Positions 1-41,015 of a stretch of DNA of 41,015 nucleotides are shown one piece after another (position 1 is the first letter of the stretch; every line of letters begins with the position of its first letter). The position numbers were made by a program, and so were the translations under genes. The stretch is from Chloroflexota bacterium. GTDB taxonomy: Bacteria; Chloroflexota; Chloroflexia; Chloroflexales; Roseiflexaceae. Below the pieces are notes generated by a model. That model was not told the origin of the DNA. It ran no database searches and saw only the letters and a program-made list of their open reading frames with translations. The stretch lies in NCBI GenBank assembly GCA_030550675.1, contig JAUQOW010000008.1, forward strand, positions 1 to 41,015, written 5' to 3'.

Positions 1-516
1 GGCGCGGCTCAGATCCATCAGCGCCAGGTAGTCGGATGCAGAAAGCGGTCTGGCGTTGCTGATCGACTGTTCGATTATCTGATATTGCTGAAGAAACGTG
101 GTGTACAGATCATCGCGCGTGCGCTGCTGTGCAACGATGCTGTTGTGGGTTTCTTCAAAGATCTGCCGGTATGTGACCGCCTGGTTTCCGATCCGGCGCA
201 GATGACTGACCATCGCCGGGTTGCGTGCGTCACGCTCCAGCCGACCGACTGTTTGTTGTAACACGTTGATCTGTCGTATGGCATCCTGATAGTTTCGTTC
301 ATTTGGTTGCTGAAGGTAGCGGTCAATCGTACGCTGCGCATCAGCGATTGCTGTCACTGCTTCGACGCTGTAGCGCGTGTCGATGGCTACATCGGCGCTT
401 AGCGCTTGCAGGCGGTCGCGGATGCCGCGCAGATGGAAGAGGGTGAAAAGACCAAGCACCAGAGTCAATGAGACGACAATGCCATACCCCAAGATAAGGC
501 GAGTGCGCAAGGACAT
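1..516 (-). CDS. Membrane sensor protein, N-terminal part (cut by window edge)
   Basis: The frame is open from an ATG at 516 down to base 1, giving 172 residues with no stop, so the gene continues outside the window. Residues about 5-28 form one hydrophobic membrane segment preceded by a basic MSLRTR start. The rest is a helical, charged region of the kind seen in four-helix-bundle periplasmic sensor domains of histidine kinases and chemoreceptors (repeated ERNYQDAIRQ / RDDLYTTFLQQ patterns). No kinase, HAMP or signalling domain falls inside the window, so histidine kinase versus methyl-accepting protein cannot be decided. It is transcribed away from the glutamine synthetase gene. The start was chosen because it directly precedes the membrane segment; the ribosome binding site is weak. 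Confidence 0.75.
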   Translation of the reverse strand, partial: MSLRTRLILGYGIVVSLTLVLGLFTLFHLRGIRDRLQALSADVAIDTRYSVEAVTAIADAQRTIDRYLQQPNERNYQDAIRQINVLQQTVGRLERDARNPAMVSHLRRIGNQAVTYRQIFEETHNSIVAQQRTRDDLYTTFLQQYQIIEQSISNARPLSASDYLALMDLSRA

Positions 517-808
517 ATCGCGCCCTATTGAGATGCGTTTTGATGAGGCGGACGTGACCATAGGCGTTAGTGCTGCAATGTTTCAGATAAAGATTAACAC
601 GATTTTACCCGCCTTACCAGTGCTGAAGGTGACAGGATGTGAACAAAATGCGATCAACTCAGATACATTGTGGAGCATGTTAGTAAAGATGCAGCCTCCC
701 GGTGTGAATGGCAATCCTGCAACCGGCGATCAGGAATCGTGTACAATGCTGACGTTGGCGCGCGTCTTGCTCGCCAGGCGACTCCTGTGATAAGGTAAGG
801 ATGCTGCT
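517..808. promoter_or_regulatory. Divergent intergenic region, weak promoter candidate
   Basis: This 292-bp gap separates the minus-strand sensor gene from the plus-strand glutamine synthetase gene. A TACAAT hexamer at 742-747 could be a -10 element for the downstream gene, but no convincing -35 lies at the right distance. No protein, RNA gene or repeat is recognised here. Confidence 0.25.
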
Positions 809-2239
809 ATGACCGGTCCATTGCGCGATTTTTTGGAAATCCCCTACGACGAACTCGAAGAGCTAAACCTGCAAATGAAGGAGTTGCGTCTGGTGCGCAC
901 GCCAGTCGATATCCTGCGTGAAGAGCGCAGCCGGTATCTCGCCGATGAAAAGCGCATCAAGGCGGTGACCGTCTGCTTTGCCGATCTCGAAGGTCGGCTG
1001 CACATGCTGGATTACGATAAAAAGTTCCTGCTCAAGTCCGCCGACAACCTGACGTTCGACGGCTCCTCGATCCGCGGCTTCTCGCGCCAGGCGGAATCCG
1101 ATCTGCGCCTGGCGATTGATTGGGCGGCGTTCTACTGGTTGCCAGCAGACGTGTTCGGACCAGGCAAAGTACTGGTGTTCGGCGAGGTGCTCGAACCGGA
1201 TGGGACGCCGTACAATGCGGATATGCGCTCGCGGTTGAAGCGCTACACCGACGACCTGTTCCGCCGTGAAGGTCTGGTATGCCACGTGGCGACCGAAATT
1301 GAGGGGTTTCTGTTCCAGGGACAGCATGCCGAGCAGCGTTATCGCGAGACCGATCGCTTTGAGTTTATTACGACCAGCGGGTACTATCACTCGCTGCCGG
1401 GTGATGCGCTTCGCCTGTTTATCGATACGGCGGCGGAAGTGCAACGAGCGATGGGCTTTGCCAACGAAAAGGACCATCCTGAAGTGGCGCCGTCGCAGTT
1501 CGAAATGAACTATTCCTACACCGAGGCGTCGATTGCTGCCGATCAGGTGCTGCTCTACAAACTGGTCTGCCGTCAGGTGGCGCATAAGATGGGAATGACG
1601 GCGAGTTTCCTGCCCAAGCCAGTCACTGGTGTGAACGGCAGTGGCATGCATACCAATCTCTCGCTTGCGCGCGGCGATACGAACCTGTTCTACGATCCCG
1701 CCGGGCGCGATCGCATCTCAGCGTTTGGCTGGAGTTTCATCAACCGCATTCTCCATAATGCCAGAGATCTCTGCCTGATCCTCAATTCGAGCGTCAACGC
1801 CTATCGCCGCCTCGACCCGCATTATGAAGCGCCCAATGAAATCAAAGCCTCGCCGATTGATCGCGGCGCGATGATTCGCATCCCGATCGGCAATGCGCGT
1901 TCGGCGCGCATCGAAGTGCGCTCAATCGCACCGGACGCCAATCCATACCTCGCTATCTATGCGCTGTTGCGCACCGGGCTTGAGGGACCGGAGGGGCAGG
2001 TCGCCGATCCGTATCAATCGCTTGGCATCCTCCCAGACAATATCTATGATGCGCTCGAGGATTTCCGGTCGAGCGCGCTGGTCCGGGAAATCATGGGTGA
2101 GGACGTTGCGATGCGTTTTGCCGCCGCCAAGCAGGCATCGGCTGATCGTTGCCCGCGTCTGCTCGGAACGGTTATCAAGCGCGCCGAGATTCAGTTTCAC
2201 CATGAAGTGACCAATCAGCATTTGTGGAATCTTTTCTAA
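809..2239 (+). CDS. glnA: Glutamine synthetase family protein (GlnA-like)
   Basis: Glutamine synthetase homologue of 476 residues, predicted to ligate ammonia to glutamate with ATP in the cytoplasm. Visible motifs are DGSSIRGF (84-91), the metal-binding ATEIEGFLF (161-169), HPEVAPSQFEM (223-233), NGSGMHTNLSL (276-286), NSSVNAYRRL followed by YEAP (326-342), and RIEVR (367-371). These match the ATP-grasp-like GS catalytic core in order. The region where GS-I beta enzymes carry the adenylylated tyrosine (NLYDLP-type loop) is shortened and the motif is absent, so adenylylation control is unlikely. The N-terminal 45 residues are an extra charged helix. An AAGG lies upstream of the ATG. Some GS-family proteins act on other amines or amino acids, so the exact substrate is not proven; no PII or amt gene is adjacent. 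Confidence 0.85.
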   Translation: MTGPLRDFLEIPYDELEELNLQMKELRLVRTPVDILREERSRYLADEKRIKAVTVCFADLEGRLHMLDYDKKFLLKSADNLTFDGSSIRGFSRQAESDLRLAIDWAAFYWLPADVFGPGKVLVFGEVLEPDGTPYNADMRSRLKRYTDDLFRREGLVCHVATEIEGFLFQGQHAEQRYRETDRFEFITTSGYYHSLPGDALRLFIDTAAEVQRAMGFANEKDHPEVAPSQFEMNYSYTEASIAADQVLLYKLVCRQVAHKMGMTASFLPKPVTGVNGSGMHTNLSLARGDTNLFYDPAGRDRISAFGWSFINRILHNARDLCLILNSSVNAYRRLDPHYEAPNEIKASPIDRGAMIRIPIGNARSARIEVRSIAPDANPYLAIYALLRTGLEGPEGQVADPYQSLGILPDNIYDALEDFRSSALVREIMGEDVAMRFAAAKQASADRCPRLLGTVIKRAEIQFHHEVTNQHLWNLF

Positions 2240-2240
2240 C

Positions 2241-2358
2241 GGAAAAATCAACCTGAGCCTGGATAATCACGCTTGCGCCTGTGGAGCGGTTGGCGCTGGC
2301 TGAGCCTGTCGAAGCCAGCGCCGATCACAAGACTGTCCAACATCCAGGTTGATCTTCC
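2241..2358. repeat. Compound intergenic palindromic repeat, copy A
   Basis: The outer arms are GGAAAAATCAACCT at the left and AGGTTGATCTTCC at the right. The inner arms are GGCGCTGGC (2292-2300) and GCCAGCGCC (2314-2322) around the core TGAGCCTGTCGAA. The stretch CTTGCGCCTGTGGAGCG left of the core recurs in the copy at 29091. It sits between the glutamine synthetase and beta-galactosidase genes and could fold as a terminator or mRNA-end structure. Confidence 0.8.
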
Positions 2359-2363
2359 TGTAA

Positions 2364-5549
<3,186 letters not shown>

Positions 5550-5568
5550 TCTGATAAGAATGCATGAG

Positions 5569-5657
5569 GTACAGACGTTGCATTGCAACGTCTGTACGAT
5601 GGCGTTGCATTGCAACGTCTGTACGATGGCGTTGCATTGCAACGTCTGTACGATGGC
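5569..5657. repeat. Three 27-bp tandem repeats with palindromic core, likely bidirectional terminator
   Basis: Three identical 27-bp units begin at 5577, 5604 and 5631, each starting GTTGCATTGCAACGTCTGTA. Bases 5569-5597 form a perfect inverted repeat with 14-bp arms (GTACAGACGTTGCA and its complement) around a single T. It lies between the convergent beta-galactosidase and flavodoxin genes, where hairpins could end transcription from both sides. The same core appears at 16824-16872. Confidence 0.85.
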
Positions 5658-5671
5658 GCTCTTCTCCGAGG

Positions 5672-6319
5672 TTACGCTTCCACTAACACGTCTTCAGACC
5701 ATGCCTCAATCGCTGTCCAATCACGCCGATCCTCTTCGACTGCGCCGAGCATGCGGACAATGAGCCGGTCGAGGAACGACAGCCGCGCGAAGCTCATGGC
5801 GCCAGCGAAATACGCCTCAGCAACCGGGTTGATCAACGGACGCACAGCGTCGAGATACGCCGCGCGGTTGGCGCGACTGGCTTCATCGTCGCCGGTGTTC
5901 AGCAAGTGAACGGTAAAGAGCGCGACTGGCGCGCCGTTCAACGCCGACTGGTTCATCCTCACGAAATCGACCGCTTCAGGCAGCCAGCGACCCATCCGAA
6001 CGGCGCTGCCGATAATGATCGCGTCATAGCCGGTGATCGCCGGTTGGGCCTTGATCGGTTTCACATCCACAGCGAAGCCGCGGTCACTGAGGGTTCTGGC
6101 GATGGCGGCGGCAATCTCGGCGGTGGAACCGGCGCGGGTCGCATACGTGACGAGGACACGCCTGCTCATGGTGCTCTCCTTTACAAAGGTCAGATCGACG
6201 ACGGCTGACTCTGGCGCGAGCGTGGCGATGTATCCGCCGCCGATACAGGCTGCGGTTGTCGCTGCCAGACCGATGCCTGCGGCTTTGAGAAAACGTCGTC
6301 GGGTGAACGCCTGATCCAT
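5672..6319 (-). CDS. Flavodoxin-like protein with Tat-like signal (HemG/Flavodoxin_5 type)
   Basis: A 215-residue protein with a flavodoxin fold that should bind FMN; the closest named relatives are flavodoxin-domain proteins related to menaquinone-dependent protoporphyrinogen oxidase. The long form starts at 6319 with a GGAG upstream. It carries TRRRFLKAAG followed by a small hydrophobic stretch ending in TTAAC, which resembles a twin-arginine leader, possibly lipoprotein. The flavodoxin domain begins at residue 51 (MSRRVLVTYATRAGSTAEIA), where TYATRAGST is the phosphate-binding loop, followed by the IIIGSAVRMGRW and FTVHLL segments. Met51 (6169) has its own strong AAAGGAG six bases upstream, so a 165-residue cytoplasmic form is equally plausible. 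It is a single gene, convergent with the beta-galactosidase gene. The electron partner is unknown. Confidence 0.8.
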   Translation of the reverse strand: MDQAFTRRRFLKAAGIGLAATTAACIGGGYIATLAPESAVVDLTFVKESTMSRRVLVTYATRAGSTAEIAAAIARTLSDRGFAVDVKPIKAQPAITGYDAIIIGSAVRMGRWLPEAVDFVRMNQSALNGAPVALFTVHLLNTGDDEASRANRAAYLDAVRPLINPVAEAYFAGAMSFARLSFLDRLIVRMLGAVEEDRRDWTAIEAWSEDVLVEA

Positions 6320-6491
6320 GGTTGTTCTCCAGTTCCCAGCAGCGCCCTGTTTCCTGACAGGCATCTGTTCTGTGAAAGCGCGGCGCTGTCCGGGCAATAG
6401 ATGACAACCGGAGCATACAATCTATGGCGCGTTCACGAACCACATCTTTGTGTAGGAGGAGGGACCACGAGCAGGCTTTTGGACACGCCCA

Positions 6492-7913
6492 TCACACCCC
6501 ATTCTCCGCACGCGCGACGCCTTCAGCCCGCGCGGCGCGCGCCACGGCTGCGGCAATCGCTGGTACGACGTCGCGGTTGAAGACGCTGGGGATGATGTAT
6601 TCCTCGTTCAGTTCTTCTCGACTGATAACGCTTGCCAGCCCTTCAGCGGCTGCCAGGCGCATCCCCGGGGTGATTTTTGCGGCGCGCACATCGAGCGCCC
6701 CGCGGAAAATGCCTGGAAAACTGAGCGCATTGTTGATCTGGTTGGGGAAATCGGAACGTCCGGTGGCGACAACGCGGGCATAGTGCTGCAACATCTCCGG
6801 GTCCCCTTCAGGAATGGGGTTGGCAAGCGCAAAAACAATCGGGTCGCTTCCCATGCTCTGCACCATCTCGGCAGTGAGAACATTCCCGGTCGAGACGCCA
6901 ATGAAGGCATCAGCGCCGACGAGCGCTTCCGCCAGCCCGCCGCGTCGTCGTTCGCGGTTGGTGCGCGCAGCGATCTGTCGCTGCATTGGGGTCAGATGCT
7001 GATCCTCGTCGATGTTCAGGATGCCGGCCCGATCCACAGCAGTAATTTCGCCGACGCCAGCGATGAGGAGGTTGTGAATAATCGCCGTGCCTGCTGCGCC
7101 GACGCCATTGACCACCACCCGCATCTGGTCGAGACGTTTGCCGACCAGCGTCGCCGCGTTGCGCAGACCTGCCAGTACAACCACTGCCGTGCCATGTTGA
7201 TCGTCGTGCATCACCGGGATGTCAAGGCGTTCGACCAGACGCTCTTCGATGTCGAAGCACTTGGGTGCAGCGATGTCTTCCAGATTGATGGCGCCGAATA
7301 CTGGCGAAATCTGCTCGACCGTCGCCACGATCACGTCGGGGTCCTGGCTCTTCAGGCAGATCGGGAAGGCGTCGATATCCGCCAGTTCTTTGAAAAGCAC
7401 CGCTTTTCCTTCCATTACCGGGATGGCTGCCGCGGCGCCGAGGTTGCCTAGCCCCAGGACGGCGCTGCCGTCGCTGACGACTGCCAGGCTATTTTTCTTG
7501 ATTGTCAGGGAGAAAGCGTTCTCTTCATCGCGGGCAATCGCCCGGCAGACGCGCGCGACGCCGGGGGTGTAGATGAGTGAGAGATCGTCGCGGCTCTTGA
7601 GCGGAGTGCGACTGTGAATGGAAATCTTGCCGCCCTGGTGCAAGGAAAACACCCGATCGCTTACATTGGTGACGACAACGCCAGGGATGGCGTTGACACG
7701 GCGAACAATGCGGTCGCCATGGAGTTCATCCTGCACGCGCACGGTGATGTCGCGCACGATGTGTTTGCGGTCAACGCGCACAATGTCGATAGCGCCGATA
7801 TTGCCGCCGTTCTCGCCGATGGCAGTGGCGATGGCGCCCAGCATACCAGGACGATTGTCGATTTGACAGCGGATGGTCAGCGTATAAGCTATCCCTTGAT
7901 TTGCTCCGGTCAT
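6492..7913 (-). CDS. NAD(P)-dependent malic enzyme with N-terminal ACT domain
   Basis: Oxidative decarboxylation of malate to pyruvate, 473 residues, cytoplasmic. Residues about 8-85 are an ACT domain (RPGMLGAIATAIGENGGNIG), a small-molecule-binding regulatory module found on many bacterial and archaeal malic enzymes. The catalytic part has the tyrosine motif SLIYTPGVA (Tyr115), the lysine motif EGKAVLFKELADIDAFPI (Lys175), HDDQHGTA (236-243) and the Rossmann motif NGVGAAG (269-275). AGGAG lies six bases before the ATG. The length fits the short bacterial type without the phosphotransacetylase tail. Together with pyruvate phosphate dikinase at 16884 it would connect C4 acids to phosphoenolpyruvate. 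Cofactor preference (NAD or NADP) cannot be settled by eye. Confidence 0.92.
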   Translation of the reverse strand: MTGANQGIAYTLTIRCQIDNRPGMLGAIATAIGENGGNIGAIDIVRVDRKHIVRDITVRVQDELHGDRIVRRVNAIPGVVVTNVSDRVFSLHQGGKISIHSRTPLKSRDDLSLIYTPGVARVCRAIARDEENAFSLTIKKNSLAVVSDGSAVLGLGNLGAAAAIPVMEGKAVLFKELADIDAFPICLKSQDPDVIVATVEQISPVFGAINLEDIAAPKCFDIEERLVERLDIPVMHDDQHGTAVVVLAGLRNAATLVGKRLDQMRVVVNGVGAAGTAIIHNLLIAGVGEITAVDRAGILNIDEDQHLTPMQRQIAARTNRERRRGGLAEALVGADAFIGVSTGNVLTAEMVQSMGSDPIVFALANPIPEGDPEMLQHYARVVATGRSDFPNQINNALSFPGIFRGALDVRAAKITPGMRLAAAEGLASVISREELNEEYIIPSVFNRDVVPAIAAAVARAARAEGVARAENGV

Positions 7914-7953
7914 CAGGCGCTCCTGTCCTCATCAGGGGTATCGCAGTTGCCTG

Positions 7954-7959
7954 ATTATA
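7954..7959 (-). promoter_or_regulatory. -10 element candidate for the malic enzyme gene
   Basis: Read on the minus strand this is a perfect TATAAT, placing a start of transcription about 34 bases before the malic enzyme ATG. No good -35 hexamer is seen 16-18 bases upstream. Confidence 0.4.
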
Positions 7960-8017
7960 CGATATGCAGGAGAAGTTGGATGAGACAGGCGTCTTTTTTG
8001 CAAAGAACGTCCGGATT

Positions 8018-8107
8018 AGGAAGATCAACCAGATATTGGGCGATCCCGTGATCGGCGTTGGCTTCGACAGGCTCAGCCAACGCAGGTTGAGCCTGTCGAA
8101 ACCAACG
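8018..8107. repeat. Compound intergenic palindromic repeat, copy B
   Basis: It begins with AGGAAGATCAACCAG like the outer arm of the other copies. It then has GCGTTGGC (8055-8062) and GCCAACGC (8076-8083) around TTCGACAGGCTCA, followed by a second half-unit GGTTGAGCCTGTCGAAACC. The right outer arm is missing. It separates two minus-strand genes. Confidence 0.75.
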
Positions 8108-8128
8108 TGTCAAACCTCGTCTGCAACG

Positions 8129-9163
8129 CTATCGCCAACTCACGAATGGTGTTGGATCAATATTGACTCCCCACCGCCAGACTTCGTAGTGCAGGTGGGG
8201 TCCGGTGGCGTAGCCGGTGCTGCCGACTGTGCCGATCTGAGCGCCGCGCCGCACTTCCTGACCGTCGCGGACCAGGATAGCGTCCAGATGACCGTATGCA
8301 GTCGTCCAGCCAGTCTCCTGATTTTCGATGCGCACAAAGTTGCCGCCGGGCCAGCTGCCGGGGTAGACCCGCGCGATCCCGTCGTGGGTGGCGATCACTG
8401 ACGCGCCGCGCGTTGGTCCCGGTTCGGCATAGCCGTCGCCGTCCGCGTCAATGGCGAAATCAAGCGCACCCCACACGGCGGTTGGCGTATGAGTGCCCTC
8501 TTGGTACCCCTGAGTCACTACAATCTGTCCAACCGGCGCAATCAACGGGTATCCGCGCGGCGCAGCGCGGTCGATGCGTTTTGACTCGACTGTGGCTGCC
8601 GGTCCAGGCGAGGCAGTAGCGACTGGCGCTTTGACCGGTTGCGGCGCTCCTTCTGTAGCTGTCTGGCTGGACGCAGCGCCCGGCATCGTCTGAGGCGCCG
8701 ACGCGGAGGCGGTAGCGGTCAGGAGCTCCGCCTTGAGCATTGTGACATTGATCGCCCCGCCGACAGGCGCTGTTTCGGATGGAAGGTCTGCTGGCATTAC
8801 AGCGACAGCCCGCGACGCAGGCAGTGATGCAACTGGTGCGTTCGATGGCGACACGACCGATGGTTCGCTGTGCGACAGCAGCGACGTTGCCAGCACAGTC
8901 GTCGTCAGGGCGATAGCGAAGGGTGTTGCCATCTGTCGGAGATCGATCAGGGCTGGAGATGGCTCAACCAATGGTGAAGCGTGGGGCAGCGCATGCGGTG
9001 CGACTGCCAGAACGCGCGCCAGATGCGCGCGCGTTGCTCCGTCGATGGAGAGCGCGCCGAGTTCGATGGCGCCAAGATGACGCGCTGGAATGCCGCTCAG
9101 GATCGCCAGTTCGGTCAGGGTCAGTCCACGGCTGCGGCGCAGGGATCGTAACGTGGTCGTCAT
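8129..9163 (-). CDS. Membrane-anchored LytM/M23-family peptidase-like protein with N-terminal HTH
   Basis: 344 residues. Residues 1-60 form a Cro/C1-type helix-turn-helix (LRRSRGLTLTELAILSGIP), one membrane segment lies at about 79-97, then a long Ala/Pro/Thr linker, and an M23 domain at about 205-344. That domain has YGHLD (290-294) and the GPHLHYEV motif with His323 and His325. This layout resembles RodZ-like or cell-wall-remodelling proteins, with the M23 domain expected outside the membrane. The first zinc-ligand motif HxxxD is WGALD here (Trp231, Asp235), so the usual histidine is missing. Either His224 replaces it or the domain is an inactive regulator like EnvC. The upstream ribosome binding site is weak. 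It is a single minus-strand gene. Confidence 0.82.
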   Translation of the reverse strand: MTTTLRSLRRSRGLTLTELAILSGIPARHLGAIELGALSIDGATRAHLARVLAVAPHALPHASPLVEPSPALIDLRQMATPFAIALTTTVLATSLLSHSEPSVVSPSNAPVASLPASRAVAVMPADLPSETAPVGGAINVTMLKAELLTATASASAPQTMPGAASSQTATEGAPQPVKAPVATASPGPAATVESKRIDRAAPRGYPLIAPVGQIVVTQGYQEGTHTPTAVWGALDFAIDADGDGYAEPGPTRGASVIATHDGIARVYPGSWPGGNFVRIENQETGWTTAYGHLDAILVRDGQEVRRGAQIGTVGSTGYATGPHLHYEVWRWGVNIDPTPFVSWR

Positions 9164-9257
9164 ACGGTATAGCGTCGTTGTTCAGCGTTTGTGCGAATGC
9201 CTGCGCAGAGCATAGCGCAAGAAAGCGCACTCGTGCATGACAACATGCTTACACCTG

Positions 9258-10013
9258 CTACGGCATCACCCACCCGCCATCGACCGCCAGCACCTGACCG
9301 GTAATGTACGATGCCGCTGGCGATAGGAGAAAAACGACGGCTGCTGCAACTTCTTCCGGCGTGCCGAAGCGCCCCATCGCAATCGCATCGAGCGCCCATT
9401 GCCGGCGCGCCGCCGGCAACCCGGCGAGCATGTCAGTCTCGATATATCCCGGCGCAACCACATTCACAGTAATCCCGTCGCGCGCTGTTTCACGCGCCAG
9501 CGCGCGCGCCAGACCGACCAGTCCCGCCTTGGCGGCGGCGTAGTTCGCCTGACCGACATTGCCCGCCAGCCCTGCCAGCGAGCCGATCATAACGATCCGC
9601 CCATACTTCTGAGCGCGCATCGGCGCCAGCGCTGCGCGACTGCACAGGAAAGCGCCAGTCAGATGGACATCAATGACGGTGCGCCACTGATCGGGGCGCA
9701 TCCGCACAAATGGCGCATCACTGGTCAGACCGGCATTGTTGACCAGCGCATCGAGCCGCTGCCAGCGTTCAAGGCAGGCGTCCACCATCGTCTGGACGGC
9801 GCGCTCATCGGCGACATCGGCGGCAAACGCCATCGCCTCGCGTCCCATCGACTCAATGGCGCTCACAACCTCCCGTGCAGCGGCGGCGTTGCGCTGATAG
9901 TTGACAAGAACGCGCCCGCCGCGCGCCGCAATCGCCAGCGCAATCGCCCGCCCGATGCCTCGCGATGCGCCGGTGACCAGTGCGACCTGATCTTGCAAAT
10001 CCTGGGTGATCAT
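9258..10013 (-). CDS. fabG: SDR-family oxidoreductase, 3-oxoacyl-ACP reductase-like
   Basis: A 251-residue short-chain dehydrogenase. It has the nucleotide-binding motif GASRGIG (15-21), NNAG (92-95), and the catalytic Ser145, Tyr158 and Lys162 (YAAAK). The C-terminal [23 protein letters not shown] is the signature of FabG-like classical SDRs, which reduce beta-ketoacyl-ACP with NADPH in fatty acid synthesis. No acpP, fabD or fabF is nearby, so it may instead act on another keto substrate. It is transcribed divergently from the response regulator at 10105 with a 91-bp shared upstream region. Confidence 0.85.
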
Positions 10014-10027
10014 CCTTGCTCGTTTCC

Positions 10028-10056
10028 TTGCACCACGCAGAGCGGTCTGTTACAAT
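10028..10056 (+). promoter_or_regulatory. Sigma70-type promoter for response regulator
   Basis: TTGCAC (10028-10033) and TACAAT (10051-10056) are spaced by 17 bases. The predicted start at about 10063 lies some 42 bases before the response regulator ATG. Confidence 0.6.
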
Positions 10057-10104
10057 GCACGGCGTTCTCAAATATCTGGTTGTTATCTATCTCTGTGCCG
10101 CCTT

Positions 10105-10779
10105 ATGAGCACTATTTTAATCGTTGAGGACGAAGCCGAGATTGCCGGATATCTCCGACGCGGGCTGACATTCGAAGGGTACAACGTCGAGATCGCCGCC
10201 GATGGACGTCAGGCGCTTGAGATTGCGCGCGAACGTCCGCCTGACCTGGTGGTGCTTGACCTGATGCTGCCAGGCATCGATGGGCTGGAAGTTGCGCGAC
10301 GCATCCGCACCGCTTCGGATGTGCCGATTATCATGCTCACGGCGCGCGACGCTGTGCCGGATCGGGTCGCCGGTCTCGAAGCGGGCGCCGATGATTATTT
10401 GATCAAACCGTTCGCCTTCGAGGAACTGCTGGCGCGCATCCGCGTCCAGTTGCGCCGCCGTCAGCGCGAAGACACGGCGACCGTGCTGCGCTACGGTCCG
10501 CTGACGATGGATCTTGCTGCGCACGAAGTCACCATTGGCGATCGACGGGTGGATCTCACAGCAAAGGAATACGATCTGCTCGAATTGTTCATGCGCCACC
10601 CGCAGCAAGTGTTGACACGTGATGTCATCTACGATCGCGTATGGGGCTACAACTTCGGCGGCGAAAGCAACATCATCGAAGTCTACGTCCGCTACCTGCG
10701 CCAGAAACTCGAGGCGCGCGGCGAGCCGCGCCTGATCCATACGGTGCGCGGAGTCGGATATATTCTGCGTGAAGAATAA
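10105..10779 (+). CDS. Two-component response regulator, OmpR/PhoB family (orphan)
   Basis: A 224-residue DNA-binding response regulator. The receiver domain (1-115) has the acidic pair Glu8-Asp9, phosphoacceptor Asp52 in VVLDLMLPG, Thr79 and Lys101 in LIKPF. The winged-helix domain (about 128-222) includes [16 protein letters not shown] and [10 protein letters not shown], ending in [10 protein letters not shown], the classic OmpR/PhoB pattern. The start at 10105 begins exactly with the receiver; an upstream in-frame ATG at 10006 would add unrelated residues and overlap the promoter. No histidine kinase is adjacent, so the partner is elsewhere in the genome. The following gene runs in the opposite direction. 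Confidence 0.93.
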
Positions 10780-10819
10780 CGCCGCGCCCGACAAGAGCAA
10801 TCTGAATTCCTGCGCTCAA

Positions 10820-10848
10820 CGTCGGCTTCGACAGGCTCAGCGTCGGGT
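10820..10848. repeat. Short copy of the TGAGCCTGTCGAA palindromic repeat
   Basis: Only the inner core is present: CGTCGGCTTCGACAGGCTCA then GCGTCGGG. It lies between the convergent response regulator and nucleoside hydrolase genes. Confidence 0.65.
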
Positions 10849-10867
10849 CAAGCATGAGAATGCATGT

Positions 10868-11788
10868 CTACAGCGTTTTGTTAGATGCGACTCGTGCGAG
10901 AAACCATTCCTCGAAGCGCGCCGCATCGACGCTGAGGGCGACACGGGCATTGGCGGGCGCAGCGTCCGTTGGTTCGCGCATGAGCGTCATGCCCGTAGTC
11001 AGGCGTCCGCCAGTTTCAACATCAACGCGCAGCGCGCGCCAGACAACCAGATCAGGCGCCAGGATCGTCGCCACTGCCAGCGGGTCGTGCAGGTACGTGA
11101 AGCCGCGTGAGCGGAACGGCGGATACCGATCAACCTGATCGGCGATAGCCGAATGGAACGGCGTACTGGCTGCCCGAATGCGTTCGACATCTGCCGGACG
11201 GATGCGGGTTTGCAGCGTCACATCGAGCGGAACAAGCGAGATCGGCGCGCCGGAACTGAAGACGATATGCGCCGCTTCCGGATCGCAGCGCATATTGTGC
11301 TCGACGTGGTTAATGTGCAGCGTCTCGTATCCCCGGCATGCGCCTCCCATGATGGTCAGACCGGCAAGCGCCTGCGCCATGCATGGCTCGCGTTTCAGCG
11401 CCAGCGCAATATTCGTTAGCGGACCGATGGCAGCCACGTGAATCTCTCCTGGATTATTCATCACGGTGTGCACCAGATAATCAACGGCATGGTCGGCTTC
11501 TGGTGCAAGCGCGTGATCGGCTTCGTCGAGCAACCCGACTCCTTCATGCCCTGCCCAGTAGACTGGAGTCAGCCCCAGGAGCGGTTGAGATACGCCAGCA
11601 AACACAGGGATGGTTGTGCGTCCGCGCAGGTTCAGCAGTTTCCGAACCATCCGACTGCGGAGCAACACATCGCCGTATACACACGTCACACCTTCGAGGT
11701 GGAATTCGGGCGATGTCAGAATGAGCGCCAGCGCCAGGCAATCATCGACATCGGTGCCGATGTCGGTGTCGAGGATGAGACGAACCAT
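10868..11788 (-). CDS. Inosine-uridine-preferring nucleoside hydrolase family protein
   Basis: A 306-residue N-ribohydrolase that splits ribonucleosides to base plus ribose. The N-terminal calcium-binding signature DTDIGTDVDDCLAL (7-20) is intact, and further family motifs are AAIGPLTNIALAL, a LTIMGGA segment, EHNMRCDPEAA and the late YLHDPLAVA. The ATG at 11788 has GGAGG seven bases upstream, which decides the start over the longer open frame. No signal peptide, so cytoplasmic. No nucleoside transporter is adjacent, although deoxyribose-phosphate aldolase at 35558 could belong to the same salvage theme. Base specificity is not predictable here. Confidence 0.93.
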   Translation of the reverse strand: MVRLILDTDIGTDVDDCLALALILTSPEFHLEGVTCVYGDVLLRSRMVRKLLNLRGRTTIPVFAGVSQPLLGLTPVYWAGHEGVGLLDEADHALAPEADHAVDYLVHTVMNNPGEIHVAAIGPLTNIALALKREPCMAQALAGLTIMGGACRGYETLHINHVEHNMRCDPEAAHIVFSSGAPISLVPLDVTLQTRIRPADVERIRAASTPFHSAIADQVDRYPPFRSRGFTYLHDPLAVATILAPDLVVWRALRVDVETGGRLTTGMTLMREPTDAAPANARVALSVDAARFEEWFLARVASNKTL

Positions 11789-11877
11789 ATTGTTCCTCCG
11801 TATCGAAACGCCTTGACATCGCATTCTCTCCATTGTAACGTATGATGACGTTATTGTTTTTTACGCAGTGATGTGCT

Positions 11878-13182
11878 ATGAAAACAGTTGAGTCGCAGGA
11901 AGAAGAAATGATAGAGGCGCCGCCCCCGATTGAAGCCCATGCGCCCGACAGCGATTCAGGCAAGACGGATCGTGGCGCGACCGGGTCCGCACCTGCTGCA
12001 CCGACTGCCCCGGCGATGACGCTGCCAGGCGTCTCGTGGCGCCTGATCGCGCGCTGGTCGCTGGTAGCGCTGGCGCTCTACAGCATTGGATGGATGCTGT
12101 GGGCGACCCGTCCGGTGCTGATCCCATTCGTCATTGGTCTGATCCTGGCATACCTGATGGCGCCAGCCGTGGATTTCTTCGACCGCTGGATGCCACGCTG
12201 GCTCGCCATTCTTGCTGTCTATGTCCTGGGTTTTCTGGGGATCGCAGCGACCTTCGCGCTGATCATTCCGCCGCTGGTCGAACAGGTCGAACGGTTGATT
12301 CGCCAGTTGCCCTCGTTCAGCGAAGTGCAGCAGTTCGTCGACTCGATGATTCGACAGTACCGTGATCAGGTGCCTCCGTCGTTGCAGCAACCGATCGAAG
12401 ATAGCCTGGCGAACCTGCTGCGCTCGCTGCAAAGCAACATTGATACTTATTTGCAACGCGGCGGCGCATTTCTTCTGAACCAGCTCATTCAATTGCTCAA
12501 CACCGTCACATTTATTCTAGGCTTCATTTCGCTGCCAATCTGGCTGTTCTACGTGTTGTACGACAAGCATCAGGGGCGAGTCTTCTTCAATCAACTGGTT
12601 CACCCGCGCGCCCGCGCTGATTTCTGGAATGTGTGGGACATTATCAACCGGGTATTGGGCGGGTACATTCGCGGTCAGATCATTCTGTGCGTTGCGGTCG
12701 GTCTGGCGGTCGGCATCGGTCTGGTGGGGCTGGAAATGCTCGGGTTCCCGCTTGGCGATTACGTGCTGGTGCTGGCGTTGATCGCTGGCGTGACCGAGTT
12801 CATTCCGGTGCTCGGTCCGACGATCGGCGCCATTCCGGGGGTGATCCTGGGGTTTGGCATCTCGCCAACGGCGGGCATTGCTGTTCTATTGCTGTATATC
12901 GCCGTCCAGCAACTCGAGAACAGTCTGCTGGTGCCGCGCATTATCGGCGAAAGCGTCGGCGTTCACCCGGCGGTGCTGACGGTAGCGATGATTGTGATGG
13001 GCACGCTCTTTGGGCTGATTGGCATCCTTCTGGCGGCGCCAGCGGTCGCCACTGCCCGCGATCTCTTCAAGTACGCCTACCTGCGGCTGGAAGGCTGCTC
13101 GCCGGAAGAGAGTCTCCAGCGCGTCGCAGCAGGACATGCGCCGATTATTCATGCGGACAAACCGGAAAGTCAGACTTCCTGA
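11878..13182 (+). CDS. AI-2E family transporter (UPF0118 permease)
   Basis: A 434-residue membrane protein. After a Pro/Ala-rich cytoplasmic leader of about 50 residues, hydrophobic segments begin at ARWSLVALALYSIGWML. A soluble amphipathic region follows (LVEQVERLIRQLPSFSEVQQF), then further segments including GYIRGQIILCVAVGLAVGIGL and the family hallmark TEFIPVLGPTIGAIPGVILG near residue 305-325. The end, VLTVAMIVMGTLFGLIGILLAAPAVAT, is also typical. Members export autoinducer-2 or act as Na+/H+ antiporters; the substrate is unknown here. ATG at 11878 has little ribosome binding site; Met11 (11908), preceded by an AGGAAGAAGAA stretch, is a good alternative. Divergent from the nucleoside hydrolase gene. 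Confidence 0.9.
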   Translation: MKTVESQEEEMIEAPPPIEAHAPDSDSGKTDRGATGSAPAAPTAPAMTLPGVSWRLIARWSLVALALYSIGWMLWATRPVLIPFVIGLILAYLMAPAVDFFDRWMPRWLAILAVYVLGFLGIAATFALIIPPLVEQVERLIRQLPSFSEVQQFVDSMIRQYRDQVPPSLQQPIEDSLANLLRSLQSNIDTYLQRGGAFLLNQLIQLLNTVTFILGFISLPIWLFYVLYDKHQGRVFFNQLVHPRARADFWNVWDIINRVLGGYIRGQIILCVAVGLAVGIGLVGLEMLGFPLGDYVLVLALIAGVTEFIPVLGPTIGAIPGVILGFGISPTAGIAVLLLYIAVQQLENSLLVPRIIGESVGVHPAVLTVAMIVMGTLFGLIGILLAAPAVATARDLFKYAYLRLEGCSPEESLQRVAAGHAPIIHADKPESQTS

Positions 13183-13195
13183 GGAATGGTCTATC

Positions 13196-13870
13196 CGCGA
13201 AGCACACGAAGAAGCACGAAGGTGGACGTTCTCTTCCTCAGTAACCACTGCCCAAGCCCACGTAGCTTTGGGCATGTCGATATCCACGAAGGGCGCGAAG
13301 AAGCACGAAGGCGGACGTTCCCATTTCCAGCGGCGGCGGCGAAGAGCGCAGCCTTATCCACGAGCAACCCTTCTCGATCCTGTGTGTGTCTCCACAAAGA
13401 ACACGAAAAAGCACGAAGGCGGACGTTCCCATTTCCAGCGGCGGCGGCGAAGAGCGCAGCCTTATCCACGAGCAACCCTTCTCGATCAGTGTGTGTCCAC
13501 AAAGGACACGAAGAAGCACGAAGGGGAGGCAGGCATGAATTGTCAGGCGGCAAGCAAGCGCATCCCTGCTGCGCTGCGCCCTGGCGCTGGCGACTGAAGT
13601 CGCACCGGGCAGGCGTTCCGCCGGGCGTCCACTGCACGGTTCGACGCGCTCACCGCACGTGGACGCCGCTGTTCCCGTCCGCGCAGGCAGACGGTCGGCC
13701 GCAGGCTTATCAGGAGCGATTTCAATCGCTGGCAGCCGGAGCGTCGTTTCATGACAACTCAAGCCTGCACCCGCGCGAAGGCAAACGTTCCCATTTTCAG
13801 CGACGGCGGCGAAGAGCGCAGTCTTATCCGTGTGAATTCGTCTCGATCCGTGTGTATCCGTGTGCTATTG
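13196..13870. repeat. Gene-free 0.7-kb repeat field (CACGAAG-type repeats)
   Basis: The gap between two convergent genes holds no credible gene. Two identical 79-bp copies lie at 13301-13379 and 13409-13487, starting AAGCACGAAGGCGGACGTTC and ending TCTCGATC. A partial upstream copy lies near 13215 and a diverged copy at about 13772-13843. They alternate with CACAAAGRACACGAARAAGCACGAAGG-like strings. Between 13590 and 13730 are small palindromes such as GCGACTGAAGTCGC and GCGATTTCAATCGC. The end (13846-13866) carries ATCCGTGTGTATCCGTGTG, the repeat type seen at 15175 and 36355. Confidence 0.85.
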
Positions 13871-13880
13871 CATCATGTAC

Positions 13881-15059
13881 TCACGAAGCCTCAGCCGTTG
13901 CCGCCACCGCCGTCGCCGACTCGCGTCCGGGCAGGGTAAGTGCCAGCGCGGCGGCGGGGATCGCAAGCAGCACGGTTCCCTGCATCGCAGGCAGCAACCC
14001 CGCCGTATCCGCTAGCGCCCCAACCAGCGCCGTGCCGATACCGCCGGTCGCAAAGGTGAACCCCAGGATCAGCCCGGCGGCGAACCCCTGGCGCACCGGC
14101 AACAGCCGCTGCGCATGCACCACCAGCACGCTGTGCTGCCCGCCGATGACCATCCCGGCGACGCCGCATGCGACGAAAGCCGTCGGCGGCGAAGGCGACC
14201 AGAGGCAGATCAACCCGGCAGGAACGCTAATCAGCAGGGGCCAGATCGTTGCGGCGCGCATGCCGAATCGGTCGGCGATGTCGCCAGCGATGATATTGCC
14301 GACGGCGGCGGTGAACATGAAGATGCCCGCGATTGCGCCATAGGCGACCGGTTCCCAGCCGCGATCGGCGAAGAGTTTCGGCAGGAACGACATAAACACC
14401 GACTGGATCGACGAACGCAGCGCCACCAGGACGATAAACGCCGCCAGGATCGCCGCCCCGACGCGGACTGCCGCATGCGCCGCGCGCGCCGTTCCCCCAA
14501 CCGGTATCACCGGTCGCGGCGCCGCGAAGAGAAACACGGCGGGAACGAGCGCCAGCGCTGTCAGCGCCAGAATCGCATACGCGCCATTGGCAGCGCCGAG
14601 CAACGCTCCTCCCAGCAGCGGACCCAGCGACAACCCGAGCTGCCCGCTGAAAAAGAAGATCGCAGTCGCGCTCGCTGCGCGCGCCGGAGCGGACGCCGCC
14701 GCGCTCGCCGTGCCAATCGGGTGAAAAAGACCCGATCCCAGCGCCATCAAGCCGACCAGCAGCACGATCAGCGTCCAGTTCGTTGAGAGGGCAATCGCCG
14801 CCAGGCAGGCTGCCATCCACGCGACGCCAGCGCCTGCCACGGCTGCGGGACGAGTGCTGAAACGGTCCGCCAGCCAGCCAAAGAGCGGTTGCGAGAGCGA
14901 GCCAGCGAAAATGTGGAGCGTAAGCGCAAAACCAATCTGCGCATTCGTGAGCGCCAGCGGCATCGCCAGCGCCGCCATCAGCACAGGAACGACGCTGTTG
15001 AGCACATCCACAGCAAAATGACCGGCGCTGATGGAGAGGAGAAGACGATTCTTTAGCAC
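13881..15059 (-). CDS. Major facilitator superfamily transporter
   Basis: A 392-residue permease with about 12 hydrophobic segments. It starts LLLSISAGHFAVDVLNSVVPVLMAALA and carries the MFS loop motif GWLADRFSTRPA between segments 2 and 3 and a second copy GDIADRFGMRAA in the C-terminal half. The opening resembles fosmidomycin-resistance-type (FSR) permeases, but the substrate is unknown. The GTG at 15059 was chosen because AAGGA lies seven bases upstream and it leads straight into the first membrane segment; the open frame extends about 150 codons further upstream, through repeats, and that part is not protein-like. A TATAAT (minus strand, 15114-15119) lies about 55 bases upstream. It stands alone. 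Confidence 0.85.
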   Translation of the reverse strand: MLKNRLLLSISAGHFAVDVLNSVVPVLMAALAMPLALTNAQIGFALTLHIFAGSLSQPLFGWLADRFSTRPAAVAGAGVAWMAACLAAIALSTNWTLIVLLVGLMALGSGLFHPIGTASAAASAPARAASATAIFFFSGQLGLSLGPLLGGALLGAANGAYAILALTALALVPAVFLFAAPRPVIPVGGTARAAHAAVRVGAAILAAFIVLVALRSSIQSVFMSFLPKLFADRGWEPVAYGAIAGIFMFTAAVGNIIAGDIADRFGMRAATIWPLLISVPAGLICLWSPSPPTAFVACGVAGMVIGGQHSVLVVHAQRLLPVRQGFAAGLILGFTFATGGIGTALVGALADTAGLLPAMQGTVLLAIPAAALALTLPGRESATAVAATAEAS

Positions 15060-15113
15060 GGCGAAGTCCTTGAATACAGGTGCGATCAACCGACTGGTTG
15101 GTACGGATGGACG

Positions 15114-15119
15114 ATTATA
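15114..15119 (-). promoter_or_regulatory. -10 element candidate for the MFS gene
   Basis: TATAAT on the minus strand, with no clear -35 hexamer at the right spacing; transcription would start about 50 bases before the GTG. Confidence 0.4.
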
Positions 15120-15174
15120 CCGGATCGCGGCAATTCCAGCGAGGTGAAATGAGACTGCGAGAGGATCGGGAATA

Positions 15175-15285
15175 GGACACGGATCGACACGGATGTGACG
15201 GATTGTCACGGATCGGGGGAATAACTGATCATCCGTGTCTATCCGTCCCGATCTGCGGCGATCCGTGCCCGTTCCTATGGAACAC
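15175..15285. repeat. CACGGAT repeat hairpin
   Basis: The left side carries repeated CACGGAT/GACGGAT words (GGACACGGATCGACACGGAT) and the right side the complements (ATCCGTGTCTATCCGTCCCG, GATCCGTGCCC). Together they can fold into one long imperfect hairpin. It fills the upstream gap of two divergent genes. Apart from this and the promoter at 15399, nothing else is recognised in 15060-15558. Confidence 0.7.
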
Positions 15286-15398
15286 GAATGCGCAAGGTGC
15301 GACGGACGGGGGCGGATCGGGTAACATCCTCTCGATGTCGCGGCAAAAGATGACAAATTATATAAGCCTCCTGTCCTGATATTGTCATTTGTTTGAAA

Positions 15399-15427
15399 GT
15401 GACATCCTAAACCGGTTATGCTATAAT
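15399..15427 (+). promoter_or_regulatory. Strong sigma70-type promoter with extended -10
   Basis: GTGACA (15399-15404), a 17-base spacer, then TGCTATAAT whose hexamer is at 15422-15427. This is the best-looking promoter in the window. It points at the GT4 glycosyltransferase, leaving a leader of about 125 bases. Confidence 0.75.
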
Positions 15428-15558
15428 CCTTAATAATTAGAGATTCGCCTTGGTGCGATGATCGTCCCGGCTGTTGTTTGCATCGCGTGATGACGCGCAC
15501 CAGACTGTGTGTTATCGCGTGCTGCAAAACAGCAGCCGGTTCTTTCTGTCGAGGGTCT

Positions 15559-16803
15559 ATGCGGATTCTAATGTTGTCCTGGGAGTACCCGCCGCACCTG
15601 ATTGGGGGCCTGGGGCGCCACGTGACCGATCTGACCGATGCGCTGGCGCAGATCGGCGTTGAGGTTCATATTGTCACCCCGAATCTCCACCACGGCGACG
15701 GTTACGAATGCACCGCTCAGGGTGTTCACGTGCACCGGGTGGCAGTTCCGCCAATCGCTGATCGCACATTCTTTCCGCTTACGCAGGATCTGAATGTTAC
15801 GCTGCGGCATGCTGCGCTCGATCTGCACCGTCAGGTCGGCGGATTTGACCTGATCCACGCGCACGACTGGCTGGTCGCCCCGGCAGGCATGACGCTCAAG
15901 CGCTTCTGCCATCTGCCGCTGCTGGCGACGATCCACGCCACGGAACGCGGACGGCAGCAGGGACACCTGACGACCGACCTTTCGGTTCAGATTGATCGTC
16001 TGGAGCGGTTGTTGGTGGGTGAGTCGATCCGGGTCATTGCCTGTTCGCACTTTATGGCGCACGAGGTGCATGCCGCATTCGATGCGCCGTGCGACAAGAT
16101 CGATGTTGTGCCAAATGGCGTGGTGGTGAAGCCCTCGCCGTTCAGAAATGATGAGGAGCGCTTAATCTTCCGGCGCCGCTTTGCGTGCGATGATCAGCCG
16201 CTGGTGTTTTCGGTCGGGCGGATTGTGTACGAAAAGGGGCTGCACATCCTCGTCGATGCCTGGTCACAAGTGCGGGCGCAGTTCCCGCAGGCGCGCCTGG
16301 TGATCGCTGGCGCTGGCGGCTACCTCGAAGCGCTTCAGGAACGTGCGCGACGCGCAGGGCTGGCTGACGCCATTCTGTTCACCGGTCGCATCAGCGATGA
16401 GGAGCGTGATCGGCTGTACCACGCGGCGGACGCGGCAGTGTTCCCGTCGCTCTATGAGCCATTCGGCATTGTGGCGCTGGAAGCGATGGCGGCGAAATGC
16501 CCGGTGATCGTGTCCCATACTGGCGGGCTCGCCGAGGTGGTGAGACTCCACGAAACGGGATTGACGGTCTACCCGAACAATGTAGACTCGCTCGCCTGGG
16601 GAATCCGACACACACTGGCGCATCCCGAGTGGTCTCGGCAGCGTGCGGCAAATGCGTTCCACGAAGTTTGCACCCGCTACAACTGGCACGCCATCGCGCA
16701 CGCGACGCTGAATGTCTACTGGCGGGTCTGTGAGGAATGGCGCGCGGCGCAGCGCAACACCCCCACTGCGGCGTCGTTGCAATTCGCAGGCGCGTATATG
16801 TGA
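15559..16803 (+). CDS. Glycosyltransferase family 4 (GT-B)
   Basis: A 414-residue retaining glycosyltransferase with the GT-B fold, cytoplasmic, using a nucleotide sugar. The N-terminal domain opens MRILMLSWEYPPHLIGGLGRHV, the glycogen/starch-synthase-like acceptor-binding loop with GGLGRH, and contains DLIHAHDW near residue 96-103. The C-terminal domain has VGRIVYEKGLHILVDAW and the EX7E motif in YEPFGIVALEAM with Glu300 and Glu308. The start at 15559 has GAGGG just upstream and fits the family beginning; an in-frame ATG at 15478 would add about 27 unrelated residues. Related enzymes make alpha-glucans, trehalose or cell-surface glycans; the acceptor is not known. Confidence 0.9.
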   Translation: MRILMLSWEYPPHLIGGLGRHVTDLTDALAQIGVEVHIVTPNLHHGDGYECTAQGVHVHRVAVPPIADRTFFPLTQDLNVTLRHAALDLHRQVGGFDLIHAHDWLVAPAGMTLKRFCHLPLLATIHATERGRQQGHLTTDLSVQIDRLERLLVGESIRVIACSHFMAHEVHAAFDAPCDKIDVVPNGVVVKPSPFRNDEERLIFRRRFACDDQPLVFSVGRIVYEKGLHILVDAWSQVRAQFPQARLVIAGAGGYLEALQERARRAGLADAILFTGRISDEERDRLYHAADAAVFPSLYEPFGIVALEAMAAKCPVIVSHTGGLAEVVRLHETGLTVYPNNVDSLAWGIRHTLAHPEWSRQRAANAFHEVCTRYNWHAIAHATLNVYWRVCEEWRAAQRNTPTAASLQFAGAYM

Positions 16804-16823
16804 ACGGTAGAGACGTTGCGTAC

Positions 16824-16872
16824 AACATTTGTGGTAGAGACGTTGCATTGCAACGTCTCTACCACAAATGTT
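16824..16872. terminator. Perfect 49-bp inverted repeat between convergent genes
   Basis: Two 24-bp arms (AACATTTGTGGTAGAGACGT then TGCA, and the exact complement) flank a single T at the centre. A shorter related string, GGTAGAGACGTTGCG, precedes it at 16806. It lies between the stop of the GT4 gene and the stop of pyruvate phosphate dikinase, so it probably ends both transcripts. It shares the TTGCATTGCAA core with 5569-5657. Confidence 0.8.
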
Positions 16873-16883
16873 TGGATTGACAA

Positions 16884-19553
16884 TTATTTCTGCTCCTCCA
16901 ACACCGCCTGCGCCGCCGCCAACCGGGCGATGGGGACGCGGTACGGGCTGCACGACACGTAGTCCAGCCCGACGCGGTGGCAGAACTTCACACTCTCCGG
17001 CTCGCCGCCGTGTTCGCCGCAGATGCCGGTCTTCAAATCGGGGCGGGTGCTGCGCCCACGCTCGACCCCCATCCGCACCAACTGCCCGACACCCTCCTGA
17101 TCCAGCACCTCGAACGGATCGTCCTTCAGCAGTTTGCGCTCGACATAGAGGGGCAGGAAACGTCCGGCATCATCGCGGCTCATGCCAAACGTCATCTGCG
17201 TCAGGTCGTTGGTGCCAAAGGAGAAGAACTCGGCGACGGTCGCAATCTTGTCGGCGGTGAGCGCAGCGCGCGGCACCTCGATCATGGTGCCGAGCAAGTA
17301 ATCGATTTTCTGTCCGGTCTCTGCCATGACCTCATCGGCGACGCGGCGCACAATGTCGCCCTGCATCCGCAATTCGCTCACATCGCCGACGAGCGGGATC
17401 ATGATTTCGGGATGCACCTTAATGCCACGCGCCTGGCAGTTGGCAGCGGCATGGAAGATGGCGCGCGCCTGCATCTCGGTGATTTCCGGGTACTCGATGC
17501 CCAGGCGGCAGCCGCGGAAGCCGAGCATCGGGTTCGCCTCGCGCAGACCCTCGACCTTGGCTTTGAGGAGAGCGGGATCGATGCCCATCTTGTGCGCCAG
17601 TTCCTCGATCTCGCGGTCGCCGTGCGGCAGGAACTCATGGAGCGGCGGGTCGAGCGTGCGAATCGTGACGGGCAGCCCATCCATGACCTCGAAAATGCCC
17701 TCGAAGTCCCCCTGCTGGAGCGGCTCAATCTTCGCCAGCGCCTTGCGCCGCTCTTCCGGCGTTTCCGCGACGATCATCTCGCGCACGGCGTCGATGCGAT
17801 CACCCTCGAAGAACATATGCTCGGTGCGGCACAGACCGATGCCTTCGGCGCCGAAGAGACGCGCCATCCGCGCATCGGTCGGCGTGTCTGCATTGGCGCG
17901 CACTCCCAGACGGCGCACTTCGTCCGCCCAGCTCAGGAAGGTGGTGAAGTAGCCGTACAGTTTCGAGTCTTCCGGCTTCATCTGGCCGCGGATCACCTGA
18001 ATGACCTCCGCTTCCTGCGTTTCGACCTGACCGGCATAGACCCAGCCAGAGTGACCATCGACCGTGATCCAGTCGCCCTCCTTCAAGAGCATGTCAGTTC
18101 CGTGGACGTGCACCGTCCCGGCTTTATAATCGATCTCCAGGTCGCCGCAGCCGCAGACGCAGCACTTGCCAAGCTGACGCGCCACAACCGCCGCGTGGCT
18201 GGTCAACCCGCCACGCGCTGTCAGGATCGCCTGGGAGGCGACCATGCCATGAAAATCTTCCGGCGCCGTCTCGGTGCGCACCAGAATGACACGCTCACCC
18301 TGCGCCGAGCGCTCCGCCGCCTCGTCGGGGTCGAGAACGATGCGTCCCTGAGCAGCGCCAGGACCGGCAGCCAGACCGCGCGCCAGTTTTGTGGCGTGCT
18401 CGGCGGCATCGGGATTGACGATCGGGAAGAGGAACTGGTTGAGCATCTCCGGCTGGACGCGGCGCAGCGCGGTGCGCCTGTCGATCAGCCCCTCGTTGAC
18501 CATATCGACCGCGATTTTCACCGCCGCCATACCGGTGCGCTTGCCGTTGCGCGTCTGAAGCATCCAGAGTTTGCCGCGCTCAATGGTGAACTCGACGTCC
18601 TGCATGTCCTTGTAGTGCCGCTCGAGCATCTTGGCAATCTCAGAGAATTGCTGGTAGACCTCGGGCATCTCCTCGCGCAGTTTGCTGAGCGGCTTCGGGG
18701 TGCGAATGCCAGCGACGACGTCTTCGCCCTGTGCATTCACCAGGTACTCGCCGTACAGTTCGTCGGCGCCGGTCGCCGGATTGCGAGTGAAGGCGACGCC
18801 GGTGGCGCTGTCGTTCCCCATGTTGCCAAAGACCATCATCTGCACGTTGACCGCCGTGCCAAGCGTGTCAGGGATTTTGTAGACGCGGCGGTAATCGACA
18901 GCGCGACGCCCCATCCAGGAGTTGAACACGGCAGTGATCGCCATGCGCAGCTGTTCATATGGGTCTTCGGGGAAATCCATCCCGGTTTCTTCTTTGATAA
19001 TCGCCTTGAACGTCTCGGCGATCTGCATCAGTTCTTCAGCGGTCAGATCGGTATCCTGGCGATCTCTGCCCTTTGCTTCGTTCATCACATGCTCGAACTT
19101 CTCGCCATCGACGCCGAGCACGATCTTGCCGAACAACTGAATGAACCGCCGATAGGCGTCGGCAGCGAAGCGCGGGTTATTGGTCAGTCGGGCAAGTCCT
19201 TCCAGCGTTTCTTTGTTGAGACCGAGGTTGAGGACGGTATCCATCATACCAGGCATCGACTCGCGCGCGCCGGAGCGAACCGAGACCAGCAGCGGGTTGT
19301 TCGGATCGCCGAACTTCTTGCCGACCTGCTCTTCAATCACTTTGAGCGCTTCGAGGGTCTGCTCCCACATTCCTTCGGGGAACTGCTTGCCTCTGGCGTA
19401 GTATTCATTACATGCTTCAGTGGTGATGGTGAAGCCGGGAGGAACGGGAACGCCGGTACGGGTCATCTCAGCCACGCCAGCGCCTTTGCCACCGAGGAGA
19501 TCGCGCATCGACGCATTTCCTTCGGTGAAGAGGTAGACCCACTTCTTGGACAT
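16884..19553 (-). CDS. ppdK: Pyruvate, phosphate dikinase
   Basis: An 889-residue enzyme that interconverts pyruvate, ATP and phosphate with phosphoenolpyruvate, AMP and pyrophosphate. Order: N-terminal ATP-grasp domain beginning KKWVYLFTEGNASMRDLLGGKGAGVAEM, the swivelling phosphohistidine domain with GGLTSHAAVVARQLGK (His453), and the C-terminal PEP/pyruvate barrel with GICGEHGGEP (Cys845). His and Cys positions are close to those of the Clostridium symbiosum enzyme. The ATG at 19553 follows an AAGGGGG; an upstream in-frame start at 19622 is rejected. In phototrophs and mixotrophs the enzyme supplies PEP for gluconeogenesis or carboxylation, here consistent with the malic enzyme at 6492. 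No PPDK regulatory protein gene is adjacent. Confidence 0.97.
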   Translation of the reverse strand: MSKKWVYLFTEGNASMRDLLGGKGAGVAEMTRTGVPVPPGFTITTEACNEYYARGKQFPEGMWEQTLEALKVIEEQVGKKFGDPNNPLLVSVRSGARESMPGMMDTVLNLGLNKETLEGLARLTNNPRFAADAYRRFIQLFGKIVLGVDGEKFEHVMNEAKGRDRQDTDLTAEELMQIAETFKAIIKEETGMDFPEDPYEQLRMAITAVFNSWMGRRAVDYRRVYKIPDTLGTAVNVQMMVFGNMGNDSATGVAFTRNPATGADELYGEYLVNAQGEDVVAGIRTPKPLSKLREEMPEVYQQFSEIAKMLERHYKDMQDVEFTIERGKLWMLQTRNGKRTGMAAVKIAVDMVNEGLIDRRTALRRVQPEMLNQFLFPIVNPDAAEHATKLARGLAAGPGAAQGRIVLDPDEAAERSAQGERVILVRTETAPEDFHGMVASQAILTARGGLTSHAAVVARQLGKCCVCGCGDLEIDYKAGTVHVHGTDMLLKEGDWITVDGHSGWVYAGQVETQEAEVIQVIRGQMKPEDSKLYGYFTTFLSWADEVRRLGVRANADTPTDARMARLFGAEGIGLCRTEHMFFEGDRIDAVREMIVAETPEERRKALAKIEPLQQGDFEGIFEVMDGLPVTIRTLDPPLHEFLPHGDREIEELAHKMGIDPALLKAKVEGLREANPMLGFRGCRLGIEYPEITEMQARAIFHAAANCQARGIKVHPEIMIPLVGDVSELRMQGDIVRRVADEVMAETGQKIDYLLGTMIEVPRAALTADKIATVAEFFSFGTNDLTQMTFGMSRDDAGRFLPLYVERKLLKDDPFEVLDQEGVGQLVRMGVERGRSTRPDLKTGICGEHGGEPESVKFCHRVGLDYVSCSPYRVPIARLAAAQAVLEEQK

Positions 19554-19654
19554 AATGTTTCCCCCTTGTAGAAAACGCCTGTATTCCGGCTGGCTGCAAC
19601 GCAAAAAAAGAGTGCGGAGCATACGTGACGTTGCAACCTCTGGAGTTACTCAGG

Positions 19655-19683
19655 ATGTTACATCAGTATCAGAAAATATGCAA
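19655..19683 (-). promoter_or_regulatory. Promoter candidate for ppdK
   Basis: On the minus strand TTGCAT, a 17-base spacer and TAACAT. The predicted start leaves a leader of about 95 bases that contains a run of T residues (plus-strand A7 near 19604). Confidence 0.5.
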
Positions 19684-19727
19684 CGGGCATAATCGTGGGA
19701 AGAGAGGAAGGAATGTTTACGAATAGT

Positions 19728-19796
19728 TGAGAAGTGAGAACTGAGGACTGAGAACTGAGAACTGAGGACCGAGAACCAAGAACCGAGAACTGAGCG
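19728..19796. repeat. GAGAACTGA simple repeat
   Basis: About eight imperfect copies of a heptamer-to-nonamer (GAGAACTGA, GAGGACTGA, GAGAACCAA) in direct orientation. It lies in the 446-bp gap between ppdK and the permease gene. The remainder of that gap (19797-19999) shows no gene. Confidence 0.8.
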
Positions 19797-19999
19797 CAGC
19801 AACTATTGCCTGTCAGCGCGGTCTCACAAGTCTGCGTCGATGACGCCCAGCCACGCGGTGACGTTGTTTGCGCCTGCGCGCGCCTGTGCATCCGGCTGCG
19901 GACCGTTGGTCGACACGTTGAGACGTTGTGGCGCAACGGTGCTCCTGGCGACCCCACACCTTCCACCCGTAACCTTCGCACCCGCAACGCTCAACGCGC

Positions 20000-20902
20000 T
20001 TACTTCCGCAACCGCGGATCGAGGGCGTCGCGCAGGCCGTCGCCGACGAACGAGAAACTGAGCATAATCAGGGCGATCAGGAGGGTGGGAAGCAGTCCCA
20101 TGTGCCAGTAGACGCGGATGTAGGCGAAGGAAGCGCCGACCATCTTGCCGAGACTGGCGGTCGGCTCATTGATGCCAAGCCCCAGGAAGCTGAGTCCGGC
20201 TTCGGTAAAAATGGCCGTGGGAATGCCGAGGGTCACAGCGATGATCAGGGGCGTGAGCGCGTTCGGCAGCAGATGGCGCCAGGCGATCTGGAATGACGGA
20301 ATGCCCAGAGCGCGCGCGGCTTCAATGAACTCCTTTTCGCGTAGTGCAAAAAGCTGGGCGCGGGTGAGACGACAGATATCCACCCATCCGATCAGGGCGA
20401 TCGCCAGAATAACATTAAATAAGCCGCCGCCGAAGATCGAGATGAGAAATAAAGCGAACAACAACTGCGGAATAGCGGTGAACAGTTCTACAGTTCGCAT
20501 GACAAAGAAATCGACCCATCCCCCCAGAAAACCTGCGCATAGCCCCAGAGTCGCGCCAATGACCAGCGCAATCGCCTGCACCGAGATGCCGACGATCAGC
20601 GACGTGCGCACGCCATGGATCAGGCGTTTCAGCATATCGCGCCCGACATCGTCGGTGCCCAGAATGTATCCCGCTTCGCCGGGGAACTTGCGCGCGTCGA
20701 TCGGACGGGCGAAGTTCGGTTGCGGCGCCAGGATATCGGCGAACACGCCAAGAAACACCAAGATCCCGACCACGATCAGCGCCCCCATCGCCAGTTTATT
20801 CTTCGAGAAGCGGATGGCGGCGTCGCGCCAGAGATTGCTGGGAGGGCGCGAGATGATTGGATCGATGGCGGTGACGGCGTCTTTCGAGATAACAGCACTC
20901 AT
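20000..20902 (-). CDS. dppC: Peptide ABC transporter permease, DppC/OppC family
   Basis: A 300-residue inner-membrane permease. The N-terminal cytoplasmic tail has RRR-free WRDAAIRFSKNKLAMGALIVV leading into membrane segment 1. A periplasmic loop contains FPGEAGYILGTDDVGRD, the OppC hallmark. Four or five further segments follow, and the ATPase-docking EAA loop reads EAARALGIPSFQIAWRHLLPN. It ends with DGLRDALDPRLRK, typical for the family. The start is 20 bases after the upstream permease stop, so it is cotranscribed with the dppB-like gene and binding protein. The partner ATPases are not in the window. Confidence 0.93.
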   Translation of the reverse strand: MSAVISKDAVTAIDPIISRPPSNLWRDAAIRFSKNKLAMGALIVVGILVFLGVFADILAPQPNFARPIDARKFPGEAGYILGTDDVGRDMLKRLIHGVRTSLIVGISVQAIALVIGATLGLCAGFLGGWVDFFVMRTVELFTAIPQLLFALFLISIFGGGLFNVILAIALIGWVDICRLTRAQLFALREKEFIEAARALGIPSFQIAWRHLLPNALTPLIIAVTLGIPTAIFTEAGLSFLGLGINEPTASLGKMVGASFAYIRVYWHMGLLPTLLIALIMLSFSFVGDGLRDALDPRLRK

Positions 20903-20922
20903 GGCACGCTCGTAACTATGGT

Positions 20923-21846
20923 TCAGGTCAATTTCACCCGCGGATCGATGACAGTATAAAGCAGATCAGTGATCAGGTAGACCAGTCCCCAGAGCGCGGC
21001 GATAAGCAGCATCAGCGCCATAATCATCGGGTAATCGCGATCAAGGACGCTTTCGACGAAAAACTTGCCCAACCCGGGAACGCGGAACATCGTTTCGACG
21101 AAGATCGTGCCGGTGATCAGGTCAGGAACGCGCGGACCGAGCACTGTAATAATCGGAATAAGCGCATTCTTGATTGCGTGGCGCATAACCACCATACGTT
21201 CAGCCAGCCCTTTGGCGCGCGCCGTCCGAATATAATCCGCTGTGAAGACGTCGACCAGGCTGGCGCGAGTGTAGCGAGTAGCGATGCCCATCGGACCCAA
21301 TCCCAACGCAATCACCGGCATGATAATCTGTCGCCAATCCTCGCCCCACCCGCCGAGCGGCAACCACCGCAGTTCAACCGCAAAAACCAGGATCAGCCAC
21401 AGTGCGATCACAAAGTTTGGCACCGTTAATCCGAGGGTGGCAATAAACGTAACCACGTAATCCAGGATGGTGTTCTGTCGTATCGCCGCCAGAATGCCAA
21501 GCAGAATGCCGCTCCCCAGTGCTACGATGACGGTGATGCCGCCGAGGGTGATGCTGACGGGCCAGGTACGCCCGATGACCTGCGCAACGGTTTCCGTCGG
21601 GCTGGAGAATGAGTATCCGAAGTCGCCGCGCAACGCATTCGCCATGTAATTGAAATACTGAATATGAAGCGGCTGATCAAGACCATATTTGCGTAAGATA
21701 TTTTCTTTCGCGGCTGGCGGCAACGGCATATTCGGCTCGTCGAACGGTCCGCCCGGCGTGGCATGCATCAACAAGAACGCCACAATCGACACGAGGATGA
21801 ACACAAATGCCAACCCTGCCAGCCGTTGGGCGACATATGCAACCAT
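20923..21846 (-). CDS. dppB: Peptide ABC transporter permease, DppB/OppB family
   Basis: A 307-residue permease starting [35 protein letters not shown], the standard DppB opening. It has the [30 protein letters not shown] loop and six membrane segments. The ATPase contact is [23 protein letters not shown], and the end is [13 protein letters not shown]. The ATG at 21846 lies six bases after AGGAG; the in-frame TTG at 21852 abuts that site and is rejected. It is the middle gene of a three-gene operon with the binding protein upstream and the second permease downstream. Confidence 0.93.
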
Positions 21847-21870
21847 ACGCAACTCCTAATGGATGAGAAT

Positions 21871-21974
21871 CAGGGATCTGTTATGGGTTAGGGGTTATGG
21901 GTTAGAATCATTGATGCCATTGATCTAACTCCCTAACCCTTAACCCCTCATCCCTGATCCCTAACCTCTAACCC
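21871..21974. repeat. CCCTAAC-type simple repeats in inverted arrangement
   Basis: One side has TTATGGGTTAGGGGTTATGG and the other CTAACTCCCTAACCCTTAAC, with CCCTGATCCCTAACCTCTAA next to it. The two sides can pair into a hairpin. It sits in the 128-bp gap between the binding protein and the first permease, where it could protect or attenuate the operon mRNA. Confidence 0.8.
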
Positions 21975-23870
21975 CTACCTCGGCGGCGCCTTGCGATACT
22001 TGGTGACCTCGTTGCTGATATACAGCGTCTGTAGCGAGTCGCTCATCGACGTGAAACCGGGCCATTGTAACCCGGAGAATCCTGCAATGTTCGGCTCGAA
22101 GCACTCTCCGACGACATACGGCTTATAGATGTCGGCGACGGTGCGGTGGTAAATGAAGACCGCTGGCGCTTCTTCGCAAAGCAACCGCTCGGCATCCTGG
22201 AAGATCTTGATGCGCTCTTCCTGGTCGGTCATCTCTGACGCTTTCAGCACCATTTCGTCGAATGTCTTGTTGAACCAGTTGTGGCGACCGGTGCTGAGCC
22301 AGACGCCGAGCATATTCGATGGATCGAGGAAGTCGATGCCATACGACACCATGCCGAACTGAATCTGCGTCGGCTTGGCGTTGAGCGCATCCATAAAGGT
22401 CTTGAACTCTTTGTTCGAGACCTCGACTTCGATGCCGTACTCTTGAGTGATCGCCGCTGCAATCGCCGCTGCGAGCGCCTGGCGGATCTGCGGCTCGTTG
22501 CGCAGCCAGAGGGTCAGTTTGGGGAAGCCCTTTCCGCCCTCATAGCCAGCCTCCTTCAGCAGCCTGCGTCCGAGTTCCGGGTCGTACCGCTGAATATCCT
22601 TTAGCCCTTCAGAGTTCGACCCCGGAAAGCCGGGCATCAGGAACGAATACGCCGGAATACCCTGCGTTGGCGTGATAATCGTCTTGATCAGCGTATCGCG
22701 GTCAACGATATGGCTGAACGCTTTGCGAACCCGTACATCGTTGAACGGCGGGTTCTGGCAGTCGAAGAAGAGATAGTCGGTGCGGAAGTCGCCCGCCGTC
22801 AGGCGCACCTGCTTCGACAGTTCGGGGTCGCGGGCAATGATTTCGTTGTCGGCGGTCTGCAACTGCTCGCCGGTCACGCGGTCCACCTCGCCAGCCTGAT
22901 ACCCGGCGAACATGGCTTCCGGCCGCGCAGCAATCTGGATGACTCGCTCGATGCGCGGGCGGTTCGTGCCCTTGTAGGTTGGGTTGATCTCAAACACCAC
23001 CCGCTCGCCGGGCTTGAACTCCTTCAACAGATACGGTCCGCACGAAATCGTCTTTGCCGGGTCAGCGGTGTAGAGACCGGAGCCGAACTCCTTCAGTTTC
23101 GCAGCGCTCAACACTTCGCTGTAGACCAGTTTTGCCGGCAGGAAGGGGGCTGGCGTCTCAGTTTCGATCACGAGCGTGTGTTTGTCCTTGGCAGTGACTC
23201 CCAGTTCTTCCAGCGGCAGCTCGCCTGCAACGCACTTGTCCCAGTTCTTGATTGCGCCCGGCGCGCTATAGTACCATGCGAAGTCCCAGGCGTGCTTCGG
23301 GTCGGCGGCGTAGCGGAAGGTCGCCACGAAATCCTCCGCCGTCACCGGCGTGCCATCGCTCCAGACGAGGTTGGGGTCCAGGTTGAACGTCCAGACCTTG
23401 CCGGTTTCATCCGAGGACCACGACAGAGCCGCAGCCGGTTGCACCTGGAAGTCTTTGTTCAGGCGCACGAGCGTGTCGCCGGTCAGGTTGGTGATGCTGC
23501 CGAACCCGCCCGACTTGTAAATTGTTTCCATCTGATTCGGGCTGGTAAAATCGGCAGTAATGTCGAAGTAGACGACGAATGCCTGATGCTCAAGCGGCGC
23601 AGCATCAGCTGGCAGCGTGACGCCAAGCGAGTTGGTGACGGCGCCGGTTGGCGCGGCGGTAGGTGCGGGCGCAGTCGTAGGCGGCGGAGTTGGCTGTACC
23701 GGCGCCAGTGTCGGGGCAGTCGTCGGCGTTGGAAGGGTTGCAGGTGGTGATGTTGGAGCAGTGGTTGCTCCGCCGCCGCCACAGGCGGCGAGTGCTGCGG
23801 AACCGACGCCGATGGCGGCAGCGCGCAGGAATGCGCGACGCGTCAACCGGGTCCTGGTGTCGTTGTCCAT
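21975..23870 (-). CDS. dppA: ABC transporter peptide-binding lipoprotein, family 5
   Basis: A 631-residue extracytoplasmic solute-binding protein of the oligopeptide/nickel class (SBP_bac_5). It starts with a twin-arginine-type leader (LTRRAFLRAAA) ending in ALAAC, so Cys30 is the likely lipid-attached residue. A Gly patch and a Pro/Thr/Ala-rich linker to about residue 85 follow, as usual in surface lipoproteins of this phylum. The mature domain contains the family signature LVWSDGTPVTAEDFVATFRYAADP and ends with an SBP5-like WPGFTSMSDSLQTLYIS. The AAAGGA upstream is about 11 bases from the ATG. It is first gene of the operon with both permeases and has its own promoter at 24123-24151. Peptides are the probable ligand; other solutes are possible. 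Confidence 0.93.
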   Translation of the reverse strand: MDNDTRTRLTRRAFLRAAAIGVGSAALAACGGGGATTAPTSPPATLPTPTTAPTLAPVQPTPPPTTAPAPTAAPTGAVTNSLGVTLPADAAPLEHQAFVVYFDITADFTSPNQMETIYKSGGFGSITNLTGDTLVRLNKDFQVQPAAALSWSSDETGKVWTFNLDPNLVWSDGTPVTAEDFVATFRYAADPKHAWDFAWYYSAPGAIKNWDKCVAGELPLEELGVTAKDKHTLVIETETPAPFLPAKLVYSEVLSAAKLKEFGSGLYTADPAKTISCGPYLLKEFKPGERVVFEINPTYKGTNRPRIERVIQIAARPEAMFAGYQAGEVDRVTGEQLQTADNEIIARDPELSKQVRLTAGDFRTDYLFFDCQNPPFNDVRVRKAFSHIVDRDTLIKTIITPTQGIPAYSFLMPGFPGSNSEGLKDIQRYDPELGRRLLKEAGYEGGKGFPKLTLWLRNEPQIRQALAAAIAAAITQEYGIEVEVSNKEFKTFMDALNAKPTQIQFGMVSYGIDFLDPSNMLGVWLSTGRHNWFNKTFDEMVLKASEMTDQEERIKIFQDAERLLCEEAPAVFIYHRTVADIYKPYVVGECFEPNIAGFSGLQWPGFTSMSDSLQTLYISNEVTKYRKAPPR

Positions 23871-24122
23871 ACGCTGTCATTCCTTTCCATGTGCTGAAGG
23901 ATGGGGCATCTATCACGCTGCGCACCCGGACGCAACGTTTCCTTCACGCTGCCGCTGATACGCTGCAGCGTTGGGAACGGAGGAGAGACTGTCGTGAAAT
24001 TGGTGGTCATGGGTACGCCAAAACTACGCCTGCGCGGCGCGTTGACGGCATCCTGGACGTCAGCAGAGTCGTTCTGGAACAACTGCTCTCGGGAACATCC
24101 ACCTGAAGTGTAGAGTGAAGAA

Positions 24123-24151
24123 ATGATAACATTACCTGAATCGCTTGTCAA
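24123..24151 (-). promoter_or_regulatory. Sigma70-type promoter for the peptide ABC operon
   Basis: On the minus strand TTGACA (24151-24146), a 17-base spacer and TATCAT (24128-24123). The -35 is perfect and the -10 has one mismatch; it drives the binding protein and permeases. Confidence 0.7.
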
Positions 24152-24264
24152 TGTCAGGTTAAGAGGCGGGTGCGGCGTGATGCGTTAGAAACCGCCGTCC
24201 TGCTGCGGGCTCATGAGGGTCAGGAAATAATATATCCGGTGCACCTGTTCTGCCGAGCTGCGCA

Positions 24265-24395
24265 TCCTATGAGCTGCGGGCTAAAGCCCTCGCTCAGGAC
24301 ATGGAAGCCCCGGAGGGGCTTGCACGCGCTCAGCCGGGGCTTCAGCCCGCGTCGCCCTGAGGGCATGAAAGCCCCTGCGGGGCTGGTTCGCACGC
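24265..24395. repeat. Cluster of GGGCT/AGCCC palindromes
   Basis: Four small hairpins follow each other: GGGCTAAAGCCC (24278-24289), AGCCCCGGAGGGGCT (24306-24320), CCGGGGCTTCAGCCCG near 24334 and AGCCCCTGCGGGGCT (24370-24384). They are the kind of dispersed intergenic palindrome found in many GC-rich genomes. They lie between two divergent transcription units. Confidence 0.75.
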
Positions 24396-24671
24396 CGGGC
24401 GCTGATCCGGCATATGCCACATGTGCTACACTGCTGATATAACAGGACTTACGCGGTGGCGCTTTTCTGGCTTCGCTGACGCCTGCGACACTGTGGCGCT
24501 TCCAATAAAAGGCGGTGTGATGCGATGGCAAAGCCGCCACGCCACACCACAAACGAAGACAAGCGCCGGGTTTGCCGAGGGCGACAAAGCCGTGGTGCAG
24601 CGCATCCGTACAGTCAACCGCGCGACTCCTGGCGTATTTTCGACCGACTGCCGCATACTGATGGGGGAAGC

Positions 24672-28037
<3,366 letters not shown>

Positions 28038-28049
28038 AGCCTGATAATT

Positions 28050-28160
28050 AGGAAGATGATGTCGGACAATCTCGTGATCGGCGTTGGCTGAGCCTGTCGA
28101 AGCCAACGCCAAACCTCCATGGGGGCAAGCGTGTTTGCCCGGGTTTAGATTGATCTTCCT
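28050..28160. repeat. Compound intergenic palindromic repeat, copy C
   Basis: Outer arms are AGGAAGATGAT at the left and GATTGATCTTCCT at the right. Inner arms GGCGTTGGC (28080-28088) and GCCAACGCC (28102-28110) flank TGAGCCTGTCGAA. An added segment contains GGGCAAGCGTGTTTGCCCGGG, itself a hairpin. Confidence 0.8.
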
Positions 28161-28194
28161 ACTATAAGGCGCAGAGGGCGTGGAAGTATGGAGT

Positions 28195-28258
28195 CCGCTT
28201 ATTCGTTGACTCATTCATTTATTCGCTGACGCATTCCCTGACCCGCTCGCTCATTCGT
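28195..28258. repeat. ATTCGYTGAC / CATTC simple repeat
   Basis: Imperfect direct copies of TTATTCGTTGACTCATTC, TTATTCGCTGACGCATTC and CTGACCCGCTCGCTCATTC run directly up to the methyltransferase start. They leave no recognisable ribosome binding site there. Confidence 0.65.
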
Positions 28259-28259
28259 T

Positions 28260-29078
28260 ATGCCAGGCATTTCATTTGACCGCGCAGTCGCATACTACGA
28301 CGCAACCCGCGGCTATCCGCCGGGCGTCGCTGAACAGTTGCGCGATGCGATTGTTGCGACGCTTCAACTGAGCCGGAGCGCACGGTTGATTGAAGCGGGC
28401 GTTGGAACGGGGCGCATTGCACTTCCCTTTATCGAAGCAGGGTATTTCTATGTCGGCGTCGATCTGTCGCGGCGCATGATGGGGCAACTACGCCGGAAAC
28501 TCAATGGGCGAACCCACCAGATGCACCTGGTATGCGGCGATGTCATGCGGCTGCCGGTGTCGGATGCCGCGTTCGATGCAGCAATCATGGTCCACGTGCT
28601 GCATCTGGTGGACGATTGGCGGCAGGCGCTGGACGAAGCGCGGCGCGTGCTGCGTCCCGGCGGCGCCGTCGTTCTTGCCAGCGACGAGCGCGACGGTCAG
28701 GAAGGCGCCCCTCGCACGCCGCGCGCGCAGGTGCAACAGGCGTGGTCCGCGATCCTTGATGAACTGAATGTTCCGCCGGACCAGCGACGAGATGGCGCGC
28801 CGCATGGTCTGGACGACCGGTTTCAGGAGCATCTCAAAGCGTCTGGCGCGACCGTGGAACGTCTGACGCTGATCACCTATCGCCAGTCTCCGCAGACGGT
28901 GCGCGCTGTGGCGCAGCGATACCAGGAGCGGATGTACAGCAGTTGCTGGTTGTTGCCGGATGATGTTCACGCGGAGGCGGCGCGGCGGCTACAGCAGTGG
29001 GTTGATAACCATCCCGATCCAGACGCTGCGCATGAGCCTCCGGCGCGGATCGATGCGATGGTGGCGCGGTGGGGCTAG
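28260..29078 (+). CDS. Class I SAM-dependent methyltransferase
   Basis: A 272-residue methyltransferase of the UbiE/Methyltransf_11 type. Motif I is LIEAGVGTGRIALPF (43-57), followed by the ribose-contacting YVGVDLSRRMM (64-74), then VCGDVMRLPVSDAAFDAAIMVHVLHLV and ALDEARRVLRPGGAVVLAS. It begins MPGISFDRAVAYYDATRGYPPG, a common opening for this group. The substrate is unknown: such proteins methylate quinones, small molecules or lipids. No ribosome binding site is visible before the ATG, which abuts a simple repeat, so expression may be low or from a leaderless message. It follows the tricorn gene in the same direction across a repeat. Confidence 0.88.
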   Translation: MPGISFDRAVAYYDATRGYPPGVAEQLRDAIVATLQLSRSARLIEAGVGTGRIALPFIEAGYFYVGVDLSRRMMGQLRRKLNGRTHQMHLVCGDVMRLPVSDAAFDAAIMVHVLHLVDDWRQALDEARRVLRPGGAVVLASDERDGQEGAPRTPRAQVQQAWSAILDELNVPPDQRRDGAPHGLDDRFQEHLKASGATVERLTLITYRQSPQTVRAVAQRYQERMYSSCWLLPDDVHAEAARRLQQWVDNHPDPDAAHEPPARIDAMVARWG

Positions 29079-29090
29079 CGGGCTTCTCAG

Positions 29091-29205
29091 AGGAAGATCA
29101 ACCAAAACCCAGACAATCACTTGCGCCTGTGGAGCGATCGGCGTTGGCTGAGCCTGTCGAAGCCGACGCCGATCGCGGGATTGCCTGATATCTGGTTGAT
29201 TTGCC
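29091..29205. repeat. Compound intergenic palindromic repeat, copy D
   Basis: Outer arms AGGAAGATCAACCA and TGGTTGATTTGCCT. Inner GCGTTGGC (29141-29148) and GCCGACGC flank TGAGCCTGTCGAA. The stretch CTTGCGCCTGTGGAGCG is the same as in copy A at 2241. It starts 12 bases after the methyltransferase stop. Confidence 0.8.
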
Positions 29206-29216
29206 TGTCAGAGCAG

Positions 29217-29241
29217 AAAAAAGGAGGGCGTGCGCCCTCCT
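29217..29241 (-). terminator. Intrinsic terminator of the DUF2892 gene
   Basis: On the minus strand, a stem GGAGGGCG / CGCCCTCC with a two-base loop is followed directly by a run of six T. This is a textbook Rho-independent terminator 28 bases after the stop codon. Confidence 0.9.
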
Positions 29242-29268
29242 GCTCGCCTCGTCGTGGAGGTTCCAGCG

Positions 29269-29484
29269 TTACTTGTTACCGTGATCCGCAGGCGTCGTCT
29301 TAACATGAAGCAGCGCATAGATCGGGCAAAAACCAGTGACAGCGCTGACGATCAACAACACTGCGACAACCGTGAGCACGATCTGCCAGATGCCGGTCAG
29401 ACCAAAGAAGCCGAACAGGAACAACAACAGACCGACGCCGAGGCGAATGTCGCGGTCGAAGACGCTTTCATTGACAGGCAGCAC
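29269..29484 (-). CDS. Small membrane protein, DUF2892 family (YgaP membrane-domain type)
   Basis: A 71-residue protein with two hydrophobic helices: RLGVGLLLFLFGFFGLTG and IVLTVVAVLLIVSAVTGFCPIYALL. The N-terminal NESVFDRDIRLGVG and the GFCPIYALL end are typical of DUF2892, also found as the membrane part of YgaP-like rhodanese proteins. The cysteine in GFCP is the usual conserved one. The GTG at 29484 has GGAAGGGGG about six bases upstream, which settles the start against the longer open frame from 29568. It is a single gene with its own terminator, divergent from the aminotransferase. Its function is unknown. Confidence 0.85.
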   Translation of the reverse strand: MLPVNESVFDRDIRLGVGLLLFLFGFFGLTGIWQIVLTVVAVLLIVSAVTGFCPIYALLHVKTTPADHGNK

Positions 29485-29634
29485 GATGTTCCCCCTTCCA
29501 GGATGTCGTAGATTGGCGGTAACCTTGTGCGGTTCATCACAAAGAACCGACACCCCTAGTATACACATCCTGGCGGAAGTGTTGTAAAATTCTTCACAAT
29601 CCCAGGTGGTGATCTCTTAACCAAAGGAAGGACC

Positions 29635-30723
29635 ATGCAAGACACAATCGTTTTCACCCGAGGCGTTCCGCCAACCGAGGCGTTTCCGACGGCGCAGATC
29701 GCCGAATGTCTGGCGACGGCGGTCGAAACCGATGCGGCGGTCGTATTGCAGTACGGTCAGCAACCCGGCTATGCGCCGTTGCGGTCGCTGCTCGCCGCCG
29801 AGTACGGCGTCAAAGATAATGAGATTATGGTTGCGAACGGATCGTTGCAACTGCAAGACCTGCTGGCGGCGCACCTGATTCGCCCCGGCATGACCGTCCT
29901 GACCGAGCAACCCAGTTACGACCGCGCTATCACGACGTTTCGGCGTCGCGGCGCGCGGGTTGTCGGCATTCCACTCGAGTCGGACGGTCTCGATGTAGCG
30001 CGCCTTGAGGCTGAGGTCAAACGGCAGACGCCAGCGTTCCTCTACACCGTGCCCGACTTCCAAAACCCGGCTGGCGTCACGACGTCGCTGGAGAAACGGC
30101 GCGCCATTCTGGAGATCGCGGATCGGTACGGGTTCTGGGTCATCGAAGATATTCCCTACCGTCTGCTGCGCTACCGCGGCGAAAGCGCGCCAATGATGCG
30201 CGAGATCAACCCGAGCCGTGTCATCACGATCACATCATTCAGCAAACTCCTCAGCCCTGGCATGCGGGTCGGATATATGGTCGCGCCAGCGTCGCTGGTG
30301 GCGGCAATCACGAAGGAAGGGGAGAACACCTATCTATCGCCGGTGCTGCCGACGCAGGCGGCGGTCGCCGAGTTTATCCGACGCGGCTGGATGGCGCCGA
30401 ACATCGAGCGCCTGAAGGAACTGTACCGACCGCGCTGGGAAGCGATGCTGAGCGCTGTGCGCCGCTACCTGAAGGGCGGCGTCGCGTCTGAGCCGGATGG
30501 CGGCTTCTTTGTCAGCGTTACCCTTCCGGCGGATGCCAACACCCGCAACCTTGTGACTCGCGCAAAAGAAATCGGATTGGTGTTGACCGAGGGGCAGGCG
30601 TTCTTTGCCGATCCCGACGAAGGTCCAGCGCCAGATGGCGAACGCTTCGTGCGCCTGCCGTTCTGCGCCGTGACGCCAGAGCAAATCGATGAAGGCGTGC
30701 GCCGCCTGGCGTCGCTGCTCTGA
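29635..30723 (+). CDS. PLP-dependent aminotransferase, class I/II (MocR/2-aminoadipate type)
   Basis: A 362-residue fold-type I aminotransferase. YGQQPGYAPLRSLLAAEYGV near residues 41-60 and MVANGSLQLQDLLAAHLIRPG place it in the LysN/ARO8/MocR branch, further supported by the PDFQNPAG motif and the PLP lysine Lys204 in SFSKLLSPGMRVGY. It lacks the N-terminal GntR helix-turn-helix of MocR regulators, so it is an enzyme, perhaps a 2-aminoadipate, aromatic or branched-chain aminotransferase. AGGAAGG precedes the ATG. It stands alone between a divergent small membrane gene and a convergent response regulator. Confidence 0.92.
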   Translation: MQDTIVFTRGVPPTEAFPTAQIAECLATAVETDAAVVLQYGQQPGYAPLRSLLAAEYGVKDNEIMVANGSLQLQDLLAAHLIRPGMTVLTEQPSYDRAITTFRRRGARVVGIPLESDGLDVARLEAEVKRQTPAFLYTVPDFQNPAGVTTSLEKRRAILEIADRYGFWVIEDIPYRLLRYRGESAPMMREINPSRVITITSFSKLLSPGMRVGYMVAPASLVAAITKEGENTYLSPVLPTQAAVAEFIRRGWMAPNIERLKELYRPRWEAMLSAVRRYLKGGVASEPDGGFFVSVTLPADANTRNLVTRAKEIGLVLTEGQAFFADPDEGPAPDGERFVRLPFCAVTPEQIDEGVRRLASLL

Positions 30724-30759
30724 GTGCAATGACTGTCACATGAGCAGATAACGCCGTCG

Positions 30760-30814
30760 CCCGGCAATCGCCGCCGCCTCCGGCAGTCGTCGAGGCGTCG
30801 GGCGCATTGCCGGG
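30760..30814. terminator. Large hairpin between convergent genes
   Basis: CCCGGCAAT (30760-30768) pairs with ATTGCCGGG (30806-30814), and inside it GCCTC pairs with GAGGC. There is no T run, so it may act with Rho or only block read-through. It lies between the aminotransferase and response regulator stops. Confidence 0.55.
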
Positions 30815-30820
30815 TGATGG

Positions 30821-31627
30821 TCATCGATTGTCCGGCTCGTTATTGATGGCGAGGAGATACCCTTTCCCGCGCACATTGAGGATATAGCGCGGCGAACTGG
30901 GGTCAGGCTCCAGTTTCTGGCGCAGGTGATGGATGTGGGGCTTGATCAACTCGCCCGCCTCAAGGTCGCTGGCATCGTACCCCTGCGCGCACTTGACGAG
31001 CTGGCTGTACGACAGCATCGTGCCAGCATGCTCGGCAAGGCAGAGCAGCACCCGGAACTCGGTCGGCGTCAGCGCCAGCGTGCGCCCCCCAAGGGTCGCA
31101 ACCTGCCGCCAGGTGTCGAGTTGCAACTGCCCAATGACAATTGTGCGCTCCGCCTGTGTCGGTAGCGGCGTCTCAACCGTGGCGGCAACCGAGCCGCGCA
31201 ATTCCTGGACCGCTGCATCAACCGCGTTCAGTAACGCGCGTCGTCGTTGCTCGGCGGCGTGCGCCTGCAGCGCTGCGCGAACGCGCTCGAGCACCTGTGA
31301 TGGCTCAGTGTTCTTCAACAAATAGTCGAAAATGCCATGGCGCAACCCTTCGATGGCGGTTTCAAGCGAACCGTGTCCCGTCAGAATGATGACGGCAGTA
31401 TCGGGATGACGGGCGCGGGCGGCTGCGACCACCTGCATTCCGTCAACGCCGGGCATTTTGAGGTCCACAATCAATAAATCAAACGTCTGCTCATCAAGGA
31501 GCGCAATAGCTTCAGCGCCGCTGGACGCGGTCGTCACCTCATAGCCAGCGCGTGTCAGCATTGCGCCCAGTGTCAACCGAATATTGGCCTCGTCGTCGAC
31601 CAGCAGTATTCGCTCTGACTGGCTCAT
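30821..31627 (-). CDS. Response regulator with NtrC-like receiver and OmpR-like output domain
   Basis: 268 residues. The receiver (5-122) has the acidic pair Asp11-Asp12, phosphoacceptor Asp55 in LLIVDLKMPG, Thr83 in LTGHGSLETAIEGLRHGIFDYLLK and Lys105; that string is characteristic of NtrC/ActR-type receivers. A helical, Glu/Ala/Arg-rich linker (110-150) follows, then a winged-helix Trans_reg_C domain (about 165-260) with LTPTEFRVLLCLAEHAG and ending RYILNVRGKGYLLA. No sigma54 AAA domain is present, so it activates or represses ordinary promoters. The ATG at 31627 follows GGAGGGGGG. No kinase gene is adjacent. Its promoter and a palindrome over the expected start site suggest autoregulation. 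Confidence 0.92.
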   Translation of the reverse strand: MSQSERILLVDDEANIRLTLGAMLTRAGYEVTTASSGAEAIALLDEQTFDLLIVDLKMPGVDGMQVVAAARARHPDTAVIILTGHGSLETAIEGLRHGIFDYLLKNTEPSQVLERVRAALQAHAAEQRRRALLNAVDAAVQELRGSVAATVETPLPTQAERTIVIGQLQLDTWRQVATLGGRTLALTPTEFRVLLCLAEHAGTMLSYSQLVKCAQGYDASDLEAGELIKPHIHHLRQKLEPDPSSPRYILNVRGKGYLLAINNEPDNR

Positions 31628-31665
31628 GGCGTCCCCCCTCCCAGGCGCGCTGCGCATATGGCGAC

Positions 31666-31692
31666 ATCGAACAGATGCACTGTCTGTTCGAT
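31666..31692. promoter_or_regulatory. Perfect palindrome at the response regulator start site (operator candidate)
   Basis: ATCGAACAGA (31666-31675) and TCTGTTCGAT (31683-31692) are perfect 10-base inverted repeats with a 7-base spacer. It lies immediately downstream of the predicted -10 element, over the expected transcription start, a usual place for a repressor site. Confidence 0.6.
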
Positions 31693-31694
31693 GA

Positions 31695-31724
31695 ATGGTA
31701 GCACCAAAGGCGGATGGATGTCAA
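31695..31724 (-). promoter_or_regulatory. Promoter of the hybrid response regulator
   Basis: On the minus strand TTGACA (31724-31719), 18 bases, TACCAT (31700-31695). The predicted start is near 31688, giving a leader of about 60 bases. Confidence 0.6.
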
Positions 31725-31781
31725 CTGACGATTGCGAATCCTGAACTTTTGCCTGAAAACCATCTAGCAATTGCCCACCTT

Positions 31782-31920
31782 TTGTAGTATACTGGAGATG
31801 ACTGATAATCATCTTGTGATAAAATACACAATCGACGGGTTTGAGAGACTTGCTGACCCCGCGTGGCTCCTCCCGCGCACGCAGGAAGCCGATGTCGGCG
31901 GAAGCGTTTTTGTTTTTTTG
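31782..31920 (+). promoter_or_regulatory. Leader region of the winged-helix/molybdoenzyme pair
   Basis: A possible promoter is TTGTAG (31782-31787), 16 bases, GATAAT (31804-31809). It overlaps a small palindrome AGATGA-N7-TCATCT (31796-31814). Further down, GCCGATGTCGGC (31888-31899) followed by a T-rich stretch (31906-31919) could act as an attenuator before the first gene. All are weak candidates; the 348-bp gap contains no gene. Confidence 0.35.
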
Positions 31921-31975
31921 TGATCCGCTGATGGGTGAGGTCACCGGCGACCCTTAGTTCAAAAGGAGGAGGTCG

Positions 31976-32368
31976 ATGATCGACCAGAGCGTGCGTTCGT
32001 TGCTCGAAGGGGCGATTGACACGCCTCTCAAACTGCAACTGGTGCTCCTGTTTGCCGAGCACCAGCATTTGCGCGCTACTGCTGGACAGGTGGCAGATCG
32101 GATCTACCGTGATATCTGGAGCACGCGCGAGGCGCTGCGCGAACTGGCAGAGAGCGGAGTGCTCTCCGAAACGAATACGCCGGACGGTCCGGCTTATGCG
32201 TTCTGCCCGTCGTGCGAGCTGGCGGATTCTATTCGGCGCTTGATCGAGTGCTACAACGAGCCACTGGAGCGCGACCTGATTCATCGCACGTTGCGCGAGA
32301 TCGCTGGCGATGCGTCCTATCGTCGGGCGGCTCGGATGGGGATCGCTTTTGAAAGCCTGAGCTTCTAG
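31976..32368 (+). CDS. Winged-helix domain protein, putative transcriptional regulator
   Basis: A 130-residue protein. Residues about 15-75 look like a winged helix (LKLQLVLLFAEHQHLRATAGQVADRIYRDIWSTREALRELAESGVL, then a wing around ETNTPDGPAYAFCPSCELA). A helical tail follows. A CPSC pair (about 80-83) could bind metal or act as a redox switch, but with only two cysteines this is speculative. AGGAGGAGG precedes the ATG, so translation should be strong. The sulfite-oxidase-fold gene follows after 14 bases, suggesting cotranscription. No specific regulator family is recognised. Confidence 0.7.
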   Translation: MIDQSVRSLLEGAIDTPLKLQLVLLFAEHQHLRATAGQVADRIYRDIWSTREALRELAESGVLSETNTPDGPAYAFCPSCELADSIRRLIECYNEPLERDLIHRTLREIAGDASYRRAARMGIAFESLSF

Positions 32369-32382
32369 AAATCTAGAGCGGT

Positions 32383-33000
32383 ATGTCTGAGCTGTTCAAG
32401 AAGAAGTATGACCACACTCCTCCCGACAAGCGCGACCGTGTGCCTCCCGGTCAGTACGTCACAGAAAAGTTTCCGGTGCTTCATTATGGCGAGGTCCCAA
32501 TCTATCACGACGTTGAGAAGGATTGGGACCTGCGCGTTTGGGGTGAAATCGAAGCGCCGGCGCGATTCAGTTTTGCCGAGTTCCGCGCTCTCCCCACAAT
32601 CGCAATTACGACCGATATTCACTGCGTGACCCGCTGGAGCAAGCTTGACACTCACTGGGAAGGCGTGCAGTTCAAGGAGTTTCTCAAGCACATCCCGCCG
32701 CTCAAGCCGTCCGCCAGATACGTGATGGCGCACTGTGAGCACGGTTTTACGACGAATGTCCCCCTCGAGGTGTTGCTGGAAGACGATGCGCTGCTGGCGT
32801 ACAAATACGAAGGCGAGGAGCTGACGCCGGAGCATGGCTATCCGCTGCGCCTGCTGACGCCGCGCAAGTATTTCTGGAAGAGCGCCAAATGGCTGCGCGG
32901 CATTGAGTTCATGGCGGAGGATCGCCCCGGCTTCTGGGAGCGCTACGGTTACAACAATAACGCCGATCCCTGGAAGGAGGAGCGCTACGCGGAGGAGTAG
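32383..33000 (+). CDS. Sulfite-oxidase-fold molybdopterin oxidoreductase (YedY/MsrP-like)
   Basis: A 205-residue protein carrying the oxidoreductase molybdopterin-binding domain. [25 protein letters not shown] is the usual lead-in, Cys81 in [17 protein letters not shown] is the molybdenum-ligating cysteine, and [26 protein letters not shown] is the typical pterin-pocket end. It has no Tat leader or membrane segment, unlike E. coli MsrP, so it appears cytoplasmic and its substrate is open. The ribosome binding site is poor; translation may be coupled to the winged-helix gene 14 bases upstream. A strong hairpin lies about 90 bases after its stop. Confidence 0.9.
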
Positions 33001-33087
33001 ATCTCCCCTCGTCCCCCCTCTCAGAGGTAGAGTTTTCAAGCGCAAGGGGGCCTGCGCCCTGACGCCTTTTTCCCCTCATCCCCCCTG

Positions 33088-33116
33088 CCCCCTTCTCCCA
33101 CAACGGGAGAAGGGGG
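33088..33116. terminator. Perfect 12-bp inverted repeat between convergent genes
   Basis: CCCCCTTCTCCC (33088-33099) and GGGAGAAGGGGG (33105-33116) enclose the loop ACAAC. It lies between the molybdoenzyme stop and the isomerase stop. The T run is short, so termination efficiency is uncertain. The rest of 33001-33227 is C-rich with no gene. Confidence 0.6.
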
Positions 33117-33227
33117 AGTTTGCCCATCCTGACGCCTGCTGACCCCTGAAGCGGACCGTAACACGAAGGCTGCCCGAAACGGCTACAGCAGACCGTTCAA
33201 CCTTCAACCTTCCACTTTCAACGGATC

Positions 33228-34145
33228 TCACACCAGATATGGTCGCAGCACGTTGCGCGCCAGCAGGAAGCCGCGCTTCACCAATTCTTCGGTTCCCTCA
33301 AACTTGCGATCCTCGTGCTCGATGCTCAACACAAAATCATATCCAACGGCGTAGAGCGCGGCGATGAACCGATCCCAGCGCACCTCGCCTAGCCCCGGCA
33401 GGCGCGGGATCTGCCATCCCATCCCGGCGGACATGACGCCGTGTGCGTACAGTCCGTCGCGGTTGATCTCCATGTCTTTGGCGTGGACATGGAACAGGCG
33501 ATCTTTGAACTCGTAGACGGCGCGTTCGTAGTCGATCATCTGCCAGACGAGATGCGACGGGTCGAGGTTCAAACCGAAGTTCTCGTCCGGAATGATGCGG
33601 AACATTTCGCGCCAGATCGCCGGTGAGTGCGCCAGGTTGGTTCCGCCGGGCCACTCGTCGTAACTGAAGATCATCGGGCAGTTCTCAATGGCGATTTTGA
33701 CGTTGCGGTCGCCAGCATACCGCACTAGCGGGGGCCAGACGGCAGCGAACTGCTCCAGGTTGTCGGGCACGTTCTTCGTCTGGTCGCGCCCGATGAAGGT
33801 GCCGACCACGCCGACGCCGAGTTTGCTGGCGGCGTCGATGACCTTCTTCAGGTGCGCATTGACCTGCGCGCGATGCTCCGGGTCGGGGTGCAGGTTGTTC
33901 GGATAGTAGCCGAGGGATGAGATCGTCAGCCCGGCGCGCGCCATCAGGTCGCGGATCTCCGCTGCGCGCACGTCGGTCAGCGATTCGACATCAATGTGGC
34001 AGACGCCGGCGTACCGTCGCTCTTTGCCCGCACCGGCGGGCCAGCAGGCGATTTCGATGGCCTCGAAGCCATTAGCGGCGCCCCATTCGACGCATTCCTC
34101 TAGGGAGAGGTGCGGCAAGGCGGCAGTGAAGAATCCAAGTTTCAT
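33228..34145 (-). CDS. Sugar phosphate isomerase/epimerase family protein (TIM barrel)
   Basis: A 305-residue xylose-isomerase-like TIM barrel (AP_endonuc_2 family). Metal-binding and active-site segments seen are IAIENCP, NLDPSHL, FHVHAKDMEI and VLSIEHED near the C terminus. It opens MKLGFFTAALPHLSLEECVEWGAANGFEAIEIACW, where the AANGFEAIEI start of strand 1-2 is characteristic. GGGAGGAA lies six bases upstream of the ATG at 34145. It directly follows the Gfo/Idh/MocA gene (18-base gap), a pairing common in inositol, sugar-acid or polyol catabolism (IolE/IolH-like with dehydrogenase). The exact substrate cannot be read from sequence. Confidence 0.9.
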   Translation of the reverse strand: MKLGFFTAALPHLSLEECVEWGAANGFEAIEIACWPAGAGKERRYAGVCHIDVESLTDVRAAEIRDLMARAGLTISSLGYYPNNLHPDPEHRAQVNAHLKKVIDAASKLGVGVVGTFIGRDQTKNVPDNLEQFAAVWPPLVRYAGDRNVKIAIENCPMIFSYDEWPGGTNLAHSPAIWREMFRIIPDENFGLNLDPSHLVWQMIDYERAVYEFKDRLFHVHAKDMEINRDGLYAHGVMSAGMGWQIPRLPGLGEVRWDRFIAALYAVGYDFVLSIEHEDRKFEGTEELVKRGFLLARNVLRPYLV

Positions 34146-34163
34146 GCCAGTTCCTCCCATGTT

Positions 34164-35312
34164 TCAGCGTTCAATCGTGACCCAGCGCTCCTCGCGCGCA
34201 CTGCGCAGGATCGCTTCGCCCAGCAACAGTTCCTCGTGTCCATCGGCGAAGGTCGGGTAGTCGGGCGCGGCTGGCGGCGCCCCGGCGGCGACTGCGCGGT
34301 AGACCGCTTTGTAGAGTTGCTTGAAGGTGTCCGGAAACCCTTCGGCATGCCCGCCGGGGTAATCGGTCGCGCCGCGCGCTGCGGGCATCAGGAGCGCCGG
34401 ATCGCGCAACAGCAACCCGCTGGCGGTTTCGCGCCGTCCCAGCCACAACTCCTCCGGTCGCTCCGAGTCCCACGCCAGCGATGAGCGTTCGCCGTCGATC
34501 TCGAAACTGAGCCGGTTCTTGCGTCCCGGGCTGACCTGCGAGACCGTCAGCACGCCGCGCGCGCCGCTGGCGAAACGCAGCAGAATGCTGGCGTAGTCCT
34601 CGGTGTGGATCGGCTGCTCGACCGTCTCGGCAACCGTCACTTCTTTGCCAGTGAAGGTGTCAATCGGTCGGGTCGGCTTGCGACGCACCGGGATGAACGT
34701 TGCCATGTCGGCCATAACGGCGCTCACCTTCTCGCCAGTGATGAATGTCATCAGATCGAGCCAGTGCGAACCAATATCGGCGACAGCGCGCAGTTCGCCG
34801 CCAAGATGCGGCTCCAGCCGCCAGTTCCAGTCCGTCGGCAGCATAAGCCAGTCCTGCAGGTACGACCCCTGGATGATGCGCGTTGCGCCGATCTCGCCCG
34901 CCTGCACCAGCGCGCGCGCATGCTGGCAGAGCGGGTAGAAGCGAATGTTGAAATTGACGGCGTGGACAATCCCGGCGTCGGTTGCCAGGCGCAGCAGCTC
35001 CGCCGACTCAGCGGAGGTCATCGCCAGCGGCTTTTCGCAGACCACGTGCTTGCCGGCGGCGATGGCCGCTTTGACCTGCGGGAAGTGCAGATAATTGGGG
35101 GTGGTGATATGCACGACGGTCACGCGCGGATCGGCGAGCATCTCCTCGAAGCTGGCGTAGACATGCAGCCCCATCGCGTCGGCTTTAGCGCGGGCGCGTT
35201 CCACACTCGAGCCGACGACGCCAGTCACCGGGATGCCCAGCCGACGCAGCGCCTCGACATGCACCACGCCGATGAATCCGGTTCCGACCACAGCGGCGGC
35301 GATCTCTGTCAT
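34164..35312 (-). CDS. Gfo/Idh/MocA family oxidoreductase
   Basis: A 382-residue NAD(P)-dependent sugar or polyol dehydrogenase. The Rossmann motif is [13 protein letters not shown] (6-18), the [13 protein letters not shown] motif holds the catalytic Lys of the family, and [13 protein letters not shown] contains the DxxxH pair. The C-terminal alpha/beta domain contributes [21 protein letters not shown]. The ATG at 35312 has GAGGT just upstream; the GTG four codons earlier overlaps that site. First gene of a two-gene operon with the TIM-barrel isomerase. No transporter accompanies the pair in the window. Confidence 0.92.
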
Positions 35313-35393
35313 AGAGCACCTCACTCTCAGGCGATTGGCGACGCCTGATTTTCGCGCGACCGGCGTTTCCTGTCAAGCAGAGCGAGCGCATCG

Positions 35394-35402
35394 TGGTACA
35401 AT
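35394..35402 (+). promoter_or_regulatory. Extended -10 element upstream of deoC
   Basis: TGGTACAAT, an extended -10 (TG-N-TACAAT), with no clear -35. It would give a leader of about 150 bases before the aldolase start. Confidence 0.4.
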
Positions 35403-35557
35403 CGCGTCGTGTCGGCATGCCGGGAATAAGCTCCCGTCCAAATGGCTGACGCAAAAGTGCGAAGATGCGAAAAGCGGGTTGATTGCGAGATTGTGCGTCC
35501 GTGCGTCTGCGCGTCAACCTTTTCAAGAAGCGCTGTAAGCGCGAAGGGAGATTCTCC

Positions 35558-36304
35558 ATGGCTGACATCTCGCTCGAAACTCTGACCTACGAACAGGTGG
35601 CGAAGACGATTGATCATTCGCTCTTGCGCCCCGAATTGACGACGCAGGAAGTCGCTGCCGGATGCGATCTGGCGCGGCGTTATCACACGGCTTCGGTCTG
35701 CGTCAAGCCGTGTGATGTGCCGCTGGCGGCGCGCCTGCTGGCAGGCAGTGATGTGGCGGTCGGCACGGTCGTCGGTTTTCCGCACGGCAGCCACGCAACC
35801 GCCACCAAAGTCTTCGAGGCGCGCCTGGCGATCGAGCAGGGCGCCGTTGAACTCGACATGGTGATCAACATCGGCTGGCTGCGCTCCGGTCACGATAAGG
35901 ACGTGCTCGAAGACATTCGTTCCGTCGTCATTGCAACTGAAGGTCGGGCGCTGGTGAAGGTCATCCTGGAAAACGCCTACCTGAGCGATGCGGAAAAGGA
36001 ACGCGCGGCGCGCCTGGCGGAAGAGGCGGGAGCCGATTTCGTCAAGACCTCGACCGGTTTTGCGCCGTCTGGCGCAACGATTCCTGACCTGATCCTGATG
36101 CGGCGCAGCGTCTCGCCGCGGGTGCAGGTGAAGGCGGCTGGCGGCGTGCGCACCCTCGATGCGCTGATCGACGCGTTGCGTACTGGCGCAACGCGAGTCG
36201 GCGCAACCGCAACCGCTGCCATTCTGGATGAGTTCTGTCGGCGTAAGGGGTTGCCGGTGATCGGCGAGGGAGCGGCGGCGCCGATAGCGCCGGGAGCGTA
36301 TTGA
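35558..36304 (+). CDS. deoC: Deoxyribose-phosphate aldolase
   Basis: A 248-residue class I aldolase that splits 2-deoxyribose 5-phosphate into glyceraldehyde 3-phosphate and acetaldehyde. Family motifs are KTIDHSLLRPELT (16-28), CVKPCDV, GTVVGFPHGSHATATK, ELDMVINIGWL with Asp100, the Schiff-base Lys163 in FVKTSTGF, and Lys192 in VKAAGGVRT. The ATG at 35558 has AAGGGAG eight bases upstream; a 25-residue upstream extension in the same frame is rejected. It would use deoxynucleoside breakdown products; no phosphopentomutase or phosphorylase gene is adjacent. Divergent from the Gfo/Idh operon. Confidence 0.96.
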   Translation: MADISLETLTYEQVAKTIDHSLLRPELTTQEVAAGCDLARRYHTASVCVKPCDVPLAARLLAGSDVAVGTVVGFPHGSHATATKVFEARLAIEQGAVELDMVINIGWLRSGHDKDVLEDIRSVVIATEGRALVKVILENAYLSDAEKERAARLAEEAGADFVKTSTGFAPSGATIPDLILMRRSVSPRVQVKAAGGVRTLDALIDALRTGATRVGATATAAILDEFCRRKGLPVIGEGAAAPIAPGAY

Positions 36305-36354
36305 GGTGATGAGACGTGGCACGATTGAAAGCTGCCGTACGAGTTGTCATAATG

Positions 36355-36465
36355 GGACACGGATTGACGCGGATGGAACGGATACGCACGGATTCGTCCG
36401 TTACCGTTATGGGGGTTGATCGATCCGTACCCATCCGTCTCGATCCGTGTCAATCCGTGTGCTTC
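36355..36465. repeat. CACGGAT repeat hairpin, second copy
   Basis: GACACGGATTGACGCGGATG, ACGGATACGCACGGATTCG on the left and ATCCGTACCCATCCGTCTCG, ATCCGTGTCAATCCGTGTG on the right form a long imperfect hairpin. It is the same family as 15175-15285 and the end of the field at 13846. Otherwise the gap 36305-36599 holds only the promoter candidate at 36561. Confidence 0.75.
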
Positions 36466-36560
36466 GTACACCACGCGAACGTGCGGGAAGCATGCCGAAC
36501 TGCCGGGGTGTTCAACTGTCCCGACCGCTTACGACGACGCCTTCTGATCGCCGCCTCGTG

Positions 36561-36592
36561 TTGACGCCACGCGGATCTCCAGAGCGTATAAT
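36561..36592 (+). promoter_or_regulatory. Promoter candidate of the zinc-ribbon/glgA operon
   Basis: TTGACG (36561-36566) and a perfect TATAAT (36587-36592), but the spacer is 20 bases, longer than usual. The TATAAT lies only 7 bases before the ATG at 36600, so the message could be leaderless. Confidence 0.45.
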
Positions 36593-36599
36593 AGTTCGT

Positions 36600-37676
36600 A
36601 TGACAGGCAGCTCACGTTCCATGCCGCGTTTTTGCGCCTTCTGCGGCGCAGATCTGCCGCCTGGCGAGCCGCGCTTCTGTATCGAGTGCGGTCAACCGGT
36701 CGAGCGGTTTGCGCTCAGCGAAGGGATCGTTCCCGCAGCGACCGGACCCACGGTGCGTCTGGCGAATGCGCGCACCGAACAGGCGGTGATCGGCGGCACG
36801 GTCAAACTCCCATCGTCCGGCGCCGCGCCGCCGGGGTTGTGGTTTGCGCCTGAGTTGCCTGGTCCTGATGATATTGTCGCCGTGTATGCGCCGCTGCGCG
36901 CAATTGTTGGCGGATGGAGCGGGCTGATCGAGCATGGCTGGAAGAAGTGCGGGCAGGAATCGGCTGCCGACGGAACCAGTCGCATGCTGGTGCGTTTCAT
37001 AGTCGAGCGCGTCTGGTTTGCGGCGCCGGGGGCGGCGCGCACGATGCGCCTGATGGTGCAGATCGGCGCCGTGGCGCATGCCGACGAAGGACGCACCCGG
37101 CGCGGCTTTCGCTACCGGATCGGCGCCGATCCGCCGATGGATGTGGCGGCTGCCTGGTGGCGTGAAGGGAATACGCCGCGCTTCGATCTGCCCGTGCCAC
37201 AGATTCAGATCATGGCGCCGCCGCGCATCGGGCGCGTGTCGGATTTTCCTGAGACGGTGCGCCGGATGAATGCGCGCGAGGCGGAAACCTGGGCGCGGCA
37301 GGGCGAAGTCCACGGGTTGTTTCGCATGCCCAACAGCGCACAGCAGCGCACTCCGGTCGGGCGCGGCATTCCGCTGCTCGAAGTTTCGCCGCTGGGCGCG
37401 TGGCTGCGGCTCGGCGGCGCGGTTGAACGGCTCTACCGGGTGCAAATGTTTCGTCCGCTCGTCTGTGATGCGGCTGCCTGGCAGCGCCTCAGGCAGCGAA
37501 TCGTGCAGGACGCGGCGGATCTTGGTCTCGATATGAATACGGACGCAATCATCGAGTGGTGGCTTGATCGCGAAGGGTACGACGGAGCAGTTTTTGAACG
37601 CAACGCACATCCCTATGGCGGCGGTCGAGCCGTGATCGCCTTTCGCCGCAGTCAAATCGCTCTGATTGAAGGATAG
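36600..37676 (+). CDS. Zinc-ribbon protein of unknown function
   Basis: 358 residues from 36600; a start at 36621 is also possible. Four cysteines, Cys12-X2-Cys15 and Cys27-X2-Cys30 in RFCAFCGADLPPGEPRFCIECG, form a zinc ribbon at the N terminus. A short linker follows, then about 300 residues I cannot assign, with many Trp residues and repeated GVWFAP/GLWFAP-like and WLRLGGAVERLYRVQMFRPLV stretches, soluble and without membrane segments. The C terminus (DGAVFERNAHPYGGGRAVIAFRRSQIALIEG) looks ordered. glgA follows after 15 bases, so it is probably cotranscribed with glycogen synthase, a polyphosphate:AMP phosphotransferase and a DUF507 protein. No catalytic motif is recognised. Confidence 0.8.
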   Translation: MTGSSRSMPRFCAFCGADLPPGEPRFCIECGQPVERFALSEGIVPAATGPTVRLANARTEQAVIGGTVKLPSSGAAPPGLWFAPELPGPDDIVAVYAPLRAIVGGWSGLIEHGWKKCGQESAADGTSRMLVRFIVERVWFAAPGAARTMRLMVQIGAVAHADEGRTRRGFRYRIGADPPMDVAAAWWREGNTPRFDLPVPQIQIMAPPRIGRVSDFPETVRRMNAREAETWARQGEVHGLFRMPNSAQQRTPVGRGIPLLEVSPLGAWLRLGGAVERLYRVQMFRPLVCDAAAWQRLRQRIVQDAADLGLDMNTDAIIEWWLDREGYDGAVFERNAHPYGGGRAVIAFRRSQIALIEG

Positions 37677-37691
37677 AGGAGAAGCACATCC

Positions 37692-39221
37692 ATGCCGCGA
37701 CCCAAACGCACCCGTGCAGCGCAGGCCGCTCCCGCGCCGCAGGAAGGACCAGCGCTGCGCATTGCCATGATTGCATCGGAATGCGTTCCGTTTGCCAAAA
37801 CCGGAGGACTGGCGGACGTGGTGGGTTCGCTGCCGAAAGCGCTGCGTGCGCTGGGGCACGATGTGATTGTGATTATGCCGCTGTACGGCATGATCAACCG
37901 CGAACGCTACAATATTCGTCCCTTCCTGGCGCCGATGGGCGTCTGGATGGGCGATACCGAAGAGTGGTGCGCCGTTCACACCACCACCCACGACGGCGTG
38001 CCAGTCTTTTTCATCGAGTTCGAGAAGTATTTCGCGCGCCCTGGACTGTACCATGACGCCGATTACAACGACTATCTCGACAACCCGCGCCGCTTCGGGT
38101 TTCTGACCCGCGCCGGGCTGCAACTCTGCATCGATATGGGCTTCCGCCCCGACATTGTGCACGCCCACGACTGGCAGACGGCGCTGGCAGGGGCGTATCT
38201 CAAAATCTGGCACTGGAACCATCCGGTGCTCGGCGGCGCCGCCAGCGTCCTGACCATCCACAACATCGCCTATCAGGGCGTGTACGATGCGTCGCACTAC
38301 CCGTACCTGGGGTTGCAATGGAGCAACTTCACGCCTGACAAGTTCGAGGATCACGGGCGGATCAATTTTCTCAAAGGCGGCATTCAGTACTCCGACATGC
38401 TCAACACGGTCAGTCCGACGTATGCGAAAGAGACGCTCACTCCCGAAGGCGGGCATGGGCTGGCGATGTATCTGAACGACCGCGGCAGCGCCTACCGCGG
38501 CATTCTGAACGGCGTCGATTACACGCAGTGGAACCCTGAGACCGATCCGCTCATCCCGGCGCGCTACAGCGCCAGCAACCTGGCAGGCAAGGCGATCTGC
38601 AAACGTGAGTTGCAGTTGCGGATGGGGCTTGAGCCTAACCCCAACATTCCAATTGTCGGCGTGGTCAGCCGTCTCGCGTACCAGAAAGGTCTCGACCTGC
38701 TGGCGGGCGCGATCGAGGGGCTGGTGCAGAATGCGCTGGTGCAGTTCGCCATCCTCGGCGCTGGCGACAAAGGGCTGGAAGGATACTACGGTCTGTTGCC
38801 GGTGCGCTTCCCCGGTCGGATCGGCAGTTTCATCGGCTATGACAATCAACTGTCGCACTGGATCGAAGCGGGCAGCGATTTCTTTGCGATGCCGTCGCGC
38901 TATGAGCCGTGCGGGCTGAATCAGATGTACTCGCTGCGCTACGGCACGCTGCCGATCGTGCGCGCCACTGGCGGGCTGGAAGATACAGTGCAGCAGTACG
39001 ATGAACGCACCGGCGAGGGCACCGGCTTCAAGTTCTACGAACCGAGCGCTCATGCGGTCTACTACACCATCGGCTGGGCGATCAGCACCTATTTCGACCG
39101 ACCGCACCACATGCAACAGATGATCCAGCGGGCGATGGCGCAGGATTTCTCGTGGGAGCGCAGCGCAAAGGAATATGTGCAGTTGTACCGCGACGCGATC
39201 GCACGCAAACGGGGGATGTAG
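37692..39221 (+). CDS. glgA: Glycogen synthase (ADP-glucose type, GT5)
   Basis: 509 residues. Catalyses transfer of glucose from a nucleotide sugar to glycogen. After a basic, Ala/Pro-rich leader of about 20 residues comes MIASECVPFAKTGGLADVVGSLPKAL, with Lys36 of the ADP-glucose-binding KTGGL. Next come DIVHAHDWQTAL, LTIHNIAYQG and the C-terminal SRYEPCGLNQMYSLRYGTLPIVRATGGLEDTV typical of GT5. The length is close to bacterial GlgA (about 480) plus the leader. GAGGAG lies about nine bases before the ATG. It ends two bases before the start of the PPK2 gene, which implies translational coupling. No glgC or glgB is in the window. Confidence 0.97.
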   Translation: MPRPKRTRAAQAAPAPQEGPALRIAMIASECVPFAKTGGLADVVGSLPKALRALGHDVIVIMPLYGMINRERYNIRPFLAPMGVWMGDTEEWCAVHTTTHDGVPVFFIEFEKYFARPGLYHDADYNDYLDNPRRFGFLTRAGLQLCIDMGFRPDIVHAHDWQTALAGAYLKIWHWNHPVLGGAASVLTIHNIAYQGVYDASHYPYLGLQWSNFTPDKFEDHGRINFLKGGIQYSDMLNTVSPTYAKETLTPEGGHGLAMYLNDRGSAYRGILNGVDYTQWNPETDPLIPARYSASNLAGKAICKRELQLRMGLEPNPNIPIVGVVSRLAYQKGLDLLAGAIEGLVQNALVQFAILGAGDKGLEGYYGLLPVRFPGRIGSFIGYDNQLSHWIEAGSDFFAMPSRYEPCGLNQMYSLRYGTLPIVRATGGLEDTVQQYDERTGEGTGFKFYEPSAHAVYYTIGWAISTYFDRPHHMQQMIQRAMAQDFSWERSAKEYVQLYRDAIARKRGM

Positions 39222-39223
39222 GC

Positions 39224-40831
39224 ATGCTCGAACAGGTCGATCTGACGCTCGCGCTCAGCAAGCGCGACTACCGTCAGCGCCTCGTTGATCTTCAGATGCG
39301 TCTGTACGACATGGAACAGGCGCTGTTCGAGGCGCGCATTCCCGCGTTGTTCGCCTTCGAGGGGTGGGCTGGCGCCGCCAAGGTGCGCACGATCAGCGCC
39401 ATTACCCGTCGACTCGACCCGCGCGGCCTGCGTGTGTATTCCATCACACCGCCGCGCACATATGAGATGCAGTATCCCTGGCTCTATCGCTTCTGGTTGA
39501 AAACGCCGAGTTACGGTCAGATCGCAATTTTTGATCGCTCGTGGTACCGCCACGTGCTTGGCGAGCGGGTGCGTGGCGAATTGAGCGTCGCCGACTGGCG
39601 CGCGCGATGCGAGGATATTGCCGCGTTTGAGCGACAACTGGCGGACGATGGCGCTGTGATCCTGAAGTTCTGGCTTCACATCTCGCAGCGCGAGCAGGGA
39701 CGACGGTTCAAGAAGCTGCTCAGCGACAAAACGACCGCCTGGCAGGTGACTGAGGAGGACCTGTGGCAGCATCGTCACTATGAGCGGGTGCGCGACGTGG
39801 TCGAAGACATGATTGCACGCACCGACACCCCGTATGCGCCCTGGATCATCATCCCGGCGACGTGTGGGCGCTACGCGCGCGTCGCGGCGTTCGAGGCGAT
39901 CCTGAGCGCGCTCGAGGCGCGCATCGGGAGGCGACCAGTCATCGAGGCGGATGCCGAAGTCCGTGAAGAACTGCTCGACTCACGCGGCACGTCCTTCCGT
40001 CGCAGCCTCGACGTGCTGCGCACCCGCGGCGCGCGCCCGACGTCTCCCGCCGGCAATGGCGCCCCTGGCGGAACATCGGCAAGCGCCTCGCCATTGCTAA
40101 CTGGCATCAGCATTCTCCGGCGCGTCGATCTGAGCCAGCGCCTCGATCCCGGAAAGTACAGCCGGAAGCTCAACAAGCTGCAAGCCAAACTGCGCCTCCT
40201 CGGTTTTCAGGTCTATGTGCAAAAGCGTCCGGTCGTTGTGGTCTTTGAGGGATGGGACGCCGCCGGAAAAGGGGGAACAATCCAGCGCATCACCGAGAAA
40301 CTCGATCCGCGCAGTTATGTGGTGCACGCGATTGCCGCGCCGGCTGGCGAAGACAAGGCGCACCATTACCTTTACCGCTTCTGGCGGCGGTTGCCGCCGC
40401 GCGGGCAGATTGCCATCTTCGACCGATCGTGGTACGGCAGGGTGCTGGTGGAGCGTGTCGAAGGGTTTGCCCGTCCCGAAGAATGGCAACGCGCCTACGC
40501 CGAGATCAACGAATTCGAGCGGCAACTGGTCGAGTTTGGTACAATTGTTGTAAAATTCTGGCTGCACCTCAGCCCCGAAGAGCAGTTGCGGCGTTTCGAG
40601 GAGCGGCAGTCGATCCCGTACAAAGCCTGGAAACTGACCGAGGAGGACTGGCGCAACCGTGAGAAGTGGCCGCAGTACGAGGCGGCGGCGGACGAGATGC
40701 TGCTGCGCACCTCGACGCCTGCTGCGCCGTGGACGATCATCGAGGCTGAGGATAAGCGGTTTGCGCGAATCAAGGCGCTGCGCACGCTGGTGCGACGGCT
40801 GGAAGCGGAGTTGGGTCGGGTGAAACTGTAG
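39224..40831 (+). CDS. pap: Polyphosphate:AMP phosphotransferase, two-domain PPK2 (class II)
   Basis: A 535-residue protein with two tandem PPK2 P-loop kinase domains (about 10-250 and 305-530), the arrangement of class II PPK2 (PAP), which makes ADP from AMP using polyphosphate. The C-terminal domain has an intact Walker A (FEGWDAAGKGGT, Lys349) and FDRSWYGRVLVERV. In the N-terminal domain the Walker A is degenerate (FEGWAGAAKVRT, Lys53): the Asp and the second Gly are gone, while FDRSWYRHVL is kept. This matches the known pattern of an inactive N-terminal and active C-terminal domain. A Gly/Ala/Ser/Pro linker lies between (about 275-290). It starts two bases after glgA and likely shares its mRNA. 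Confidence 0.92.
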   Translation: MLEQVDLTLALSKRDYRQRLVDLQMRLYDMEQALFEARIPALFAFEGWAGAAKVRTISAITRRLDPRGLRVYSITPPRTYEMQYPWLYRFWLKTPSYGQIAIFDRSWYRHVLGERVRGELSVADWRARCEDIAAFERQLADDGAVILKFWLHISQREQGRRFKKLLSDKTTAWQVTEEDLWQHRHYERVRDVVEDMIARTDTPYAPWIIIPATCGRYARVAAFEAILSALEARIGRRPVIEADAEVREELLDSRGTSFRRSLDVLRTRGARPTSPAGNGAPGGTSASASPLLTGISILRRVDLSQRLDPGKYSRKLNKLQAKLRLLGFQVYVQKRPVVVVFEGWDAAGKGGTIQRITEKLDPRSYVVHAIAAPAGEDKAHHYLYRFWRRLPPRGQIAIFDRSWYGRVLVERVEGFARPEEWQRAYAEINEFERQLVEFGTIVVKFWLHLSPEEQLRRFEERQSIPYKAWKLTEEDWRNREKWPQYEAAADEMLLRTSTPAAPWTIIEAEDKRFARIKALRTLVRRLEAELGRVKL

Positions 40832-40840
40832 GAGCCTGCC

Positions 40841-41015
40841 ATGCGCCTGAGCGAGGACAAAATCCGCCGGATCGCCGAGCGGCTGCACGATGAACTGGAG
40901 CAGCGCGGACTGGTGACGTACAAAGATCCGCGCGGCGTGACGCCAGGGATGGGGCGCGCCGCGCGTGTCAAGGCGATCTATGATTTCATCGTCGCCGATC
41001 TGAAGATTGAAGAAG
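40841..41015 (+). CDS. DUF507 family protein, N-terminal part (cut by window edge)
   Basis: 58 codons are present, beginning MRLSEDKIRRIAERLHDELEQRGLV, the conserved opening of DUF507 proteins (usually about 90 residues). AGGAG overlaps the upstream stop codon, seven bases before the ATG, so it belongs to the zinc-ribbon/glgA/PAP operon. Function is unknown; the family is small, helical and mostly found in anaerobic or deep-branching bacteria. Confidence 0.85.
   Translation, partial: MRLSEDKIRRIAERLHDELEQRGLVTYKDPRGVTPGMGRAARVKAIYDFIVADLKIEE

Follow-up and report, generated by a model that had tools for sequence, protein, structure and literature searches.

What does a perfect inverted repeat do when it lies over the predicted transcription start of a response regulator gene? 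It could act in the DNA as the operator of a dimeric regulator, it could act in the RNA as a hairpin at the 5' end of the message, or it could do nothing. The question arises in a stretch of 41,015 nucleotides from a Chloroflexota bacterium, here called the window, for which an earlier note had described such a palindrome and suggested that it serves negative autoregulation or another dimeric regulator. In the literature searched, no paper was found that deals with this locus, with this regulator, or with both start sites and promoters in Roseiflexus. The locus is arranged as follows.

30821-31627, minus strand: response regulator gene with receiver and Trans_reg_C domains (OmpR/PhoB type), start codon ATG at 31627 (domain scan, alignment)
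31633-31642, minus strand: G-rich ribosome-binding stretch GGGAGGGGGG (sequence)
31665-31675, minus strand: gene-side arm of the inverted repeat, the 3' arm in the mRNA (inverted-repeat scan)
31676-31682, minus strand: loop or gap of 7 nt (inverted-repeat scan)
31683-31693, minus strand: arm beside the -10 hexamer, the 5' arm in the mRNA, holding the predicted start site (repeat and promoter scans)
31687-31689, minus strand: predicted transcription start, G 31689 or A 31688/31687 (from the position of the -10 hexamer)
31695-31700, minus strand: -10 hexamer TACCAT, with TGC just before it (promoter scan; invariant in 7/7 genomes)
31719-31724, minus strand: -35 hexamer TTGACA (promoter scan; invariant in 7/7 genomes)

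The regulator gene, its promoter and the palindrome

The product of the gene consists of a receiver and a winged-helix domain of the OmpR/PhoB type, and its earlier description as a hybrid response regulator is wrong. The description as an orphan holds as far as the scan went, in that no histidine-kinase family was found for 16 proteins of the window. The best matches of the regulator are in Roseiflexus genomes; among 60 genomes of relatives, 47 contain a match with an E-value of 1e-40 or below, and no NCBIfam equivalog exceeds its cut-off among the best 25 of 108 matches. The start codon at 31627 is kept in all seven close relatives of the alignment. An alternative upstream ATG at 31657 is in frame, yet it is absent in G005 and out of frame in G004, and was rejected.

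The minus-strand promoter comprises TTGACA (31724-31719), a spacer of 18 and TACCAT (31700-31695) with the TG of an extended -10, and it scores 10 of 12 hexamer positions plus the TG. TTGACA-18-TGC-TACCAT shows no change among six Roseiflexus genomes and G009, the nearest genome of another genus. Upstream regions were also surveyed at 39 loci, which are the 40 named orthologous loci at 59% identity or more minus L068, which begins inside the gene; the survey left out 40 further loci at 46% identity or less. A promoter-like pair occurs within 180 nt upstream at 35 of these 39 loci, with an exact TTGACA at 29. The promoter proposed in the earlier note is thus borne out, and it appears, from its sequence, to be a convincing promoter of the sigma-70 type. 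Because it is so conserved, a start inside the palindrome is a fair prediction: the usual spacing leads to about 31689-31687, in the distal arm, which agrees with the start near 31688 predicted earlier. This promoter, being strongly conserved, can serve as a reference when start sites are predicted in this group. At orthologues of the regulator outside Roseiflexus (L043, L049 and L061, for instance), the motifs ACTATAG (25/39 loci) and GGAGYGCAA (24/39) were seen between promoter and start codon.

The palindrome itself is a perfect inverted repeat, CATCGAACAGA-N7-TCTGTTCGATG, at 31665-31693, with 11-bp arms, a 7-nt gap and a proximal edge 37 nt from the ATG at 31627. The 10-bp palindrome reported earlier, ATCGAACAGA-N7-TCTGTTCGAT at 31666-31692, is exact, and one extra pair extends its arms to 11 bp. 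In 5000 dinucleotide shuffles of the intergenic region 31628-31975, with gaps of 3-12 allowed, arms of at least 11 arose four times (0.0008); the corresponding values are 0.0014 for arms of at least 10 and 0.0108 for arms of at least 9. The whole window holds six perfect inverted repeats with arms of at least 11, against a shuffle mean of 0.2, which indicates that such repeats are no rarity in this DNA and that the significance of the palindrome is local. Long near-perfect inverted repeats were noted at 16824-16872 and 5569-5624, with the common words AGACGTTGCA/TGCAACGTCT.

Several identities could be set aside. Even when 3 mismatches in 20 are allowed, the genome (446 contigs, completeness 99.83) holds a single site, so the palindrome is single-copy and the dispersed repeat that the earlier note had considered does not apply. 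The only terminator-like site in 31550-32050 lies at 31985-31971, away from the palindrome, which is therefore not an intrinsic terminator. No Rfam family matches the window at gathering scores, and bxd_1, at E 1.2 in 31600-32020, is at chance level. The LexA/SOS box, whose consensus is CGAACRNRYGTTYG, shares CGAAC with the palindrome but needs GAAC-N4-GTTC, whereas the GAAC and GTTC of the palindrome are 13 bases apart. A different palindrome, CCCCCTTCTCCC...GGGAGAAGGGGG, lies at 33088-33116 and also occurs at L003, L004, L032 and L033, near genes, in the manner of a dispersed repeat.

The palindrome across relatives

The pattern GAACA-N5-20-TGTTC occurs upstream of the gene at 4 of the 39 orthologous loci, all four in Roseiflexus, and in none of the 35 upstream regions of non-Roseiflexus orthologues inspected. 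Absence from orthologues, which the earlier note had named as evidence against its proposal, is accordingly observed outside the genus (35/35), while within it a palindrome, partly in changed form, is present in all six genomes. G009 keeps the promoter and has a 6-pair stem elsewhere, with none comparable.

The form of the repeat differs within Roseiflexus. Strict arms of at least 9 are found in three of six genomes, namely G000 (11 pairs), G005 (12 pairs) and G002, where a 1-nt deletion breaks the outer pairing and a longer inner stem, GAACAGATG-CGC-CATCTGTTC, has 9 strict pairs. G004 has 12 pairs with two departures from strict pairing, both of them G-U. G001 and G003 have CGAACAGAC-N10-GTTTGTTCG, with 9 pairs including one G-U and a longer loop; this N10 register depends on the alignment, as MAFFT sets the 3' half one nucleotide further, with a weaker repeat. 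GAACAGA-N7-T(C/T)TGTTC is kept at constant spacing in four of six. When G-U pairs are allowed, a contiguous stem of 9-12 pairs is present within 45 nt after the -10 hexamer in all six genomes. In the three with broken outer pairs (G002, G001 and G003), it starts at nucleotide 5-6 after the -10 hexamer, about where transcription is expected to begin.

Across the six genomes, 15 of 22 arm columns are invariant, compared with 2/7 in the loop, 17/37 in the rest of the leader, 54/100 upstream and 24/30 in the promoter; conservation of the arms is thus only somewhat above that of the sequence around them. Compensatory changes are absent at the palindrome: none of 12 pairs is altered on both sides among five distinct sequences, and the changes observed are one-sided and of the G-U kind. 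Taken together, the loss of strict symmetry in three of six genomes, the retention of G-U-tolerant pairing in all six and the position of the stem near the predicted start argue only moderately for a role in RNA over one in DNA; the G-U part of the argument consists of three pair departures, one of them common to G001 and G003.

A possible 5'-terminal stem-loop or protein-binding site

The reading that we tentatively favour is that the palindrome acts as RNA, forming a stem-loop at the 5' end of the response regulator mRNA; it is possible rather than probable. Transcription would begin at or beside the G of GAACAG, in which case the message would open with GAACAGA-N7-UCUGUUC. The hairpin, if it folds in the cell, would bury the 5' end in a stem, and this could hinder both the conversion of the 5' end and 5'-to-3' attack by RNase J, so that the regulator message would be kept stable. 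In all six Roseiflexus genomes RNase J (TIGR00649) is above cut-off, and RNase E/G (PF10150) was found in none of them; among 14 control genomes, the two were found in 9 and 6, respectively. By analogy, this complement fits a 5'-end-dependent decay such as that described for B. subtilis in section 7 of PMC3997798. The same section states that B. subtilis mRNA can be stabilised by a hairpin located at its 5' end or close to it, and that RppH of this species requires at least two unpaired 5' nucleotides. The present locus resembles these stabilising leaders, as they are depicted there, in its possible 5' stem, in the strong promoter directly upstream and in the presence of RNase J in the genome. 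It differs from them in that its start base is predicted, its stem depends on the exact base, and the stem fails in one genome. Other 5'-terminal stem-loops of the stabilising kind reportedly occur in the E. coli ompA and papA transcripts.

Predicted folding makes clear how fragile this reading is. For a start at the G, the mean probability of the core pairs is 0.96-0.99 in five of six leaders and 0.0 in G004. If transcription instead begins one base later, at the A, where the spacing would be more usual, the core hairpin has a probability of 0.10-0.29 (0.0 in G004) and is lost in all six. A competing fold wins in G004 for all starts tested from nucleotide 4 after the -10 hexamer (0.0), with a value of 0.46 from nucleotide 1. 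When alignment windows are ordered by the longest stem common to all six genomes, the top 25 are all at or overlapping the palindrome; by mean folding energy, the palindrome comes only 29th among 381 windows, with the divergent leader ahead of it.

A survey of stems after promoters in one relative gave points on both sides: the short stems speak for the RNA reading, the long ones against it. We surveyed 1.6 of the 5.8 Mb of G003 for stems in the 40 nt after the -10 hexamer of promoter-like sites, with 30 shuffles as control. Stems of at least 7 pairs follow 18 of 87 sites with a score of at least 11 (shuffles 6.9, largest 12; 40-80 nt further, 5/87; upstream of the -35 hexamer, 11/87) and 34 of 218 sites with a score of at least 10 (shuffles 15.4, largest 22; 40-80 nt further, 14; upstream, 20). 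Stems of at least 8 pairs are not clearly enriched (10/218 versus 5.6 in shuffles, largest 11, and 10 upstream), and those of at least 9 hardly so (3/218 versus 2.3). In the first 400 kb of G003, stems of at least 7 pairs are found at 12 of 57 sites versus 245 of 3000 random positions, and stems of at least 9 at 1/57 versus 51/3000. Short stems after promoter-like sites are thus modestly enriched in this relative, which suggests that short dyads near starts are common and that the palindrome represents an ordinary arrangement in a long form. The practical weight of the palindrome is modest. If the stem does stabilise the message, it would offer a simple and testable case of mRNA decay control from the 5' end in Chloroflexota.

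A function in DNA is an alternative. The palindrome may be the operator of another dimeric regulator, for instance of the small winged-helix protein from the divergent gene at 31976; bound over the start, such a protein would block RNA polymerase. The perfect 11-bp dyad on the predicted start is a feature shared with repressor operators that overlap transcription starts, GAACAGA-N7-T(C/T)TGTTC keeps its spacing in four of six Roseiflexus genomes, and the divergent gene adjoins in all seven aligned genomes, its start region being at the far end of the alignment. We nevertheless consider this reading unlikely, as strict symmetry of at least 9 is kept in only three of six congeners, the spacing is changed in G001 and G003, the start of the divergent gene is about 280 bp from the palindrome, and the genome holds the one site at up to 3 mismatches of 20, none of the other sites inspected being operator-like.

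It is likewise unlikely that the palindrome has no function at all and is a recent inverted repeat that is drifting. Such an origin would agree with its restriction to one genus, with arms that are only somewhat better conserved than what surrounds them, and with a window richer in perfect inverted repeats than its shuffles. Against it stand the rarity of such a repeat by chance at this spot (0.0008) and the presence of some stem in all six congeners.

We consider it improbable that the response regulator represses its own gene, the negative autoregulation proposed in the earlier note. The palindrome does lie over the start of the regulator's own gene, and a single-copy site would suit a purely local feedback. 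According to passages of PMC3960148, most regulators of the OmpR/PhoB family bind direct repeats; certain members bind inverted repeats (passages of PMC8345958 and PMC3960148), HP1043 and OmpR being named as exceptions in PMC8345958. The palindrome is similar to the binding sites of this family in lying at the promoter of an OmpR/PhoB-type gene, but it is an inverted repeat, where the majority rule, which is not absolute, would call for a direct one. In addition, both the regulator and its promoter are conserved outside Roseiflexus, where the palindrome is found at none of 35 loci, and no other target site was seen among those inspected. Negative autoregulation is therefore unsupported and not favoured, the strict arms being kept in three of six genomes versus six of six for the G-U-tolerant stem, and the same applies to the idea that the palindrome provides the binding motif of the regulator, given that no second operator-like site emerged among those inspected. 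The comparison of related genomes tips the balance slightly towards an RNA hairpin and away from a binding site of the regulator itself. Should the palindrome prove to be an operator, it would offer an initial way into the study of an orphan regulator, whose gene is conserved across the order together with its promoter.

Similar sites and neighbouring elements

Searches with relaxed motifs and with exact arms covered six genomes and 82 genomes of the order. In the palindrome's own genome, 34 sites match GAACAGA-N7-TCTGTTC at up to 2 mismatches of 14, whereas the reversed control motif yields 4. Of 14 sites inspected among the 33 besides the palindrome, 13 fall within open frames of at least 154 codons (a rough proxy, as the palindrome itself lies in one), so the excess probably reflects coding words. 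Exact GAACAG-N4-16-CTGTTC gives eight sites in this genome: the palindrome, six in open frames of at least 277 codons, and one at the promoter of a DUF3417 gene. Across the order, GAACAGA-N7-TYTGTTCGAT at up to 1 mismatch occurs in 19 of 82 genomes; the listed matches without any mismatch are those at the regulator locus of G000, G002, G004 and G005.

At the DUF3417 gene, the GAACAG/CTGTTC arms directly follow a TATAGT -10 hexamer and are common to the same four genomes (4/7). In G003 and G001, T-A replaces one C-G pair and one or two outer pairs are lost; G009 keeps the inner five pairs. Changes on both sides occur in two pairs there, a number that 83 of 500 shuffles also reach; 26 of 500 reach the covariation score (five distinct rows), so a link between the regulator and the DUF3417 gene is speculative. 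We take DUF3417 to be the N-terminal domain of glucan phosphorylases. The GAACAG/CTGTTC start-site stem could in principle be a signal, for RNA decay or protein binding, that is common to both genes in four Roseiflexus genomes and ties the regulator to the use of storage carbon, which we regard as very improbable. The arms at a HerA-central-domain gene in G003 were dropped as a third shared-stem case: they are best read as SOS-box-like, with a conserved middle and a 3' arm that is not conserved. In L161 (about 17776-17740, minus strand), the SOS-box-like sequence CGAACAGGTGTTTA lies over the predicted start of this gene, with orthologues at L232-L237 and small changes only across six genomes.

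Other conserved elements were observed in and beyond the intergenic region. A block at 31766-31793, around TAGTATACT and CCACCTTTTG, is near-invariant in seven genomes and is perhaps a divergent promoter. At 31814-31831 there is a TTGTG-N8-CACAA dyad, presumably akin to a CRP/FNR-type site, whose five predicted pairs are kept in 7/7 aligned genomes, partly through G-U. A strongly conserved foldable leader occupies 31848-31950 on the plus strand (core 31865-31890), upstream of the divergent winged-helix gene at 31976 and a molybdopterin oxidoreductase gene at 32383. It reads GGCTCCTCC...GCAGGAAGCC followed by GTCGGCGG, with a T tract in some genomes. It has no Rfam match, its core occurs once each in 7 of the 82 genomes of the order, and its predicted consensus includes two pairs with changes on both sides.
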